DNA of 64,000 nt, taken from contig JAILZP010000003.1 in NCBI GenBank assembly GCA_023512435.1, positions 1-64,000 on the forward strand, read 5' to 3'. The notes beneath the pieces are model-generated. The model searched no databases. It saw nothing but the letters and a program-made list of their open reading frames with translations, and was not told where the DNA came from. The translations under genes were made by a program, and so were the position numbers. This DNA comes from Peptococcaceae bacterium. Lineage in GTDB: Bacteria; Bacillota; Desulfotomaculia; Desulfotomaculales; Desulfocucumaceae. Shown here in pieces: positions 1-64,000 of the stretch (positions within the stretch are counted from its first letter, which is position 1; every line of letters begins with the position of its first letter).

Positions 1-124
1 CTTTTGGTGGAGTGGTTTTTGGTTAATTCTATTTTACCAAAAGTTAGGGGTGTTTTTGTTTGTTTTCCTCGAAAAAAACAGATTTACCAAGCCTTTAGGT
101 CAATGTCTAAACTGCGAAAGTTGA

Positions 125-200
125 ACTATAAGCTATAAGCTGTTAGCTGTTAGCTTTTAGCCGTTAGCTGTTAGTTTAGTTGCAAGTTATAAGTTTTGAG
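125..200. repeat. AT-rich degenerate short tandem repeat
   Basis: Repeated variants of ataagct and gttagct in a row, downstream of the nagA stop. No gene is visible in bases 1-224 apart from this low-complexity stretch. Confidence 0.7.
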
Positions 201-224
201 TTGCATCTGCCCACCCACTACTTA

Positions 225-1511
225 TCATTTATCGCTTACAAGGCTGCTGTAGACGATCTCTCCGCCCGCCATGGTCAGCCTGACGTTCAGGTCTTTGTCC
301 AGCAGCACCAGGTCGGCGTCCATGCCCGGAGCCAGGGCCCCCTTGGTGTTTTCGATTCCCAGCACCCGGGCGGGGTTAAGGCTGGCCATCCGGACAGCCT
401 CGTGAAGGGGTATGCCGGCCAGGTTGACCATGTTTTTTACCGCCTCGATCATGGTCAGAGAGCTCCCTGCCATAGAATTGTCGGGCAGGGTTATTTTTCG
501 GCCGTGCATGGTCACTTTCCGTTCGTTGAAAAGGTATTCGCCGTCCGGCAGGCCGGCGGCCGAAATGGCATCGGTGGCCAGGGTCAGGCCCCTCCTCCCC
601 TTGACCGAATGCAGCAGTTTGAGCATTGAAGGATGCAGGTGATGCCCGTCGGCAATGATTTCGGCGCTTATCTCCCTGCATGCCAGGACCGCCCCCACCA
701 GTCCCGGCTCACGGTGGTGGAGGGGGGCCGAGGCGTTGAACAGGTGAACGGCATGCCTTATTCCGGCCTTAAAGGAGGAGAGAGCTATTTCATAGGAGGC
801 CTCTGAGTGACCCGCTGCCACCACGATCCCCTCCCGGGCCAGCATTTTGATCAAATCGGTGCAGCCCGGGAGTTCCGGGGCAACGGTGACCATCTTCAGG
901 GTGCCCTCGCAGAGAGAGATTAATTCCGACATTTCTTCAAGGTTTACTTCCCTGAGGTAGGCCGGGTTGATGGCGCCCGACCGCATGGGGTTCAGGAAGG
1001 GGCCTTCCAGGTGCGCCCCAAGGAGCTGGGAGCCCTCGGTGTTTCTCAGGGTAAGGGCGTTGATGGTGGACAGTGTTTTTTCAAATATATTTCTCGGGGC
1101 GGGGACCACGGTGGCCAGGAAGGAAGTCGTTCCGCCCCTGGCGTGGAAAGCCGCCACCTCCCTGATCGCCCTGGCTGAACCGTCCAGGATGTCGTACCCG
1201 TTTCCGCCGTGCACGTGCATGTCGATAAAGCCGGGAGCTATGTACAGCCCGCTTGCGTCAATTTTAACGCACTCCTGATCGCAGGGACCGCTGCAGCAGC
1301 AATTTTTTTGATCACTCAGGGGCTTGGTTAAAAAGGGAGGCGGGCTTCCGGGCTTCGGCCGTCCGATGGAGCAGGACAGCCCGGCATAAAGGTTTTCGGG
1401 CCTCAATGCGCCCGGCACGGCCAGTTTCCCCCTGGTCACCAGAAGGCCTGAGTTGGGTACCGTTCCGCTGGAGGTAACCAGTTCCCCCCCGCATATTAAA
1501 TAATCTATCAT
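225..1511 (-). CDS. nagA: N-acetylglucosamine-6-phosphate deacetylase
   Basis: Deacetylates GlcNAc-6-phosphate to glucosamine-6-phosphate in cytoplasmic amino-sugar and wall recycling. Amidohydrolase landmarks are visible: the HVHGG metal motif at residues 99-103, HLEGPF from 167, then GHSEAS, HAVHLFNA, and the ATDAISAAG segment with the catalytic aspartate. At 428 residues it is longer than the usual ~380. The excess is a proline/cysteine-rich insertion at about residues 45-82, containing CCCSGPCDQEC, placed just before the metal-binding strand; I do not know it from the family. The ATG has a GGGGGCC-type site about 8 bases upstream. No nagB neighbour is seen. Confidence 0.93.
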   Translation of the reverse strand: MIDYLICGGELVTSSGTVPNSGLLVTRGKLAVPGALRPENLYAGLSCSIGRPKPGSPPPFLTKPLSDQKNCCCSGPCDQECVKIDASGLYIAPGFIDMHVHGGNGYDILDGSARAIREVAAFHARGGTTSFLATVVPAPRNIFEKTLSTINALTLRNTEGSQLLGAHLEGPFLNPMRSGAINPAYLREVNLEEMSELISLCEGTLKMVTVAPELPGCTDLIKMLAREGIVVAAGHSEASYEIALSSFKAGIRHAVHLFNASAPLHHREPGLVGAVLACREISAEIIADGHHLHPSMLKLLHSVKGRRGLTLATDAISAAGLPDGEYLFNERKVTMHGRKITLPDNSMAGSSLTMIEAVKNMVNLAGIPLHEAVRMASLNPARVLGIENTKGALAPGMDADLVLLDKDLNVRLTMAGGEIVYSSLVSDK

Positions 1512-1699
1512 TTTTCAGGCCCCCGATATGAAGAATGCAAACTCAGATCGATCAATAATTTGCCGGGCTGCCGGCAAAATCCTCCTTGCGGGCCGGATAT
1601 GTTCGCGGCGCTTTTTTTACAGGAATAAAAAAAATTACGGGGGTAATAATATTAATGCTGCATCAGGCAGTAAACCAGCCTCCTAAATCTCTCTCAGCA

Positions 1700-1725
1700 C
1701 CCCGCTAACCGGCGGGGTTTTTTTT
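1700..1725 (+). terminator. Rho-independent terminator pointing rightwards, with no plus-strand gene
   Basis: CCCCGC/GCGGGG stem with a 6-base loop followed by eight T on the plus strand. Both flanking genes are on the minus strand, so this may end an unannotated plus-strand transcript starting somewhere after about 1560. No ORF is visible there. Confidence 0.6.
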
Positions 1726-1742
1726 GCTGGCTGCCCCACGGT

Positions 1743-2807
1743 TTAATAAGCCGTACCGTTTCCGTATACCCTGTAGCGCCTGGTCAGGGATGCGCCGATA
1801 ACCTCGGTGAGGATCTTGATCATCACCCTGTTTTCTTCGTGGATCATGGAAATGTCGGCCTGTTCGTAACCCTTCCGGATCATGATCTGCAGCGCGTGTT
1901 CGATCAGGTGTGAATCCAGCCCCCGGTGCCGGTACCGGGGAACAACTCCAAGAATGGCCGCTCTCACCTTCCTGGAAGGCCCCGGCCCGGACAGGCCTGT
2001 GGGCAGAAACAGCAATATACCTGCCGGTTGCCCGTCAACCCATACACTGAGCAATAGGTCGTGGTCGGCATACACCCTGCAAAAATCAAGCATCGCCTCG
2101 CACTCTTCGCCGGTCAGGGGAATGAAGCCCCAGTTGGCGGACATTGAGCGGTTGAACATGTCCCTGATCAGGCCGGCCTCGCGCCTCATATGCAGGAGGT
2201 TTAATCTCTTTATGGCGATCCCGTCTGTTTGGCGCACCCTGCCGGATACCCGGGCGATTTTCCGGGGTATGCCCATCTCCCGCCTCCAGCTGAAAGTGAC
2301 CAGGTCGGTGTGTTTGATCAGGCCCGAATCCTCCATCAGCCGGCCGTAATAGGGAGGATTGAACGGCAGCATGATTTGGGGGCCGGATTCGAACCCTTCG
2401 ATGAGGACTCCCACCTGTTGGTTGGTATTGAACGTGGCGGGGCCGATCATCCTGGGGCAGCTGTTGTCTGCCAGCCAGCGCCGGGCTGCTTCGATGAGGG
2501 CCGATGCTGTCCCGGCATCGTTCTCGCATTCAAAGCAGCCGAAAAACCCGGTGCCGGCATCCGGGTTCAAAAAATCCTTGATGGCCGCGATTCTTCCCAC
2601 CGGAGCGTTATCTCTCAAGGCCATGAAGTACGCTGTTTTAAGGTGCCTGTGCACGGGGTTGACGGCGGGGCTGTATTGCGAGGTGCTTTCCGGCTGCTGC
2701 CTTACCCCCATTTCTTTATACGCCGGGATGGCTGCCGGAATCCGGGCAAAGACCGCCAGGTCGTGAAAGTTTTCAACCGTTTTGATATCGATGGCCAATA
2801 AAATCAT
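1743..2807 (-). CDS. GNAT-like N-acyltransferase family protein
   Basis: 354 residues. The C-terminal ~150 residues look like a GNAT acetyltransferase fold: a region with VVPRYRHRGLDSHLIEHAL resembles the acetyl-CoA-binding motif A, followed by a stretch on multiplying ranks of substrate-contact strands ending in YRVYGNG. The N-terminal half has the GPATFNTNQQVG and PFNPPYY segments seen in uncharacterised YghO-like proteins. The substrate is unknown. The annotated ATG is only one base after AGAAGGG; a TTG at 2798 is better spaced and may be the true start. It is followed on the minus strand by no terminator of its own. Confidence 0.6.
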   Translation of the reverse strand: MILLAIDIKTVENFHDLAVFARIPAAIPAYKEMGVRQQPESTSQYSPAVNPVHRHLKTAYFMALRDNAPVGRIAAIKDFLNPDAGTGFFGCFECENDAGTASALIEAARRWLADNSCPRMIGPATFNTNQQVGVLIEGFESGPQIMLPFNPPYYGRLMEDSGLIKHTDLVTFSWRREMGIPRKIARVSGRVRQTDGIAIKRLNLLHMRREAGLIRDMFNRSMSANWGFIPLTGEECEAMLDFCRVYADHDLLLSVWVDGQPAGILLFLPTGLSGPGPSRKVRAAILGVVPRYRHRGLDSHLIEHALQIMIRKGYEQADISMIHEENRVMIKILTEVIGASLTRRYRVYGNGTAY

Positions 2808-2854
2808 CCCTTCTCTTTTTTTGTTAAAGTATGCGACACCGTGGTCCTTCGTTC

Positions 2855-2887
2855 AAAAAAAACAGGCCCCCCGTCCGGGGGGCCTGT
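2855..2887 (-). terminator. Rho-independent terminator after the 51-aa mini-gene
   Basis: Perfect 11-bp stem (ACAGGCCCCCC with its complement) and a 4-base loop; on the minus strand it is followed by eight T. It lies just downstream of the mini-gene stop at 2902. Confidence 0.85.
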
Positions 2888-2901
2888 CTGGCGCCAGGTC
2901 G

Positions 2902-3057
2902 TCAATACTTGAAGAAATTGCCTGCGATCAGTCCGGATGCCACGGATACCGCCACACTTATCAACACCCAGACAAGGTCTTTTTTTACCCTGCCCACGGC
3001 AATTTCAAGGGTATCCACCTGGGGGGCCGCCTGTGCAGCCTGTTTCTTCCCGGCCAA
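2902..3057 (-). CDS. 51-aa single-span membrane mini-protein
   Basis: TTG start 5 bases after an AAGGAGGTAAAG ribosome site, followed by a proper terminator. The basic/alanine-rich N-terminus (AGKKQAAQAAPQV) is followed by a short amphipathic stretch and one predicted membrane span (about residues 28-46, VWVLISVAVSVASGLIAGN) ending FFKY. I do not recognise the family. The strong ribosome site and dedicated terminator argue that it is real. Confidence 0.65.
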   Translation of the reverse strand: MAGKKQAAQAAPQVDTLEIAVGRVKKDLVWVLISVAVSVASGLIAGNFFKY

Positions 3058-3116
3058 GAGACTTTACCTCCTTGCATTTGGCAACTGACTTTACGTATTT
3101 TAATATAACACAAAAA

Positions 3117-3986
3117 TCATGGCCACTGGATCGGTATTTTTACGGTATTTCCGGGTAAGTTCCCCGGTCCCGCCAGGGACACCTCAAGGGTGCCGCTTCC
3201 CTTTCCCGGCGGGGTGAAGGTCAGCTTCATTTCAAAGTCCACCCTTCCTGCGGCCTGCCGCGAGAGGGTTGCGCGGTCCTCGGCTATTTTGTTGCCGGAC
3301 GAGTCCAGCAGGCGGGCGTTTACTTGTCCTTCAAGCGCTCTGGCGCTGCCCTTCACCAGAAGGGGAACCCCGGCCACCTGCCCTGCCGCCGGGTGGGTAA
3401 TCCATACCGCCGGTTCCAGGACCCTGTCCAGATTTCGCTTGAAAGGCTGTTCATACAGTCCCACATGGCCCCACCAATCCAGGGTCCGGCTGTCCACCTT
3501 TCCCTCCACCTGGAAGGAAACCTCCCTGATCTGGGGGAACTCCGTCAGGGTATTGACGATGCTCTGAATGCCCAGCCCTTCCCCGGAGGTTCCAACGTTT
3601 GCGCTCAGCACCTCCCTTGAAAAATTGACTGTGGCCAGGCCGTCCGTTACATTAATGTCCAACAACCGGGTGTCCTTCGGCAGGGTCCTGGCCGCTCCTT
3701 CGGTGACGGGCGGGGTGTTGATCAATTCGTTGACCGCCGCCCGGGGCCCGTCCTGGGTATAGGGAACCCGGTGGATTTCCCTTACCAGGTAAGCATCGTT
3801 GTTCGTATACTTCACATAATAAAGGGCCAGGCTGATGGTATCCTTTTGGGTAACGGCTTTTCCTTCAGAGGCCGGTTTTTGCTGATCAACCGGTTTCTCC
3901 CGGTTATGCCCGCAGGAAACCAGGACAGCAGTCAGCACCACTAGAAAAAACATTCTGAATATCTTTTTAATCCTGACCACCCCCAT
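3117..3986 (-). CDS. GerMN / Gmad2 domain lipoprotein, sporulation-germination type
   Basis: An N-terminal hydrophobic segment ends in a lipobox (LVSCGH, Cys ~25), so it is probably anchored outside the membrane and processed after Lgt modification. Residues ~45-165 match a GerMN domain (YYVKYTNNDAYLVREIHRV, then FSREVL and IVNTLTEFPQI). Residues ~190-289 resemble the Gmad2 immunoglobulin-like domain (ITHPAAGQVAGVPLLVKGSA). In Bacillus GerM the domain takes part in spore assembly and germination; the role here is inferred from that. Start could be ATG 3986 or the GTG a few codons in. Confidence 0.8.
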   Translation of the reverse strand: MGVVRIKKIFRMFFLVVLTAVLVSCGHNREKPVDQQKPASEGKAVTQKDTISLALYYVKYTNNDAYLVREIHRVPYTQDGPRAAVNELINTPPVTEGAARTLPKDTRLLDINVTDGLATVNFSREVLSANVGTSGEGLGIQSIVNTLTEFPQIREVSFQVEGKVDSRTLDWWGHVGLYEQPFKRNLDRVLEPAVWITHPAAGQVAGVPLLVKGSARALEGQVNARLLDSSGNKIAEDRATLSRQAAGRVDFEMKLTFTPPGKGSGTLEVSLAGPGNLPGNTVKIPIQWP

Positions 3987-4123
3987 TGTCTTTAAAATGT
4001 GCGTATCGAACCTCAGGGGAGGGATCGTTTGCGCTCACTGAAAGAAAAAAGCTTCTACAAGCTTGTATGAAGCTTTTCACACGCATGAAAGCAAAAAATT
4101 GGCCGGTCATTTTAAACAAAACC

Positions 4124-4146
4124 AAAAGCAGGCATAAACGCCTGCT
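4124..4146 (-). terminator. Rho-independent terminator after the 48-aa mini-gene
   Basis: AGCAGGC/GCCTGCT stem with a 6-base loop; the minus strand continues TTTTGGTTTTG. It lies 8 bases beyond the stop of the 48-aa gene. Confidence 0.75.
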
Positions 4147-4154
4147 CGAAACAC

Positions 4155-4301
4155 TCATCTTGCCATACGGCCGCTGGCTTTTTCCTCCACGTGGTCAATG
4201 ATCGCGTCAAGGGGCTTCTTATAAATGGCCGAGAACAGGCCGATCAGCATGCAGATGAAAAAAGCCCAGTAAAAATAAGTAAAGTCAAAGGTAGTCTCCA
4301 T
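4155..4301 (-). CDS. 48-aa membrane mini-protein
   Basis: ATG preceded by AAGGGGG. The product starts METTFDFTYFYW, has one membrane span (about residues 8-28, ending LIGLFSAIYKK) and a charged tail with DHVEEKASGR. A terminator follows directly. The family is not recognised. The ribosome site and terminator support it as a real gene. Confidence 0.6.
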   Translation of the reverse strand: METTFDFTYFYWAFFICMLIGLFSAIYKKPLDAIIDHVEEKASGRMAR

Positions 4302-4413
4302 ACTTTCAACCCCCTTGAATATCAGCCTGGTGTATAATTAAAAACTTTTTTCACCTAATTATTATCGCATATTTTTACTGGTTAGGGAAGAGGGCAATTC
4401 TGCGGCAGACCCC

Positions 4414-4452
4414 CATGCCGCTAAAAGCGGCACCATCAGACAATGAAAATTT
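4414..4452. repeat. Dispersed palindromic repeat A, copy 1
   Basis: Contains GCCGCTAAAAGCGGC followed by ACCATCAGACAATGAAAATT. Its reverse complement recurs at 60176-60213 with one difference in 38 bases, and a shorter relative lies at 6969-7005. Confidence 0.85.
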
Positions 4453-4545
4453 GGGGCCGGGGGCGCGGTTAAGAGATCCGGGCTTTCGATCCTCCGGCTG
4501 AACCGGCTCTAAGAACATATCTGTGTTCATGAATTCTCGGCAGGA

Positions 4546-6768
4546 TTACATCTGCTCCCCGAAGGTCTGGTGAAACTGTTCCAGGGTCATCTTTATGCTG
4601 CGCGGTTTGCTGCCCTCGAAACTGCCCACTATGCCGCGCCTCTCCATTATGTCCACCAGCCTGGCCGCCCTGGCGTAACCAATGTGAAGCCTGCGCTGGA
4701 GGAGCGAAATGGAGGCGGTCCCGTTTTCTATAAATATTTTCACTGCCTGGGGCAGCAGTTCGTCGTAATCTTCGTCTAAACTCCCGTTTTTTCCCTCCGC
4801 CGGGGGCGCGGTAAGAACCTGTTCGTCGTACACCGGCTGGGCCTGTTCTTTTAGATAGGTGACCAGGGCGTCCACTTCATGGTCCGACAGGTATGCCCCC
4901 TGGACGCGAATCGGTTTTGCCGCCCCCACCGGGAAAAACAGCATATCTCCCCTTCCCAGGAGCTTTTCGGCCCCTCCCGTGTCCAGGATGGTCCGGGAGT
5001 CCACCAGGGAAGAAACCGCGAAGGAGATCCGGGAAGGTATGTTGGCCTTGATCAGGCCGGTTATGACGTCCACCGAGGGCCGCTGGGTGGCGATCACCAG
5101 GTGTATCCCCGCTGCCCTTGCCATCTGGGCAAGGCGGCAGATGGAATCCTCCACGTCCGCCGGGGCCACCATCATCAGGTCGGCCAGTTCGTCTATGATG
5201 ATGACGATGCAGGGGAGGGGCTTGGGACCATCCTCAGTGCCGTTCCCGCAATTCTTGTTGTATCTCCCGATGTCCCGCACCCCTGCCTGCGCGAACAACT
5301 CATAGCGGTGTTCCATTTCCTTTACCGCCCAGCGCAGGACCCCGGCCGCCTTCTTGGCGTCGGTAACCACCGGGGAGATTAGATGGGGTATGCCGTTGTA
5401 CGTGGTCAGCTCCACCATCTTGGGATCTATCATGAGGACTTTTACCTCGTCGGGAGTTGCCTTGAACAGGATGCTGGCTATGATCGTGTTTATGCACACG
5501 CTTTTGCCCGCCCCGGTGGCTCCCGCCACCAGGAGGTGGGGCATTTTGCCCAGATCGGCCACCACCGGCGTGCCGGCTATGTCTCTGCCCAGGGCTATGG
5601 TCAATCTTGACTGGGAGTTTATAAATTCCCTGTTCTCAATCAGCTCCCGCAGGGTTACCGGAGAAATTTCCCGGTTCGGGACCTCAATGCCGACGGCCGC
5701 TTTTCCCGGTATGGGAGCCTCGATGCGGACCCCGGGGGCTGCCAGGTTGAGGGCTATGTCGTCCGCAAGGCCCACTATCCGGCTTACCTTGACTCCCGGA
5801 GGGGGCTGGATTTCATAGCGGGTAATGGCCGGCCCCACCGATATTCCGGACACCTTTGAAGAAATGCCGAAGCTTTCCAGGGTAGTTTCCAGGATGCGGG
5901 TCCGGTCGGCAATTTCCCGGTCGGAAATCTCGTTTCTGGCTTTACCTGGGGCCTTGAGCAAATTGACCGGAGGAAGGCGGTAGATGCGGCCGTCCGCCAA
6001 GGGCGCGGCCTGGATGTCGGGAATTTCGACCCGTTCTCCGGCCGCCTTCTTTTTGGTTCGGGTTTCGACTTCCTGATCAAAGGGTTTTTCTTTGGGGCGG
6101 CAAGCCGTCGCCTCCGTCAGAACCGGGGAAAGGCCTGTTGTTTCGGGTACCGGCCGTACCGGCCGCTCCTCCCGGTACTCTGCGGTGTCCGCCTCTTCGG
6201 TCAGGAAGTTGAAGATCCAGGTCCACATCCTGCTGCCGGCTTTTTTTGCCCTCAGGGCGGCCAGCAGCCCCATTTGGTCCAGCGTGTACCCGGTGATCAG
6301 GACCAGTGACACCAGGGTCAGGGAAGCCAGAATGATGTAGGTCCCCACCGTGCCGAAACAGGCCGTGGCGGCGTAAACGGCGGCGGCGCCGACGACTCCT
6401 CCCCCCATGCCCTTCAGGCCGCTGCCGAACAGATCGTCCCGGGGCATGTCCATGTGGGCCAGGGTCAGGAAAACCAGGGCCAGAATGGCAAACCCCGCCG
6501 CCCTGGGGGTAATTCTGATCCTGCTTTTCTCAAAAATAAGCTTGATCCCCGCCAGGGCAAGGGATAAAATGATCAGGTACTTGCTTTCCCCGGCCGCGAT
6601 CTCCATGCTCCTGACCAGCAGGGAACCCAGGGTGCCCAGGGCGCTGGTGAAAAGGCTGGCCGTTCCGATGGCAGCCAGGGTGACCAGGGCTATTCCCGCA
6701 AACTCGAACTTTAAGTCGTTGTTTGATTTTTTTTGCGGTTGTTTGGTGCTTTTATTTCTTACTTTCAT
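4546..6768 (-). CDS. spoIIIE: FtsK/SpoIIIE-family DNA translocase
   Basis: Septum-anchored ATPase that pumps chromosomal DNA through the division or sporulation septum. 740 residues from the chosen ATG: four or five N-terminal membrane spans (to about residue 175), a charged linker, then the motor with Walker [11 protein letters not shown], Walker [14 protein letters not shown] and the [12 protein letters not shown] segment. A C-terminal gamma winged-helix domain (about 670-735, [20 protein letters not shown]) reads the orienting DNA motifs. I prefer ATG 6768, which has GGGAGAG 4 bases upstream, over ATG 6807, which has no site. Whether it serves vegetative division or only sporulation cannot be told. 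Confidence 0.95.
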
Positions 6769-6894
6769 GCTCTCTCCCGATAAACCTGTACCGACAAAAA
6801 AATACAAAAAAGTTGCTTTCCGTCATACTGAGCTTACCATAAAAAGGTTACCGGGGCAAGTGCGGGGGGGGGTTTTCCAGCAGTGACTACTAAG

Positions 6895-6919
6895 ATAAAA
6901 AGCCGCCCTTGCGGGCGGC
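6895..6919 (-). terminator. Terminator downstream of lgt
   Basis: GCCGCCC/GGGCGGC stem with a 4-base loop and TTTTTATC on the minus strand. The 323-base gap 6769-7091 between ftsK and lgt also holds repeat A copy 2 and low-complexity sequence; no gene is seen. Confidence 0.7.
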
Positions 6920-6968
6920 GCCGCCGTGCCGGCGACGGAACACAGAACACAGATCAGAACTCAGAACT

Positions 6969-7005
6969 CATGCCGCCATAAGCGGCACCACGAAAAATGA
7001 AAATT
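6969..7005. repeat. Dispersed palindromic repeat A, copy 2 (diverged)
   Basis: GCCGCCATAAGCGGC then ACCACGAAAAATGAAAATT: the same layout as copies 1 and 3 with a diverged right half. Both copies 1 and 2 are followed within ~70 bases by ATCCTCCGGCT. Confidence 0.7.
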
Positions 7006-7091
7006 GGTGCGGTGTCTTCCCAATTCCCAATCCTCCGGCTTGGCTGGCAGCCCGGCTTGTGGGTCTGTGTTCTGAGTTTGAGTTCTGTGTT

Positions 7092-7862
7092 CTAACTCCC
7101 AATTCCTGCGTTTCTTCTTCTCCGGCAGAATACCAGGATTCCGGACAGGATCAGGAAGAGGCTGACCAGTTGGGCTGCCCTGAAGGGGCCCAGCATAAGA
7201 CTGTCCGTCCGGAGGCCTTCTATGAAGAAGCGGCCCGTCGAATAAAGGATCAGGTATAGCAGGGCCACCTCTCCCTGGACCTTGCGCCTGGACCAGTAGT
7301 ACGTCAGGAACAGGAACACGCCGAAGTCCCAGGCCGACTCATACAGGAAGGTTGGGTGGTAGTACCTGCCGCCGATGAACATTTGCTTCTCAATAAAATC
7401 CGGGAAGTAAGAGATAAACTTCTCGGACACGGGGCCTCCGTGGGCTTCCTGGTTGATAAAATTGCCCCACCGTCCGACGGCCTGGCCCAGAATAAGGCTT
7501 GGGGCCAGGATGTCCGCGATGTTCCAGGCCTGGAGGCCATGTCTTCTGACGTACCACAGCCCGGCAAGCACACCGCCCATGATCCCCCCGTGAATTGCCA
7601 GGCCCCCGTGCCACACGGCCAGGGCGCTCAGGGGATCATCCCGGTATTCGGCCCAGGTGAAGGCCACGTAGTAAAGCCTGGCCCCGATAATGGACGCAGG
7701 TATGATTAAGGCAATCATATTTATAATATGGTCCGGGTCAATCCGCATGCGGACCGCTCGGCGGCAGGCAATGAGCGTCCCGGCCGCAAAGGCTGTGGCC
7801 AGGATGATTCCGTACCACCTGATTTGCAGCGGCCCCAGGGTGAAGGCAACGGGATCGATCAC
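7092..7862 (-). CDS. lgt: Prolipoprotein diacylglyceryl transferase
   Basis: Transfers diacylglycerol from phosphatidylglycerol to the lipobox cysteine of prolipoproteins at the membrane. 256 residues with about seven spans. Signature segments visible are HGGLAIHGGIMGG and GRWGNFINQEAHGG, the latter holding the family's conserved arginine and asparagine. I chose GTG 7862, because GGAGGT lies 7 bases upstream; the earlier GTG at 7871 overlaps that site. Possible substrates in this window include the GerMN lipoprotein. Confidence 0.95.
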   Translation of the reverse strand: MIDPVAFTLGPLQIRWYGIILATAFAAGTLIACRRAVRMRIDPDHIINMIALIIPASIIGARLYYVAFTWAEYRDDPLSALAVWHGGLAIHGGIMGGVLAGLWYVRRHGLQAWNIADILAPSLILGQAVGRWGNFINQEAHGGPVSEKFISYFPDFIEKQMFIGGRYYHPTFLYESAWDFGVFLFLTYYWSRRKVQGEVALLYLILYSTGRFFIEGLRTDSLMLGPFRAAQLVSLFLILSGILVFCRRRRNAGIGS

Positions 7863-8042
7863 CAGGCACACCTCCGGAATGAGATCTTTTTGTCATCACA
7901 TCCCTATTATATACCGGCCAGTTTTTTGTTTCAGGAAAACCGGCCTTTAAAAAAATAAAAAATTTTTAGTGACAAAAAAGAGGTTTTTTTATAATAGTGA
8001 ATAAAATATAACTGGAACATAGTCTCAGTCAAAATTTTTTCT

Positions 8043-8072
8043 CCCGCTCTTTTCGGCGGGACTTTTCTTTTT
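8043..8072 (+). terminator. Rightward terminator of a possible small RNA
   Basis: CCCGC/GCGGG stem followed by CTTTTCTTTTT on the plus strand. Upstream, a TATAAT at about 7990 could start a ~75-base transcript. Neighbouring genes are all minus-strand, so its role is unclear. Confidence 0.45.
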
Positions 8073-8099
8073 CAGCGAAAAACCGGGCTGGGGGCCCGG

Positions 8100-8342
8100 T
8101 TATGACACCTTTTGAACCACGTTTTCATGCTTTGCTTTTTTGTTGAAAAACTCCTCTGAATAATCAGTGGAGATCAGGTACAGGTTAACCCATAATTCGT
8201 GCTCGTTGGGTTTTCCCTCCAGTTCCCTGGCCACTTCTTTAAACCTTTTTTCAACCCGGTCTTTAAAAGCCGAGAAGTCCACCAGGAGTTCAACTATATC
8301 CCTTTGGTTGTAAGTCAAGCCTTCTTTTATGGGTTTGGCCAT
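8100..8342 (-). CDS. 80-aa hypothetical protein
   Basis: ATG follows GGGAGGAGAAAGATT. A small, charged, probably helical and soluble protein (MAKPIKEGLTYNQRDIVELL, then FKDRVEKRFKEVARELEG). No membrane span, cysteine motif or family recognised. It is the last gene of the minus-strand run that begins at the c-di-GMP riboswitch, but 148 bases separate it from the GGDEF gene. Confidence 0.6.
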   Translation of the reverse strand: MAKPIKEGLTYNQRDIVELLVDFSAFKDRVEKRFKEVARELEGKPNEHELWVNLYLISTDYSEEFFNKKAKHENVVQKVS

Positions 8343-8490
8343 AATCTTTCTCCTCCCGATATATTTAAAGTTGTCGGGTTGTTATCCAGTTGTCCGCTGG
8401 TTAGTATAATTATAGTAATATTGCCAAAAAAAGTTAAGAGGTAAAGAATGTCTAATAAAGCAAGAACGCCGGGCGGGCATCCTTTTCCGG

Positions 8491-9357
8491 CTAAGACACT
8501 TCTATTAATTGCATACTTTCTACCACCACCACTTGACGTTTTTCGCGCTTGGCTTTCGTGGAAGCCAGGCTGGCCATATTAATCAAGTCGTTGACGGTAT
8601 AGCTTTCAACCCCCTTAAATCGTTCGGTATTGTGACGCCGGCCTCCCGCCACTCCTGCCGAAGCGCTGACGTGGATACCATGGCAAAAAACTTCCTGTGC
8701 AATTTTGTCAACCAACAAATTAGCTAATGCCTTGGCTTCAGATTGGGTGGCGGACCATACAAAGGCAAATTCGTCACCCGCATACCGGCAGAGGTAACCA
8801 CTCTTAGGGACATTATCTCTTAACATTTGCGATATTTTCCTTAAAATTTGGTCTCCCACAACATGTCCAAATTTTTTGTCGATTTTACCAAAATCATCAA
8901 TATCGATAAAAATAATTGATATTTCATGATTGTTTTTTAGCAGTTCTATTGATTTTTGATAAAGGTATTCCGTCCGGGGAAGTCCGGTCATTGAATCCAT
9001 ATATTTCCCGATTTTAGCATACACTTGAGTTTTGTCAATAATGCCGGCTACCTTGTCATCTTCTACCACAATAAGGCGTTTAATCTGGTGTTGTTCTATG
9101 AGATTTTTGGCTTCCCAGAGAGAAGTTTCAGGAGTGATTACTACAGGGTTTTTAGTCATGGTGTCGGCTACCAGGCGGTTGGGGTGTGATTCGCGAATAT
9201 CGCGTGAAGTGATAATTCCCACTAAATGCCCGTTGTCTATTACCGGTAAGCCACTTATACGGAGCTGTTTCATTTTATTTATCACGGTATAAACGCTCAC
9301 CCACGGTGTAACCGCCGGTACCTTTTTAATCATAACGTTGCTTACTGACTCTATCAT
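8491..9357 (-). CDS. CBS-pair GGDEF protein, putative diguanylate cyclase
   Basis: 288 residues. Two CBS motifs (about 7-60 and 66-118, with GIITSRDIRES and VAGIIDKTQVY) form a likely nucleotide-sensing pair. A GGDEF domain follows (about 125-280) whose active-site loop reads CRYAGDEFAF. Alanine replaces the first glycine, a change found in some active enzymes. The RxxD inhibitory site five residues before the loop is absent (KSGY instead), so product inhibition there is unlikely. It would make c-di-GMP from GTP. It sits downstream of the HD-GYP gene and the c-di-GMP riboswitch, probably in one operon (28-base gap to the 119-aa gene). ATG follows GGGAGCG. Confidence 0.88.
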   Translation of the reverse strand: MIESVSNVMIKKVPAVTPWVSVYTVINKMKQLRISGLPVIDNGHLVGIITSRDIRESHPNRLVADTMTKNPVVITPETSLWEAKNLIEQHQIKRLIVVEDDKVAGIIDKTQVYAKIGKYMDSMTGLPRTEYLYQKSIELLKNNHEISIIFIDIDDFGKIDKKFGHVVGDQILRKISQMLRDNVPKSGYLCRYAGDEFAFVWSATQSEAKALANLLVDKIAQEVFCHGIHVSASAGVAGGRRHNTERFKGVESYTVNDLINMASLASTKAKREKRQVVVVESMQLIEVS

Positions 9358-9384
9358 TATTTTTTCGCTCCCGTTTTTCTACCA

Positions 9385-9744
9385 TTAAAGGTCAATAGCT
9401 TTATTTATCGTTATAACCACATTTATCTGGGCTTTGATCACAGTGTGTTCGGTGGAGATTTTTTTCCCTTCCTCCAGGATAATGGGAAAGAGCCTCTCTT
9501 GAGGAATCAATTTTAACAATGATTTGCGAACGACCATCGCTTCGAAGGGACCTTCTTTAATGGGAATCACTTCATATTGTTCCGGTGAAAGGGCATCCAC
9601 CATTCTTCTGGCTGCCTCGGGGCCAATCGGGGCGCGTCTGCCCACCAGTAGCACATCCTGCATTGGAGGGATTTCAAATTCTGAAAGGCGGATGGAAACG
9701 TCTGCCGTTCTGGTGTTTTCTCTTTTCAAAGCACTATCAGCCAC
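9385..9744 (-). CDS. 119-aa hypothetical protein between HD-GYP and GGDEF genes
   Basis: GTG start after GAGGTG. Soluble and without recognised motifs. It has a charged N-terminus, a middle block (MQDVLLVGRRAPIGPEAARR) and a C-terminal strand-rich part ending INVVITINKAIDL. The positions 12 bases from the HD-GYP stop and 28 bases from the GGDEF start indicate co-transcription, so a role in c-di-GMP signalling is plausible but unproven. Confidence 0.65.
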   Translation of the reverse strand: MADSALKRENTRTADVSIRLSEFEIPPMQDVLLVGRRAPIGPEAARRMVDALSPEQYEVIPIKEGPFEAMVVRKSLLKLIPQERLFPIILEEGKKISTEHTVIKAQINVVITINKAIDL

Positions 9745-9755
9745 TTTTTTTCACC

Positions 9756-10426
9756 TCACATTATTTTGACACCTTGATTTCGTGCAGTGACCTGATTAAA
9801 TGCAGGCAGCAAGTCCGGGTCAAATTGGGTTCCGCTGCATCTTTCTATTTCCATCCAGATGTCTCTATAACTTTTTTGTTTTTGGTATGGCCGGGGAGAT
9901 ATCATGGCATCAAAGGAATCGGTCAGGGTGATTATCCTGGCGGAAACGGGCACTTTTTCCGGCGACACGTTATAATATCCCTTGCCGTCAATCCGCTCGT
10001 GGTGCAGCAATATCATTGGTTTAAGTTGTTGTCCCCAGTCGTAGCGGGAAACAATTTCTGCCCCTAACCGGGGGTGTTTTTTTATTAATGCCCATTCGTT
10101 TTTATTAAGTTTTCCCTGTTTATTTAAAATATAATTGGGCAAAAAAATTTTACCGAGATCATGCAGCAATGCTCCGATACTGATGTTATATATTTCGATT
10201 TCCGGCAAATTTAGCTGGCGGGACAGCAGTGCAGAAAGCCTGGCTACATTCAGGGAGTGTTTGTATATTCCCCCGTGATTTTTTTTATCTTTAGCAATAG
10301 CTCGTTAACTTCCCTGCAATTAATCCTTGATATTTTTCTTAAGGTGGAAATTTGTTCTTTTTCTATGAGATTAACTAGTATGTCTTCGATTATCAAGTCA
10401 TTCTGCTGGCAATTTCCGATAAACAA
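9756..10426 (-). pseudogene. HD-GYP c-di-GMP phosphodiesterase, frame broken at an A8 run
   Basis: The C-terminal part has the HD-GYP hallmarks: HSLNVARLS, HDLGK and HHERIDGKGYY (GYP reads GYY). The best start is TTG 10426 after AAGGGGG, giving a ~47-codon N-terminus (FIGNCQQNDLIIEDILVNL and on to ELLLKIKK). That frame then runs into a stop just before the HD domain. Downstream, the frame one base back reads KNHGGIYKHSLNVARLS without interruption to the stop at 9756. The switch falls in eight A (plus-strand T8, 10279-10286). A ninth A would restore one ~224-residue protein. The heptamer A AAA AAA sits in the phase needed for -1 slippage, so programmed frameshifting or transcriptional slippage is possible; otherwise this is a homopolymer error or a real mutation. 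Confidence 0.75.
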
Positions 10427-10438
10427 AATTAAGCCCCC

Positions 10439-10532
10439 TTCGGTAGCTGGCTGCCATGGAATTTTTCCTGCAGGCCCTTTAGCTTTGCGTCCCCACCTTT
10501 CGGTAGGTTTGCCCTTTCGGAACAGGTCACGA
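10439..10532 (-). promoter_or_regulatory. c-di-GMP-I riboswitch (GEMM-I)
   Basis: The minus strand shows the GEMM-I core in order: AAGGGCAAACC, a CCGAAAGG tetraloop hairpin, GGGACGCAAAGC, GGGCCT, then CCATGGCAGCCAGCTACCGAA. The GGG before CAAACC is intact, consistent with c-di-GMP rather than the cGAMP-binding subtype. It lies between a promoter and the HD-GYP TTG start. The aptamer ends at CTACCGAA directly before the GGGGG ribosome site and no terminator hairpin is seen, so translational control is more likely. It regulates genes that make and degrade its own ligand. Confidence 0.9.
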
Positions 10533-10538
10533 ACTTAA

Positions 10539-10567
10539 AATATATTTTATTCGACACTTTATGGCAA
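10539..10567 (-). promoter_or_regulatory. SigmaA-type promoter for the c-di-GMP riboswitch operon, with a Spo0A-box match
   Basis: Minus strand TTGCCA, 17-base spacer, TATATT, about 7 bases before the riboswitch. The spacer contains TGTCGAA (plus 10550-10556), identical to the Spo0A box core; binding there would block the promoter. The 7-mer could be chance. Confidence 0.65.
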
Positions 10568-10652
10568 ATTCCTGTTTTTGGGTAAATCTTTTATTAAGGT
10601 CCCGGCAGACGGGCCGAAGGGTAGAGAATGTTCTCTTTTTTAAGGCTAAGAA

Positions 10653-10684
10653 GAGGAGGCCTTGACCGGCCTCCTCCTTTTTTT
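10653..10684. terminator. Terminator hairpin after the Q/G-rich gene
   Basis: GAGGAGGCC/GGCCTCCTC stem with a 6-base loop. T7 follows on the plus side; on the minus side the tail is the weaker TTCTT. It sits immediately past the minus-strand stop at 10683. Confidence 0.65.
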
Positions 10685-11618
10685 ACCTGAACCCGAACTG
10701 GTTGGCCTGATAGGGGGAATAACCGGCGGGACTCGCCCATGCCTGGCCCGGCATGATCTGGAATGAGCTGGCGGGATTGGTCCCCAGCCCCATGGTTGTG
10801 CTCATGACATCCAACAACTGGGAGGCGGGAATCCCCCGGTTGCCGGTGAATCCGGCCAGCCCTTGGCTGCTGCCGTACGTCTGGGTGCCGCCGAACGTAG
10901 CCTGCTGCCCGGGAGTGATGTTCATCATCCCCATCTGACCCGCGGCGCCGGTTAATGCCGTTTGCCCCAGGCCGGCTCCGTATCCTGACAGCGCCTGTCC
11001 GGTCCCCTGCTGGAAGTTCCCGAACTGGCTCGCCATGGGGCTCGCGAAAGCCTGGGCGGAATAGCCGGACTGGGTCCCGGTGCCGAATTGGTTGGCGATA
11101 TATCCCTGGCTGTACGGGTGCAGCATGCTGGGAAGGTTGCTTACCCAGCTGGGAGACACGCCCATGTTGGCGAGGTTTGTCAAACCGATCTGGGGAGTGA
11201 TTCCCTGCCCGAAGGCTCCGTACTGCGCTCCGCCGGTCAAGCCCGTGCCGGGCTGGGCGTAGTAGGCGCCGGTGCCGGTTTGGGGATAGAACGCCCCGGC
11301 CTGGCCCGCGAGTCCGGTACCGTATGTTCCGGTGAGGGTTCCGGTGCCCTGGAAGGTTCTCTGGAAGGGAGATACCTGGTTTACTATCTGCTGGGCGATG
11401 CCGGAAATCCGGTTTATTTCCTGGCTGAGCTGGCCGGCGGCCTGCTGTATCCTGCGGATGCCCTGGGAGGCCAGCAGTTCCTTTTGGGTCATCTGCTGAA
11501 GCTGCAGGGCGTTGGACTGTTCGGACTGCTGCAATTGGTTGCAAACTTGGTAAATGTCGTTCACTTCTTGCTGCAGTCTCTGAATCTGTTGCTGGAGCTG
11601 AAATACCTGATCCATCAA
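10683..11618 (-). CDS. Low-complexity Q/G/T/Y-rich protein with N-terminal coiled coil
   Basis: 311 residues. Residues 1-80 are a glutamine-rich coiled coil (QVFQLQQQIQRLQQEV). The remainder is a glycine/glutamine/threonine/tyrosine/alanine-rich chain with recurring TG and YG steps (GTGTLTGTYGTGLAGQAG) and almost no charged residues or cysteine; it ends YQANQFGFR. No signal peptide. Composition resembles structural coat, exosporium or self-assembling proteins; that role is inference. TTG 11618 or the adjacent ATG may start it, after AAGGGGG. Confidence 0.75.
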   Translation of the reverse strand: MMDQVFQLQQQIQRLQQEVNDIYQVCNQLQQSEQSNALQLQQMTQKELLASQGIRRIQQAAGQLSQEINRISGIAQQIVNQVSPFQRTFQGTGTLTGTYGTGLAGQAGAFYPQTGTGAYYAQPGTGLTGGAQYGAFGQGITPQIGLTNLANMGVSPSWVSNLPSMLHPYSQGYIANQFGTGTQSGYSAQAFASPMASQFGNFQQGTGQALSGYGAGLGQTALTGAAGQMGMMNITPGQQATFGGTQTYGSSQGLAGFTGNRGIPASQLLDVMSTTMGLGTNPASSFQIMPGQAWASPAGYSPYQANQFGFR

Positions 11619-11716
11619 TTTTTTCCCCCTTGGAAATTTTTAAGCCGCGGCTTTCAGAATTTAGTATTTACAGCACATTAAGGTTTATACTGGTAATTAG
11701 AGGGAAAGTGCGCCAT

Positions 11717-13270
11717 TCAGCCCTTTTTAACGGTATAAAGGTCAATCAGCCCGAAACCAGACAGGTTGACATCCGAGACGGCGGGACGGTGGGCGATCCT
11801 GATGATGCTGTGATTTATAGCCGTTAGCGGAACCTCGTCCAGTATTATTTCTTCCGCCTGGAGGTACAGGTAATTTCTTGACCCGGCATCGGCAATCCGG
11901 CGGGCGGTGTTGAGGTATATGTCCAGACTGCCGTTTTTGAATCCCGAGGCGTTAAGGCCGTGGCCGGCCTGGGATGAAGCCAGCAGGGTGTACATGAAGT
12001 TGTCGGCGTCACCGTTGTCTCCGGTCCACCCGTAAAGGAAAAAGTGGCCGTCTTTTGCGTTGATGGCCTCTTTATGATCATTCCAGGGCCTTGACCGGAT
12101 GGTCACCCTTATTCCGGCCGGTTCCAGCTGCCGTTTAATTTCTTCCGCCAGGGCCCGTCCTCCCGGAGGGCAGTACCGTCTTGCGTCCTGATAGGTGATC
12201 AGGGTGACGTCAATTCCGGCCGGGTATCCCTCCCTGTGCAGTATCCTGCGCACCTGGTCGGGGCTGTACTTCGGCATTCCCTTGCTTTTTCCCGGCATCA
12301 CCGCCGGGGGGGCGAGGCCGGCGGCCGGGACTCCTTCGCCCCCGAGGCCGGCGGCCACGATTTTTTCCCTGTCCAGGGCGTAGGCCGCCGCCATCCGGAC
12401 ATATTTATTGTTGAAAGGGGGTTTGTCGGTGTAAAACCCAAGGTAGCCGACGTCGATGCCGGCCACGGATACTATATTCATGCCCCGGGCCTGCAGCCTG
12501 TCCAGGTTTTCCCGGCCGGGGGAAAAAATAATGTCAGCCTTTCCGTCCAGTAAATACCCGGTCCGGCTTTGGGAATCGGGCACCGCCCCAATCACCACCC
12601 TCCGGGCCGGGGCAGGACGGCCGCGGTAGAGGGGGTTGGCCTGCAGGACGATTTTGTTCCGCCCAATCTCCTTCAGCATGTACGGCCCGGTACCCGACGG
12701 ATGTTTCCAGAATTCATCCCCGTACTTGCTCAGCGCGCCGGGGCTTACCACGGGCGCCGCGAAGGGGAGGGCGAGGTTCTTTATAAACGGGGCATACGGG
12801 TACTTCAAGACAAAGGATACGCTGTACCTGCCTTCGGTTTCGATGGACGAGACCGGGTTGAAAACAAAGGCGCAGTATGGATCGGTGTCTTTTAAAACCA
12901 TGGACCGGGCCATGCTGGATTTTACGGCCTCGGCGTCGCATGCCGTGCCGTCGCTGAAACGTATTCCCGGCTTGAGGTGGAAGGTCCAGCGCCTTCCGTC
13001 GTCTGATACGTTCCAGCTCTCGGCCAGGCAGGGTTCGGGTTCCAGCGTGCGGGGGTTGAGCCTGACCAGCCCCTCGTAGATACCCGTAATGGGCAGGGCA
13101 TTTTCAAAGGATGAGTTTCTGGCCGGATCCAGGCTGTCCGGCAAGCTGCCCTGCAGGACAACCAGTTCGTCTTTGCCGGGTGCCGCGCCCCATCCCAGGA
13201 CCGCGGCGCCGCCCCTGATCAAAATGAACAAAAACAGCAGGGAAACCACGGTGAAAAATATTTTACGCAA
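11717..13270 (-). CDS. ABC-type peptide/nickel solute-binding protein (SBP_bac_5 family)
   Basis: 517 residues with an N-terminal hydrophobic segment (about 4-27) and no lipobox cysteine, so it is either secreted or held by an uncleaved anchor. Family 5 hallmarks are visible: DSLDPARNSSFENA, YEGLVRLNP, a WTFHLKPGIRFSDGT block, and PSGTGPYMLKEI. Usually delivers oligopeptides or nickel to an ABC importer, but no permease or ATPase gene is adjacent. TTG start after AAGGAGG. Confidence 0.85.
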   Translation of the reverse strand: MRKIFFTVVSLLFLFILIRGGAAVLGWGAAPGKDELVVLQGSLPDSLDPARNSSFENALPITGIYEGLVRLNPRTLEPEPCLAESWNVSDDGRRWTFHLKPGIRFSDGTACDAEAVKSSMARSMVLKDTDPYCAFVFNPVSSIETEGRYSVSFVLKYPYAPFIKNLALPFAAPVVSPGALSKYGDEFWKHPSGTGPYMLKEIGRNKIVLQANPLYRGRPAPARRVVIGAVPDSQSRTGYLLDGKADIIFSPGRENLDRLQARGMNIVSVAGIDVGYLGFYTDKPPFNNKYVRMAAAYALDREKIVAAGLGGEGVPAAGLAPPAVMPGKSKGMPKYSPDQVRRILHREGYPAGIDVTLITYQDARRYCPPGGRALAEEIKRQLEPAGIRVTIRSRPWNDHKEAINAKDGHFFLYGWTGDNGDADNFMYTLLASSQAGHGLNASGFKNGSLDIYLNTARRIADAGSRNYLYLQAEEIILDEVPLTAINHSIIRIAHRPAVSDVNLSGFGLIDLYTVKKG

Positions 13271-13407
13271 GCCCAGACCTCCTTGTACAAGCCTAATATG
13301 ATATTACAGTAAAATATGCCAAATCCTTCCTGCCTGAAAAAGTCTTTTGCAAAAGGACAAAACTATTTAACGCGGGGCGGCCGGAAGGGGTTGTTTTCTC
13401 TGAAAAT

Positions 13408-13451
13408 ATTAAGGGTCAGGAGAAAGGAGACAGAAGACAGGAGACAGAATT
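13408..13451. repeat. Purine-rich degenerate repeat (GGAGACAGAA units)
   Basis: Repeated aggaga/acaggagacagaa units just upstream of the endonuclease-like gene. They resemble, in reverse complement, the tctgtctcctgg stretch of repeat B at 37773. Confidence 0.55.
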
Positions 13452-13493
13452 AATTTTTCTGGTCAATTTTTTTAGGAAGGGGAAGTAATTTTT

Positions 13494-14366
13494 TTGAACG
13501 CAAGGTTCGGGCCGGCAGGAAACCCGGATTCTTTTTACCGGGAAGGACACAAGAGTTCGCTGGACATGCCCCGGTGGCTGAGGGAAAGAGGTCTCAATGC
13601 TTACGAGTACCAGTGCGTCCGGGGGGTCAACATCGGCCGGGAGACGGCCCGCAGGCTGGGGGAACTGGCGGCGGAATACGGCATATACCTGAGTATTCAC
13701 GCTCCTTATTATGTCAATCTGGCCGCCTCTGAAGAGGAAGGGCGCGAAAAGACCAAAAAGCACCTGCTGGATTCAATGCTGGCGGCCAGCTGGATGGGGG
13801 CCGGGGTGGTTGTTTTTCATCCCGGTTCGGCCAGGGGCGACCGGGCCGCCGCCATGGAAAGGGCGATAAACATGCTTGGGGAAGTGCTGAGGCAGGCCGG
13901 GGAGGATGGACTGGACGGCATCCTTCTGGCGCCGGAAACCATGGGCAAAAGGAGCCTGCTGGGAAGCCTGGATGAGGTGCTGGAACTGTGCGGACTGGAT
14001 GAAAGGATTATCCCGGCCGTCGATTTCGGGCACCTGCACGCGGCCGGAGGGGGCCTGCTTAATTCCACCGGGGACTTTGCCCAGGTTTTGGACAGGGTCG
14101 TGGCGGCCTTGGGCCGGGAACGTTCGAGGAGGCTGCATATTCACTTCAGCCCGGTGGAGTATACCGCCGCAGGGGAGAGGAGGCACCGGACCACCAGGGA
14201 CAGCGGTTTCGGCCCCGATTTTGCCTGCCTGGCCCCCTTGCTGGCGGACCCGTCGCTGGAGTTCACCCTGATCTGTGAGTCGGACGGGCTGCAGGCAGAA
14301 GACGCCCTGTTTTACAAATCGATATATGAGCAGGCCGTGGCTTCGGGGCGGGAAGACAGGGGTTAG
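13494..14366 (+). CDS. Endonuclease IV-like / xylose-isomerase-like TIM barrel protein
   Basis: 290 residues from TTG, after AGGGGAAG. Endonuclease-IV-type metal positions are visible in order: SIHAPYY, VVFHPGS, LAPETMG (glutamate), AVDFGHLHA, HIHFSP and CESDG. Endonuclease IV cuts DNA 5' of abasic sites. Several ligand segments differ from classical Nfo (HIHFS for HxND), so this may be a related enzyme of unknown substrate. It stands alone between divergent and convergent genes. Confidence 0.7.
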   Translation: MNARFGPAGNPDSFYREGHKSSLDMPRWLRERGLNAYEYQCVRGVNIGRETARRLGELAAEYGIYLSIHAPYYVNLAASEEEGREKTKKHLLDSMLAASWMGAGVVVFHPGSARGDRAAAMERAINMLGEVLRQAGEDGLDGILLAPETMGKRSLLGSLDEVLELCGLDERIIPAVDFGHLHAAGGGLLNSTGDFAQVLDRVVAALGRERSRRLHIHFSPVEYTAAGERRHRTTRDSGFGPDFACLAPLLADPSLEFTLICESDGLQAEDALFYKSIYEQAVASGREDRG

Positions 14367-14378
14367 GCCGGAAAGGAA

Positions 14379-14401
14379 AGGGGTTGGCCGGGCCAACCCC
14401 T
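14379..14401. terminator. Bidirectional hairpin between convergent genes
   Basis: Perfect 11-bp stem AGGGGTTGGCC with its complement and a 1-base loop region, midway between the plus gene ending 14366 and the minus gene ending 14412. Lacks a long T run. Confidence 0.6.
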
Positions 14402-14411
14402 GTAATCCTGG

Positions 14412-14900
14412 TTAGTGGATTTCCACATCGCTGCCGCCGTGCCGGCTTAGAATCCGGGACGCCTCTTCGGCCTTATTGTCTTCGCAGCGCACGGCCACAA
14501 GGATGTCCCCCTGCCTTATTCTTTCCTCGAAAAAGCGGCCCCTATCCGCCGGAATGCCGTAATCGGCCAGACCTCCGGCAATTCCCCCGGTGGCCGCCCC
14601 GGAGAGAAGGCCGGCGATGGGTCCGGCCGCCACCAGGGGGCCGATGCCCGGAATGGCCAGGGCCCCGGCGCCGGCCGCCAGGCCGATGAGGCCGCCGATG
14701 GTCCCGCCCGTGCTGACCCCGTTCATCACCGGGTCTCCGCCTGTGAAGTTGGTATTGTATTTATTGGCGTCACCTCTTCCGATCTTCTCATCCTTGGCCA
14801 GCAGTGAAATATCCCTTTCAAAGCCCTTGCTCCTGAGGTCGTTGACGGCCCTTTCGGCGCTGTCGCGGTTGTTGAAGGTGGCGATGACTGTTTTGGACAT
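14412..14900 (-). CDS. Stress-protein-like protein with glycine-zipper core
   Basis: 162 residues. The N-terminus (KTVIATFNNRDSAERAVNDL) resembles the general stress protein 17M/YflT fold, which binds nothing known. A glycine/alanine-rich middle (about 60-115, GGTIGGLIGLAAGAGALA) could insert into or cross the membrane as a glycine zipper. The C-terminus (ILVAVRCEDNKAEEASRIL) repeats the same fold type. Function unknown; often induced by stress. ATG follows AAGGGGG. Confidence 0.7.
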   Translation of the reverse strand: MSKTVIATFNNRDSAERAVNDLRSKGFERDISLLAKDEKIGRGDANKYNTNFTGGDPVMNGVSTGGTIGGLIGLAAGAGALAIPGIGPLVAAGPIAGLLSGAATGGIAGGLADYGIPADRGRFFEERIRQGDILVAVRCEDNKAEEASRILSRHGGSDVEIH

Positions 14901-15007
14901 GCCGTTTCCCCCTTGTTGAAAATGTGGTTGCCTTTATATATTGCCTCGCGGGGGAAAAACTATACGGCGGCCGTTGTTTCCGGGTGTGGGAGGCAGGCAA
15001 AAAAATG

Positions 15008-15035
15008 TTGTCTTTCCCATGATTCTGTATATAAT
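15008..15035 (+). promoter_or_regulatory. SigmaA-type promoter of the polyamine operon
   Basis: TTGTCT, 16-base spacer, TATAAT, about 38 bases before the arginine decarboxylase start. Confidence 0.6.
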
Positions 15036-15072
15036 TATATCTGTATGTTTTTTAGAAAATGGAGTGATAAAC

Positions 15073-15531
15073 TTGCTGCCCACGCCCAAAAAGTTCTTTC
15101 TCACCGCCGCTTCCGCAGAGGGCCACAGCCACCTGACAGCCTTCGACAACGCCCTGCTGGCCGGAAAAATAGGAAATATTAATCTTATCCGGGTGAGCAG
15201 CATCCTGCCCCCCGGGGCGGAGCTGTGCAACGACCTGCAAATACCGCCGGGGTCCCTTGTCCCCACCGCGTACGGGTACATTATCAGCGAGGAGCCCGGC
15301 CAGCTTATCGCCGCCGCCGTGGGTGTGGGTTTTTCGGAGGATGCCTTCGGGGTGATCATGGAGCACTCCTGCGTGGGATCTAAAGAAGAAGCCCATAATG
15401 AAATAGAAAAAATGCTTAAAGAGGCCTTTGCCAGCCGCGGCATGAAGCTGAAGAAAATGGAAATTGCCGCCACTGAACACAGGGTAAGGAAAATTGGCTG
15501 CGCCCTTGCGGCCGTACCGATGTGGTATTAA
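15073..15531 (+). CDS. pdaD: Pyruvoyl-dependent arginine decarboxylase
   Basis: Converts arginine to agmatine using a pyruvoyl group made by self-cleavage. The processing site RVSSILPPG is present near residue 43, with cleavage expected between the two serines. The 152-residue length matches the family. The C-terminal ME(H)SC and EIEKMLKEAFASR segments fit too. The TTG start is chosen for its GGAGTG site and agreement with the family start (LLPTPKKFFLTA). It opens a three-gene polyamine operon with speE and speB. Confidence 0.93.
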   Translation: MLPTPKKFFLTAASAEGHSHLTAFDNALLAGKIGNINLIRVSSILPPGAELCNDLQIPPGSLVPTAYGYIISEEPGQLIAAAVGVGFSEDAFGVIMEHSCVGSKEEAHNEIEKMLKEAFASRGMKLKKMEIAATEHRVRKIGCALAAVPMWY

Positions 15532-15600
15532 AAGCTGACCGCTCGCCGTCGGCCTTAAGGATCAGGAATACGGCCATTGTTGGATACGGGGGGAAGAAAA

Positions 15601-16428
15601 TTGAACCTCTGGTTTACCGAGTACCAGAATCAAAACCTCACAATCGGCTGCCGCATATCCAAAACCCTTCATTATGAGAAGACTCCCTTCCAGGAAATAA
15701 TGGTGGTGGACACCGTCCAGTTCGGAAGGATGCTCCTGCTGGACGACGTCATCCAGACCACGGTGGCCGATGAATTTGTCTACCATGAAATGATCACCCA
15801 CGTGGGGCTGAACACCCTGCCCGACCCCCGCCGGGTGCTGATTATCGGGGGGGGGGACGGCGGGTCGGTGAGAGAGGTGCTGAAGCACAGGTCCGTGGAG
15901 AAGGTGACGCTGGTGGAAATCGACCGCGGGGTAATCGAGGCGGCCAAAAAACACCTGCCCGAAATAAGTTGCGGCCTGGACGATCCCCGGGCCGAAGTGA
16001 TTATAGACGACGGTATTAAACACGTTAAGGAACACAAGAACACCTACGACATGATTATCGTGGACTCCACCGATCCCGTGGGACCCGCCGAAGGGCTGTT
16101 CGGGGCCGGCTTTTACCGGGATGTGTATGACGCCCTGACCGAAACCGGCCTGTTTGTGGCGCAGACCGAATCGCCGTTTTTCAACCGGGACCTCATCTCC
16201 AGGATAATCGGCGACGTCCGTTCAATTTTCCCCATGGCCCGGCTTTTCCTGGCCAATGTCCCCACATATCCGGGGGGGTTGTGGACCTTTACCATGGGCA
16301 CCAAGAGGTATGACCCCATGGAAGTCGATCCCGGCGGCATACCGGTAATGGACACGAGATACTACAGCCCTGAAATTCACAGGACTTCCTTCGTCCTGCC
16401 GCCCTTCGTGAAGGAACTGGTGAAGTGA
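15601..16428 (+). CDS. speE: Spermidine synthase
   Basis: Transfers an aminopropyl group from decarboxylated S-adenosylmethionine to putrescine. 275 residues from TTG 15601 (GGGGGGAAG 4 bases upstream), beginning [12 protein letters not shown] as in the family. Landmarks: [18 protein letters not shown], the [14 protein letters not shown] nucleotide-binding loop, VEIDRGV and [11 protein letters not shown] with the catalytic aspartate. The gene for the dcSAM-supplying enzyme speD is not in this window. It is 69 bases after pdaD and 37 before speB. Confidence 0.95.
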
Positions 16429-16465
16429 AGACAGGCTACTGTCTTTTCGGGGGATGCTGTGTACT

Positions 16466-17341
16466 ATGCAGAGAGAAGTTTTCAGCGGATTTTTGGGAAG
16501 CTGCGATGACTACGAGGGGGCGGCCGCGGCCATTCTCGGCGCCCCCATGGACCAGACCGCCAGCTTCAGGCCGGGGGCCAGGCACGGCCCGAGGCAGATT
16601 AGAAGCGTCAGCGAAGTCCTGGAGGAATACAGCCCCCGCCTGGACAGGGACCTGGCGGACTACCGGTACGCCGACCTGGGGGATGTGACCGTGATCCCGG
16701 GCAATGTGGAAGAAAGCTTGGACAGGATTGCCCATTCCGCCCGCCGGGTGTTCAGGGACCGCAAGCTTCTGATCATGCTGGGGGGAGAACACCTGGTGAC
16801 CCTGCCGGCGGTGCAGAGCGCGGCCGAAGTATACCCGGACCTTTCGGTCATCCATTTTGACGCCCACGCCGATCTCAGGGAAATATACCTGGGCGTGCGC
16901 CTTTCCCACGCCACGGTGATGAGGCGGGTTGTCGAGACAGTGGGCCCGGAGAGGCTTTTCCAGTTCGGCATTCGTTCCGGCACCAGGGAGGAATTCGCCT
17001 TCGCCCGGTCGGCCGTGAATTTCCACAGCGGTCTGAGAGTGGAGGACGTGGCCGGGGCCGCTGAAAGATTAAGGGGAAAACCGGTCTACATAACACTGGA
17101 CATCGACGTCCTGGACCCGTCCTATGCCCCCGGAACCGGCACTCCCGAGCCCGACGGCTGCACGCCGGGCGATCTTTTTTCGGCGTTGGAGGCCCTGGCG
17201 GACCTTGAGGTAATCGGTTTCGACCTGGTGGAGGTCTGCCCGCCCTGCGACCACAGCGAGCGCACCGCCATCCTGGCGGCGAAGCTGGTCAGGGAGGCCA
17301 TCCTTCTTTTTTCCCGGAAGCAGAAGCCGGGTGGAATATGA
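16466..17341 (+). CDS. speB: Agmatinase
   Basis: Ureohydrolase that splits agmatine into putrescine and urea, joining pdaD to speE. Binuclear manganese ligands are visible: GGEHLVT, HFDAHADLR, and DIDVLDPSYAPGTGTPEPDG. 291 residues from ATG 16466. The earlier ATG at 16454 directly abuts the GGGGGA site, so the second is preferred. The nearest terminators are at 17341 and 17435. Confidence 0.95.
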   Translation: MQREVFSGFLGSCDDYEGAAAAILGAPMDQTASFRPGARHGPRQIRSVSEVLEEYSPRLDRDLADYRYADLGDVTVIPGNVEESLDRIAHSARRVFRDRKLLIMLGGEHLVTLPAVQSAAEVYPDLSVIHFDAHADLREIYLGVRLSHATVMRRVVETVGPERLFQFGIRSGTREEFAFARSAVNFHSGLRVEDVAGAAERLRGKPVYITLDIDVLDPSYAPGTGTPEPDGCTPGDLFSALEALADLEVIGFDLVEVCPPCDHSERTAILAAKLVREAILLFSRKQKPGGI

Positions 17342-17382
17342 AGGCGGACGCTCCGTTCCCGGAACATCCGCCTTTATATTCT
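17341..17382 (+). terminator. Terminator of the polyamine operon
   Basis: AAGGCGGA with TCCGCCTT stem around an 18-base loop, then TATATTCTT; it begins at the agmatinase stop. Confidence 0.65.
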
Positions 17383-17434
17383 TCCTGTGAGACGGGGATG
17401 CCTTAAATTCCCGGTCTTGTATGTTCCTGGTTCC

Positions 17435-17457
17435 GCCGCCTGCAGGGCGGCTTTTTT
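17435..17457 (+). terminator. Second rightward terminator
   Basis: GCCGCC/GGCGGC stem, 5-base loop, then TTTTTT; it may back up the first one or end opposite-strand read-through. Confidence 0.65.
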
Positions 17458-17461
17458 ATAA

Positions 17462-17596
17462 TCAATGATGCTGGTCACCGGTATTTTCAAACTTGGTGGT
17501 GGCCAGAGTCATCTCCCGGGCGGTACCGCTAACCAGCATGGCTATTATGGCTCCCGAAAAAGCCACCGCCAGCGCGATCAGTATTTTAGCTCCCAC
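17462..17596 (-). CDS. 44-aa membrane mini-protein
   Basis: GTG start 9 bases after GGAGGT. One hydrophobic span (about residues 3-25, AKILIALAVAFSGAIIAMLV) and a polar tail ending GDQHH. Not recognised. Strong ribosome site supports it. Confidence 0.55.
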   Translation of the reverse strand: MGAKILIALAVAFSGAIIAMLVSGTAREMTLATTKFENTGDQHH

Positions 17597-17730
17597 TTAA
17601 GCCAGACCTCCTCCCCTTTTTCTTTTATTAAAGAATAAACCAAGCCCGGCAAAAAGGCAATACCGTTGTTCCCCGGCCCGGCCTCAGGCATCTGATAATA
17701 ATTTAACCGGCGGGTAAGCAAAATAGTCCT

Positions 17731-18138
17731 ATGATCTACCGGTTTATAGTCTACGGGCTGCTGGGATGGGGACTGGAAATATTCTGGACCGGCCTGGGAT
17801 CGGCCGTCAGGGGAGACGTCCGGCTGTCCGCCGGCACCTATCTCTGGATGTTTCCCATTTACGGGCTGGCCATCTTTATGGAGCCGCTGCACGACCGGGT
17901 CAGGGCCTGGCCCTGGCTTCTCCGCGGACTTTTGTGGATCCTGGTGATCTGGACCATCGAGTATGTGACCGGATCTCTGATCAGGCTTATGACCGGGTTA
18001 AGCCCCTGGGACTACACCGGGGCCACCCGCTGGCAGATAGACGGCCTCATCCGCCTGGACATGGCCCCGCTCTGGTTTGCGACCGGGCTTATGTTTGAGC
18101 GGGTGCACGACTTCCTGGTGACGCGGCTGAGGGTGTAA
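17731..18138 (+). CDS. Putative ABC-transporter type IV (CmpB-like) membrane protein
   Basis: 135 residues with four predicted spans and the family's YGLLGWGLEIFWTGL and WTIEYVTGSLIRL segments, and SPWDYTG. The name comes from a domain family; transport has not been shown. It is alone, 1 membrane protein on the plus strand between the polyamine and RND operons. Confidence 0.75.
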   Translation: MIYRFIVYGLLGWGLEIFWTGLGSAVRGDVRLSAGTYLWMFPIYGLAIFMEPLHDRVRAWPWLLRGLLWILVIWTIEYVTGSLIRLMTGLSPWDYTGATRWQIDGLIRLDMAPLWFATGLMFERVHDFLVTRLRV

Positions 18139-18253
18139 TCCGGCTTCCGGATACCGGCCTAAAAAACCAGTTGATTAAATTTTTACTTGAAGTATTTTCC
18201 TTGGCAATACATAATACATATGGATGGAATCTGGAAAAGGAAGGGAGAGGGCT

Positions 18254-19360
18254 TTGGGTAAAAAAAGATTGATTATCCCCGTTGCGGTTTTGTTGGTGGT
18301 TTTCCTGCTGGCCTACATCAAATACTCAGGGAACGTGGGGACGGCCGGGGGAAAAAAGGATCCCCCGGCCAATAAACCTGTTGCGGTCAAAACAGCGGCG
18401 GCGGTCCCGGGAGCCATCAGCCCTTCCCTCACCCTGAGCGGGACGGTGGCTGGCGAAAAGGAAACGGTGATCACCGCCAAAACCCAGGGCATTTTAATCT
18501 CGCTGCTGGCCAGGACCGGTCAGCGGGTGGCCGCAGGCCAGGCAGTGGCCTTGCTCGAAAGCGAAAACCAGCAGCTTGCCCTGGAAAAATCCAGGGAACA
18601 GGTGAACGCCGCCGGTTCCGCCCTGGAAAAGGCGAAGGCCGATTTTGCCAGGATCGCTGAACTGTACAAGCAGGGGGCGGTGTCCCGGGCCGACTACGAG
18701 AATGCGGAACTCGCCCTGAAAAACGCCCAGGCAGCCTACAACGCGGCCGTGTCGGACAGCCGGCTGGCCGACCGGCAGATCAGGGACGCCACGGTGGCGG
18801 CTCCCTTCTCGGGCAGCGTGGCGGAATGCTTCGTGGAGGAGGGTGAGATGATCTTCCCGTCAACCAGGCTCATGACCCTGGTTGATGATTCAAGGCTGAA
18901 AATCAAGGCCAATCTCACCGCCGACCAATTGAAGCTGGTGTCGGAGGGGAGCAAGGGGATTTTTACCACCGGCGTTGTTTCCGGAAAGGAATTCGCCTGT
19001 ACGGTTAAAAGCATCAGCACCAGGGCAAACCCCGTCAACCTCACATATGCCGCTGAACTGACCCTGTCCCAAGATGCCGGGGACCTGCTGAAACCGGGTA
19101 TGTTCGGCCACGTCAGGCTTGAAACCAAGGAGATACCCGGCCTCATCATTCCCCGGGAGGCTCTGGTTACCCGGGACGAGTCGGGGAACGCAGAGCTGTT
19201 CGCGGTCAAGGACGGGAAGGCTGTCCTGAAAAGCGTAACAACCGGTCTTAGCGACGACAGGAATATAATCGTGCTTGGGGGTCTTCAACCCGGCGAGAAA
19301 GTGGTAACATTCGGCCAAAGCCTGCTTAAAGACGGTTCTTTGGTCACCGAGGGGGAGTGA
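18254..19360 (+). CDS. RND/MacA-type efflux periplasmic adaptor (membrane fusion protein)
   Basis: 368 residues from TTG 18254, which follows GGGAGAGGG; an upstream ATG at 18224 is in frame. A single N-terminal anchor (about 7-24), then the HlyD-like layout: beta-barrel/lipoyl half (ISLLARTGQRVAAGQAVALLE), alpha-helical hairpin, second lipoyl half (APFSGSVAECFVEEGEM), and a C-terminal barrel. It would link the RND pump to the outside. The next gene starts one base after this stop. Confidence 0.92.
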   Translation: MGKKRLIIPVAVLLVVFLLAYIKYSGNVGTAGGKKDPPANKPVAVKTAAAVPGAISPSLTLSGTVAGEKETVITAKTQGILISLLARTGQRVAAGQAVALLESENQQLALEKSREQVNAAGSALEKAKADFARIAELYKQGAVSRADYENAELALKNAQAAYNAAVSDSRLADRQIRDATVAAPFSGSVAECFVEEGEMIFPSTRLMTLVDDSRLKIKANLTADQLKLVSEGSKGIFTTGVVSGKEFACTVKSISTRANPVNLTYAAELTLSQDAGDLLKPGMFGHVRLETKEIPGLIIPREALVTRDESGNAELFAVKDGKAVLKSVTTGLSDDRNIIVLGGLQPGEKVVTFGQSLLKDGSLVTEGE

Positions 19361-19361
19361 A

Positions 19362-22300
19362 ATGAAAATCACCGAATTCTCCCTCAAGAGGCCGTCTCTG
19401 ATCACGGTGGTCTTTCTCGCCCTGTTTATACTGGGCATTTTCAGCTACGGGCGCCTGCCCGCCGACCTGCTGCCCAAGATGGAGTTTCCTTTCGTGGCGG
19501 TAATGGTGCCCTACCCCGGGGCGGGCCCCGAAGACGTGGAGCGCAAGGTGACCAAGCCCATGGAGGACGCCATGTCCTCGCTGAACAATATAGAATCCAT
19601 TTATTCCGGGTCCCAGGAAGGCATGGCCATGATCTGGATAGAATTCAAGCTGGACACAGACCCGGACCTGGCTGTCAACGAGGTGCAGAGAAAGTACAAC
19701 GCCGTTGTGGGCGAACTGCCGGTGGAAGCCGAGCCGGCCACCATACTGCAGTGGAATATGAACGACGTGCCCATCATGCAGTTCTCCGTCACCGGCAGCC
19801 TGCCCCCGGCTGAACTCTTCGACCTGGTAAAAAACGACATTCAGGCGGAGATTCAGCAGGTTAAGGGAGTCAGCAGGGTTACGCTTTTGGGGGGCAAGGA
19901 GAGGGAAATACGGCTGGAGGTGCGGCCGGACCTTCTGCAGGCGTATAAAATCCCGATCCTCCAGGTGATGGCGGCGGTGCAGGGAGACAACCAGAACGTT
20001 CCCGCCGGCAAAGTGGAAAAAAGCGGGAAAAACTATATAGTTAGGGTAAAATCCCAGGTTTCGGACATCGCCGAACTGGAAAAAATTGTTGTCGCCCGGA
20101 CCCAGGAGGGCCCTGTTTACCTGCGGGATGTGGCCCGGGTAAAAGACGCCTTCAAAGACGACACAAGCATAATCCGCCTCAACGGCGAGCCCGGAATCGG
20201 GCTGATGGTGTTCAAAAGAACCGACGCCAACACCATAGAGACCTGCGAGAAGGTCAGGGAAGCCGTCAGCCGGCTGGAAAACAAGTACGGGGTCCGCATC
20301 GCCCTCGCTTACGATTCGTCGGATTTCATTAAAAGCTCCCTGGCCGGGGTGCAGGAAGAGCTGATCCTGGCGGTGCTGATCGTGGCCCTGGTGATCTTTG
20401 TCTTTCTGGGGAGCTGGCAGGGGTCTTCGGTGATCTTGCTTTCCATACCCGTATCGCTGATAGGCACCCTGCTCTTTATGATGCTTTTTGATATCTCGCT
20501 GAATTTGATGAGCCTGATGGGAGCGGCCCTGGTGGTGGGGATCATCGTGGACGACTCCATCGTTGTGCTGGAGAACATCCAGCGCCACATGGAGAAGGGG
20601 TTGGACCGGGTGACGGCGGCCATCCGGAGCAGCAGGGAAATCGGCGTGGCCGTGGTGGGCATTTCCCTGACCCTGGTGGTGGTGTTCCTGCCCATGGCCC
20701 TGGTGCCCGGCATAGCCGGCAAGATCTTCCGGGAGTTCGGGCTGGTGGTTGTGTGCTCCACCATGCTATCCCTGCTGGTGGCCGTTACGCTTATACCGCT
20801 TTTGGCCTCCAGGTGGGCCAGCCTTGGTGAAAAAGAGGGCCGGTCGCGCGTTTCCCGGCTGCTGGCTGGGTTTGAGGGCTTTTTGCGCGGATTGAGCAGG
20901 AGCTACGAGCAGGGGATAAAGTGGGCGTTAGACCATAAAAAAATGGTGCTGGCCGTGGCCGTGGGGTCCTTGCTTGCCTCCGGGGCACTTATTCCCCTGC
21001 GCCTGGTGGGAACGGAATTTATGCCCAAGGTGGATAGGGGCGAGTTCATCCTCAAGCTTACCGCGCCGCCGGGAACCAGCCTGGCCAGGATGGACTCCCT
21101 GGTGAGGGGCGTGGAGGACGAAATCCGTTCCCTGCCGGAGGTCAAGGATGTGTACGTGTCCCTGGGATACACCACGGGAGGGTACGACGCCGCCTCGTCC
21201 AGCAACCTGGCCGAGATAAAAGTGACCCTCAGGGAAGCCGGGCCGGAAAAAAGCGGCCCGGTTAAACAGAAGGTGAAGGACATAGCCGACCGCAGGGCCG
21301 GCATTGAGTCCAGCATTGTGCTGACATCCATCTTTGGCAGCGCTGAAGACTCGGATCTGAGGATCGAGGTCAGGGGCAGCAACCTGGACAGACTGAAGCA
21401 GTCCGCGGAATTGATCAAGGAGAGCGTAGCCTCAATCCCGGGGGTCAGGGAAGTGCGCACCACCATTGAAGGCGGCCTGCCCGAGTACAACATCAGGGTG
21501 GACCGGGACGCCGCCGCGGCCCACGGAATACTTACCGGCGACGTGGCCGGCACCCTCGGGCTGTACGTCACCGGGAAGGTGGTGGGCAAGTTCAGTGACG
21601 GGGAAGACCAGTATGACGTAAGGCTCATTGCCGACCCCGAGTTCCGCAATGACCCCAATGACATGGCCGACCTGCTTGTGGCCGGTTCCACCGGTGATCA
21701 GATCAAGCTGGGCCAGATAGCCAGGTTCAGTCAGGGCGCCAGTCTGAAAAAAATAGAGCGGATCGACCGCCAGAGGATGATTGCGGTGAACGCCAACCTG
21801 GAAGGGCGGAGCCTGGGGGACGTGGTGAACGACTTCAAGCTTAAGCTTAAGGACATGAATCTGCCTCCGGACATCAACGTGGTGTTCGAGGGCGACCAGA
21901 AGATGTTCGAGGAGTCCATGCGGGACCTGGCCATGGCCATGTTGATCAGCTTCATATTTGTGTACCTGATCATGGTGGCCATATTCGAGTCGTTCCTGCT
22001 GCCCATGACCATCTGGCTGTCGGTGCCCATGGCCATGGTGGGGGCGCTGTTGGCCCTGGCGCTGACCCGGCAGACCCTGAGCATATTTTCCATGGTGGGC
22101 ATGATCATGCTCATCGGGCTGGTGACCAAAAACGCCATCCTGCTGGTGGATTTCACCAATGCCCTGAGGAAGCGCGGCCTGGGCGTGCGGGAGGCCCTGG
22201 TCCGGGCGGGATCGGTCAGGCTGCGCCCGATCCTGATGACCACCACGGCCATGGTCATGGCCATGCTTCCCCTGGCCATGGGGATCTCCACCGGGTCGGA

Positions 22301-22466
22301 AATGAGGCGGGGCATGTCGGTGGCGCTGATCGGCGGCCTGATTTCCTCCACCTGCCTTACCCTGTTTTTGGTGCCGGTGATATACAGCCTGCTGGAATCC
22401 CTCAAGGAGAGAATTTTCCGGCGCCGGCGGACCGGGGGCGTCCCTGCCGGGACCGCCGGCCACTGA
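19362..22466 (+). CDS. HAE1-family RND efflux permease
   Basis: 1034 residues, full length. Twelve predicted spans, the two large periplasmic loops, and the proton-relay motif in span 4 (GIIVDDSIVVLENI). Also SMVGMIMLIGLVTKNAILLV in the span-11 region. It is translated with the adaptor (stop-to-start gap of one base, GGGGGAG site). RND exporters with an adaptor are normally diderm systems; in a monoderm-like spore-former the adaptor presumably works without an outer-membrane channel, and none is nearby. Substrate unknown. Confidence 0.94.
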   Translation: MKITEFSLKRPSLITVVFLALFILGIFSYGRLPADLLPKMEFPFVAVMVPYPGAGPEDVERKVTKPMEDAMSSLNNIESIYSGSQEGMAMIWIEFKLDTDPDLAVNEVQRKYNAVVGELPVEAEPATILQWNMNDVPIMQFSVTGSLPPAELFDLVKNDIQAEIQQVKGVSRVTLLGGKEREIRLEVRPDLLQAYKIPILQVMAAVQGDNQNVPAGKVEKSGKNYIVRVKSQVSDIAELEKIVVARTQEGPVYLRDVARVKDAFKDDTSIIRLNGEPGIGLMVFKRTDANTIETCEKVREAVSRLENKYGVRIALAYDSSDFIKSSLAGVQEELILAVLIVALVIFVFLGSWQGSSVILLSIPVSLIGTLLFMMLFDISLNLMSLMGAALVVGIIVDDSIVVLENIQRHMEKGLDRVTAAIRSSREIGVAVVGISLTLVVVFLPMALVPGIAGKIFREFGLVVVCSTMLSLLVAVTLIPLLASRWASLGEKEGRSRVSRLLAGFEGFLRGLSRSYEQGIKWALDHKKMVLAVAVGSLLASGALIPLRLVGTEFMPKVDRGEFILKLTAPPGTSLARMDSLVRGVEDEIRSLPEVKDVYVSLGYTTGGYDAASSSNLAEIKVTLREAGPEKSGPVKQKVKDIADRRAGIESSIVLTSIFGSAEDSDLRIEVRGSNLDRLKQSAELIKESVASIPGVREVRTTIEGGLPEYNIRVDRDAAAAHGILTGDVAGTLGLYVTGKVVGKFSDGEDQYDVRLIADPEFRNDPNDMADLLVAGSTGDQIKLGQIARFSQGASLKKIERIDRQRMIAVNANLEGRSLGDVVNDFKLKLKDMNLPPDINVVFEGDQKMFEESMRDLAMAMLISFIFVYLIMVAIFESFLLPMTIWLSVPMAMVGALLALALTRQTLSIFSMVGMIMLIGLVTKNAILLVDFTNALRKRGLGVREALVRAGSVRLRPILMTTTAMVMAMLPLAMGISTGSEMRRGMSVALIGGLISSTCLTLFLVPVIYSLLESLKERIFRRRRTGGVPAGTAGH

Positions 22467-22594
22467 AAAATCCGCGCGGATGTCGGTATTTGCAGTCATC
22501 CAGCCCTGGGGATAACCTGTTGATAAGTATTGACATAGGACCAGGGACCCACGAAAATACGTGCGTTTTTATCATGGCGGGTTGTGGATATTTT

Positions 22595-22625
22595 CTCCGC
22601 CGGAATAGCGGAGTTTCTCTTTTTC
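22595..22625 (+). terminator. Terminator of the RND operon
   Basis: CTCCGC/GCGGAG stem with a 7-base loop and a TTTCTCTTTTT tail, 129 bases after the permease stop. Confidence 0.7.
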
Positions 22626-22709
22626 TAGAGAAAATTCCATTTATTTGATGAGCAGGAAAAAAGATTTTATGGTCGAATGCACACCATTAATTGCCTGATA
22701 GGGGGCCGA

Positions 22710-23300
22710 ATGGTGAACACCGCAACCTTTTTGGAAGTAATGTCCATACAGAGGCACGATTTTTTAAATCACCTGCAGGTTATTTCCGGCCTTGCCCAGT
22801 TGAACAAAATAGAGCGGGTAAAGGAATATGTCAAGCAGGTGAGCCTGGAAATGGATAGGCTGGGCAAGGTCGCCCGCCTGATGGTGCCCGAGGTGGCGGC
22901 GGTTTTGCTGGCGGGGCATTATCTGGCCGAAAAGCACCAGGTCAATGTAGTGTACGACATAGGCACGAACCTCGAAGACTGTGCGGTTCCGGGAAATATT
23001 CTGGCCGAAGTGCTGGAGGAGGCCTTCCGCCATTCCGTGGCCTGCATTGCCCGTCCCGGCACGCCCGGCTGCCGCCTGAAGGTATCCATCGGCGAATCCG
23101 ACAGGAAGTATATATTAAAGTTGTCCTTCCCCAGGCCTCCCCGCGGGAAAGCCGGAACAGTCCAGGCCAGGCTTGCCGGTGCGGGCCAAAAGATGACACC
23201 CTACGGGGGTATGGTCAAGATTGAAGAATCGGGCAGCGGGGGGGAAATATTTATCATATTTCCGCACCAGTTGCCTGAACGGGGTAGCTTAGGTACATAA
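22710..23300 (+). CDS. spo0B: Spo0B-like sporulation histidine phosphotransferase
   Basis: 196 residues from ATG 22710 (GGGGG upstream; ATG 22677 is in frame without a site). The dimerisation helix carries the phospho-accepting histidine in QRHDFLNHLQVI, as in Spo0B/SpoOB_alpha proteins. The C-terminal half is a degenerate ATPase-like fold. In Bacillus it passes phosphate from Spo0F to Spo0A. It precedes obg, the usual Firmicute order, although the rplU-rpmA genes that normally come before it are absent here. Confidence 0.82.
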   Translation: MVNTATFLEVMSIQRHDFLNHLQVISGLAQLNKIERVKEYVKQVSLEMDRLGKVARLMVPEVAAVLLAGHYLAEKHQVNVVYDIGTNLEDCAVPGNILAEVLEEAFRHSVACIARPGTPGCRLKVSIGESDRKYILKLSFPRPPRGKAGTVQARLAGAGQKMTPYGGMVKIEESGSGGEIFIIFPHQLPERGSLGT

Positions 23301-23353
23301 TAAACTTATGATGAAATTCTATCCCGCCAGAATTCTGAATTAAAGGTGGACTC

Positions 23354-24625
23354 ATGTTTTACGACAAGGCAAAAATTTACGTCAGGGGCGGAGACGGGGG
23401 CAATGGATGTATTGCCTTCCGCCGGGAAAAATATGTCCCCGAGGGCGGCCCCTGGGGAGGAGACGGGGGCAGGGGCGGGGATGTAATCCTGGTGGCCGAC
23501 GAGGGTCTGCGCACCCTGGTGGACTTCAGGTACCAGAGGCATTACAAGGCCGGGCGGGGTGTTCACGGAAAGGGCAAAAACATGCACGGCGCGTCTGGTG
23601 AAGACCTTGTTTTAAGGGTTCCGGTGGGCACCGTGGTCAGGGAAGCCGAAACGGGCCGGCTGATCGGAGATCTTACCATCAACGGGCAGAGTCTGGTCGT
23701 GGCCAGGGGCGGCCGCGGGGGGAGGGGCAACGCCAGGTTTGCCACCATGAACAACAGGGCTCCCAAAATGGCCGAAAAGGGGGAACCCGGCGAGGAACTC
23801 TGGCTTTCCCTGGAATTGAAGCTGCTGGCCGATGTCGGCCTGGTCGGGCTGCCCAATGCCGGGAAATCCAGCCTGATCTCGAAAATTTCCGCGGCCAGGC
23901 CCAAAATAGCGGACTATCCCTTTACCACCATCGTGCCCAACCTCGGCATGGTCAGGGTGGATGAGGGATCCAGCTTCGTGGTGGCCGATATTCCGGGCCT
24001 GATCGAAGGAGCCCATGCCGGCGCCGGCCTTGGCCACGAATTCCTGCGCCACGTGGAAAGGACCCGCATCCTGGTCCACCTGGTGGATATATCCGGATTC
24101 GGCGGACGGGACCCGGTGCGGGATTTTCACACCATCAACAGGGAGCTGGCCCTGTATAACCCAGAACTGGCTGAAAAACCGATGCTGGTGGCCGCCAACA
24201 AGATTGACCTGCCGGAAGCGAGGGAAAACCTTGTGTATTTCAGCCGGCAGCTGGGAGAACGGTATGAAATTTTTCCCGTTTCCGCCCTTACCGGGGAGGG
24301 ACTGGACAGGCTGGTAAGCAGGATCGGCCGGCTGCTGGAGACCATCCCGGTCAAGGCCCCGGAGGTGTCCGGCCCGGATCCCGGAGTCCTGCACACCGCC
24401 GGCCCCCGCTTTACCATCGGCAGGGAAGGCGGAGTGTTCATCGTCGGCGGCAGGGAGATTGAGCGGCACGTGGCCATGACCGACCTGGAAAACGAGGAGG
24501 CGGTGGGACGACTGCAAAGGATTATGTATCTGATGGGCATTGACCGGGCCCTGCGGGAGGCCGGCGCCAAAAACGGGGACATGGTCAAAATAAAGGATTT
24601 TGAATTTGAGTATAACGATGGCTAA
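23354..24625 (+). CDS. obg: GTPase Obg
   Basis: 423 residues. Glycine-rich Obg domain (about 1-158), G domain with [21 protein letters not shown] and NKIDLP, and the C-terminal OCT domain (about 345-420). Ribosome-associated GTPase linked to 50S assembly, growth control and, in Bacillus, entry into sporulation. Follows spo0B. Confidence 0.96.
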
Positions 24626-24685
24626 AGGAGTCCGCAACAACTGCCGAAATAAAGAGTAGGCAGGGCCGGCAGGAGGTGGATTGAC

Positions 24686-24811
24686 GTGGTGAAAAAACTC
24701 TGCGACTGCTGTCAGGGTGAAAGCTTCAGCTCAAACGAAAGGGGATTGTGGATCTGCCCCTATTGCGGGTGCGACCTGACGTTGAAACCCGCTGAGGCCA
24801 GGGTGTCATAA
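24686..24811 (+). CDS. 41-aa zinc-ribbon mini-protein
   Basis: GTG after AGGAGGTGG. Two cysteine pairs: CDCC near the start and CPYCGC in the middle. Small, unannotated zinc-ribbon type; a similar 43-aa one follows proA. No known function. Confidence 0.6.
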   Translation: MVKKLCDCCQGESFSSNERGLWICPYCGCDLTLKPAEARVS

Positions 24812-24849
24812 AAGGCATACAGGAAGCGGACCAGGAAATATCCTGAGGA

Positions 24850-24874
24850 GGGATGTCAAGGGGCATCCTTTTTT
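24850..24874 (+). terminator. Terminator after the zinc-ribbon gene
   Basis: GGATG/CATCC stem, 8-base loop, TTTTTT. It separates obg and the mini-gene from proBA. Confidence 0.7.
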
Positions 24875-24889
24875 CATTTGCAATTATTT

Positions 24890-24918
24890 TTTACCGGTTT
24901 GTTTGCGCATGTTATAAT
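24890..24918 (+). promoter_or_regulatory. Putative proBA promoter
   Basis: TTTACC, 17-base spacer, TATAAT, 24 bases before the proB start codon. Confidence 0.5.
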
Positions 24919-24941
24919 AAGGTATCCAGATAAAGGATTTC

Positions 24942-26078
24942 GTGTGGGGTGCCATGAGGGACAGAAGCGATTTCAGACATTTGAACAGGCTGGTAGTAAA
25001 GGTGGGGTCCAGCTCCATCGCTTATGACAGCGGGAGGCCCAACCTCTCCCGGCTGGAGTCGTTGGCCAGGGAGCTTTCCGACCTTCACAACAGGGGAATG
25101 GAAGTGGTCCTGGTGACCTCCGGGGCCATCGGGATTGGCTTAAACCGCCTGGGGTTTTCCAAGCGCCCGAAAAACATACCGGAGAAGCAGGCCGCCGCCG
25201 CCGTCGGGCAGGGGCTGCTGATGCACATGTACGAAAAACTGTTTGCCGAATACGGGGTCACGGTGGGCCAGGTCCTTCTCACCCGGGAGGACTTTTCGGA
25301 CCGGCACAGGTTTTTAAACGCCAGGAACACCCTTTACGCGCTGATGGGCCTGGGGGTAATCCCCATCATCAACGAAAACGATACCGTGGCGGTGGATGAA
25401 ATAAAGCTCGGTGACAACGACACCCTGGCCGCCCTGGTGGGGGGCCTGGTGGATGCCGAAATACTCATTCTGCTTTCAGACGTTGACGGTTTGTACTCCT
25501 CCGATCCGCGGTTGAACAAAGACGCCGGCCTGATCCCGGAGGTCCGGGAAATCACCGAAGAAATGGAAAAGCTGGCCGGGGGGGCCGGAAGCAGCCTGGG
25601 TACCGGGGGAATGTCAACCAAGCTCCAGGCGGCCAGGATAGCCATGCATTCAGGCTTTGTGATGGTCCTGGCCGGCGCTTCGGAGAAGGACGTGGTCCGG
25701 AGGATCATGGCCGGTGAAAAAATAGGCACCGTTTTCTGGCCCCAGGGGAAACTGGAGAACAAAAAGAGGTGGATTGCCTACAGCTCTTCGGTACAGGGGA
25801 AAATAATGGTGGACGAAGGCGCCGCCAGGGCCCTGCTGAACTACGGAAAAAGCCTTCTCCCTTCAGGCGTCGTCGGGGTGGAGGGCGCGTTCGAGGTCGG
25901 CAATACCGTTTCCGTGGTCGACCCCCGGGGGCGGGAAATAGCCAGGGGGATTGTCAATTACGCCGCCCGGGATGTTGAAAAGATTAAGGGGATCCACTCC
26001 CGGGAGATTAAAAAAATTTTGGGCCGCCACGATTACGACGAGATCATCCACCGGAACAACATGGTTTCCAATGTGTAA
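24942..26078 (+). CDS. proB: Glutamate 5-kinase
   Basis: First step of proline synthesis: phosphorylates glutamate with ATP. Amino-acid-kinase domain (VVKVGSSSIAYD, TSGAIGIG, NENDTVAVDEIKLGDND, GTGGMSTKLQAARIA) then a C-terminal PUA domain (about 280-375). 378 residues, normal length. GTG 24942 is used; an ATG four codons in is an alternative. Confidence 0.96.
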   Translation: MWGAMRDRSDFRHLNRLVVKVGSSSIAYDSGRPNLSRLESLARELSDLHNRGMEVVLVTSGAIGIGLNRLGFSKRPKNIPEKQAAAAVGQGLLMHMYEKLFAEYGVTVGQVLLTREDFSDRHRFLNARNTLYALMGLGVIPIINENDTVAVDEIKLGDNDTLAALVGGLVDAEILILLSDVDGLYSSDPRLNKDAGLIPEVREITEEMEKLAGGAGSSLGTGGMSTKLQAARIAMHSGFVMVLAGASEKDVVRRIMAGEKIGTVFWPQGKLENKKRWIAYSSSVQGKIMVDEGAARALLNYGKSLLPSGVVGVEGAFEVGNTVSVVDPRGREIARGIVNYAARDVEKIKGIHSREIKKILGRHDYDEIIHRNNMVSNV

Positions 26079-26099
26079 GTCTAAGAGGAGTGATGAGGG

Positions 26100-27353
26100 A
26101 TGTTTGAACAGGAAATAAGGTCCAAGGCCGAAAAGGCGGGGCGGGCGGCGAGAACACTGGCCGGGCTTTCGGCCGGTGAAAAAAACGGCGCTCTTATGCA
26201 TATGGCCGAGGCCTTGGTCAGGGAAACACCGGCCATATTGGAGGCCAACCGGGCAGACGTGCAGGCCGGGCTTGAAAAGGGGCTTTCCAAGGCCCTGATC
26301 GACAGGCTGCTGCTGACTCCCGAAAGGATCCTGGACATGGCCCAAGGCTTGAAGGAGGTGGCCGGTCTCCCGGACCCGGTGGGAGAGGTTGAATCCATGT
26401 GGGTCAGGCCCAACGGCATCCAGGTGGGAAGGGTCAGGGTGCCGCTGGGGGTGATCGGGATAATTTACGAGGCCAGGCCCAATGTCACGGTGGACGCCGC
26501 CGGGCTCTGCATCAAGGCGGGCAACGCCGTCCTGCTGCGCGGGGGGTCGGAGGCCATCAACTCCAACAAGGTGATCACCGGGATCATCGCTGAGGCGTCG
26601 GTCAAGGGCGGCGTTCCCGAGGGGGCGGTCCAGCTGGTGGAAAGCACCGACCGGGCTGCCGTATACGCCATGCTCAAGATGAACGGGCTTATCGACGTGG
26701 TCATCCCCAGGGGAGGGGCCGGACTGATCCGGACCGTAATCGAAAACGCCACGGTGCCGGTCATTGAGACCGGGGTGGGCAACTGCCACGTTTACGTGGA
26801 CGACAGTGCCGACCTGGAGATGGCCGCAAAAATCGTAATTAACGCCAAGTGCCAGCGGCCCGGGGTCTGCAACGCCATGGAGACCCTGCTGGTGCACAGC
26901 GGGGTGGCGGACCGGTTTTTGCCCGGGATCCTGGAGAAGCTGAGGGAACTGGGTGTCGAGGTAAGGGGTGACCAGCGGGTCAGGGCTTTGGCCGGCTGGG
27001 TCAAGGAGGCCGTCGAGGAGGACTGGGCCACGGAGTACCTGGACCTGATCCTGGCGGTAAAGGTGGTGGACAGCCCGGACGAGGCCATGGACCACATTCA
27101 CCGGTTTGGGACAAAGCATTCCGAGGCCATTGTCACCCGGGATTATGACCTGGCCAGGCGGTTTTTGAAGGAAGTGGACGCCGCGGCGGTGTACGTCAAC
27201 GCCTCCACCAGGTTCACCGACGGCTACCAGTTCGGCTTCGGCGCCGAAATAGGCATCTCCACCCAGAAGCTGCATGCCCGGGGACCGATGGGACTGAAGG
27301 AACTGACCACGTATAAATACGTCATTTACGGCAGCGGCCAGGTGAGGACTTAA
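26100..27353 (+). CDS. proA: Gamma-glutamyl phosphate reductase
   Basis: Reduces glutamyl-5-phosphate to the semialdehyde with NADPH. Aldehyde-dehydrogenase-type fold: GVIGIIYEARPNVTVDAA, CIKAGNAVLLRGG and the catalytic cysteine in NAKCQRPGVCNAME. 417 residues. Follows proB by 21 bases with AGAGGAGTG. Confidence 0.96.
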   Translation: MFEQEIRSKAEKAGRAARTLAGLSAGEKNGALMHMAEALVRETPAILEANRADVQAGLEKGLSKALIDRLLLTPERILDMAQGLKEVAGLPDPVGEVESMWVRPNGIQVGRVRVPLGVIGIIYEARPNVTVDAAGLCIKAGNAVLLRGGSEAINSNKVITGIIAEASVKGGVPEGAVQLVESTDRAAVYAMLKMNGLIDVVIPRGGAGLIRTVIENATVPVIETGVGNCHVYVDDSADLEMAAKIVINAKCQRPGVCNAMETLLVHSGVADRFLPGILEKLRELGVEVRGDQRVRALAGWVKEAVEEDWATEYLDLILAVKVVDSPDEAMDHIHRFGTKHSEAIVTRDYDLARRFLKEVDAAAVYVNASTRFTDGYQFGFGAEIGISTQKLHARGPMGLKELTTYKYVIYGSGQVRT

Positions 27354-27452
27354 GCGTATGGCCGCCGGTCCGGATCCGCCCCGGTTCCGTGTTCCCGGTT
27401 CTTGTCAAGTGACAAGCATACCCGTGAATATAATGTTTACGGGGGCTTGCGG

Positions 27453-27584
27453 ATGGAAGTGTGTTTTAACTGCGGGTGCAGCCTGGAGGGTGAGATCTCG
27501 GGGCGGTACGGGGACAGTGAGGGGTGGCTTTGTATAAAATGTTTAACCAGCCTGCTGGGGCTGCCGGCCGGTGAAAATTATTAA
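27453..27584 (+). CDS. 43-aa zinc-ribbon mini-protein
   Basis: ATG with GGGGG 7 bases upstream. Two CxxC pairs, CFNCGC and CIKC, around a short charged middle. Same architecture as the 41-aa product at 24686, with little sequence in common outside the cysteines. Confidence 0.55.
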   Translation: MEVCFNCGCSLEGEISGRYGDSEGWLCIKCLTSLLGLPAGENY

Positions 27585-27607
27585 AATAAATACAGCGGGG
27601 CATAACC

Positions 27608-27636
27608 GGGGCCGGGATGATTAAGCACCCCGGCCC
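27608..27636. terminator. Bidirectional hairpin between convergent genes
   Basis: GGGGCCGGG/CCCCGGCCC stem (8-9 bp) with an 11-base loop, between the mini-gene and the convergent histidine kinase. Confidence 0.55.
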
Positions 27637-27667
27637 TTGACCATCAGGCCGGATTTTCGCCGGATTT

Positions 27668-28867
27668 TTACTGAAGTTTGATTTTCAGGCCGGTGTCACG
27701 GGCCTCCGCTGTCTTGCAAGGCAGTGACAAGGCAAATGCCGTTCCGGCACCCGGTTCACTTTCCACGCTGATTCTCCCGCCATGCTGGTTCACTATCTGG
27801 TAGCAGATGCTCAGGCCCAGGCCCGTCCGCCCCTTGGTGGTAAAGAACGGCGTGCCGGCCATTAGTCTTTCTTCCGGAGTCATGCCCCTGCCGTTGTCGG
27901 ATATGGTGATCACCATCTCGTCTTTTGCTTCGCTGAGGCAGGTGCTGATGGCCAGCCGGGGATTTTCTGACCCGTTCAGGGCATCAACGGAATTGTTGAT
28001 GATGTTTAATATTGCCTGCCTGATTTGGGCCTCATCGGCCATTACGTTTCTTTCCGCTTCTGCCAGTGAGATGTTCAGGGTGATCCCGTTCATCGACAGA
28101 TTATTTTCCAGCGGCAATCTCATCTTCTGGATAAGTTTATTCACCGAAATTTCCTGTAAAACGGGGGATTGGGGTCTGGCAAACGATAAAAAGTCGCTGA
28201 CCACCTTGTTTACTTCGTTGGCCGTGCTTTCGATAATGCCGGCATAGTTTCTGATTATTTCATCCTGTGCCCTGGCGGCTATGATATGGCTGAACCCCTT
28301 GATGGCGGTCAGGGGATTCCTGATTTCGTGGACAACTCCCGCCGCCATTTCTCCCAGCAAGGCCAGTTTCTCCCGCTGCTGCAGAAACTGCTGGTCCCTT
28401 TTTAAGGCGGTTATGTCGGATGCCACCACGATGCCCCCTTCGGCCTCTCCGTCCGGACCTGAAATAGGGGCGAAATGGACAACCAGTTCCCTTCTATCGC
28501 CGCCGGGCGTTGTAAAAGACGCCTCCAGCGGCCCGGCCGGGGCCCTTCCATGCAGGTCTTCCGGTGAAAAAACCCGGTCATTCAGTTCGATCAGGTTGAA
28601 AAAACTCTCAATGTCTTTGTCCAGGATGTCGTCCGCGTTCATTTCGAACGTGGTTTCAAAGGCCCGGTTGCACATGATAATCTTGTTTTTCCGGTCCACA
28701 ATGACCACAATGTTGTCCAAAGAGTTCAGGATTGTTCCGGTTTGAAGCGGGAATTTCCCCGGTTCCCGCCGCGGTTTTTCCTTGTTTTTGGCGGTTGAGT
28801 TGACCCAAGTCATGGATTTGCCCGACCCGACCTTCTGAATATTTGACAGCTTATATAATAATAGCAC
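27668..28867 (-). CDS. PAS-domain sensor histidine kinase, sporulation-kinase/NtrB-like
   Basis: 399 residues, no membrane span: a soluble kinase. PAS domain about 45-160, HisKA with GEMAAGVVHEIRNPLTAIKGF, then ATPase boxes NIINNSVDAL, DNGRGM and GTPFFTTKGRTGLGLSICYQI. The HEIRNPLTAIKGF box is typical of orphan kinases feeding Spo0F/Spo0A in spore-formers, and no response regulator is adjacent. Spo0B-like gene nearby makes that fit, but it is inference. The start (GTG 28867 or a later ATG) is uncertain. Confidence 0.85.
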   Translation of the reverse strand: MLLLYKLSNIQKVGSGKSMTWVNSTAKNKEKPRREPGKFPLQTGTILNSLDNIVVIVDRKNKIIMCNRAFETTFEMNADDILDKDIESFFNLIELNDRVFSPEDLHGRAPAGPLEASFTTPGGDRRELVVHFAPISGPDGEAEGGIVVASDITALKRDQQFLQQREKLALLGEMAAGVVHEIRNPLTAIKGFSHIIAARAQDEIIRNYAGIIESTANEVNKVVSDFLSFARPQSPVLQEISVNKLIQKMRLPLENNLSMNGITLNISLAEAERNVMADEAQIRQAILNIINNSVDALNGSENPRLAISTCLSEAKDEMVITISDNGRGMTPEERLMAGTPFFTTKGRTGLGLSICYQIVNQHGGRISVESEPGAGTAFALSLPCKTAEARDTGLKIKLQ

Positions 28868-29013
28868 ATTAATGAAATAAATATCTTAAAATTCATGTCG
28901 GAATATGCGTAGGGATTAATTGCTTTAGTAATAAACATAGTGCTTTATAATGATTGCCGTGTCCCGTGACCAGCCGGCAATTATTATCTTTCGCGGAAGC
29001 GGGGTGGTTTTCA

Positions 29014-30006
29014 ATGCCTGATCTGTGGACGCACATATTCTGTGGCCGGGAGGCCCTGGCCGGGGTGGAGGAAAGATTCCGGAAGGCCGCCCGGGACCTG
29101 AAAAACCTTTTTTTTCTCGGCTGCCAGGGGCCGGACCTGTTTTTTTACTATGATTTTTTACCCTGGGGCGACAAGCGGGTGTTTTCCTTGGGCAACCGGA
29201 TCCACCATGAGAGGTGCGGTCTTTTTTTCAGGGAGTCGCTTAAATTTGCCAGGAGGAACCCGGACGCCGGGACCATAGTGTATCTGATGGGCCTTGTCTG
29301 CCACTGGTGCCTTGACCGGGTCACCCATCCGTACATATATTACATCTCCGGGGTATACCAGGGGCACAAGGCGGAAACCAGAAAATTAATCAACAACCAC
29401 AAGCGGGTGGAGGCCGCCATCGACGTGCTGATGGGGAGGAGGCTGCTTAAGACTGAGGTGTGGAAGGTCCCGGCGCACAGGGAGATAGAGGTGGGGGACT
29501 GCCTGCCCGAAGAAATCGTGGCCTTTTACCGGCATATCCTGCCCCTGGTTCACGCGGACAGTTATGAGGACTTGAAAGGCACCGATTTTATAAATAAATC
29601 ATACCGCGACATGATCAAGGCCCTGAAGATTCTGCACGACCCCCTGGGCGTCAAAAGGGGTCTTGCCGCCTTGTTTGACGCTCTCAGCGGAGGCGCCCTG
29701 AATCTGAGGTACTATTTTTACAGGCCCGGGCAGAAGAACGGGGAAGCTCACCTGAATGAACAGAGAAAGACCTGGTGCCACCCAATGGACGCAGGCGAGA
29801 TTCATACCGAAAGCTTTCAGGATTTGTTCCGCATGGGGGTCGAGGAGTCGGTGGACATGATCCGCCTTTCGCTGAGGTTCCTCCGGGGGGAAGCGGAGGA
29901 AGACGAGATTAACGGGAAGATAGTAGACATCTCCCATTCCACCGGCAAGCCGGATTCCGACCGGAGACCCATGAGGTTTTTCAGTCCGGTGCTGGAAGAA
30001 GAGTAA
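29014..30006 (+). CDS. Zinc-dependent phospholipase C-like protein
   Basis: 330 residues from ATG 29014 (GGGGTGG upstream). The N-terminal half resembles the zinc-dependent phospholipase C family: MPDLWTHIFCG, FFLGCQGPDLFFYYDF, HHERCG, and VCHWCLDRVTHPYIYY with histidine/aspartate ligands. No signal peptide, so probably cytoplasmic and likely not a secreted toxin. Substrate unknown. Confidence 0.75.
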   Translation: MPDLWTHIFCGREALAGVEERFRKAARDLKNLFFLGCQGPDLFFYYDFLPWGDKRVFSLGNRIHHERCGLFFRESLKFARRNPDAGTIVYLMGLVCHWCLDRVTHPYIYYISGVYQGHKAETRKLINNHKRVEAAIDVLMGRRLLKTEVWKVPAHREIEVGDCLPEEIVAFYRHILPLVHADSYEDLKGTDFINKSYRDMIKALKILHDPLGVKRGLAALFDALSGGALNLRYYFYRPGQKNGEAHLNEQRKTWCHPMDAGEIHTESFQDLFRMGVEESVDMIRLSLRFLRGEAEEDEINGKIVDISHSTGKPDSDRRPMRFFSPVLEEE

Positions 30007-30011
30007 TAACG

Positions 30012-30043
30012 GGCCCGGCTTTAAGCTTCAGGGAGTCCGGGCC
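30012..30043. terminator. Bidirectional hairpin between convergent genes
   Basis: GGCCCGG/CCGGGCC stem overlapping the end of the channel gene; no good T run. Confidence 0.45.
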
Positions 30044-31059
30044 TGATTAATGCCCAGGGCTTCATTCTCCAGCCGGGAAAGGCTTTCTGCGGCTCCGAGC
30101 ACGATCAGGATGTCCCCCGGACGGAAGGCTTCCTCCGGCATGGGGTTTAAGATGATTTCCTTTTCCCTTTTAATGGCCAGCAGGAGGATGTTGTACTTTT
30201 CCCGCAGGCCCGAGTTTTTCAGTTCGGTGCCCGCCAGGGGCGACCGGCTGTCCAGGAATATTTCCTCCAGCTCGATGCTGACGTCTCTTGAGTCCACCAG
30301 GGTCTGAACGTAAGAAACGCTGGCGGGCTTCAGCACAGAGAGGGCCATCCTGACCCCGGCTATGGCCGAAGGGCAGATGACCAGGTCGGCCCCGGCCCGC
30401 TGCATTTTCTTTATGTTTTCCGGCCTGTTGGCCCGGGCCACCACTTTTATATTGGGGTTGAGGGCCTTTGTCGAGATGGTGATAAAAAGGTTGCCGGTGT
30501 CTTCGGGCAGTGTTGTGATAAGGCCCGAGGCGTTCTCCAGGTTCACCAGCTGCATCACCTTGTCTTCGGTGGCGTCCCCGGCGATGTATTGCACGCCCAG
30601 TTCTCTAAGCTCGTTGAGCCTTTCCGGATCCTTTTCTACAACCACGAAGTTTACTTTTTCCCTCAGCAGTTCCATTGCCGCTTCCTTGCCCACCCGGCCG
30701 GCCCCGCAGAGGATTATGTGATTTTCGAGCCTGGAAATCTTCTTGATCATTCTTCTCCTCCACCATAGTTCGGCTAATTGGCCTTCCAACAATCCCGAAA
30801 AAACATTGCTTAGAATGTAAGTGAACAGCGAAACTCCGCTTATGATGATGAACAGTGCGATCAACCGGCCTGCCGGCGTATGCGGCACTATGTCACCGAA
30901 TCCAACCGTGGTGATGGTTACAAAGGTCAGCCACAGAGCGTCTGTGACCGAAAAACCCTCTAGCTTTACAAATGCCATCGTGCCCAGGGAGACAACGATC
31001 GCCAGGGCCGCGAAGGCATTGGCGAAGGTCCTGAAAGAAGACAATACCATGCACCTCAA
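30028..31059 (-). CDS. Potassium channel with TrkA-N/TrkA-C (RCK) domains
   Basis: 343 residues. Two spans around the pore helix and selectivity filter TTVGFGD (about 52-58), then a TrkA-N NAD(P)-binding domain (IILCGAGRVGKEAA) and a TrkA-C ligand domain (about 255-330). Gates K+ flow in response to a nucleotide or ion. TTG or the ATG 3 codons in may be the start. Divergent from the LUD gene. Confidence 0.9.
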   Translation of the reverse strand: MRCMVLSSFRTFANAFAALAIVVSLGTMAFVKLEGFSVTDALWLTFVTITTVGFGDIVPHTPAGRLIALFIIISGVSLFTYILSNVFSGLLEGQLAELWWRRRMIKKISRLENHIILCGAGRVGKEAAMELLREKVNFVVVEKDPERLNELRELGVQYIAGDATEDKVMQLVNLENASGLITTLPEDTGNLFITISTKALNPNIKVVARANRPENIKKMQRAGADLVICPSAIAGVRMALSVLKPASVSYVQTLVDSRDVSIELEEIFLDSRSPLAGTELKNSGLREKYNILLLAIKREKEIILNPMPEEAFRPGDILIVLGAAESLSRLENEALGINQARTP

Positions 31060-31201
31060 AGTCTATTATAACATTGCGCCGAGGGTCTGTAACCAGGATA
31101 GCCGGGGTTATGGAAATGTTTTCCCGGCTGCGGGCGGACCGGAGGAAAAAGCAGGTTCCTGTTGAATTGATGGATAATACTATATTAGGAGGTTTTTGAG
31201 T

Positions 31202-31843
31202 ATGACTGACCTGCGGCCGTTTTTTGAGGAAAGGGCCAGGAGGGTGGTGGCGGCCCTGAATAAAAATCTTTTCGAGGGCCTTTATGTACCCACCGGGCAG
31301 CAGGCCCTGGAGGAGATCCTGAAGAGGGTGCCGGAAGGAGCCGCCGTGGGTGTGGGCGGGTCCGTGACGCTGAGGCAGATCGGGGCGGTGGAAGCCCTGA
31401 AAAAGAGGGGCCACGTGGTCTTCGACCACTGGCAGGAGGGGATCGGCCCGGCCGAGGCGGACCAGGTCCGACGCAGTCAGCTCACTTCGGATGTTTTTCT
31501 TTCCGGATCCAATGCCGTAACCGCCGAGGGGCACCTGGTGAATATAGACGGAGCGGGAAACAGGGTGGCCGCCATGACCTTCGGTCCGAAAAAAGTGATC
31601 GTGGTGGCCGGGATAAACAAGATTGTCAGGGACCGGGAAGAGGCCCTGGCCAGGATAAAAAATCAGGCTGCGCCGCTGAATTTTTACCGGCTTAACCTGC
31701 CCGCCCCGTGCGTAAAATCCACATTCTGCGCCGACTGCTCACCCCCGGCCAAGTTCTGCCGGATCACCGCCGTGACCGAGGTGAGACCTTCCGGTATACC
31801 CGAATTCGTGGTCATTATCGTTGGTGAAACCCTCGGGCTGTAA
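31202..31843 (+). CDS. LUD-domain protein (lactate-utilisation/DUF162 type)
   Basis: 213 residues from ATG, 8 bases after AGGAGG. Family marks: AVGVGGSVTLRQIG, the SGSNAVTAEGHLVNIDG motif, and the cysteine cluster CVKSTFCADC plus CRITA. LutC-like proteins sit in Fe-S lactate-oxidising complexes; standalone members like this one, with their own cysteines, are of unknown function. No lutA/lutB neighbour. Confidence 0.85.
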   Translation: MTDLRPFFEERARRVVAALNKNLFEGLYVPTGQQALEEILKRVPEGAAVGVGGSVTLRQIGAVEALKKRGHVVFDHWQEGIGPAEADQVRRSQLTSDVFLSGSNAVTAEGHLVNIDGAGNRVAAMTFGPKKVIVVAGINKIVRDREEALARIKNQAAPLNFYRLNLPAPCVKSTFCADCSPPAKFCRITAVTEVRPSGIPEFVVIIVGETLGL

Positions 31844-31867
31844 GCGCAAAAAAAACGCGAAAAATTG

Positions 31868-31900
31868 TAGAGGCCTTCTTCCTTGGGAAGAAGGCCTCTA
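31868..31900. terminator. Long perfect hairpin after the LUD gene
   Basis: TAGAGGCCTTCTTCC and its complement form a 15-bp perfect stem with a 3-base loop. The T run is missing, so it may be a terminator, an mRNA-end stabiliser, or the first element of the hairpin array that follows. Confidence 0.6.
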
Positions 31901-31937
31901 TGTCATGAGCCCGTGATGACCTGCGCTACAGCCACTG

Positions 31938-32297
31938 TGCGTATCTGCGCAGCCCATAATGACCTTTCGGCCGCTATGGACCGTTACGACACCCGCAGTG
32001 ACCTTTGCTTGACTGCCATGGATATCTTGGAAGCCTGCAATGATCTCTCGACCATTGCAGACCTCTACAACCCTGAATAAAGGTATTTCGACACCCATGG
32101 CAATCTCAGCTCGACCGGTGAACATCCCTTGCGACCGCATTGCAGTCGTTCGGACTGCAATGCAGCCTGCCGGAACACTCACCAGTCTTCCCGCCGACTG
32201 ATACCGAGCCTTTGCGACCCGGTACCAGTCTTTGGCCGACTGATACAGAGCCCTGTGGACCCTGTATCAATCTGGGCTCGGCCATCACGAACCCGTG
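31938..32297. repeat. Array of at least eight consecutive hairpins with differing but self-complementary stems
   Basis: Gene-free 31844-32586 is mostly this. Stems in order: TGCG/CGCA 31938-31951; CCATA/TATGG 31954-31979; GCAGT/ACTGC 31995-32016; CTGCAATG/CATTGCAG 32035-32060; GCATTGCAGTC/GACTGCAATGC 32137-32163; CAGTC/GACTG 32183-32200; TACCG/CGGTA 32202-32224; CAGTC/GACTG 32226-32242; GATACAG/CTGTATC 32242-32268. Loops share a GACCTTTCGGCC-like or TCTTTGGCC-like core. The units recur roughly every 20 bases. The stems differ in sequence but keep pairing. No coding or mobile-element signature. Confidence 0.75.
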
Positions 32298-32441
32298 TCT
32301 ATATTATGCTCACTTTCGGCCGGATTATTTATTATGCTGGTTTATTTTTTTTTGTAATCTAATTTTTCTCCGGGCATGATACCTGTAAGGGTATATGGTT
32401 ATCTCGCCTCTCTGATTAGTTTAATTATGGTCTTTAGACGA

Positions 32442-32470
32442 TTGACAGGAAAGCAAACCCATGCTAAGAT
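32442..32470 (+). promoter_or_regulatory. Strong sigmaA-type promoter of the Tat/Fe-S operon
   Basis: Consensus TTGACA, 17-base spacer, TAAGAT, 116 bases before the ATG of the Fe-S gene. Confidence 0.75.
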
Positions 32471-32478
32471 GTTTGCAG

Positions 32479-32560
32479 ATACCCTATGGGGTATACATAT
32501 TGAACCACGCTATTTTCACTCAAACCAACCCGATAGTTAGTATGTGAAACCCCATGGGGT
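32479..32560 (+). promoter_or_regulatory. Two palindromic ATACCC/GGGTAT operators, CsoR/CstR-like
   Basis: ATACCC TATG GGGTAT at 32479-32494, nine bases after the -10 box, and ACCCCATGGGGT at 32549-32560. The G/C-tract palindrome with ATA/TAT ends resembles operators of the copper (CsoR) and persulfide (CstR) repressor family. No such repressor is coded in this window. The regulator is inferred. Confidence 0.6.
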
Positions 32561-32586
32561 ATATATGAACTGCAGGGGGGAATAAG

Positions 32587-33585
32587 ATGTCGGGCCTGAC
32601 AAGAAGAGAGTTTCTGAAAAGGACCCTGGCCTCGGGAGCCGCCGCGGGCCTTGTCTTAAGCGGGGGCGCCGGGATGGCCCGGGCCGCTTCGTCCCAGGTG
32701 GGAACTTTCTATGACTTAACCAAGTGCGACGGGTGCGGGGGAACGAAGACGCCCCGGTGCGTGTCCGCCTGCCGGGAGGAGAACAGGTCGAATTTTCCCG
32801 ACCCGGTGCCCCCGGACCGGATTGAATTTTACTGGCCCAACAAGAAAAAGGAAGACTGGCAGGACAGGAAAGATCTTACCACCCGTCTGACTCCATACAA
32901 CTGGACCTTTGTGCAGGGGGTGTCGGTGGAACACAACGGAAGACGGGTGGAGGTATTCATTCCCCGGAGATGCATGCACTGCCACAACCCCCCGTGCGCT
33001 AATCTTTGCCCCTTCGGGGCCCAGAGCAAGAGCCCGGAGGGGCCGGTGCTGATAAACAAGGACCTCTGCCTGGGAGGGGCTAAGTGCCGGGATGTCTGCC
33101 CCTGGGGAATTCCGGCCAGGCAGGCCGGGGTGGGGCTGTATATGAAAATCGCCCCCAAGTACCTGGGCGCCGGGGTGATGTACAAGTGCGACCTTTGTTA
33201 CCACCGCGTCAAAAAAGGCGGAGTGCCGGCCTGCGTAGAGGCCTGTCCCCGAAAAGCCATTGTTTTCGGCGACCTGAATTCGGTAAGGGAGACGGCCCGG
33301 AAAAGGGCCGGGGAAATAGGCGGCTTCCTGTACGGGGATAAGGAAAATGGAGGGACATCCACATTTTACGTTTCCCCGGTACCTTTTGAGAAGATAAATA
33401 TGGAACTGCAGGCGCAAAGATCGAAACAGCCCGATCCCGGCGCCCCGGGGTTTCCCCTGATGCCGGTGGGGGTGGGAAATTTCCTGGATTCGGCCAACGG
33501 CATTATGGCCGGGATCCTGGTGGCGCCGGTGGCCGGGGCTGTGGCCGCGGGGTACGCGGCTTACAAGACCATGAAGGAGGGATGA
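32587..33585 (+). CDS. Tat-exported 4Fe-4S ferredoxin-type electron-transfer subunit
   Basis: 332 residues. Twin-arginine signal (TRREFLKRTLAS, about 5-16) with a hydrophobic stretch and AMARAAS cleavage region. Cysteines then form several 4Fe-4S sets: KCDGCGG, RCMHCHNPPCANLCP, LCLGGAKCRDVCP and KCDLCY..CVEACP. Near the C-terminus another hydrophobic helix (about 300-325) may anchor it. Comparable to HybA/NrfC-type subunits. No catalytic molybdopterin or NiFe subunit gene is nearby, so the partner enzyme is missing. Starts the operon. Confidence 0.88.
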   Translation: MSGLTRREFLKRTLASGAAAGLVLSGGAGMARAASSQVGTFYDLTKCDGCGGTKTPRCVSACREENRSNFPDPVPPDRIEFYWPNKKKEDWQDRKDLTTRLTPYNWTFVQGVSVEHNGRRVEVFIPRRCMHCHNPPCANLCPFGAQSKSPEGPVLINKDLCLGGAKCRDVCPWGIPARQAGVGLYMKIAPKYLGAGVMYKCDLCYHRVKKGGVPACVEACPRKAIVFGDLNSVRETARKRAGEIGGFLYGDKENGGTSTFYVSPVPFEKINMELQAQRSKQPDPGAPGFPLMPVGVGNFLDSANGIMAGILVAPVAGAVAAGYAAYKTMKEG

Positions 33586-33588
33586 CAG

Positions 33589-34356
33589 GTGGCCGAAAAG
33601 ATTCTGCACAGGGAGAAGATGGTGCAGAGGCACGGCTTTTCGGTCTTGTTTGTGCACTGGGCCGTAGCTCTTTCCACCATTGCCCTGATCTTCAGCGGAT
33701 TCGGGCAGATGCCCATGTACAAACGCTACCGGATCGCGGACCTGCCCGGCCTGGGGTGGTCGGCCGACTACTCGGTAACCATTGTCATACACTACCTGGC
33801 TGCCGTGTTATTCCTGCTGGCGGTGGCTTATCACATAGTTTTCCACCTGGTCAGGAAGGACTTTGATATCCTTCCCCGCCGGGGAGATTTCAGGCAGTCC
33901 CTGGCGGTGATCAGGGCCATGATCTTTGGAGGCGAGGAGCCTCCGTCCGACAAGTACGTGGCGGAACAGAGGCTGGCCTATGCCTTTGTCGGTTCCATGA
34001 TCATCCTGATATCAGTCACCGGGATTCTCAAGGTGATCAAAAACCTGCCGTCGGTCAGCTTTTCCGGAACCTTCGTGATTTGGGTAAACGACATTCACAC
34101 CTTTGCCTCCATCCTGCTGATTTTCGGTATCGCTGCGCACCTGGCCGCCTTCCTTTTCAAGGCCAACCGGCCGCTGATCAGGGGGATGTTCACCGGCAGG
34201 GTGGATCTGGAGTACGCCAGGCGCCGGCACAGCCTGTGGTACAAAAGGCTGCTGGCGGGGGAAGAAAGAAAAACTCCCCCGGCTGATCTGGCGGCGGAAA
34301 GTGCCGCAGGCGAACTCCTGAGGAAAGGGGATGATTGCCGGTGTCCGGGGAGTTGA
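33589..34356 (+). CDS. Cytochrome b561/FdhI-type membrane subunit
   Basis: 255 residues, about four spans with histidines suited to haem b (FVHWAVALST in span 1, VIHYLAAVLFLLAVAYHI in span 2, DIHTFASILLIFGIAAHL in span 4). It would take electrons to or from the quinone pool and the Fe-S protein encoded upstream. GTG start three bases after that gene's stop. It overlaps tatC by one base (TGATG). Confidence 0.82.
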   Translation: MAEKILHREKMVQRHGFSVLFVHWAVALSTIALIFSGFGQMPMYKRYRIADLPGLGWSADYSVTIVIHYLAAVLFLLAVAYHIVFHLVRKDFDILPRRGDFRQSLAVIRAMIFGGEEPPSDKYVAEQRLAYAFVGSMIILISVTGILKVIKNLPSVSFSGTFVIWVNDIHTFASILLIFGIAAHLAAFLFKANRPLIRGMFTGRVDLEYARRRHSLWYKRLLAGEERKTPPADLAAESAAGELLRKGDDCRCPGS

Positions 34357-35087
34357 TGCCCCTCCGGGGCCATTTGGGGGAATTGAGAAAGGCGCTTGTC
34401 GTTTCGGGCCTGTCCCTGCTGGCAAGTTCCTTTGCAATCTTTCTCACCCGGGGCGACTGGCTGTTCCAGTTTCTTACCGGACCGGTCAGGAGCCTGGACA
34501 TACCCGTTATCTCCATCAGGGTGACCGAAGTATTCATGACCAAGGTGAAACTCAGCCTGCTGGCCGGCTTCGTCGTCTCCTTTCCGGTGATGATCGCTCA
34601 AATCTGGGGGTTCCTGGCCCCGGCGCTGACCAAAAAGGAAAAGAGAATGGCCGCGGTAATAATCCCTTTGGCCATCCTGCTTTTCGCCGGCGGACTGTTC
34701 TTTGCCTACTTTGCCGTCTTTCCGCTGGCGGTGAGGTTTCTTCTGCTGATGACCACCGAAGGTCTGATGCCCATGATCACGGTGGGCGAGTACCTGTCTT
34801 TCACGGTATCCTTCTTTATACCCTTCGGGATAGCCTTTGAAATGCCCCTGGCGGTGTACATTCTGGGTAAACTGGGAATTATCGGCCCGGCGGCCCTGGC
34901 CGGGAAAAGGAAATACGCGGTCCTCCTGGTGCTGGCGGCAGCCGCGGTCCTGACCCCGGGTCCCGATGTGGTTTCGCAGTTGATGATGGCAGTACCGGTG
35001 TACCTGTTGTATGAGATCAGCATTTGGGTCTCCTTCCTGGTCCGGCGCGGGAATAAAGGGGATCGGGCCGTGGAGGCGCCGGTTTGA
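34356..35087 (+). CDS. tatC: Twin-arginine translocase subunit TatC
   Basis: 243 residues with six spans. Start ATG 34356, with GGGGAG upstream, begins MPLRGHLGELRKAL, matching the family's conserved HLxELRxR N-terminus. Also FFVYFAVFPLAV-like first-loop region and the conserved acidic and proline positions around SFPVMIAQIWGFLAPALTKKE. It recognises the RR signal of substrates such as the first gene of this operon. Confidence 0.94.
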   Translation: MPLRGHLGELRKALVVSGLSLLASSFAIFLTRGDWLFQFLTGPVRSLDIPVISIRVTEVFMTKVKLSLLAGFVVSFPVMIAQIWGFLAPALTKKEKRMAAVIIPLAILLFAGGLFFAYFAVFPLAVRFLLLMTTEGLMPMITVGEYLSFTVSFFIPFGIAFEMPLAVYILGKLGIIGPAALAGKRKYAVLLVLAAAAVLTPGPDVVSQLMMAVPVYLLYEISIWVSFLVRRGNKGDRAVEAPV

Positions 35088-35154
35088 CCGGCCCCGGCGG
35101 AAACGGCGGCAGTTTTGAAGCAAGGTCCTAAAAAATGAGACGGGAGGTTTTATA

Positions 35155-35325
35155 ATGTTCGGTGTCGGCCCTTGGGAACTGATTCTCATTCTGGCGATAG
35201 CCCTGATCATTTTTGGCCCGGGGAAACTGCCAGAGATCGGGAAGTCTTTGGGTAAAGGGATCAGGGAATTCAGGAAAGCTTCGGAAAACATTAAGGAGGA
35301 GGCCCGGCAGGAGGCAGTGAAATAA
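35155..35325 (+). CDS. tatA: Twin-arginine translocase subunit TatA
   Basis: 56 residues: a short membrane span (about 6-21), the FGPGKLPEIGKSLGKGI hinge and amphipathic helix, and a basic/acidic tail. Forms the protein-conducting part with TatC. ATG with GGGAGG upstream; shortest gene in the operon. Confidence 0.93.
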   Translation: MFGVGPWELILILAIALIIFGPGKLPEIGKSLGKGIREFRKASENIKEEARQEAVK

Positions 35326-35358
35326 AACCGTAATATCGGAATTAAGGGTGGTGAGACC

Positions 35359-35541
35359 ATGGCCAGGATTAATTTAAAGTGCGACGACTGCAATCACAAA
35401 TTCGGCCTGATGTACTTTTTTATAAGGCCGGAGAAAATAAAGTGCCCGGTGTGCGGCAGCCCCAGGGTCAGGGAGGAAACCCGCGGAACCGGTAACTGCG
35501 GGTGCGGCGGCAATCAGGACAAACCTTTCAGGTTTACCTGA
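35359..35541 (+). CDS. 60-aa zinc-ribbon protein
   Basis: CDDC near the start, CPVC in the middle, then a GNCGCGG patch. FmdB-like small zinc ribbon of unknown function. ATG follows GGTGG, 33 bases after tatA. Confidence 0.65.
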   Translation: MARINLKCDDCNHKFGLMYFFIRPEKIKCPVCGSPRVREETRGTGNCGCGGNQDKPFRFT

Positions 35542-35607
35542 GGCTGACGGCCTGAGAAGCGGTCCGTTTCTCAAAAAGTCGGCATTAATTGTGATGTGTT
35601 AGGGTGG

Positions 35608-35634
35608 CCCGGTTGAAAGACCGGGTTTATTTTT
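35608..35634 (+). terminator. Terminator of the Tat operon
   Basis: CCCGGT/ACCGGG stem, 6-base loop, tail TTTATTTTT. Confidence 0.75.
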
Positions 35635-35743
35635 GGGGTGGTTGGACATCCCGAAATTGGGGGTAGATTTTTGAAGAAAATTTTGTAATAATAAATAAAA
35701 AATTGCAATTTGATGAATAAAATCCTTTAAAGAAGGTAAAGCA

Positions 35744-37207
35744 ATGCCTGACAGCATCAAGATTGAAATTTCCAAGGACAAGCTGACTGCCACCATAAGG
35801 GTCTTCGGGACGGAGCCCCCGTCCAGGGAGGAAATCCTTCAGGCCCTTAGGGAACGGGGGGTCGTATACGGCATTCTGGAAAGTGTGGTGGATTACTGTT
35901 CCACTGTTGTAACCGACGAAGCCACGGTTATTGCCAGCGGGGATCCGCCGGTTCCAGGCAAAAACGGCTGGGTGGACATACTATGGGAAAAGAAAGAGGA
36001 AGCCGAACCCCTTCAGGACGACGCAAAAACAATTGATTACAGGGAAACCAGCAAGCTGGTGTCGGTCAACGAGGGAGCCCTGCTCGCCCAAAGGTATCCC
36101 CCGGTCAAGGGGGAGCCGGGAAGGGGGGTAACCGGTGAGGTAATTCTGCCTCCGGAGCCCAAGGAAGCCAGGATAGTGGCCGGCAGGGGTGTCAGGCTGG
36201 ACCCGGGGGAGGACAGGGCTTATTCAACCAGCCAGGGGAGGCCGGTGGCCAGAAGTTCCGGCACCACCGTTATGATCATTGTGGAGCCTTCTTATACGGT
36301 GGTCGGGGACGTTTGCCTGAAGACAGGGAATATCAGATTCAAGGGAAACGTCACGGTTACGGGAAATATTACCGAGACCATGACCGTGGAGGCATCCGGC
36401 AGCGTTCAGGTGAACGGCATAGTCACCGGGGCCAGTGTTTTTTGCGGGGAAAGCCTGGTGGTGCTTAAGAATGTAATCACCAGCAATATAACCGCGGGCA
36501 TGGGAGCGGTGGAATGCGGGAAGATCAGGTACCTTATCCAGGATCTTTATTCCGAACTGAGAAGTTTGATTGAACTGATGGAGCAGATCAGGGGCAAACT
36601 GTCAAACATTGAGAAATATTCGTTTGCCCAGGTGGTGAACGGCCTGATTGACAACCGCTTTAAAAACATAAGGGTGTATGCCAAGCAACTGGTGAACACA
36701 AAAACCTTCAACCTTCCATTCGAGGTCGCCGACGCCGTGGAGTCCGCCAAGTTCATCACCGGCATACAATTCACGCCGGAAGAATTCAGGGAATTGATGC
36801 TCCACCTCGACCGGGCCGTAAAGGTAATGGAGGCCCAGGAGCCCCAAAAGGCCAGGGTAGTCGTGCAGGCAGCATTCGGGTCCACCATAAAGTGTTCCGG
36901 GGAGGTCATCGTTGCCGGCAAGGGTTGTGTGAACACCACCATATACGCCGGCGGGGATGTAAGAATAACCGGCCCCTTCAAGGGCGGGGAGATTATCAGC
37001 GAGGGCAACGTTGAAATTGATGAACTGGGGAGCAACCTGGGTGCTCCTCCCCTGGTAAGGGTTAAGCCCAAAAATTACGTTAAGGTGAAAAGAACCCTGC
37101 CGGGGAGCGTAATCCAGGTGGGGTCCATCCGCATGGGCGTCAACAGGGAGCTGAGCGCGGCCAAGTACAGGCAGACCAAAGACGGCGAGGCCATTGAAAT
37201 TGTCTGA
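35744..37207 (+). CDS. DUF342 / FapA-like protein
   Basis: 487 residues. Polar strand-rich C-terminal half with repeated beta-strand turns (VVGDVCLKTGNIRFKGNVTVTGNI, GKGCVNTTIYAGGDVRITGPFKGGEIISEGN) typical of DUF342, preceded by a conserved glycine-rich N-terminal segment. Relatives include Bacillus FapA-type proteins of unclear role, often polar-localised or flagellum-linked. No flagellar gene is nearby. ATG with AAAGAAGG upstream. Confidence 0.75.
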   Translation: MPDSIKIEISKDKLTATIRVFGTEPPSREEILQALRERGVVYGILESVVDYCSTVVTDEATVIASGDPPVPGKNGWVDILWEKKEEAEPLQDDAKTIDYRETSKLVSVNEGALLAQRYPPVKGEPGRGVTGEVILPPEPKEARIVAGRGVRLDPGEDRAYSTSQGRPVARSSGTTVMIIVEPSYTVVGDVCLKTGNIRFKGNVTVTGNITETMTVEASGSVQVNGIVTGASVFCGESLVVLKNVITSNITAGMGAVECGKIRYLIQDLYSELRSLIELMEQIRGKLSNIEKYSFAQVVNGLIDNRFKNIRVYAKQLVNTKTFNLPFEVADAVESAKFITGIQFTPEEFRELMLHLDRAVKVMEAQEPQKARVVVQAAFGSTIKCSGEVIVAGKGCVNTTIYAGGDVRITGPFKGGEIISEGNVEIDELGSNLGAPPLVRVKPKNYVKVKRTLPGSVIQVGSIRMGVNRELSAAKYRQTKDGEAIEIV

Positions 37208-37214
37208 ATGTAGA

Positions 37215-37238
37215 CCCTCCGGAAGCGGAGGGATTTTT
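37215..37238 (+). terminator. Terminator after the DUF342 gene
   Basis: CCCTCC/GGAGGG stem, 6-base loop, ATTTTT tail. Confidence 0.75.
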
Positions 37239-37330
37239 CGTTGTCCGCCGGTATAAAACTTGGCGCCGGGAGGATGAAGGGATTTAGTGTAGAAAAAATA
37301 TTATTATCAACAGTTTTTTGGGGTGGAAAT

Positions 37331-37762
37331 ATGGATAAAGAGGCAATGGGGGCTTTGTTGAGATCCTGGAACAGTCTTCCCTTTGACCGGTTCCTTGGCT
37401 TTGAAGTGAAAAGTTTCGGTGAGGGGCGCTGTATAATTGAGATGCCTGTCACCGCCAATATCATAGGGCCCTATAATGTGGTGCACAGCGGTATTTTTCA
37501 CGCCATGTGCGAAGTGGCCACCTTTATCGCGGCCACTTCGGCCCTGCCCGAGGACAAGGTGGCTGTTACGGCCGACATCAACATTTCGGTATTAAATTCC
37601 GTGTCGGAAGGAAAGCTGTTCGTTGAAGCCTGGGTGCTGAAGCTGGGCAAGAGGACCTGCTTTACGGAGGCCCGGATTACCGACGACAGAGGGAAGCCCG
37701 TGGCCGCGGCCAGGGCCAGCAGGGTGATAATTTCGAAGCCCCCGGACAAACACGGGAAATAA
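37331..37762 (+). CDS. Hotdog-fold thioesterase, PaaI-like
   Basis: 143 residues from ATG 37331 (GGGGTGG). Hotdog features: VTANIIGPYNVVHSGIFHAMCEVA, where the usual HGG is HSG, and RASRVIIS at the end. Hydrolyses acyl-CoA or thioester groups; substrate not known. It precedes the repeat B copy 1 terminator. Confidence 0.72.
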   Translation: MDKEAMGALLRSWNSLPFDRFLGFEVKSFGEGRCIIEMPVTANIIGPYNVVHSGIFHAMCEVATFIAATSALPEDKVAVTADINISVLNSVSEGKLFVEAWVLKLGKRTCFTEARITDDRGKPVAAARASRVIISKPPDKHGK

Positions 37763-37772
37763 GAATTAAGTG

Positions 37773-37846
37773 ATTCTGGATTCTGTCTCCTGGATTCTGG
37801 ATTCCACCGCCGTTTATGGCGGTGCCGCCCGCAGGGCGGCTTTTTT
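37773..37846. repeat. Dispersed repeat B, copy 1, ending in a rightward terminator
   Basis: The first 55 bases (attctggattctg...) recur at 63708-63762 with two differences. They contain CCGCCGTTTATGGCGG, then GCCGCCC/GGGCGGC and TTTTTT. The element ends the thioesterase transcript and the cinA gene sits on the opposite strand. Confidence 0.85.
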
Positions 37847-39047
37847 ACTTAAGTGTTCTCCAAAGCAGCACCAGGCAGGTTTGCACCGCCCTCTGCCGGA
37901 GTTCCGCGCCCTCGCCCCACAGTGCCAGATCCCTGGACAGGGTCCTGTCTTTAAAGGATGTGGCGATGGTTATGTTTCCCTGTCCGGCCGGGTAGAGGCC
38001 GCCGCCTTCCCCGGTGATGGCTATGCCTATGTCGGTCTCCGCCATTTCCCTTATGTTCCTGGCCAGGGCTTCTGCCGGCTTTTTCCGGGGATCAATCTTT
38101 AACCCGAGGTGTCTTTCCATTCCGCAATAACCCGATACCGCCGCAAATTTGAAATACTCCGCCCCGCCGGGGAAAGAGGTGATCAGGTGGGAGAGGTAAC
38201 CCCCGGAACAGGTTTCCGCCGCGGCCAGGGTTAATTTTTTTTCCGCCAGAAGGTTGCCCACCGCTTCCGGCAGGGTTTCGCCGTCCTTTCCGTAGATGTG
38301 CTGCCCCAGCAGTTCCCTCACCCGGCGGTCCATCCCGTCTATCATTGCGTCCGCCTGTTCGTGGCTGGAAGCTTTGGAAGTGATGCGCAGGTGGACTTCG
38401 GAAAACATTGCCGTGGGGGCCAGGGTTGGATTCTTGCCCCGGAGAAGCGGCCCCAGAATCTCATCCACCCTGCTCTCACCAATTCCGCACAGTTTTAAGA
38501 CCCTGGACTTGATCACGGAGACACCGGGCCCCAGCCTCTTCTTCAGCAGGGGGATCACCTTGCCGTCCACCATTGTTTTGAATTCGCCGGGGGGGCCCGG
38601 AAGCAGTATGTAAAGCCTGGAGCCGTGTTCCAGAGCCAGGCCCGGGGCCGTTCCCACCGGGTTGTCCAGGATCATCCCCCCCGGAGGGGCAAGAGTCTGT
38701 TTCAGGTTGTTTTGAGGCATCTCAATGCCCCTGGCTTTGAAAAACCGTTCGGTGACCAGGCGGGCTTCAGGGTTCTCCTCCAGTGTGAGCCCCAGGGCCT
38801 CGGCCAGAGCCTCCCTGCTCACGTCATCTTCGGTTGGCCCCAGGCCGCCGCCGACGATTACCAGGTCAGCCCTGGCCGAGGCCTGCAGTATGGCTTCCAC
38901 CAGTCTTTTAAGGTTGTCTCCGACGGTGACCTGGAAGTAGAGGTCAATACCCAGGGCGGCCAGGGCCTGCTGCAGGTATTGGGCGTTTGTGTTCAGAGAC
39001 TGTCCCAGGATCAGTTCTGTTCCGGTAAAAATGATTTCAGACTTCAA
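37845..39047 (-). CDS. cinA: CinA-family protein (nicotinamide-nucleotide amidase type)
   Basis: 400 residues from TTG 39047 (GAGGTGAAAAGA upstream), beginning KSEIIFTGTELILGQ. N-terminal MoaB-like domain and, at about 245-400, the PncC-type amidase domain (LAAAETCSGGYLSHL, AAVSGY). It recycles NMN-type nucleotides. Convergent with the thioesterase over repeat B. Confidence 0.9.
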   Translation of the reverse strand: MKSEIIFTGTELILGQSLNTNAQYLQQALAALGIDLYFQVTVGDNLKRLVEAILQASARADLVIVGGGLGPTEDDVSREALAEALGLTLEENPEARLVTERFFKARGIEMPQNNLKQTLAPPGGMILDNPVGTAPGLALEHGSRLYILLPGPPGEFKTMVDGKVIPLLKKRLGPGVSVIKSRVLKLCGIGESRVDEILGPLLRGKNPTLAPTAMFSEVHLRITSKASSHEQADAMIDGMDRRVRELLGQHIYGKDGETLPEAVGNLLAEKKLTLAAAETCSGGYLSHLITSFPGGAEYFKFAAVSGYCGMERHLGLKIDPRKKPAEALARNIREMAETDIGIAITGEGGGLYPAGQGNITIATSFKDRTLSRDLALWGEGAELRQRAVQTCLVLLWRTLK

Positions 39048-39174
39048 TCTTTTCACCTCTTCGGTGCTGCCGTTTTTTCTGAAATTATTATACATCAGAT
39101 GGCGTTTTTGTTCATGTGACAAAAGCATTGGTTTTTACGATTCACGTATTGAGGGGTAGGGACAAAAAAAGATC

Positions 39175-39203
39175 TTGTGATCGGTGGCAATTGAATGTAT
39201 AAT
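39175..39203 (+). promoter_or_regulatory. SigmaA-type promoter of the carbonic anhydrase gene
   Basis: TTGTGA, 17-base spacer, TATAAT, 152 bases before the coding start. TTGTGAT of the -35 and ATCACAA after the -10 form an inverted pair about 24 bases apart. Confidence 0.6.
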
Positions 39204-39304
39204 ATATCACAAGTAATCAATAGGGTAGTGGCCGATATTAGGACCTGAAGACTCCCGGGTGGTCCGGATATAAGCAAAATGGACCGTTTTATTTTATGTC
39301 CAAT

Positions 39305-39320
39305 GGTGACACATATCACA
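39305..39320 (+). promoter_or_regulatory. CRP/FNR-like palindrome before the carbonic anhydrase
   Basis: TGGTGA CACATA TCACAT: GTGA and TCAC with a 6-base spacer, the CRP/FNR family spacing. A cNMP-binding-domain gene lies at 60255 but is not a DNA-binding CRP. Whether a regulator binds here is untested. Confidence 0.45.
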
Positions 39321-39354
39321 TTTTAAACCGTGGTGACAAGGGGAGATGATTGGG

Positions 39355-40011
39355 ATGTTTTTAGAAAGCTCGCCTGTAACATCCTGGAGCGGGGAGATAA
39401 AAAGGCCGCAAGTGCACCCGACCGCGTACATACACCACTCGGCGGTGCTGATTGGTGACGTCCGGGTGGGGAAAAACGTGATTATCTGTCCGGGCGCCGT
39501 GATTCGGGCGGACGAGGGGTCCCCAATCATCATTGGTGAGGGTTCGAATATCCAGGACAGGGTGGTTATACACGGTCTTAAGGGCAGTTCCGTCGAGATT
39601 GGCGAAAGGTGCAGCATTGCCCACGGTGCTGTGATCCACGGCCCTTGTGTGCTTGGCAGGGAAACCTTCGTGGGATTTAACGCCGTGGTGCACAACGCCC
39701 GGCTGGGCAGCGGCTGTTTCGTGTCCCACTGTGCCCTGGTAACGGGCGTTGATCTTGCCGACACCACCCTGGTGCCGGCGGGAAGGATGCTTCAGTCCCG
39801 GGAGGAGACCCGGGATTTGCCGGCCGCCGGTTCCCGGGAAGCGGAGTTCAACGGCAAGGTTCTAAGCGTCAATGAAGAACTCCGCCGGGGATATAAAAAC
39901 CTGCACCATCTGGAGATCCATCATCATGATCTCCATCACGATCACAAACCGAGGGTCAAAGGAACCGGCAGGGAAGGGGCCGCCGAAAAAGAAGCCGCAA
40001 CCCTGGGTTAA
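39355..40011 (+). CDS. Gamma-class carbonic anhydrase
   Basis: 218 residues from ATG 39355 (GGGGAG 8 bases upstream; ATG 39346 overlaps the site). Left-handed beta-helix with hexapeptide repeats (VHPTAYIHHSAVLIGDVRVG). RADEGSPI, IQDRVVIHGL and CSIAHGAVIHGP supply the Arg, Gln and three zinc-binding histidines, and the glutamate equivalent to Cam E62 is kept. The acidic loop of Methanosarcina Cam is absent, as in CamH types. The C-terminal tail is histidine-rich (LHHLEIHHHDLHHDHK), possible metal storage. Hydrates CO2. Upstream CRP-like site. Confidence 0.9.
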   Translation: MFLESSPVTSWSGEIKRPQVHPTAYIHHSAVLIGDVRVGKNVIICPGAVIRADEGSPIIIGEGSNIQDRVVIHGLKGSSVEIGERCSIAHGAVIHGPCVLGRETFVGFNAVVHNARLGSGCFVSHCALVTGVDLADTTLVPAGRMLQSREETRDLPAAGSREAEFNGKVLSVNEELRRGYKNLHHLEIHHHDLHHDHKPRVKGTGREGAAEKEAATLG

Positions 40012-40016
40012 TGAAC

Positions 40017-40045
40017 GAAAAAAGCCGCCCTCCGGCGGCTTTTTA
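40017..40045. terminator. Bidirectional terminator
   Basis: GCCGCC/GGCGGC stem with TTTTT on each side, between the carbonic anhydrase and the FmdB-like gene. Confidence 0.75.
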
Positions 40046-40075
40046 TATACAGACCTTCTGTAACATGAAGAAGGG

Positions 40076-40333
40076 TTATTCGCAGGTTTCCCTCCCGCAG
40101 CAGGAACCCGGCGTGCACTCCTTCTCTTCCGGACTGCTTCCGCAGCAGGGACCGGCAAGGTCGTCGTTGGCGGGCTTGCCCACCGAACTGGGCAGGAATG
40201 GGGCGGAGATCAGTTTTTTCAGGTCCTTTCCGCCGCATTTAGGGCAGCCGACGTTCTCTTCCCCCCGTCCGGAGAGGACCAGCGCCTCAAATACTTTTCC
40301 ACAGCCTGCGCATTTGTATTCAAATATCGGCAC
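40076..40333 (-). CDS. FmdB-family zinc-ribbon protein
   Basis: 85 residues from GTG (GGGAGGTG upstream), beginning MPIFEYKCAGCGK, the FmdB start. CAGC and CPKC pairs, a basic middle, then a second cysteine-rich tail with PCCGSS and CCGRETC. Putative regulatory protein family of unsettled function. Confidence 0.8.
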   Translation of the reverse strand: MPIFEYKCAGCGKVFEALVLSGRGEENVGCPKCGGKDLKKLISAPFLPSSVGKPANDDLAGPCCGSSPEEKECTPGSCCGRETCE

Positions 40334-40421
40334 AACTACACCTCCCTCAATAAACTGCATTTAAATTATTTTGCCTTAATTGGGCCAAAATCCTGCTGCC
40401 GGGCGGCAGCCGCCACTGTAT

Positions 40422-42560
40422 TCACCGGCGGACCACCAGCAGGGCGTCGGCGGCCTTAACCCCCGCCGGATAAACCACCAGGGGGTTTATGTCCAGTTCC
40501 TCTATGCTGTCCCGGTAGTCGGTGACCAGGTCCGAAACCTTCAGGATCACGTCCGCAATGGCCTCAACATCCGCCGGAGGCTTTCCGCGAACACCTTCCA
40601 GCATCGCGTATCCCTTAATTTCCCGGACCATGTCCCTGGCGTCCCCCGGGCTCACCGGGGCCACCCGGAAGGACACATCCTTGAGGACTTCCACGAAAAT
40701 GCCGCCCAGGCCGAACATGATTACCGGGCCGAAAACAGGATCCCTGGTCACTCCGATGATCACCTCGGTCCCTTCGGGCAGCATTTCCTGGACCGAAACC
40801 CCGTTTATCCGGGCTTCAGGTTTATAGGCCCTGGCATTTGCCATGATCTCATCGAAGGCTTCCCGGACCTCCCCGTCGTCCTTAAGGTTCAGTTTCAACG
40901 CCCCGGCTTCGGTCTTATGGGCGATGTCCGGGGAGTCAACCTTCAGGACAACCGGGTAGCCTATTTTCCGGGCCTGGTTGACCGCTTCATCCGCTGACGC
41001 CGCCAGGGCTTCCCGGGTTACGGGGATGCCGTATTTTGCCAGGACGGCCTTGGCGGCGCTTTCACTCAGGGCTTCGCCGGGCTTCAGCATGCCGCCCAAG
41101 TCCGGCTTTGGACGCTTCGGAGGCTGAACCCGGTATTCCGGGTTCTTTTTCCTTTTCAGGGTTTCGCTGTACCGGGCCAGGTTGCACACGGCCTTGATGG
41201 CACTCATGGTATCCGGGTTTGTGGGCACACCGGCCCGCTTAATTTCCAGGGCCGCCGGGTCCATGTCGGTTCCGGGAAAGACAAAGGGGGTAAAAAGTAC
41301 GAATTTATCGGTGCTCATGCAGGTGTCGATGAATTCCCGGATGATGGGATCACCGGGGGCGGTATAGGGGAAGTTCACGTTGCATATAACGATGTCCACC
41401 TCCGGGTCCCCGCACACCGCCTTCAGGCAGTCCACCACAATTTCGGGCCTGGTCATGAAAGCCGCGGTCAGGTCGACCGGATTCCGGGAAGAGGCAAAGG
41501 GGGGCAGCACCCTGTCCATCCGGTCCCTCGTCTCCTCCCGCAGGGGGATCACGTTGAGTCCCAGGGATTCACAGAGATCGGCCATGGTCACCCCGGCCCC
41601 CCCCGAGGTGGCAATAATGGCGGTGTTCCTCCCCCGGGGAAGCTTTCCGGCCTGGAAGAGGGGCGTAAAGGCAATCAGTTCGGTGTAGTCGTCTATCCTG
41701 ATGATGCCGGTTTGTTTAAAGAACGCGTCGTATATGCGGTCGGAACCGGCCAGGGAACCGGTGTGAGAGGCCGCTGCCCGGCTGCCGGCGGATGTTCTCC
41801 CCACTTTCAGGATTAAAATCGGTTTTCCTTTTTCTATGGCTTCCTCGGCCACCCGGCGGAGTTTGCCGCCGTCCCTGGCCCCTTCCAGGTAGCCCCCCAT
41901 AAGCTTTGTTTTTTCATCGTGTACCATGTAATCCAGGAAGTCGGCAAACTCCAGGTCGGCTTCGTTTCCCACGCTGATGAAATAATTGAAGCCCACCCCC
42001 TTGTGCAGCGAGGAGGCGTAGATAATGGCCCCGAAGGCCCCGCTCTGGGTGACGAATCCCAGCACCTTGTCTTCCACCGCCGGAAGGTCCACAATGAACG
42101 CAAAGGAGGCCATCACCCCGTTGGTGGTGTTCACCAGCCCAAGGCAGTTGGGTCCCAGGATGCGCAGGCCCGTTTTGCCGGCCAGTTCGGAAAGCCGCCT
42201 TTGCTTTTCCAGGCCCTCGTCCCCCACTTCGGCGAAGCCGGAGCTGAAAACCACCGCCGCCTTGACCCCCTTGGCCGCGCATTCCTCAAGGGTGCGGTGG
42301 ACTTTGTCGGCTACCACACTGACCACGGCCAGGTCAACCTCGCCGGGCACATCCAGTATTGAAGGGTAGCACTTAAGGCCGTGGATGTATTCATGGGAGG
42401 GGTTGACGGGGTAAATTTTCCCTTTGTAGCCTTTTGACATAAGGGCGCTGACCGGCCTGCCGCCCGGTTTAGCGTAGTTTTCCGAAGCTCCTATGACGGC
42501 AATGGATCCGGGATTAAAAAAAGGGTCCAGGGCGCTGATGGGGTCATGTATCCGGGCCAT
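40422..42560 (-). CDS. Acetate/acyl-CoA synthetase (ADP-forming), alpha-beta fusion
   Basis: 712 residues. CoA-binding Rossmann domain (about 15-130), succinyl-CoA-ligase-like domain with the phosphohistidine in AASHTGSLAG (about residue 270), then an ATP-grasp half (about 490-712, ending ELDINPLVVY). It makes ATP and acetate from acetyl-CoA, ADP and Pi, or the reverse, and is common in anaerobes that ferment or oxidise organic acids. ATG with GAGGTGATGG upstream. No acid-specific subunit nearby; acyl specificity unknown. Confidence 0.9.
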   Translation of the reverse strand: MARIHDPISALDPFFNPGSIAVIGASENYAKPGGRPVSALMSKGYKGKIYPVNPSHEYIHGLKCYPSILDVPGEVDLAVVSVVADKVHRTLEECAAKGVKAAVVFSSGFAEVGDEGLEKQRRLSELAGKTGLRILGPNCLGLVNTTNGVMASFAFIVDLPAVEDKVLGFVTQSGAFGAIIYASSLHKGVGFNYFISVGNEADLEFADFLDYMVHDEKTKLMGGYLEGARDGGKLRRVAEEAIEKGKPILILKVGRTSAGSRAAASHTGSLAGSDRIYDAFFKQTGIIRIDDYTELIAFTPLFQAGKLPRGRNTAIIATSGGAGVTMADLCESLGLNVIPLREETRDRMDRVLPPFASSRNPVDLTAAFMTRPEIVVDCLKAVCGDPEVDIVICNVNFPYTAPGDPIIREFIDTCMSTDKFVLFTPFVFPGTDMDPAALEIKRAGVPTNPDTMSAIKAVCNLARYSETLKRKKNPEYRVQPPKRPKPDLGGMLKPGEALSESAAKAVLAKYGIPVTREALAASADEAVNQARKIGYPVVLKVDSPDIAHKTEAGALKLNLKDDGEVREAFDEIMANARAYKPEARINGVSVQEMLPEGTEVIIGVTRDPVFGPVIMFGLGGIFVEVLKDVSFRVAPVSPGDARDMVREIKGYAMLEGVRGKPPADVEAIADVILKVSDLVTDYRDSIEELDINPLVVYPAGVKAADALLVVRR

Positions 42561-42935
42561 TTAAACCATCACCTCTACAGCCACTGTTTCATTGTCATAA
42601 CAAAAACCACTTTAATAGTATATTCCAGGGACAGCTTACCGTCAAATTTGATAAATAAGTTTTACAGGTTAATATTGTTTATTCTTTGAACAATTATAGC
42701 GGTTACCCCTGTTTAAGGGAGTCCTGCAATGTGTTTTATATATGTGTTTTTGCTGGCGTGACGGCCCTTTTTTCTTAAATATGCTTGCAAGAAACGTGCT
42801 ACAGTCTGGTCGGCCTTAAAACCATCTGGTTTGTGCCTGAAACAGGGAATATTTTTTGGGCTAAAATATTTTGGTTTAATTTATTCTCGCGTTGATTATT
42901 TGTTCTTTCACCCGGCGGGAGGCGAACGGCAAGGC

Positions 42936-42964
42936 TTGCCGAAGACAAATGTTTTCTGTAAAAT
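42936..42964 (+). promoter_or_regulatory. Promoter of the MarR-type regulator
   Basis: TTGCCG, 17-base spacer, TAAAAT, about 47 bases before the start. The rest of the gene-free stretch 42561-42935 is AT-rich with no ORF or clear structure. Confidence 0.5.
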
Positions 42965-43010
42965 ATAAAGACGGAATTATCAAAAAATGCTGAGTGAATG
43001 GAGCATAAAA

Positions 43011-43454
43011 ATGAGAAAAATGAAGGCCATTTATCAAAAACTTGAAAGCATATTTCCCAAATACTACCAATACATTGACAATCCCACCTGCTACGGGCTG
43101 ACCCCGGCTGAAGTCTATCTGCTTCAGATATTGCGAAAAAAGGGGGGGTGTTCGGTGACGGCCCTGGCCCCCATGCTGGGGGTGACCCCCGGCACCGTTA
43201 CCAATCTCACCGACCGCCTGAACAATAAGGGTTACGTGGTCCGGGAAAGGGGCGAGGAGGACCGCCGGGTGGTTCAGGTTATACCCACCGGTGAGGGATT
43301 GAAACTGGTGGACAGGATTAATGAGGACAGGATTGCCATGCTGGGCAGGGTCCTGAACAAGCTGGACGAGAAAACAATTGACGATCTGGTGCGGATGCTG
43401 GAAGATATTGACCGGTGCTTTACCGAGTTCAGAAAAGAGACAAAACCCCAATAG
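43011..43454 (+). CDS. MarR-family transcriptional regulator
   Basis: 147 residues from ATG 43011 (TGGAG upstream; ATG 42987 is also in frame). Winged-helix core LTPAEVYLLQIL, then VTALAPMLGVTPGTVTNLTDRLNNKGYVVRERGEEDRRVV with the typical DxR wing. Regulates an unknown target; flanking genes (acyl-CoA synthetase, phosphate transporter) are not obvious targets. Confidence 0.88.
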   Translation: MRKMKAIYQKLESIFPKYYQYIDNPTCYGLTPAEVYLLQILRKKGGCSVTALAPMLGVTPGTVTNLTDRLNNKGYVVRERGEEDRRVVQVIPTGEGLKLVDRINEDRIAMLGRVLNKLDEKTIDDLVRMLEDIDRCFTEFRKETKPQ

Positions 43455-43494
43455 TGCCGACTGGCAACCCTTCAGAACCGGGGACACTTTTGTT

Positions 43495-44505
43495 TTAAAA
43501 CAATGATCTGGCAAGGGCGATTAAAAAGTAAGCCCCAATGGCCAGGAAAAATGTCACGGGCAGAGTAACCAGCCAGGCGGTGACGATTTTTTGGGCCGTG
43601 CCCCACTTGACCTGGTAAAATCTCTTGGCGGCCCCGACCCCCATTATGGCGGAGGAGATGACGTGGGTGGTGCTCACCGGAAGCTTGAGGAGGGTTGCCG
43701 CCAGGATCACCACCGTCGAGGTTAAGTCTGCGGCGAAGCCGTTCGGGGGTTCGATCTTGATAATTCTTGTCCCCACGGTTTTTATGATTCTCCACCCGCC
43801 CACCGATGTCCCCAGGGCCATGGCGAAGGCGCAGGATACTTTCACCCAGGAGGGAATATCCAGGCTTTGCTGGAATCCACCCGCGATCAGGGCAAAGGTG
43901 ATAATGCCCATGGATTTCTGGGCGTCGTTGGTCCCGTGGCTGAAGGCCTGCCAGGCCGCGGTGAACACCTGGAGGGTCCTGAAACGCCTGTTTGCCTTCA
44001 CCGGGTTGGCCCGGCGGAAAAGCAGCTTGATCAGGCTCATTACCATGTAGCCCACAATGAAAGCTATGATTGGCGAAAAGACCAGGGCCTCCATGATCGT
44101 CAGAAATCCCAAAAAGTTTACCGCTTTGAAGCCGGCGGCTGCCACCACCCCACCGGCCATTGAACCAATCAGGGCATGGGAGGAGCTGCTTGGAATCCCG
44201 TAATACCAGGTAATAAGGTTCCAGGCGATGGCCGCCATCAGGGCCGCCGTTACGATGTATAAACCGTTGCCCAGGCTGAAGGGGTCGGCTATTTTGCCGC
44301 CTATGGTTTTGGCCACCCCGGTGAAGGTCAGGGCTCCCAGCAGGTTCATCACCGAGGCCAGAACAATGGCGATCCTGGGCGGGAGAGCCTTGGTGGAGAT
44401 AGAGGTGGCTATGGAGTTGGCGGTATCGTGAAAGCCGTTTATGAAATCGAAGGACAGGGCCAGCGCCACCACCAGCACCGTCAGCGCCAGAGTCGTCTCG
44501 CTCAT
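43495..44505 (-). CDS. pit: PiT-family phosphate transporter
   Basis: 336 residues, about nine spans. Conserved GFHDTANSIATSI and the two-fold-repeated GANDAQKSMG-like motif (FSHGTNDAQKSMG). Low-affinity Pi/metal-phosphate symport with protons or sodium. Follows the DUF47 gene by 10 bases, the usual pair. Confidence 0.93.
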   Translation of the reverse strand: MSETTLALTVLVVALALSFDFINGFHDTANSIATSISTKALPPRIAIVLASVMNLLGALTFTGVAKTIGGKIADPFSLGNGLYIVTAALMAAIAWNLITWYYGIPSSSSHALIGSMAGGVVAAAGFKAVNFLGFLTIMEALVFSPIIAFIVGYMVMSLIKLLFRRANPVKANRRFRTLQVFTAAWQAFSHGTNDAQKSMGIITFALIAGGFQQSLDIPSWVKVSCAFAMALGTSVGGWRIIKTVGTRIIKIEPPNGFAADLTSTVVILAATLLKLPVSTTHVISSAIMGVGAAKRFYQVKWGTAQKIVTAWLVTLPVTFFLAIGAYFLIALARSLF

Positions 44506-44515
44506 TTTTACGCTC

Positions 44516-45157
44516 CTATGAATTTCTCATTATAATTCCTTCCAGGATGTCGGCCACATCTTCGCAGAAATCCGAAAAGGACTCCATCATGGTATAAATT
44601 TCTTTTTTCTTCATAAGCTCTATCGGGTCGGTATAGGTGGTGAAAAGCGTTCTCAGCCCGTCCCTCAGCATTTCGTCGGCGGCGTTCTCCAGGTCGTTGA
44701 TCCGGTGGGTGTGCTTGGTCATTTCCTTGAGCCTGTTCTGGGCGAGGAGCTCAACGGCGGAATACAGTTCCTGCACGCAGATTTGGATGTTCCGGGTGAA
44801 CAGGCGCATGTAGTCGTCAGACTCCCTTATGCCGTACAGGACCAGGTGGGAGGCGCAGACCTCCAGGCAGTCCAGGACGTCGTCCAGTTGCAGGGTGAGC
44901 TCCATAATGTCTTCCCTTTCCAGGGGAGTGACAAAGGACTTGTTCAGTTCCAGGATCACCTCGTGGGTGTACTGGTCTCCCATCTGCTCGACGGTTTTAA
45001 TCTGCAGGGAGTAATTTTCGGCCTTGGCCGGGTTGTCCAGGTTCTGCATCTGTTCCATGAAGGTATCGGCGGCCAGAACGATGTTTTTGGCGATCAGCAG
45101 GAAGTACTGGTAAAAGATGTTCTGCTTCTTTTTAAAGAGCCTTTTTAAGTTAACCAT
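44516..45157 (-). CDS. DUF47 (PhoU-like) phosphate transport accessory protein
   Basis: 213 residues, all-helical, with the PhoU-like metal-binding regularity (LAADTFMEQMQNL, EKVEQMGDQYTHEV-type segments) and the acidic MMESFSDFCEDVADI near the C-terminus. Partner of PiT; likely modulates its activity. ATG after AAGGGG. Its first 13 bases overlap the PstS remnant. Confidence 0.88.
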   Translation of the reverse strand: MVNLKRLFKKKQNIFYQYFLLIAKNIVLAADTFMEQMQNLDNPAKAENYSLQIKTVEQMGDQYTHEVILELNKSFVTPLEREDIMELTLQLDDVLDCLEVCASHLVLYGIRESDDYMRLFTRNIQICVQELYSAVELLAQNRLKEMTKHTHRINDLENAADEMLRDGLRTLFTTYTDPIELMKKKEIYTMMESFSDFCEDVADILEGIIMRNS

Positions 45158-45660
45158 TTCTGTTTCCCCTTAATTTTTGAGTTTTTATGGATGCCTTCAA
45201 CTATCCGTTTTCCCTCCTCGCCGGTGCAAAAGGCGAGGTAATCCTCCACAAGGCCGCCGGGGCTGGCCGGAACCGCGTACATTAAAGGTCTGATCAAGGC
45301 AAAAACCCTTTTTTCACCGTCGCGGACCTCTATCGTTTTTACTCCGTCGGCCTGGTAATTGGACGAGGCATACCCGATGGCGCCCGCATCCCTCATCACT
45401 GTGTTCAGTACCGCCCCGGTGGAGGTCATCACCAGCGCCTTGCCGTCGATGGAAGCTTCCTCTCCCATTATAATATCCTTAAACACGTTGTAAGTTCCCG
45501 ACCCGCGCTCCCTGGTGACCGCCGTGACCGGCATGTTCAGTCCCCCGACCTGGTTCCAGTTGGTTATTTTCCCGCTGAACACCTCCCTCAACTGAATGAC
45601 GGTCCAAAGAAACACAAAAACCGTGCCATGCCAGGGGCTTCCTCCGGTTGTTTTTGACAA
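45145..45660 (-). pseudogene. N-terminally truncated PstS-type phosphate-binding protein
   Basis: About 150 residues from QLREVFSGKITNWNQVGG through VTRERGSGTYNVF and GAIGYASSNY to the end match the C-terminal half of PstS. Its N-terminal half and signal peptide are missing. Upstream of the match, the frame reads an unrelated stretch with no ribosome site. The usual length is 280-300 residues. So this is a remnant, not an exported binding protein, unless it was fused to something not visible. The stop overlaps the DUF47 start by 13 bases. Confidence 0.8.
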
Positions 45661-45823
45661 AATACCTTTTTAATATTTAATTATTCTTTTTGGGTTGTAA
45701 AACCCCTTTTAAAAGATTGTTAAAGAACAGTTAAGTATTTGTTAGGACCGGGGGATGCAAACGCGGTCTGCGGCCCCGCGGCAGCATTTCCCCCTTCTGC
45801 CGGTTCCAGGCGCGGCCCGGTAC

Positions 45824-45852
45824 TTGACACTCCGGGACGGCATTGCTATACT
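45824..45852 (+). promoter_or_regulatory. Strong sigmaA promoter of htpG
   Basis: Consensus TTGACA, 17-base spacer, TATACT, 111 bases before the htpG ATG. No CIRCE or HrcA palindrome is visible. The stretch 45661-45823 holds nothing else. Confidence 0.75.
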
Positions 45853-45962
45853 CAACCCTGAAAGTGAGGCTGCGGCCCCCAAACGGCAGGCGACAGCCTG
45901 ATCGGGCCCGCGAGGCGGACAGTTGGGATTGGAATCGGGGGTTGGGAGGAGGTTTGATTTGC

Positions 45963-47846
45963 ATGGATAGTGAAACTTGCGCAAAAGAACCGCAGAAGAT
46001 GGATTTCCAGGCCGAGGTCAGGCGGGTACTTGACATTGTGATCAACTCCCTCTATACCGAAAGAGACATTTTTGTCCGGGAATTGATTTCCAACGCGTCC
46101 GACGCGCTGGAAAAGTTCCGCCTTGTTTCCCTGATGGAAAACGACTTCCGGGACAAAGACCTGCCCCTGGAGATAAACATTGAAACGGACGAGAAGGAAA
46201 ATACCCTGGTGATTGCGGACACCGGCATCGGCATGACCAGGGAGGAACTGATTGAAAACCTCGGCACCATAGCTCATTCCGGGTCAAGGGAGTTCCTGAA
46301 GCGCCTGGCCGAGGGAGACAGCCGGGACGCGCAATTGATCGGGCAGTTCGGGGTGGGGTTTTATTCCGCTTTTATGGTGGCTTCTTCGGTGCGGGTGATG
46401 ACTCTTTCGTACAGGCCGGGGTCCGAGGGCTGGGAATGGGAATCGGACGGGGCCGGCAGCTATACCGTCTCACCGGCCCGGGGACTGAAACGGGGCACCA
46501 GGATTATCATTTCCCTGAAGGAGGACGCCCGGGAGTACGCCGAGGCCGGCCGGATCAAAAAAATCATCAGGCAGTATTCCAATTTCGTCCCCTTTGACAT
46601 CAGGGTGAACGGAGAAAAGGTGAATACCGTTCAGGCCATCTGGGCCCGCAATAAAAGCGAGATAAAGGAAGAGGAATACAGCGAGTTTTTCAAGTTTCTG
46701 ACCAATTCCTTCATGGACCCGATGTACCGCCTGCACCTTTCTTCCGATGCGCCCATTCAGCTTAACGCCCTGTTCTTTATACCCGCCGAAAACCCCGAGC
46801 GCTTCGGGTTCGGCCGCCTTGACCCGGGGGTGAACCTGTATTCCCGGAAGGTTCTGATCCAGCAGAACGCCAGGGACATCCTTCCGGAATACCTGCGTTT
46901 TGTAAAAGGGGTGGTGGACTCCGAGGACCTGCCCCTGAACATTTCCCGGGAAACCACCCAGAACAGCCGGCTGATCAAGAAAATGAGCAGGTTTTTAACC
47001 AGGCGCCTGATTTCTTTCCTGGAGGACGAGGCCTCCAGGGACCAGGAAAAATACCGCCTTTTCTGGGACAAGTTCTCCATGTTCATCAAGGAGGGCTGTG
47101 TCAACGACCCCGACAGCCGGGAACAGCTGGCCAAACTGCTCCGCTTCCAGTCCAGCCGGACCGGGGAGGGGGAGATGATCCCGCTGGCGGATTACGTGGG
47201 CCGGATGAAGGATAACCAGACCGCGATTTACTACCTTAACGGCCCTTCCCGGGAAATAATCGAAGCCGGCCCTTACCTGGAAGCCTTCCGGGAAAGGGAT
47301 ATCGAGGTCCTCTACCTCCTGGACCCGGTGGATGATTTCGTCATGACGGCCCTGCAGGAATTCCAGGGCAAAAAACTCGTTTCCGCCGACCAGGCTGACC
47401 TGGACCTGCCTCCGGCGGAGGCCGCCGGCGGCAGCCGGGAGGTGTTGTCCCCGGAGGAGATCAGGTCTCTCACCGCCTGGATGAAGGAAGTTCTGGGCGA
47501 CACGGTAAGCGACGTGCGGGAGTCCAGGCGCCTGGTGGACAGCCCGGCCATGGTGGTAAACCCGGACCGGATGTTCACCACCACCATGCAGCGTGTCCTG
47601 AGGGCCGCCGACAAGGATTTCGGCGGGGTCGGGCCCAAGGTGCTGGAGATAAACCCCGGGAGCGGGGTCATTGTCAGGCTGGCCAGGTTGCGGGAAAAAG
47701 GGGCCGACGGGGATTTCCTGCGGTCCTGCGTTGAACAGATAGCCGATAACGCCTTCCTGGCGGCCGGACTTCCCGGCGCCAGGGGGAACATGATTGACCG
47801 GATATACAAAATAATGGAAAGGGCGCTGGAAAGTCAGGCTCAATAG
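45963..47846 (+). CDS. htpG: Hsp90 chaperone HtpG
   Basis: 627 residues from ATG 45963 (GGAGGAGG upstream; an upstream in-frame start at 45843 has no support). GHKL ATPase features: ELISNASDALEKFR, DTGIGMTREEL, GQFGVGFYSAFMV. Middle-domain arginine in NISRETTQ and the C-terminal dimerisation region. ATP-driven folding and holding of client proteins. No dnaK/groEL partner in this window. Confidence 0.95.
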   Translation: MDSETCAKEPQKMDFQAEVRRVLDIVINSLYTERDIFVRELISNASDALEKFRLVSLMENDFRDKDLPLEINIETDEKENTLVIADTGIGMTREELIENLGTIAHSGSREFLKRLAEGDSRDAQLIGQFGVGFYSAFMVASSVRVMTLSYRPGSEGWEWESDGAGSYTVSPARGLKRGTRIIISLKEDAREYAEAGRIKKIIRQYSNFVPFDIRVNGEKVNTVQAIWARNKSEIKEEEYSEFFKFLTNSFMDPMYRLHLSSDAPIQLNALFFIPAENPERFGFGRLDPGVNLYSRKVLIQQNARDILPEYLRFVKGVVDSEDLPLNISRETTQNSRLIKKMSRFLTRRLISFLEDEASRDQEKYRLFWDKFSMFIKEGCVNDPDSREQLAKLLRFQSSRTGEGEMIPLADYVGRMKDNQTAIYYLNGPSREIIEAGPYLEAFRERDIEVLYLLDPVDDFVMTALQEFQGKKLVSADQADLDLPPAEAAGGSREVLSPEEIRSLTAWMKEVLGDTVSDVRESRRLVDSPAMVVNPDRMFTTTMQRVLRAADKDFGGVGPKVLEINPGSGVIVRLARLREKGADGDFLRSCVEQIADNAFLAAGLPGARGNMIDRIYKIMERALESQAQ

Positions 47847-47891
47847 GGAAAGTAATGAATATTCACAATAAACAAAAAACGGTTGAAAACC

Positions 47892-47930
47892 GCCCCCTTC
47901 TTTACTATTATAAACTCAAGGGGGCTTTTT
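47892..47930 (+). terminator. Terminator of htpG
   Basis: GCCCCCTT/AAGGGGGC stem, 18-base loop, TTTTT tail. Confidence 0.7.
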
Positions 47931-47932
47931 AA

Positions 47933-48079
47933 ATGTTTCGTTATATCTGGAAGGAAAACAGTGGGCACGGACAGGAGGAGGAAGACAGCCTCCTTGAAAA
48001 TCTGGTCAATGCGGCGGGGCTTTTTGCTGTCTCCATCCTGATGATGGTTTTGGTCATGAAGGTCTGGCCCATCAATTAA
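47933..48079 (+). CDS. 48-aa membrane mini-protein
   Basis: ATG 8 bases after AAGGGGG, which is also the right arm of the htpG terminator. Acidic N-terminus (QEEEDSLLENLV), then one span (AGLFAVSILMMVLVMKV). Not recognised. It could be read through from htpG. Confidence 0.45.
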   Translation: MFRYIWKENSGHGQEEEDSLLENLVNAAGLFAVSILMMVLVMKVWPIN

Positions 48080-48211
48080 ATAAGCCGGATCTTATGTCTT
48101 GTAGTTCACAATCCCGGATGTGCCCGGAAAAAGCCAGAAGATGTTTTTTCGCGCCGCTGCTGGGATTTATCATTGTAGCTGTTTTTTTGGCTGAATTTAG
48201 CTTTAAAAGTA

Positions 48212-48318
48212 TTGACAGGTGACTGTCCAATTGTTACTATAAGTACAAATAAAAAGTTGGGCTGAATCGAACCACGATAGGCCGGTTTTCTTTCCAGACA
48301 CAGGGAAGAAAAACCGGC
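48212..48318 (+). promoter_or_regulatory. Promoter and structured leader of the TauE/SafE cluster
   Basis: TTGACA (48212-48217), 17-base spacer, TACTAT (48235-48240). ATTGACAG GTGA CTGTCCAAT, a near-palindrome, overlaps the -35 box as a possible operator. The transcript then has a GCCGGTTTTCTTTCC hairpin with its complement at 48281-48318 around a 7-base loop. It could be an attenuator or an unassigned riboswitch. The gene-free gap 48080-48517 is 438 bases; 48319-48517 shows no gene. Confidence 0.6.
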
Positions 48319-48517
48319 TTGCCTGTTTTATAGGGGTGATTTTGTTAATCAAAAAAGGGCAATAGAATTTTTGATATAGATGGATCTGATGGATTTGGGA
48401 GGCATTTTGTGGATATAGGAAAGTGAAAGATATAACGTGTACATGTGAATGTAAAGTGTTGCAGGGAACGGATTAGATCGCAGAGGATTTCAAAACCAAG
48501 GACGGGAGGTGATCCAT

Positions 48518-48628
48518 ATGTTAAAGGATGCTTTGGCCAAACTCATCATGGTGGCAACGTGCGTGGGCTTCGTCGGGTTCTGGCTGTATTGCATCTTTAG
48601 CGGGAACATAGTGGGTAAGGTAGGCTAA
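48518..48628 (+). CDS. 36-aa membrane mini-protein
   Basis: ATG 4 bases after GGGAGGTGATC. One hydrophobic span (LIMVATCVGFVGFWLYCIF), short charged ends. First gene of the TauE/SafE cluster. Not recognised. Confidence 0.65.
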   Translation: MLKDALAKLIMVATCVGFVGFWLYCIFSGNIVGKVG

Positions 48629-48665
48629 ATAAAATGCAAGTACATTTAATGAAAGGGGTGTAACT

Positions 48666-48854
48666 ATGTTAATGGAATTTTTCACCTGGGGAGCTGCCCT
48701 GTCCAAGAACAATCCCGTGGCCTACGGTTTCCTGGTGATGACAACCATGGCCGGCCTGGGAGTATCTATTGCCGTGGTCATTGACCTTATTATCAGATTA
48801 CTTGGAGTCAACCTGGGTTACTACAAGAAAGAATTTGAGGACCAGCTTCATTAG
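48666..48854 (+). CDS. 62-aa membrane protein, paralog of the 58-aa gene after the permease
   Basis: ATG after AAAGGGGTG. MLMEFFTWGAAL then PVAYGFLVMTTMAGLGVSIA, a short stretch DLIIRLLGVNLGYYKK. The central VxYGxLVxxTMAxLGxxI and IRxLGxNLxxY segments recur in the 58-aa product at 51123. This and its paralog flank the TauE-like permease and the 270-aa protein. Function unknown; may assemble with the permease. Confidence 0.75.
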   Translation: MLMEFFTWGAALSKNNPVAYGFLVMTTMAGLGVSIAVVIDLIIRLLGVNLGYYKKEFEDQLH

Positions 48855-48885
48855 AAAATGATGAATTTACCGGAGGTGATCTTTT

Positions 48886-50109
48886 ATGGTATACATGCCT
48901 GTTGCCGGCGTGGAAATGGCCTGGTGGCCGCTGGTGCTGATCGGCTTTTGCGTGGGCGTTATCGGCGGGTATTTCGGGATTGGCGGGGCATTCATGGTCA
49001 CTCCTTCGCTTAATATTTTCGGCTTTCCGATGGCATACGCCGTTGGCACCGACCAGGCGCACCTGGCCGGCAAGTCCATCGTGGCCACCTTCCGCCACTG
49101 GAAATTCGGGCACGTCAGCGTAGTCATTGCATTCGTATTTATAATCGGGACCTTCGCCGGTGTTGAGGTCGGCGCCCAGACCCTGATGTGGCTCACCAAG
49201 AAAGGCATAGCCGGCCCGGTGGTGCGCTGGATCTACATTGCCCTGCTCGGCGGCCTGGCCATCTGGATGTTTTACGACTACTTCGCCAACCTCAGGGCGG
49301 CCAGACAGTCGGGCAGAGAGCTGACTGACAAGGTGGGCACCAAGCTGTCCGAGTGGGTACACACCAAGCTTAATGTTCCCCCCATGGTCTACTGCAAGGT
49401 CACCAAGATCCGCATCTCGGCCTGGGCGATAGTCTTCATTGCCTGCCTCACCGGTCTGGTGGCAGGCATCCTGGGTGTGGGCGGCGGCTTTTTCCGGGTG
49501 CCCTGCATGGTGTACGTCCTGGGCATGCCCACCAAGATCGCCGTCGGTACCGACCTCTTCGAGATCGTGATGAGCGGCGCTTACGGCGGACTGTCATACG
49601 GGATGAAGGGCGCCGTGGAGCTGCTGGGCGCGACCCTGATGCTGGTGGGCGCCGCGGTGGGGGCCCAAATCGGCACCCTCACCACCAAGTATGTCTTCGG
49701 CTTCTTTATCCGCCTCCTGCTGGCCATCACCATATCCCTGGCCTGCGTGTCGGTGGTGCTGAAGCAGATCGCCTACTACTTTGAAGTGACATACATGAAG
49801 GAGTTCACCGCCCTGTTGACCTCCAAGCTGGGCATGAAGGCCGCCGAGGTCAAAAACCTTACCGGCGGCGCCCTGACCGCCCAGAAAAAGGCCCTGATGT
49901 ACCAGTACATGGTGGAGAAACTGAACAGGCCGGACATGTTCGATGCGTTCTCTACCAACTACCTCCTCACCAACCTGAGCCAGTATATTATGCTGGGATC
50001 GGCGGTGGGCCTGTCGCTGTTCCTCATCTTCCTGTGCGTCCGCGGCATACTCAGGGAGCGCCAGGAGCGCCTGGCCGCGGTGGCGGCGGAATCCCAGACC
50101 GCCAAGTGA
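48886..50109 (+). CDS. TauE/SafE-family sulfite exporter-like permease
   Basis: 407 residues with eight or more spans and the family marks IGGYFGIGGAFMV and GLVAGILGVGGGFFRVP (glycine-rich pore motifs in both halves). A hydrophilic loop of about 50 residues and a C-terminal cytoplasmic helix region. Members carry sulfite, organosulfonates or related anions. ATG after GGAGGTG. In the center of the mini-gene cluster. Confidence 0.85.
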   Translation: MVYMPVAGVEMAWWPLVLIGFCVGVIGGYFGIGGAFMVTPSLNIFGFPMAYAVGTDQAHLAGKSIVATFRHWKFGHVSVVIAFVFIIGTFAGVEVGAQTLMWLTKKGIAGPVVRWIYIALLGGLAIWMFYDYFANLRAARQSGRELTDKVGTKLSEWVHTKLNVPPMVYCKVTKIRISAWAIVFIACLTGLVAGILGVGGGFFRVPCMVYVLGMPTKIAVGTDLFEIVMSGAYGGLSYGMKGAVELLGATLMLVGAAVGAQIGTLTTKYVFGFFIRLLLAITISLACVSVVLKQIAYYFEVTYMKEFTALLTSKLGMKAAEVKNLTGGALTAQKKALMYQYMVEKLNRPDMFDAFSTNYLLTNLSQYIMLGSAVGLSLFLIFLCVRGILRERQERLAAVAAESQTAK

Positions 50110-50230
50110 TGTCAGCGTCAGTTGAAAAGGCCGCCCTGGTTTGGGCTATCAGGGCGGCCACTAATTTTCAATTCCTCGACAAGGAACAGCAGCCTGTTTT
50201 GCAATATTTTTCTTGAGAGGAGGATAGCCT

Positions 50231-51043
50231 GTGTGGGAAGCTGTATTAATAAGCGGATCGTCCAGGGTTAAAACCAGGGAAGACATCGTTCCGGAGAACC
50301 TCGACCCGATGGGGCCGCGGGACCGTGTGCTGTCATCGCTTGAAAACACCTTTTCCGGAAAAAACATACCGGGTACCGGACGGGTCGTTGCCCGGGGGGG
50401 CAATTTCGACATTCACTTTGATGCGGGGGAGGACGATCCGGTCAGGGAGATAAGGTTGATCACAAACGGTGAGCCTTATTATATTATTGAGCTTCTGTAC
50501 GAAAAATACAAATGGAAAGCCCTTGACTTGCAAATGAATGAAATCGTCGAGATTGACCCGGAAAAGCCTGAAAATCAACGGCCAGAACCTCGGGAGAACC
50601 GGAAAGATGTTCCGGAGGAAACAATGGCGTCCGGGAAACAGGGAACAGCATTTTTGAAATACTTTTCCCTGGTGGCTGCCGTGCTGGTTCTGGAAGCCAT
50701 TGCAAGGCCATATTTCGGAAGCGCCACCATAAAAGGGTTGTTCAGCACCGCGGTTTCGCTTTGCACCCTGTTCATACTCTACAGGTTCGGCCGGAACGAC
50801 AGTTCTGTCGGCAAGGGCCAGGCCCTGATCATGAGCCTGGCGGTGAGCTTGCTTCTGGTGGCATTAAATTTGGCCAAGAACTGGGAAATTGCCTCGAGAG
50901 GTCTGGATGGCAGCATCGTAAAGGCCTTATCTTTTGCCTTCATTTTAAAAGCCGGAATATACTACCTGTTTATTTTCCTGGGTATTAAGATCAGGATTTC
51001 GAAAGAGGAAGGCGAGCCGACGCTTGAGTTCAGATGGCGATAA
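50231..51043 (+). CDS. 270-aa protein: soluble N-terminal part plus membrane C-terminal half
   Basis: GTG after GAGAGGAGGATA. The N-terminal ~130 residues are charged and soluble (ENTFSGKNIPGTGRVVARGG, YIIELLYEKYKW), then a proline/glutamate-rich linker, then four hydrophobic segments from about 140 (FLKYFSLVAAVLVLEAI, ALIMSLAVSLLLVALNL). Not recognised. It lies 121 bases after the permease, likely its co-transcribed accessory. Confidence 0.7.
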   Translation: MWEAVLISGSSRVKTREDIVPENLDPMGPRDRVLSSLENTFSGKNIPGTGRVVARGGNFDIHFDAGEDDPVREIRLITNGEPYYIIELLYEKYKWKALDLQMNEIVEIDPEKPENQRPEPRENRKDVPEETMASGKQGTAFLKYFSLVAAVLVLEAIARPYFGSATIKGLFSTAVSLCTLFILYRFGRNDSSVGKGQALIMSLAVSLLLVALNLAKNWEIASRGLDGSIVKALSFAFILKAGIYYLFIFLGIKIRISKEEGEPTLEFRWR

Positions 51044-51122
51044 ATTCCCCGGCCGGGAAGTATAAGTTTCCGGATTGCCGGTCGCCTGGATGGCTGGAGT
51101 ACCGGCGGAATGGAGGGATAAT

Positions 51123-51299
51123 ATGTTTGAAATGTTTAACGATATCGTGCTGTGGTCGTTTAACAACTCCAGGATCGTGTACGCATTGATCGTGGTGGTG
51201 GTCATGGCGGTTCTGGGGTCGGTGATAGGGATTTGCGCTGACTTTTTTATCAGGGCTTTGGGAATCAACCTGGACAAATACACGGACAGCCATACCTGA
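51123..51299 (+). CDS. 58-aa membrane protein, paralog of the 62-aa gene
   Basis: ATG after GGAGGG. VYALIVVVVMAVLGSVIGI and FIRALGINLDKY match the corresponding segments of the 62-aa product (VAYGFLVMTTMAGLGVSIA, IIRLLGVNLGYY). A strong GC hairpin follows at 51315-51344. Confidence 0.75.
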   Translation: MFEMFNDIVLWSFNNSRIVYALIVVVVMAVLGSVIGICADFFIRALGINLDKYTDSHT

Positions 51300-51314
51300 C
51301 AGGCGTGAAGAACC

Positions 51315-51344
51315 GCGGCCGCCGGCCTTTGGGCCGGCGGCCGC
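51315..51344 (+). terminator. GC-rich hairpin ending the TauE/SafE cluster
   Basis: Perfect 13-bp stem GCGGCCGCCGGCC with its complement around a 4-base loop; no T run, so termination efficiency is uncertain. Confidence 0.6.
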
Positions 51345-51459
51345 ATTGATGTCTGCGGCCGGAATGCGCTGCATAATTGGCGGCCGCCCGGAGGAAAATT
51401 AAGACTTGCATAGAAGTGATAGTATATTCTTGGTTGGGAATATACGGATTGGAGCAGGC

Positions 51460-52629
51460 ATGTCGGAATTGCAGCTGATCGCGACGTCGGCCTTCGGTCT
51501 GGAGGCCGTGGTGGCCAGGGAGGTCAGGGAACTGGGCTACCGGGAAGTACGCGTGGAAAACGGCAGGGTCACTTTCTCGGCCGGCCCGGAGGCTGTTTGC
51601 CGGGCAAATCTGTGGATCAGGACCGCCGACCGGGTGCTTCTAAAAATGGGTGAATTCGAGGCCCGGACCTTTGAGGAGCTTTTTGAGCAAACCAGGAGTC
51701 TGCCCTGGCCCGACTGGATAACCGCCGACGCCTCTTTCCCGGTGTCGGGCAAATCAATCAATTCAAGACTTTTCAGTGTTCCGGACTGCCAGGCCATAGT
51801 CAAAAAGGCCATTGTTGAAAAAATGAAGACCCGCTACCGGAGGAGCTGGTTTGAGGAAACAGGTCCCCGCTACAGGGTGGAGGTGGCGCTGCTTAAGGAC
51901 ACCGTTACCCTGACCATGGACACCAGCGGGGCGGGGCTGCACAAAAGGGGGTACAGGAAGCTGGGCAGCGAAGCCCCGCTGAGGGAGACCCTGGCCGCCG
52001 CCATAATACTGCTGAGCCGTTGGCAGCCTGACCGGGTTTTGATTGACCCGTTTTGCGGGTCCGGCACCATTCCCATCGAGGCCGCCCTCATTGCCCTCCG
52101 CATGGCGCCGGGACTGAACAGGGAATTCGACGCCGAAAAGTGGCCGGCCATACCGGGTGAATTGTGGAGGAGGGCCAGGGAAGAGGCTGAGGACAGGGTT
52201 GTCCGGAACTTTAAGCCGAAGGTGCACGGGTTCGACATTGACGGCGGGGTGCTGGACCTGGCCCGCTACCACGCCCGCCGGGCGGGTCTGGGGGAGGCCG
52301 TCACCTTCCAGGAGAGGCCTGTTTCGGACCTGCGTTCAAGGCACAGGTACGGGCATATTATCTGCAACCCGCCGTACGGCTTGAGGCTGGGGGAAAAGGC
52401 CGGGGTGGAGCGGCTGTACAGGGAAATGGGAAAGGTGTTCAGGGGATTGGACACCTGGTCTTATTACATACTTACCGCCCATCCGGCCTTCGACCGCCTT
52501 TTCGGACGCCGGCCGGACAAAAAAAGGAAGCTTTATAACGGGAGGATCCAGTGCAATCTGTACCAGTATTTCGGGCCCAGGCCGCCCCGGGAGGACGGGG
52601 GGCGGGATCTGCGGGAATCAGAAGGTTAA
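51460..52629 (+). CDS. THUMP-domain rRNA methyltransferase (RlmL/YpsC-like)
   Basis: 389 residues from ATG 51460 (GGAG upstream). N-terminal THUMP-like RNA-binding part (about 5-160), then the UPF0020 SAM-dependent methyltransferase with FCGSGTIPIEAAL and the catalytic NPPYGLRLG. It methylates a guanosine of 23S rRNA in relatives. Alone on the plus strand. Confidence 0.9.
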   Translation: MSELQLIATSAFGLEAVVAREVRELGYREVRVENGRVTFSAGPEAVCRANLWIRTADRVLLKMGEFEARTFEELFEQTRSLPWPDWITADASFPVSGKSINSRLFSVPDCQAIVKKAIVEKMKTRYRRSWFEETGPRYRVEVALLKDTVTLTMDTSGAGLHKRGYRKLGSEAPLRETLAAAIILLSRWQPDRVLIDPFCGSGTIPIEAALIALRMAPGLNREFDAEKWPAIPGELWRRAREEAEDRVVRNFKPKVHGFDIDGGVLDLARYHARRAGLGEAVTFQERPVSDLRSRHRYGHIICNPPYGLRLGEKAGVERLYREMGKVFRGLDTWSYYILTAHPAFDRLFGRRPDKKRKLYNGRIQCNLYQYFGPRPPREDGGRDLRESEG

Positions 52630-52660
52630 ATTAAATCCGCCGGTCAAGGAGGTTAAAGAA

Positions 52661-54073
52661 ATGAACAAGGATGAATCCATCAAGAAGTATGCCCTGATGG
52701 TGGCCATGGCGGCATCCTTTCTGACCCCCTTCATGGGCAGCGCCATAAATCTGGCGGTGCCTTCCATCGGGAAGGATTTCAACAGCAGCGCGCTGCTGTT
52801 GAGCTGGGTGGTTACCAGCTACCTCCTGGCCTCGGCTGCGTTGCTGGTGCCATTCGGCCGGCTGGCCGACATAGTCGGCCGGAAGAAAATTTTCCTCCTG
52901 GGGGTGCTGTCTTTTTCCGTGTTCTCACTGCTGTGCGGCCTGTCCCGCTCCGTTGAGGCGCTGATTTTTTTCCGGGCCCTCCAGGGGGCCGGAAGCGCCA
53001 TGATTTTCGGGACCGGCATGGCCATACTGACCTCGGTTTTTCCGCCCCAGGAAAGGGGCAGGGTGCTGGGCCTGAACGTGGCCGTGGTGTACGTCGGCCT
53101 TTCCCTGGGGCCGGTGCTGGGGGGATGGATGAACCACAACCTTGGCTGGCAGTCCATTTTTTATTTCAACGTCCTGGTGGGGATTTACATCTTGTTTTTC
53201 ACGGCATCGAAGTTGAAGGGGGAGTGGACCGGGGCCAGGGGCGAGAGCTTTGACCTGGCCGGGGCGGTGCTGTATTCCTCCGGCCTGGTCATGTTTATGT
53301 ACGGGATCTCGTCGTTGGCCGCCTCGGCGTGGGCGAAGTACATTTTGCTGGCGGGCCTGGCCTTGCTGATATTTTTTGTCCGGTATGCGGTCAGGACAAA
53401 ACAGCCCGTATTGGATATAAAACTCTTCAGCGGGAACGTCACCTTCGCCTTTTCCAACCTGGCGGCCCTGATCAATTACAGCGCCACCTTTGCGGTGGGC
53501 TTCCTCCTCTCCCTGCACCTCCAGGTGGTGATGGGGTACAACTCCCAGACCGCCGGCCTGATTCTCCTTTCCCAGCCGGTGCTGATGGCGCTGCTGTCTC
53601 CTTTTGCCGGCAGGCTTTCCGACCGGGTGGAGCCAAGGGTGGTTTCTTCCTGGGGCATGGCCCTGACCACCCTGGGGCTGTTCGTATTCTGCTTTATAAA
53701 TCCGGGCATGCCCATCTGGTTTATAATGCTGAATCTGGCCCTGCTGGGAACGGGCTTCGCCCTGTTCTCCTCGCCCAACAGCAACGCTGTGATGGGATCG
53801 GTGGAAAAGAGGTTTTACGGCGTGGCTTCCTCGACCCTGGGCACCATGCGGCTTACCGGGCAGGCGGTGAGCATGGCCATAGTCACCCTGATCACAGCCT
53901 TTTTTGTGGGAAATGTGGCATTAAGCCCGGCGTACTCGGGACTGCTGATTAAGAGCGCCAGAACAGCCTTTATCGTGTTCACCGCCCTGTGTTTTGCCGG
54001 AGTTTTCGCTTCCCTGGCCCGGGGCAACGTGAGGCCGGGAGCCGGCCCAGGAAAGGCGGGAATTGGGAATTAG
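52661..54073 (+). CDS. MFS transporter, DHA2 (14-span) drug-efflux type
   Basis: 470 residues. SINLAVPSIGKDFN-type first loop, then LLVPFGRLADIVGRKKIFLLG (motif A) and RVLGLNVAVVYVGLSLGPVLGGW (motif C), which marks drug/proton antiporters. About 14 spans. ATG after AAGGAGG. Substrate unknown. Confidence 0.9.
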   Translation: MNKDESIKKYALMVAMAASFLTPFMGSAINLAVPSIGKDFNSSALLLSWVVTSYLLASAALLVPFGRLADIVGRKKIFLLGVLSFSVFSLLCGLSRSVEALIFFRALQGAGSAMIFGTGMAILTSVFPPQERGRVLGLNVAVVYVGLSLGPVLGGWMNHNLGWQSIFYFNVLVGIYILFFTASKLKGEWTGARGESFDLAGAVLYSSGLVMFMYGISSLAASAWAKYILLAGLALLIFFVRYAVRTKQPVLDIKLFSGNVTFAFSNLAALINYSATFAVGFLLSLHLQVVMGYNSQTAGLILLSQPVLMALLSPFAGRLSDRVEPRVVSSWGMALTTLGLFVFCFINPGMPIWFIMLNLALLGTGFALFSSPNSNAVMGSVEKRFYGVASSTLGTMRLTGQAVSMAIVTLITAFFVGNVALSPAYSGLLIKSARTAFIVFTALCFAGVFASLARGNVRPGAGPGKAGIGN

Positions 54074-54133
54074 TGGTTGAAGAGCTGGGAGTGGGAGTTG
54101 GAACCGGGTTTGAAAATATTGCCGTTTCTTCTC

Positions 54134-54162
54134 TTGATGCCGTTTATACGGTCAGGTATAAT
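54134..54162 (+). promoter_or_regulatory. SigmaA promoter of the manganese riboswitch
   Basis: TTGATG, 17-base spacer, TATAAT, about 20 bases before the riboswitch. The gene-free gap 54074-54445 also holds a short direct repeat right after the MFS stop. Confidence 0.7.
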
Positions 54163-54181
54163 ATTTATAAAATAAATATAT

Positions 54182-54275
54182 AAAAGGGAGTAGCTTTTAC
54201 GGCAGCAGCCGTCAGTACAGGGAAAAGCCCCTCGGCTCTGCCGGCAACTGCGGGTTGTTAGCGAGACTTTTATCA
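54182..54275 (+). promoter_or_regulatory. yybP-ykoY manganese riboswitch
   Basis: The two conserved junction strands are present: AAAAGGGAGTAGC at the 5' side and AGCGAGACTTTTATC at the 3' side, closing a long helix with internal hairpins (CAGTACAGGGAAAAGCCCCTC, CTGCCGGCAACTGCGGG). This is the Mn2+-sensing layout. The terminator overlaps its 3' strand, so Mn2+ binding should favour read-through into the HtpX-like gene. Confidence 0.85.
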
Positions 54276-54304
54276 TCAATTGCATTGTTGATAAAGGTTT
54301 TTTT
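54269..54304 (+). terminator. Riboswitch-controlled terminator
   Basis: TTTATCATCAAT/ATTGTTGATAAA stem (one mismatch) with a 3-base loop, then seven T, sharing bases with the riboswitch 3' strand. Confidence 0.75.
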
Positions 54305-54445
54305 ATGGGTTCGGCAAAAGGAAACAGGTCAACCAAAAATGTTTATACTAATAAGGGGCAGGTGAGGATGCGGGAAAATTGACGGTGATAACGGGGATTT
54401 AGGGCATCCGTTTGAATAAATATTATAAAGGCGAGAGGTGAGTTT

Positions 54446-55294
54446 ATGAATACCCTGAAAGTATGGCTTTTAATGGGAGTCTTGACCGTACTGCTGGTGC
54501 TGATGGGCAATGCCATCGGAGGCAATTCGGGCGCCCTGCTGTTTTTCCTGATTGCCATGGCCATGAATTTCTTCGGTTATTTTTACAGTGACAAGATCGC
54601 CATAAAAATGACCGGGTCTTATCCCGTGTCCGAGAATGAGGCCCCGGAACTTTACGAAATGGTCCGCAGGCTGAGCCAGCGGGCGGGTCTGCCCATGCCC
54701 AGGCTCTACGTGACCCCGTCCGACCAGCCCAACGCCTTCGCCACCGGGCGCAACCCGGCCAATTCGGCGGTGGCGGTCACCGAGGGACTGATGAGACTGC
54801 TCAACCGGTCCGAGGTTGAGGGCGTCCTGGCCCATGAACTGGCCCACATCAAGAACAGGGATGTGCTGGTGGGGACCATCGCCGCGGCCCTGGCCGGCGC
54901 CATTTCCATGATCGGCAACGCCATTCAGTGGGGGGCCATCCTGGGAATGGGCCGGGGCGATGACGAGGAAGGAGGCGGCGCGGGCCTGGCTGGCGGGCTG
55001 ATTATGGCCATCGTCTTCCCCATTGCGGCCATGATCATTCAATTGGCCATATCCCGTTCCCGGGAGTACGGGGCCGACGCCACCGGGGCCAGGATTGCCG
55101 GAACGCCCACCGGCCTGGCCAATGCCCTGTTGAAGCTGGAATCGGCGGCGCACCGCATTCCCATGCAGGTTAACCCCGCCGCGTCGCACCTGTTTATTGT
55201 CAACCCCCTTTCCGGCGCCTCGCTGGCCAGGCTGTTCAGCACCCACCCGCCCATCCAGGACAGGGTTGAAAGGCTGCGCAGGATGGCAATTTGA
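54446..55294 (+). CDS. htpX: HtpX-like M48 membrane zinc metalloprotease
   Basis: 282 residues. N-terminal spans (about 6-22 and 32-50), the zinc motif [12 protein letters not shown] (HExxH, about 131), a second helical pair and the third ligand region in [13 protein letters not shown]. Membrane-protein quality control. Preceded by a manganese riboswitch, so Mn2+ availability likely sets its level; zinc/manganese in the active site is inferred. ATG after GAGAGGTG. Confidence 0.9.
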
Positions 55295-55320
55295 AAATGG
55301 GCGGAAGAACCAAGAGAACC

Positions 55321-55345
55321 AAGGGCGGGTATTTCCCGCCCTTTT
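55321..55345 (+). terminator. Terminator of htpX
   Basis: GGGCGGG/CCCGCCC stem, 5-base loop, TTTTG. It is followed at 55351-55385 by a direct repeat gtgggagtatgg. Confidence 0.7.
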
Positions 55346-55392
55346 GATCTGCTTGTGGGAGTATGGGTGTGGGAGTATGGGTGCTGCCGGCG

Positions 55393-56541
55393 TCAGTTCC
55401 GGCGCCTTAAGCCCGGCGCCTTGGAGCCGGGTTTGAATGCGGGCCCGGGGGCCAGGCGCTCCCTGCCGTATCCGTAGGCCAAGCCGGTCAGCATCAGGAG
55501 GCCGGCGTAACCCACCGCCGAGTACAGCACCCGCACCAGGGTGGAGAATCCAAGTTGGCCGGCGGCCAGTGAAACCAGCCCTGTTCCGATGACCAGCCAC
55601 TTGAAGGACGGTGAATCGGGGTCCGTGATCCTGGCGGTAAAGCCGTAGAGACTTCCCACCGCGGTGGTGTAGACTTCGGCCAGAAGCACCAGGCTGTAGG
55701 CGGTCTGGACCAGGGGTGAGAACCCGGCGGCTATCCGGACCATGGGGACCTCGTAGCCGGAAACTTCCGGGGGGCTGGCCAGCAGGGCGAGGTTAATGGC
55801 CAGGGCGCCGATGCCGAGGCCGATCCCGCCGTACAGCGCCCCCTTCCGCAACACGCCGGCATCGCTGCCCGCCAGCCTGCCCATGGGCGCCAGCACCGCC
55901 ACCCCCAGGACCAGGTTGTAGGATACGTAAACCACTGCCGAAAGGGGCCAGAAGGGTACAGGGGGGCTTGACACGCCGGTCCACCGGGCGGCCGCCGCAA
56001 GGCTGACGGGGGCGGATAAAAGGGTGGCGATGCTGATCCCCAGCACGGCCACGATCAAAAAGGGCACCACAAAACTTATGGCGTTGATTACCCCATGGAT
56101 TCCCAGCAGGACGGTGAACACTGTGGCAGCCACCATGACCAGGCTTCCCAGCGCGTGGGGGAGACCGAACTGCTGGACGAATATCGCCCCTGAACCCGCC
56201 GCCATGGCGGTCATTGCGCCAAAGAGGAAAAAAGTAATCACGGCGTCGACGGCGGTTCCCATCCATTGCCCTCCGGCGTACCGGATTACCTCCTGGTGGG
56301 ACCTGGCTTTCAGGCGGCGCCCCAGTTCCAGGATGATGACCCCGAAGAAAACAAACAGGAATGCGGCCATGACCAGGGCAGGGATGCCGTTTATGCCGAA
56401 AAAGGTGAAAAACTGCATCACCTCCTGGCCCGAGGCAAACCCCGCTCCCACTATGGTGCCCATGTACGCGGCAGCCACTTTAAAGGTTGTGATTTGTTTT
56501 CCCGTGTTCTTCATGGAGTTAGTTTGTCGAGAATTTTGCAC
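55393..56541 (-). CDS. YkvI-family membrane protein
   Basis: 382 residues from GTG 56541 (AGGGG upstream; several other in-frame starts exist). About eleven spans; the start AAAYMGTIVGAGFASGQEVMQFF is the YkvI/APC-superfamily signature. Transport substrate unknown. Convergent with htpX. Confidence 0.75.
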   Translation of the reverse strand: MQNSRQTNSMKNTGKQITTFKVAAAYMGTIVGAGFASGQEVMQFFTFFGINGIPALVMAAFLFVFFGVIILELGRRLKARSHQEVIRYAGGQWMGTAVDAVITFFLFGAMTAMAAGSGAIFVQQFGLPHALGSLVMVAATVFTVLLGIHGVINAISFVVPFLIVAVLGISIATLLSAPVSLAAAARWTGVSSPPVPFWPLSAVVYVSYNLVLGVAVLAPMGRLAGSDAGVLRKGALYGGIGLGIGALAINLALLASPPEVSGYEVPMVRIAAGFSPLVQTAYSLVLLAEVYTTAVGSLYGFTARITDPDSPSFKWLVIGTGLVSLAAGQLGFSTLVRVLYSAVGYAGLLMLTGLAYGYGRERLAPGPAFKPGSKAPGLRRRN

Positions 56542-56625
56542 GCTTACCCCTGAATTGTTTTCCAATACAGAAAGCTGCTGACAACCGCAGCAGCTTCTAT
56601 AATCCAAGTGCTTTTGTTTAACTGT

Positions 56626-57003
56626 CTACTGCAGGGCCGGAGCGGGGGCCTGTTGGAAACCCCGGCCGCCCATTCCGCCGCCTGTCCGTTTACCCGGGCC
56701 AAAGCCCGCCCCGTTGCCTTGGCCGAAGCCCATGCCTTTTCCCATGCCGGGCCCGCCCATGGGACAGACAAAGCCGTTTTCTTCGTGAAATTTGTACATT
56801 TCATCAAAATGCTTCTTCCACGCCTCTCCCTGTTCGGCGGTAATCCGGCCGTCTTTTACCGCCTGGTCCACAAAATCCTTTTTCGCCTTAAACCTGCTTT
56901 CAAACCATGCTTTGGCGCTGTTATCGTCCGCCGCGAAGGCCGGCACCGCCAAAAGGGCTGCCAGGGCTGCCAGGACCAGGGCCGTAACCAGTTTTTTGCC
57001 CAT
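56626..57003 (-). CDS. DUF2680-family secreted small protein
   Basis: 125 residues. Signal peptide (LVTALVLAALAALLAVPAFA, cut after AFA), a DUF2680 block (WFESRFKAKKDFVDQAVKDG, RITAEQGEAWKKHFDEM) and a Gly/Met-rich tail (GMGKGMGFGQGNG) with one cysteine (CPMGG), perhaps metal-binding. ATG after AAAGGAGG. Confidence 0.8.
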   Translation of the reverse strand: MGKKLVTALVLAALAALLAVPAFAADDNSAKAWFESRFKAKKDFVDQAVKDGRITAEQGEAWKKHFDEMYKFHEENGFVCPMGGPGMGKGMGFGQGNGAGFGPGKRTGGGMGGRGFQQAPAPALQ

Positions 57004-57111
57004 CCGTACTTCCTCCTTTCAGTACAAGTATAGCATAGTTTCCTAATGGAGCATAGCATACCCGGCCGGTCTTTTTTATAGTTGGAAGCCTGTACAATTT
57101 CCCCCGGTATA

Positions 57112-57140
57112 TTGACTTGATTTTAGGTCAGTAGTAATAT
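57112..57140 (+). promoter_or_regulatory. SigmaA promoter of the NiCo riboswitch
   Basis: TTGACT, 17-base spacer, TAATAT, about 28 bases before the riboswitch. Confidence 0.65.
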
Positions 57141-57169
57141 TTTTTAAACGGGAAAAAATAAATATGCCT

Positions 57170-57227
57170 ATGTCAGGTCACCGACCGGGCCACACGGCAA
57201 CGGGCTGAAAACCACCCCGTGGGACAT
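57170..57227 (+). promoter_or_regulatory. NiCo (czcD) riboswitch
   Basis: ATGTC/GACAT close a four-way junction containing AGGTCACCGACC, GGGCCACACGGCAAC and CGGGCTGAAAACCACCCCG, then TGGGACAT. GGCAAC and the GGGAC on the 3' strand are the conserved positions of the nickel/cobalt-sensing riboswitch. It lies just upstream of a CDF exporter gene, the family's usual target. 57214-57227 is shared with a terminator, so Ni2+/Co2+ should release read-through. Confidence 0.88.
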
Positions 57228-57252
57228 TTTGTGCTGTACCACGGGGTTTTTT
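57214..57252 (+). terminator. Riboswitch-controlled terminator before the CDF gene
   Basis: CCCGTGG/CCACGGGG stem around a 15-base loop, TTTTTTG tail. The left arm overlaps the NiCo riboswitch 3' part. Confidence 0.8.
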
Positions 57253-57298
57253 GTCTTGGGTGCCGGTGTCCGGGCCGGCCCGGGGGCGGGAGGATGAA

Positions 57299-58210
57299 AT
57301 GAATAGAAAGATTAAGGCGGCCAGGCTGTCGATAATCTCAAATTCATGTTTGACCCTTCTCAAATTGGCGGTGGGAATATTCATGGGGTCCATCAGCGTT
57401 ATCTCGGAGGCGCTGCATTCGGGCATAGACCTGGTGGCTTCAGTGGTTGACTATTTGTCGGTGAAGCAGTCCAGCAAGCCTGCCGACCCTGAACACCCTT
57501 ATGGGCACGGCAAATATGAAAACGTGGGCGGCATTGTGGAAGCCGTGCTGATCATTGCCGCCGCCCTGGCGATAATCGCGGAGGCGGTGCCCAGGTTTTT
57601 CAAGCCTGCGGAAATTCAATCCCTGGGAGCGGGGGCGGCCGTTATGGCGGTGTCGGTGGTGGTGAACATACTGGTATCCGGGAAGTTGATGCGGGTGGCC
57701 AGGGAAACCGACTCGCCGGCCCTGGAGGGTGACGCGCTGCACCTGCGGGCCGATGTCTACACCTCCCTTGGTATATTTGCCGGGCTGGCGGCCATAAAAT
57801 TTACCGGCCTGATGATCCTGGACCCCATCATCGCCACGGGGGTTGCCCTTTATATTCTGAAGGCCGGGACCGACCTGATCAGGAAGTCGTTCCGGGTAAT
57901 CGTGGATGAGCGGCTCTCAGAAGAAGAGATCGACGCAATCAACGAAGTGCTCAGGGAAAATTCCTTAAAGTATCTTGACTACCACGAGCTGAGAACCAGA
58001 AAGGCCGGGTCCCAGAGGTTCATAGACCTGCACCTGGTTTTCCCCCGGGACCTGCCAATCAGGAAAATACATGACACCTGCGGGGACCTGGAGCAAAAAA
58101 TAAAAACGCGCCTGCACCGGGCGGATGTGGTCATAAAGGTGGAACCCTGCCGGGAGGAATGCCGGGACTGCAGTTTTAACTGCGTTCAGGGGGAAGGACG
58201 GCCGGAATAG
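57299..58210 (+). CDS. Cation diffusion facilitator exporter
   Basis: 303 residues from ATG 57299 (GGGAGGATG upstream). Six spans; SEALHSGIDLVASVVDYLSVK in span 2 with the HSxxD zinc-type motif and HPYGHGKYENVG. Metal/proton antiporter; cobalt or nickel is suggested by the upstream riboswitch. A C-terminal domain ends in a Cys-rich patch (CREECRDCSFNC). Confidence 0.92.
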   Translation: MNRKIKAARLSIISNSCLTLLKLAVGIFMGSISVISEALHSGIDLVASVVDYLSVKQSSKPADPEHPYGHGKYENVGGIVEAVLIIAAALAIIAEAVPRFFKPAEIQSLGAGAAVMAVSVVVNILVSGKLMRVARETDSPALEGDALHLRADVYTSLGIFAGLAAIKFTGLMILDPIIATGVALYILKAGTDLIRKSFRVIVDERLSEEEIDAINEVLRENSLKYLDYHELRTRKAGSQRFIDLHLVFPRDLPIRKIHDTCGDLEQKIKTRLHRADVVIKVEPCREECRDCSFNCVQGEGRPE

Positions 58211-58436
58211 CATCAAATTGGCCTGGCCGTACAGGGGAGATCCGCTTGTTTGGGTGGCTGCTCCCTGATGATTGATAAATCAACCGGCAAGCTGTAGAAT
58301 ATTTGTAAAAGTGAAAAAATTCAAGCCGCGTGACCGGATCAATGGACGGTTATGCAGGGGGTCCGGGGGATGTTCCCGGGGCGGCGGTGACTCCGGGTGT
58401 CATGCTTTCAGGTCAGTAAGAGGGGTTGATCATCGA

Positions 58437-60161
58437 ATGCTGGTCCAGGACATGATCGACATTCCATTGGAATTATTAAGCGTGTTTAAGCTCGGCGCCG
58501 AAGATCCGGTTTTCATGAGCCACCCCGGGAACCGGGGGGATGATCAGGGCGCGGTTGTGGTTGACGAAAATGGCTGCCTGCTGGGAAGAATAAACTCCCG
58601 GCTGTTGAAAGGGGACCTGGCGCCCGAAAAGGTTAGGTCCATTGTGGAGCCGGTTAAAGAGACCATTCTGGAGAGCGAAAACGCCCTGGAGCTGATTGAT
58701 TTATTTAATGATAGAAAAAGCCCGGTTTATGTGGTGGACAGGCAAAACAAGCTGTTGGGAGCGGTGTCCCCGGGCAACAAGGCTTTGCGCATGCTTTCAG
58801 GCATGAAGGAATACGTGCCTTTTCCCAATATTTTCGACGCCATGTACGAGGCTGTGATCATCATTGACTCCGGAGGGACCATAGTTTACGTAAACCACGC
58901 CTATTCAAACATCGTGGGGGTTCCCGGGGGAAAGATTATCGGGAGAAAAATGGAGGAAGTGGAGCCTTCCTCGATGTGCCTTAAGGTTTTAAGGGGCCAC
59001 CCCCCCATCATCAACCAGAAGATCGTCATCCATTCCATCGGGGTGGAGGTTTTGGCCAATATAACGCCCTTTTTTGTGAACGGAAAAATTAAGGGAGTCA
59101 TATCGGTATTCCGGAATGTCTATGAAACCATCAATCTGAGCAACGAGCTGGAGAGAATGAGGGATATAGCCCAGTACCTGCACAATGAGCTGAAATCGAC
59201 AAGCAAGCTGCCCGACCCCTTTAAGAAACTGGCGGGCAACAACGTCTACTTCAGGCAGGCCCTGGTGCTGGCCGCCACGGCTGCCCCCACCGATGCCACG
59301 GTGATGGTCAGGGGGGAAAGCGGTTCGGGCAAGGAGATACTGGCCGAGGCCATCCAGAGGAGCAGCTTAAGGAGGGAGTACCCCTTTGTCAAGGTCAATT
59401 GTGCCTCAATACCGGAATCCCTGCTGGAGAGCGAACTTTTCGGTTACGAGGAGGGGGCTTTTACCGGCGCCAAAAAAGGAGGAAAGCCCGGCAAGTTTGA
59501 GCTGGCCCACAGGGGCACCATCTTTCTGGACGAAGTGGGGGATATGAGTCCGGCAATGCAGGCCAAGCTCCTGAGGGTACTGCAGGAAAAGGAGATAGAG
59601 AGGGTGGGCGGCAATAAAACGATACCCGTTGACGTAAGAGTGATTTCGGCAACAAACAAAGATTTGGAAACTATGGTGGTAAAGAAGCAGTTCAGGGAGG
59701 ATCTGTATTACCGGCTCAATGTGATCCCCATTTTTTTGCCTCCCCTGCGGAGGCGCAAGGACGATATTCCGCTGCTGGTGGACCACTTTGTAAGGCTGTA
59801 CTGCCGGGAGCACAACAGGGGCAAGGCAATTGTCTCGTCCGGAGTCATGAACACCTTGATCGGACATGACTGGCCCGGAAACGTCCGGGAGTTGAAAAAT
59901 GTCATAGAGCACGCGGTGGTGCTCTGCCCCGGGGATATGATCACGGCGGAACACCTGCCCAGATACCTGAGGCGGGAAGACAGCTTCAACCATGCGGACC
60001 GGAAGCAGGAAACCCTTCCCGAACTGGTGGAGCAACTGGAGAAGGAAGTCATTACCGGGGTGCTTAAAAAGTACGGGAACAAGAGCAGCGCCATCAAAGC
60101 GCTGGGCATCAGCCGCCGCACTTTTTACCTGAAGCTTAAAAAATATCAGTTGACGGTTTAG
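58437..60161 (+). CDS. Sigma-54-dependent transcriptional activator with CBS/PAS sensor
   Basis: 574 residues from ATG 58437. A CBS-like segment (about 30-120), a PAS domain (about 130-240), then AAA+ with [18 protein letters not shown] and [10 protein letters not shown], and a Fis-type HTH ([19 protein letters not shown]). It hydrolyses ATP to open sigma-54 promoters. A -24/-12 promoter was not found in this window, so the target is elsewhere. Confidence 0.9.
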
Positions 60162-60175
60162 CTACCCCGGTCCTG

Positions 60176-60213
60176 AATTTTCATTGTCTGATGGTGCCGC
60201 TTTAAGCGGCATG
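60176..60213. repeat. Dispersed palindromic repeat A, copy 3 (inverted)
   Basis: AATTTTCATTGTCTGATGGT followed by GCCGCTTTAAGCGGCATG: reverse complement of 4414-4451 with one difference in 38 bases. Confidence 0.85.
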
Positions 60214-60254
60214 AGAGTCTAAGGTTGAAATGACAAAAAAGTGAGGGCTGAATA

Positions 60255-62174
60255 GTGGAAGTTGACGTAATCGGGGTATTGAAGTCCAGCGTCCCCTTTA
60301 ACGCCCTGGAAGATGCCTTTCTATCGGAACTGGCCGGGCACATCGAAGTGAAAACATACCCCAGGGGGACGTATGTTTTCAGACAGGGCCAGAAAAGCCT
60401 GCAGATATTGTTTGTTATCGCCTCGGGCCTGGGGGAGGTGACCATAACCGACGGCAAGGGCCAGGAGGTCGTGGTCAGCCACCGCCGCCAGTACGACTTC
60501 TTTGGTGAAACCGCCCTGTTGACGGGCAAAACCTACGGCGGTTCGGTGCGGGCGGCGGAGGACATGACCTGCCTCCTGATCCCCCGGGAAAAGATTGAGG
60601 AGACGATAGTCAGCCACCCCGAGTTTTCCAGCTTTTTTACCACCCTGCTGTCCGAACGGCTGCGCATGCTTTACGAGGAAACGGTGTCCCAGCAGTCTTA
60701 CGAGGCGTACAGCACCGTTGAATCCCCGCTGTTGCGCAAAAGAATAAGCGAATTGATGACCAGGTCCCCAGTCACCTGCCATGTCCAGGCATCGGTGACC
60801 GAGGTGGCCCGCCTGATGGCCGAGTACAGGATCAGCTCGGTGATTGTGGTCAACGATGAACTTCAGCCGGTGGGTCTGATTACAGAAAAAGAACTGGTCC
60901 GCAAGGTGCTGACCAGGTCTTCCTGGCAGGTGGAAAACCTTACCGCCGATCTGATCATGGATGAGAAGCTGATTAAATTGAAGGTGGACGACTTTTACAA
61001 CCAGGCCCTTCTGGCGGTGGTGAAACACCAGGTGAAGCACCTGGTGGTCATGGACGGGGATAAACTGGCGGGCATTGTCACTCTGGGGGATCTGATTAAA
61101 ACCAGGAGCACCGGCAGCCTCTGGGTTACAGACAAGATAGAGTCGGCCAAAAACCTGGATGAACTGGCCAGGATCGGGCACGAGGTGGACAACTTCCTGA
61201 ACGCCCTGGTGGCTGAGAGGGCGTCGGTGCCGGAACTCTTTGAAATAATCACCGAAATGCACGACCGGCTGACCTGCCGGGTTATCGACCTGTGCCAGCA
61301 GGAGTTGGCCGGCAGGGGTTACGGGCCTCCCCCCGCGGACTTCTGCTGGATCAACATGGGCAGCGCCGGCCGGAAGGAACAGACCCTGCGCACCGACCAG
61401 GACAACGGAATAATTTATGCCGGCGGCGGCCCGGAAAGCGAAAAATACTTTCAGGCGCTCGGCACGAGGGTGGTGGAGGAACTGGTGCGGGCCGGCTTTG
61501 ACTGGTGCAAGGGCGGCACCATGGCCTCCAACCCCCTGTGGTGCCGTTCCCTGGACCAGTGGAAGGAGGCGGTGGCGGTATGGATTACCCGGGCCGAACC
61601 CGAAGATACCAGGCTGCTATCAATCCTCCTGGATTTCAGGCCGGTGTACGGCGTGAAAGCGCTGGGCCGGGAGCTGTGGCAGCATATCTTCGAGGTATTC
61701 AGCAAGCCGGTCAAGGCATCCCACTATTTAACCGAGGAAGAGGTGCACGTGAAGGTGCCCCTGACCATCTTCGGCGGATTCATAACCGAAAGATCCGGGC
61801 CCAACAAGGGTGAGATAAACCTCAAACAGGTCTGCCGGCATGTCGTCAATTGCGTCCGCATCTTTGCCGTCAAGAACGAAATAATGGAAACATCAACCCT
61901 GGGCAGGCTGTCCAGGATCGTGGAGAACAATGTTTTGCCCCGGGAAGATGTGGAGTTCGTGCAAAATGCCTATGAAATACTGATGATGCTGCGCATCAGG
62001 GAAAATCTGAAAAAGGTCAAGCAGGGTAAACCGGCCGACAGCTACATCAACCCGTACGGATTGAACATAATCGAGCAGTCCCTGCTAAAAAACGCCCTTT
62101 CCGCCATCACCAGGCTGCAGAAGCTGACCAGCAGCAATTTTACAAACTACTGGATGAGGTACGTGGTATCATGA
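60255..62174 (+). CDS. cNMP-binding, CBS-pair and DUF294 nucleotidyltransferase-like signalling protein
   Basis: 639 residues. Cyclic-nucleotide-binding domain (about 12-120), two CBS domains (about 160-285, ISELMTRSPVTCHV), a DUF294 nucleotidyltransferase domain with GSAGRKEQTLRTDQDN (GS then DxD), and a C-terminal helical DUF294_C domain. GlnD-like architecture implies it modifies a protein according to cNMP and adenylate/ligand levels. No direct partner; a sigma-54 activator gene lies 93 bases upstream. Confidence 0.9.
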   Translation: MEVDVIGVLKSSVPFNALEDAFLSELAGHIEVKTYPRGTYVFRQGQKSLQILFVIASGLGEVTITDGKGQEVVVSHRRQYDFFGETALLTGKTYGGSVRAAEDMTCLLIPREKIEETIVSHPEFSSFFTTLLSERLRMLYEETVSQQSYEAYSTVESPLLRKRISELMTRSPVTCHVQASVTEVARLMAEYRISSVIVVNDELQPVGLITEKELVRKVLTRSSWQVENLTADLIMDEKLIKLKVDDFYNQALLAVVKHQVKHLVVMDGDKLAGIVTLGDLIKTRSTGSLWVTDKIESAKNLDELARIGHEVDNFLNALVAERASVPELFEIITEMHDRLTCRVIDLCQQELAGRGYGPPPADFCWINMGSAGRKEQTLRTDQDNGIIYAGGGPESEKYFQALGTRVVEELVRAGFDWCKGGTMASNPLWCRSLDQWKEAVAVWITRAEPEDTRLLSILLDFRPVYGVKALGRELWQHIFEVFSKPVKASHYLTEEEVHVKVPLTIFGGFITERSGPNKGEINLKQVCRHVVNCVRIFAVKNEIMETSTLGRLSRIVENNVLPREDVEFVQNAYEILMMLRIRENLKKVKQGKPADSYINPYGLNIIEQSLLKNALSAITRLQKLTSSNFTNYWMRYVVS

Positions 62175-62215
62175 AATGGGAATTGGGAATTAGGAATTGG
62201 GAATTGGGGATTAGG
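62174..62215. repeat. Direct repeat of GGAATTGGGAATTAG
   Basis: Imperfect repeats of gggaattggg/attaggaattggg right after the DUF294 stop. Similar words occur near 54061 and, in reverse, at 7021 and 7094. Confidence 0.7.
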
Positions 62216-62226
62216 AGCAACAACGA

Positions 62227-62254
62227 GGGGGATCTCTATAATTTGAGATCCCCC
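62227..62254. terminator. Bidirectional terminator between convergent genes
   Basis: GGGGGATCTC/GAGATCCCCC stem, 8-base loop, between the DUF294 gene and the MFS gene. Confidence 0.7.
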
Positions 62255-62276
62255 TTGAGATTTGCACGGACACCGT

Positions 62277-63608
62277 TTACTTGTAAATGTCTACTTCCCT
62301 GGTTTCCCTGAGGAATATCGAGGCCACCACGCAGGACAGACCGGTGGCGATGACCGGGTACCACACGCCGGCTATGGGATCGTTGAACCTGGTCACGAAG
62401 TAGGTCATGGCGTAGGGGGCCAGGCCGCCGAATATTCCTATGGGGACGTGGTAGGCCAGGGACAGCGCGGTATACCTCACCTTGGCCGGGTAGAGCTCGG
62501 GGAAGAGCGCCCCGTATGGCCCGTAGTACATGGCGGAGTATGTGGTCAGCAGGATCGGCACCAGGGCGATGAGGAACAGGTTGCCGGTTTTCAGCAGGGT
62601 GGTGAGGGGATACCAGGTGACGGCGGCCAGGGCGTACCCCAGAAGCAGCACCGGTTTTCTCCCCCAGCGGTCGGTGAGAAGGCCTCCCAGGACGATATAT
62701 CCGATGCAGGAAATGAAGGCGGAAATGATCATCACTGTGGAAACGGTCAGGAAGTCCAGCTTGCCCACCAGCCTCAGGGTCGAGGCGATGCCGAAGTAGG
62801 CGCTGTACCATCCCACCCCGGCCCCGATGGTGATGATGCAGCCCATCAAAAGAGGCTTCCAGTAGTCTATGACGGCCTCCTTAAAGGGAGCTTTGGCTAC
62901 GGTGCCGCCTTTTTTCATCTCGTCAAAGACCGGTGTTTCCATTAGTTTCCACCTTAGGTAAAGGGCCACGCCCACCAGGACCAGGGAAAGCAGGAAGGGG
63001 ATCCGCCAGGCCCACTGCTCCAGGCCCTTCTGACCCACCGCCAGAGTGACCAGAATGAATACGCCGTTGGCCACCACAACGGCCAGGGGGGCGGCCAGGG
63101 GGATAAAGCTGCCGTAGTATCCTCTCTTGCTTTGCGGCACATACTCGGCCACGTAGGTGACCGCGCCGCCCCAGGCGCCTCCCACCGACAGGCCCTGGCA
63201 GATTCTCAGGAAAGCCACCAGTATGGTGGCCCAGATCCCGATGGTGGAGTACGTGGGCAGCAGTCCGATGCAGAAGGTTGACAGTCCCATAAGGAATATG
63301 CTGATCATGAAGGTGGGCTTTCTGCCCAGCTTGTCGCCCAGAATACCGAACAAGCCGGCGCCGAGGGGCCGGAAGAACAGCCCCAGGGCAAAGGTCAGCA
63401 GGGCGGCCAGGGTCTGGGCCACTGGGTCGCCCGGGGGGAAGAAATGCTTGCCGACAATTGTGGCCAAGAGTCCGTATACAAAGAAATCATACCATTCAAC
63501 CGTGGCCCCCACGGTGGCGGTCACTACCACCCTGTTCAAAAGGGACTGGGGGACTACTACCTCCTTGCGCCCGAGGGCGTCAACTGTTGTTGCAGGGACA
63601 CTGGACAT
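62277..63608 (-). CDS. MFS transporter, MHS family (metabolite-proton symporter)
   Basis: 443 residues, twelve spans. Motif A-like GILGDKLGRKPTFM, plus VGATVEWYDFFVYG and GLSVGGAWGGAVTYVAEY, a mark of MHS transporters such as those for dicarboxylates, proline/betaine or shikimate. Substrate unknown. ATG after GAAGGAG. Confidence 0.88.
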   Translation of the reverse strand: MSSVPATTVDALGRKEVVVPQSLLNRVVVTATVGATVEWYDFFVYGLLATIVGKHFFPPGDPVAQTLAALLTFALGLFFRPLGAGLFGILGDKLGRKPTFMISIFLMGLSTFCIGLLPTYSTIGIWATILVAFLRICQGLSVGGAWGGAVTYVAEYVPQSKRGYYGSFIPLAAPLAVVVANGVFILVTLAVGQKGLEQWAWRIPFLLSLVLVGVALYLRWKLMETPVFDEMKKGGTVAKAPFKEAVIDYWKPLLMGCIITIGAGVGWYSAYFGIASTLRLVGKLDFLTVSTVMIISAFISCIGYIVLGGLLTDRWGRKPVLLLGYALAAVTWYPLTTLLKTGNLFLIALVPILLTTYSAMYYGPYGALFPELYPAKVRYTALSLAYHVPIGIFGGLAPYAMTYFVTRFNDPIAGVWYPVIATGLSCVVASIFLRETREVDIYK

Positions 63609-63707
63609 CTGTTCATCTCCTTCCGTTAAGGAAATTTGATATTAATGGCATGAGCGGTGAGTAATTGCCGCCTGTTTCCCCCCTTCCCTAAAGGAATGCA
63701 TTAAATC

Positions 63708-63783
63708 ATTCTGGATTCTGGCTCCTGGATTCTGGATTCCACCGCCGTTTACGGCGGTGCCGGCTGGAGGGCGGCTTTATTAC
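63708..63783. repeat. Dispersed repeat B, copy 2
   Basis: Bases 63708-63762 match 37773-37827 at 53 of 55 positions, then GGCTGGAGGGCGGCTTTATT. It separates the MFS gene from the final gene. Confidence 0.85.
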
Positions 63784-64000
63784 CGCTTTCTCATGTCCAG
63801 CACCCTCTGGGCCTTGTGCGTCGCCCTGGGCAGGGCGCCGGGCTCCAGCAGTTTTATGTTGGGGCGGATGCCCAGGATGCTCTGACACTCCTTTTGTATT
63901 TTTTGGGCCAGCCGGGTGGTGTCCCCGGTGATGTGGGGAGCGTGTTCGGCCTCCACGGTGATTTTGGCCAGGTGCATTTCCTCGGTGACCACGATTCTGT
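63780..64000 (-). CDS. Phenylacetate-CoA-ligase-like protein, C-terminal fragment
   Basis: Only the last ~73 residues are in the window; the gene continues past the right end. KITVEAEHAPHITG, KIQKECQSILGIRPNIKLLEPG and ALPRATHKAQRVLDMR match the C-terminal lid of PaaK-type adenylate-forming ligases (LPRxxxKAxRVxDxR). The full protein would be about 430 residues. Confidence 0.75.
   Translation of the reverse strand, partial: RIVVTEEMHLAKITVEAEHAPHITGDTTRLAQKIQKECQSILGIRPNIKLLEPGALPRATHKAQRVLDMRKR

Follow-up and report, generated by a model that had tools for sequence, protein, structure and literature searches.

What is the run of self-complementary stems that lies between a LUD gene (31196-31843; Pfam LUD_dom) and an Fe-S/cytochrome b/TatC operon (from 32587) in the window, the 64,000-nucleotide stretch of DNA analysed here? 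A preliminary description had placed at 31868-32297 at least eight adjacent hairpins in units of about 20 bases. The stems named there are present, and the interval lies close to that of a real gene (approximately 31861-32295); however, they do not make up a loose array but belong to one minus-strand molecule, a structured RNA of approximately 435 nt encoded from 32295 to 31861. The units are also larger than proposed: each hairpin measures about 35-40 nt with a stem of about 15 bp, and several stems are nested in two-tier arms inside a closing helix, P1. Strand, unit architecture and a link to sporulation (see below) are additions to the preliminary description.

The minus strand of the segment 31840-32340 folded at -271.5 kcal/mol versus -164.6 +/- 6.7 kcal/mol for 100 dinucleotide shuffles (z -15.9), none of which (0/100) reached so low a value. 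The plus strand has neither the G.U pairs nor the GNRA loops of the minus strand and for that reason folded less strongly (z -8.6). The first perfect stem (31868-31900) of the originally described run is the terminator of the RNA itself; read on the minus strand, it is followed by CAATTTTT, and homologues carry an equivalent GC-rich stem and U run. This orientation places the RNA gene tail to tail with LUD, with its start near 32295. The 3′ end was deduced from the terminator and the 5′ end from the promoter; conservation of both elements marks the predicted gene, by its sequence, as a discrete transcription unit. An alignment of 101 copies revealed a single architecture (P1, P2, P3, P4+P5, P6+P7, P8+P9, terminator), with ten main helices of 15-17 bp, or 19 bp for P2 when its extension is counted, arranged round a six-way junction. 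The features in the window are as follows.

31861-32295, minus strand: structured RNA (fold z -15.9; homologues; covariation)
32280-32294, minus strand: P1 closing helix, 5′ strand, 15 bp, pairing with 31907-31921; 3 significant covarying pairs
32234-32279, minus strand: arm 1, hairpin P2 (5′ strand 32258-32279, 3′ strand 32234-32252), 19 bp including a 3-bp extension that reaches into the linkers; 4 significant pairs
32196-32230, minus strand: arm 2, hairpin P3, 15 bp; 5 significant pairs
32113-32187, minus strand: arm 3, two-tier, P4 (32172-32187/32113-32128) and P5 (32133-32167); 6 significant pairs in P4 and 7 in P5
32011-32105, minus strand: arm 4, P6 (32088-32105/32011-32029) with a variable side loop, and P7 (32030-32065) capped by a GAGA tetraloop; 9 significant pairs in P6 and 8 in P7
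31930-32003, minus strand: arm 5, P8 (31988-32003/31930-31945) and P9 (31950-31983) capped by a GAAA tetraloop; 7 significant pairs in P8 and 4 in P9; model R1, 112 bits
31907-31921, minus strand: P1 closing helix, 3′ strand
31868-31900, minus strand: intrinsic terminator stem, 15 bp, 3-nt loop; U run at 31860-31867 after the stem

The side loop of P6 (approximately 32066-32087) is the sole AU-rich and fast-changing part of the RNA among the aligned family members, and may act as a linker or as a site peculiar to each species.

The covariation check against related genomes that had been proposed earlier was carried out on 93 sequences with an R-scape-style procedure, a G-test with average-product correction whose null redistributed Fitch-inferred substitutions along a FastTree tree. 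Significance at E<=0.05 was reached by 53 of the 160 structure pairs, spread across all main helices, versus 2 of 102,831 other column pairs. Double-sided changes were seen at 127/160 pairs, and 96% of the cells were canonical. This strong covariation shows the predicted secondary structure to be conserved. The earlier view that structure rather than sequence is kept was thus borne out by a phylogeny-aware test, as well as by homologues across the phylum, and so was the suggestion of a structured RNA. The paired changes first noticed between units reflect repeated arms within one molecule, whereas the real covariation is found between homologues.

Related elements were indeed found in relatives. 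BLASTN identified a second copy in the same genome (G000:C10, 75% identity) and copies in 92 of 200 relatives. Covariance models built from the 3′ part (R1, P8-P9) and the 5′ part (R2, P2-P3) were searched through the host phylum; R1 detected the RNA in 125/200 relatives and, in an even sample of 300 genomes across the phylum, in 137. Weak matches at the edge of detection (in G160, G198, G132, G118 and others) suggest that these genomes may hold more divergent members, which a rebuilt model would recover. An exact pattern, run against about 85,000 species, named Pelotomaculum, Desulfofundulus, Desulfoscipio, Desulfotruncus, Desulforudis, Moorella thermoacetica, M. mulderi and Carboxydocella as carriers; close variants of this pattern matched only about 60% of known copies, so absence from other species is unproven. 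At permissive E-values, Rfam yielded no family over the RNA in the window or in 15 homologous loci, the OLE, ROOL and GOLLD models included, and a limited search of the open-access literature returned no prior description. We are virtually certain that this is a real RNA family. It is absent from Rfam 15 and, by that comparison, previously uncatalogued.

Two other readings of the sequence had been set aside at the outset, and rightly so. The RNA is spanned by a 94-aa open reading frame on the minus strand, which must be fortuitous since each sense frame of the homologues holds 6-7 stops on average; a coding function was rejected on this ground. The identical direct repeats and spacers of a CRISPR array were looked for in the locus, and the only repeat found was a two-copy one, 79% identical, inside the RNA.

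Copies usually number one to four per genome and occupy varied loci. In 13 of 17 genomes tested, copies from the same genome were not each other's closest relatives, indicating that they are mostly old paralogues rather than recent repeats. The copy in the window groups with copies of related genera, and the second, TrkA-side copy with a different set. A third copy in this genome, beside spoIVA (L242), was looked for and not found. Both copies of the host lie near TrkA-type potassium transport genes (30028-31059 in the window; L033 for the other), a proximity that is probably due to chance since most other copies are not near TrkA. Elsewhere, paired copies 0.5-2.6 kb apart (L094/L154 in Sporotomaculum syntrophicum, L106, L112) are probably local duplications.

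These data bear on the notion of a DNA hairpin element, either mobile or repetitive (a MITE, a REP-like sequence or a hairpin array), which the inverted repeats, the several copies in some genomes and the close pairs in Sporotomaculum (L154) and G186 might bring to mind. We consider it almost certainly wrong. Copy number is usually 1-4, the two copies of the host belong to separate lineages common to related genera, and plasmids, phages and viral contigs contained no copy of the RNA. A mobile element was rejected on the latter finding together with the age of the paralogues. The two DNA-level explanations offered previously fared no better: neither a DNA hairpin array nor a fast-evolving repeat is supported, given a discrete gene that keeps its promoter and terminator, its low copy number, its orthologous loci, and G.U pairs and GNRA caps specific to one strand.

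Genes next to the RNA vary, and the first gene downstream is antisense to it in 64 of 93 loci. With no constant downstream gene, cis-regulation was discarded. The varied neighbours led us to infer strongly that the RNA acts in trans. They also weigh, like the RNA's own terminator and the antisense downstream genes, against a riboswitch (ligand-binding) or a ribozyme (catalytic), a reading to which size, conserved junction and OLE-like ornateness would lend themselves. The fixed same-orientation site upstream of one gene class that characterizes riboswitches and leaders was not seen among these loci, and no Rfam match of this sort covered the RNA; we regard this alternative as very improbable.

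When is the RNA made? The aligned upstream regions of 98 copies shared a common pattern consisting of nATAAT, about 14 bases and GGnCATAATA. The corresponding elements in the window are the following.

32324-32330, minus strand: -35-like element AAATAAT, at positions -22 to -16 of the 98-promoter profile
32302-32311, minus strand: -10-like element GAGCATAATA; family consensus GGnCATAATA, equivalent to GGnnAnAnTA

The search pattern had preset the A, [AC], T and R of the -10 element, leaving GG (-3, -2), the second A (+3) and the -35 free; of the 98 copies, 82% had G at -3 and 76% had it at -2. Forespore sigma-F/G promoters follow the pattern GYATA-15-GGnnAnAnTR, and by motif alone we take the RNA promoter to be of this type. 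Since SASP genes are classical forespore targets, the regions preceding 30 of them, from 26 genomes, were scanned with the RNA promoter profile as an internal control. SASP promoters of the clade match that of the RNA (GnATA-N14-GGnnAnAnTA), profile sites lie 20-75 bases before most SASP start codons, and one such site in the host's own genome is GTATTTTTGATGTCTAACGGGACAAAATA (17.3 bits). In scoring that comprised two runs with slightly different base backgrounds, 15/30 SASP upstream regions had a profile match at p<=0.02, and 16/30 reached at least 12 bits as opposed to 2/306 control upstream regions (Fisher 2e-17). A sigma-A promoter was ruled out by the absence of TTGACA. The -10 element of sigma-E promoters has A where that of the RNA has T, which eliminates sigma-E as well. 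Because its promoter is of the same kind as those of spore-core genes, the RNA is very probably made in the forespore by sigma-F/sigma-G RNA polymerase.

The distribution of the RNA points in the same direction. SpoIVA was present in 250/300 genomes of the even phylum sample; the RNA was found in 133 of these 250 and in 4 of the remaining 50. When these 50 were searched for SASP, 6 proved positive, including all 4 RNA carriers. Thus, 137/256 genomes with SpoIVA or SASP contained the RNA versus 0/44 with neither (Fisher 1e-13), although the phylogenetic clustering of asporogenous genomes means that Fisher values overstate independence. Among the relatives, the RNA was likewise absent from all 12 genomes lacking both markers. 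In two genomes, G004 of the host's own family and G059 of family f3, SpoIVA, SASP and the RNA are all missing, and these represent separate losses inside RNA-bearing families. About 47% of the spore formers in the phylum sample had no RNA match, which implies either that sporulation as such can do without the RNA or that divergent copies escape detection. Within approximately 4 kb of spoIVA (identified as TIGR02836), and tail to tail with it, the RNA is found in 19 genomes belonging to several families; spoVT occupies the first or second upstream position in seven loci. Together, these genomic associations make a link to sporulation well supported.

Other forespore RNAs offer a term of comparison, one of which, CsfG, is reportedly shorter than the window RNA. 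Bvs196 of Bacillus velezensis is a 294-nt forespore sRNA controlled by sigma-F/G; it has an effect on spore resistance and, in vitro, binds mRNAs (PMC9147052). As far as it is described in PMC9147052, CsfG (Marchais et al. 2011) is a noncoding RNA of the forespore that is under sigma-F/G control and conserved among endospore formers. The window RNA resembles both in its sigma-F/G-type promoter, assigned by motif only, and in its confinement to endospore formers (0/44 markerless genomes). With Bvs196 (S357) it also has in common a free-standing structured gene, an intrinsic terminator and a tie to spore formation (PMC9147052). In contrast to Bvs196, which has a folding energy of -82 kcal/mol, is reported in Bacillus only and has been proposed to act by antisense pairing (PMC9147052), the window RNA is approximately 435 nt long, folds at -271 kcal/mol round a six-way junction, is multicopy and occurs in a different group of Bacillota; this separation from Bvs196 is by described size and layout alone.

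A forespore trans-acting regulatory sRNA that pairs with mRNAs through loops or linkers could be proposed on the Bvs196 precedent (PMC9147052), promoter class and free-standing gene being the same. We find this unlikely here: almost all bases are paired, no long conserved single-stranded seed exists, and conservation resides instead in wobbles at helix ends and in linkers. The unpaired bases are confined to GNRA-like caps, short variable loops and linkers of 7-8 nt. G.U occupied 21 pairs in at least 80% of the sequences, at recurrent helix-end positions: second and fourth from the end at the base of P1, the tops of P2 and P3 and the bases of P5, P7 and P9; third from the end at the tops of P1, P5, P7 and P9 and the bases of P3 and P8. 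Helix ends thus share a wobble mark, 5′-GGUC/GGCU-3′ or GUC-GNRA-GAU. GNRA caps are GAGA on P7 in 70/93 sequences and GAAA on P9 in 83/93. The six junction linkers (GAGCCAA, GGCCAAA, GGcGGGnA, GAGCUAA, GAGCaAA and GuAGcGnA) are near-copies of GRGCNAA.

So many near-identical helix ends and linkers per molecule would also suit a sponge that titrates an RNA-binding regulator, in the manner of CsrB with CsrA or 6S RNA with RNA polymerase. CsrB and CsrC likewise contain many similar hairpins in one RNA; the window RNA differs in lacking the GGA loop pattern and in forming a single integrated fold with a closing helix, a layout that exceeds the needs of a sponge. Copies of GGA, the motif bound by CsrA, are fewer than expected (4.7 versus 9.7 per RNA), which ruled out a CsrA sponge in particular, and Rfam gave no CsrB- or 6S-type match. 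The sponge model in general appears improbable.

We incline, with slightly better than even confidence, to an architectural RNA that is made in the forespore and acts in trans. Five arms and the closing helix would radiate from the six-way junction with its six near-copy linkers; rigid helices of about 15 bp, each bearing the same wobble-marked end, would present a regular array of identical docking sites; and these could serve a spore protein, or could let RNA molecules pack against one another into a larger particle retained by the spore. Because most bases are paired and what is conserved is geometric (helix length, wobble ends, linkers), architecture or packing is favoured over antisense pairing; a scaffold or packing role in place of antisense regulation seems to us about evenly poised. 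A further, tentative possibility, on balance doubtful, is that a pseudo-symmetric six-spoke wheel, alone or with a spore protein, forms a particle in the spore core that contributes to dormancy or resistance. If true, this would be a categorically new kind of RNA, a structural counterpart of the SASP proteins. Precedents for self-assembly exist in OLE, ROOL and GOLLD, large and highly structured free RNAs, all three of which form RNA-only multimers (PMC12286853). The predicted RNA of the window shares with OLE anaerobic or extremophile Bacillota hosts, and differs from all three in the regular wheel formed by its ~15-bp helices, in the recurrent wobbles at their ends and in matching none of the three Rfam models.

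Few classes of large structured RNA span a whole bacterial phylum, and every one of them has led to new biology. The present one comes with a predicted, testable cell type and stage, the forespore, and its carriers include culturable spore formers (Moorella, Desulfofundulus). Sporulation has so far been explained almost wholly by proteins; a conserved multicopy RNA that is lost with spore genes makes an RNA role in spore building or dormancy directly testable.

The internal resemblances extend to whole arms. A model of arm 5 matched arm 3 (E 2.6e-12), as well as P7 and P2, inside the window RNA; these matches suggest that the molecule arose as arms were duplicated. In the alignment, one copy (L128, approximately 4955-5352) lacks P5 and keeps the remainder. 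Two others (L053, approximately 4957-5216, and L103, 3545-3877) are apparently without the middle part. The apparent loss of whole arms from these copies suggests a modular molecule.

Lastly, three palindromes of the type ATACCC-N4-GGGTAT (32379-32394, 32479-32494 and 32547-32562), versus 0.1 expected in the window, precede the Tat/Fe-S operon; judging from their sequence, they presumably resemble operators of the CsoR/CstR family.
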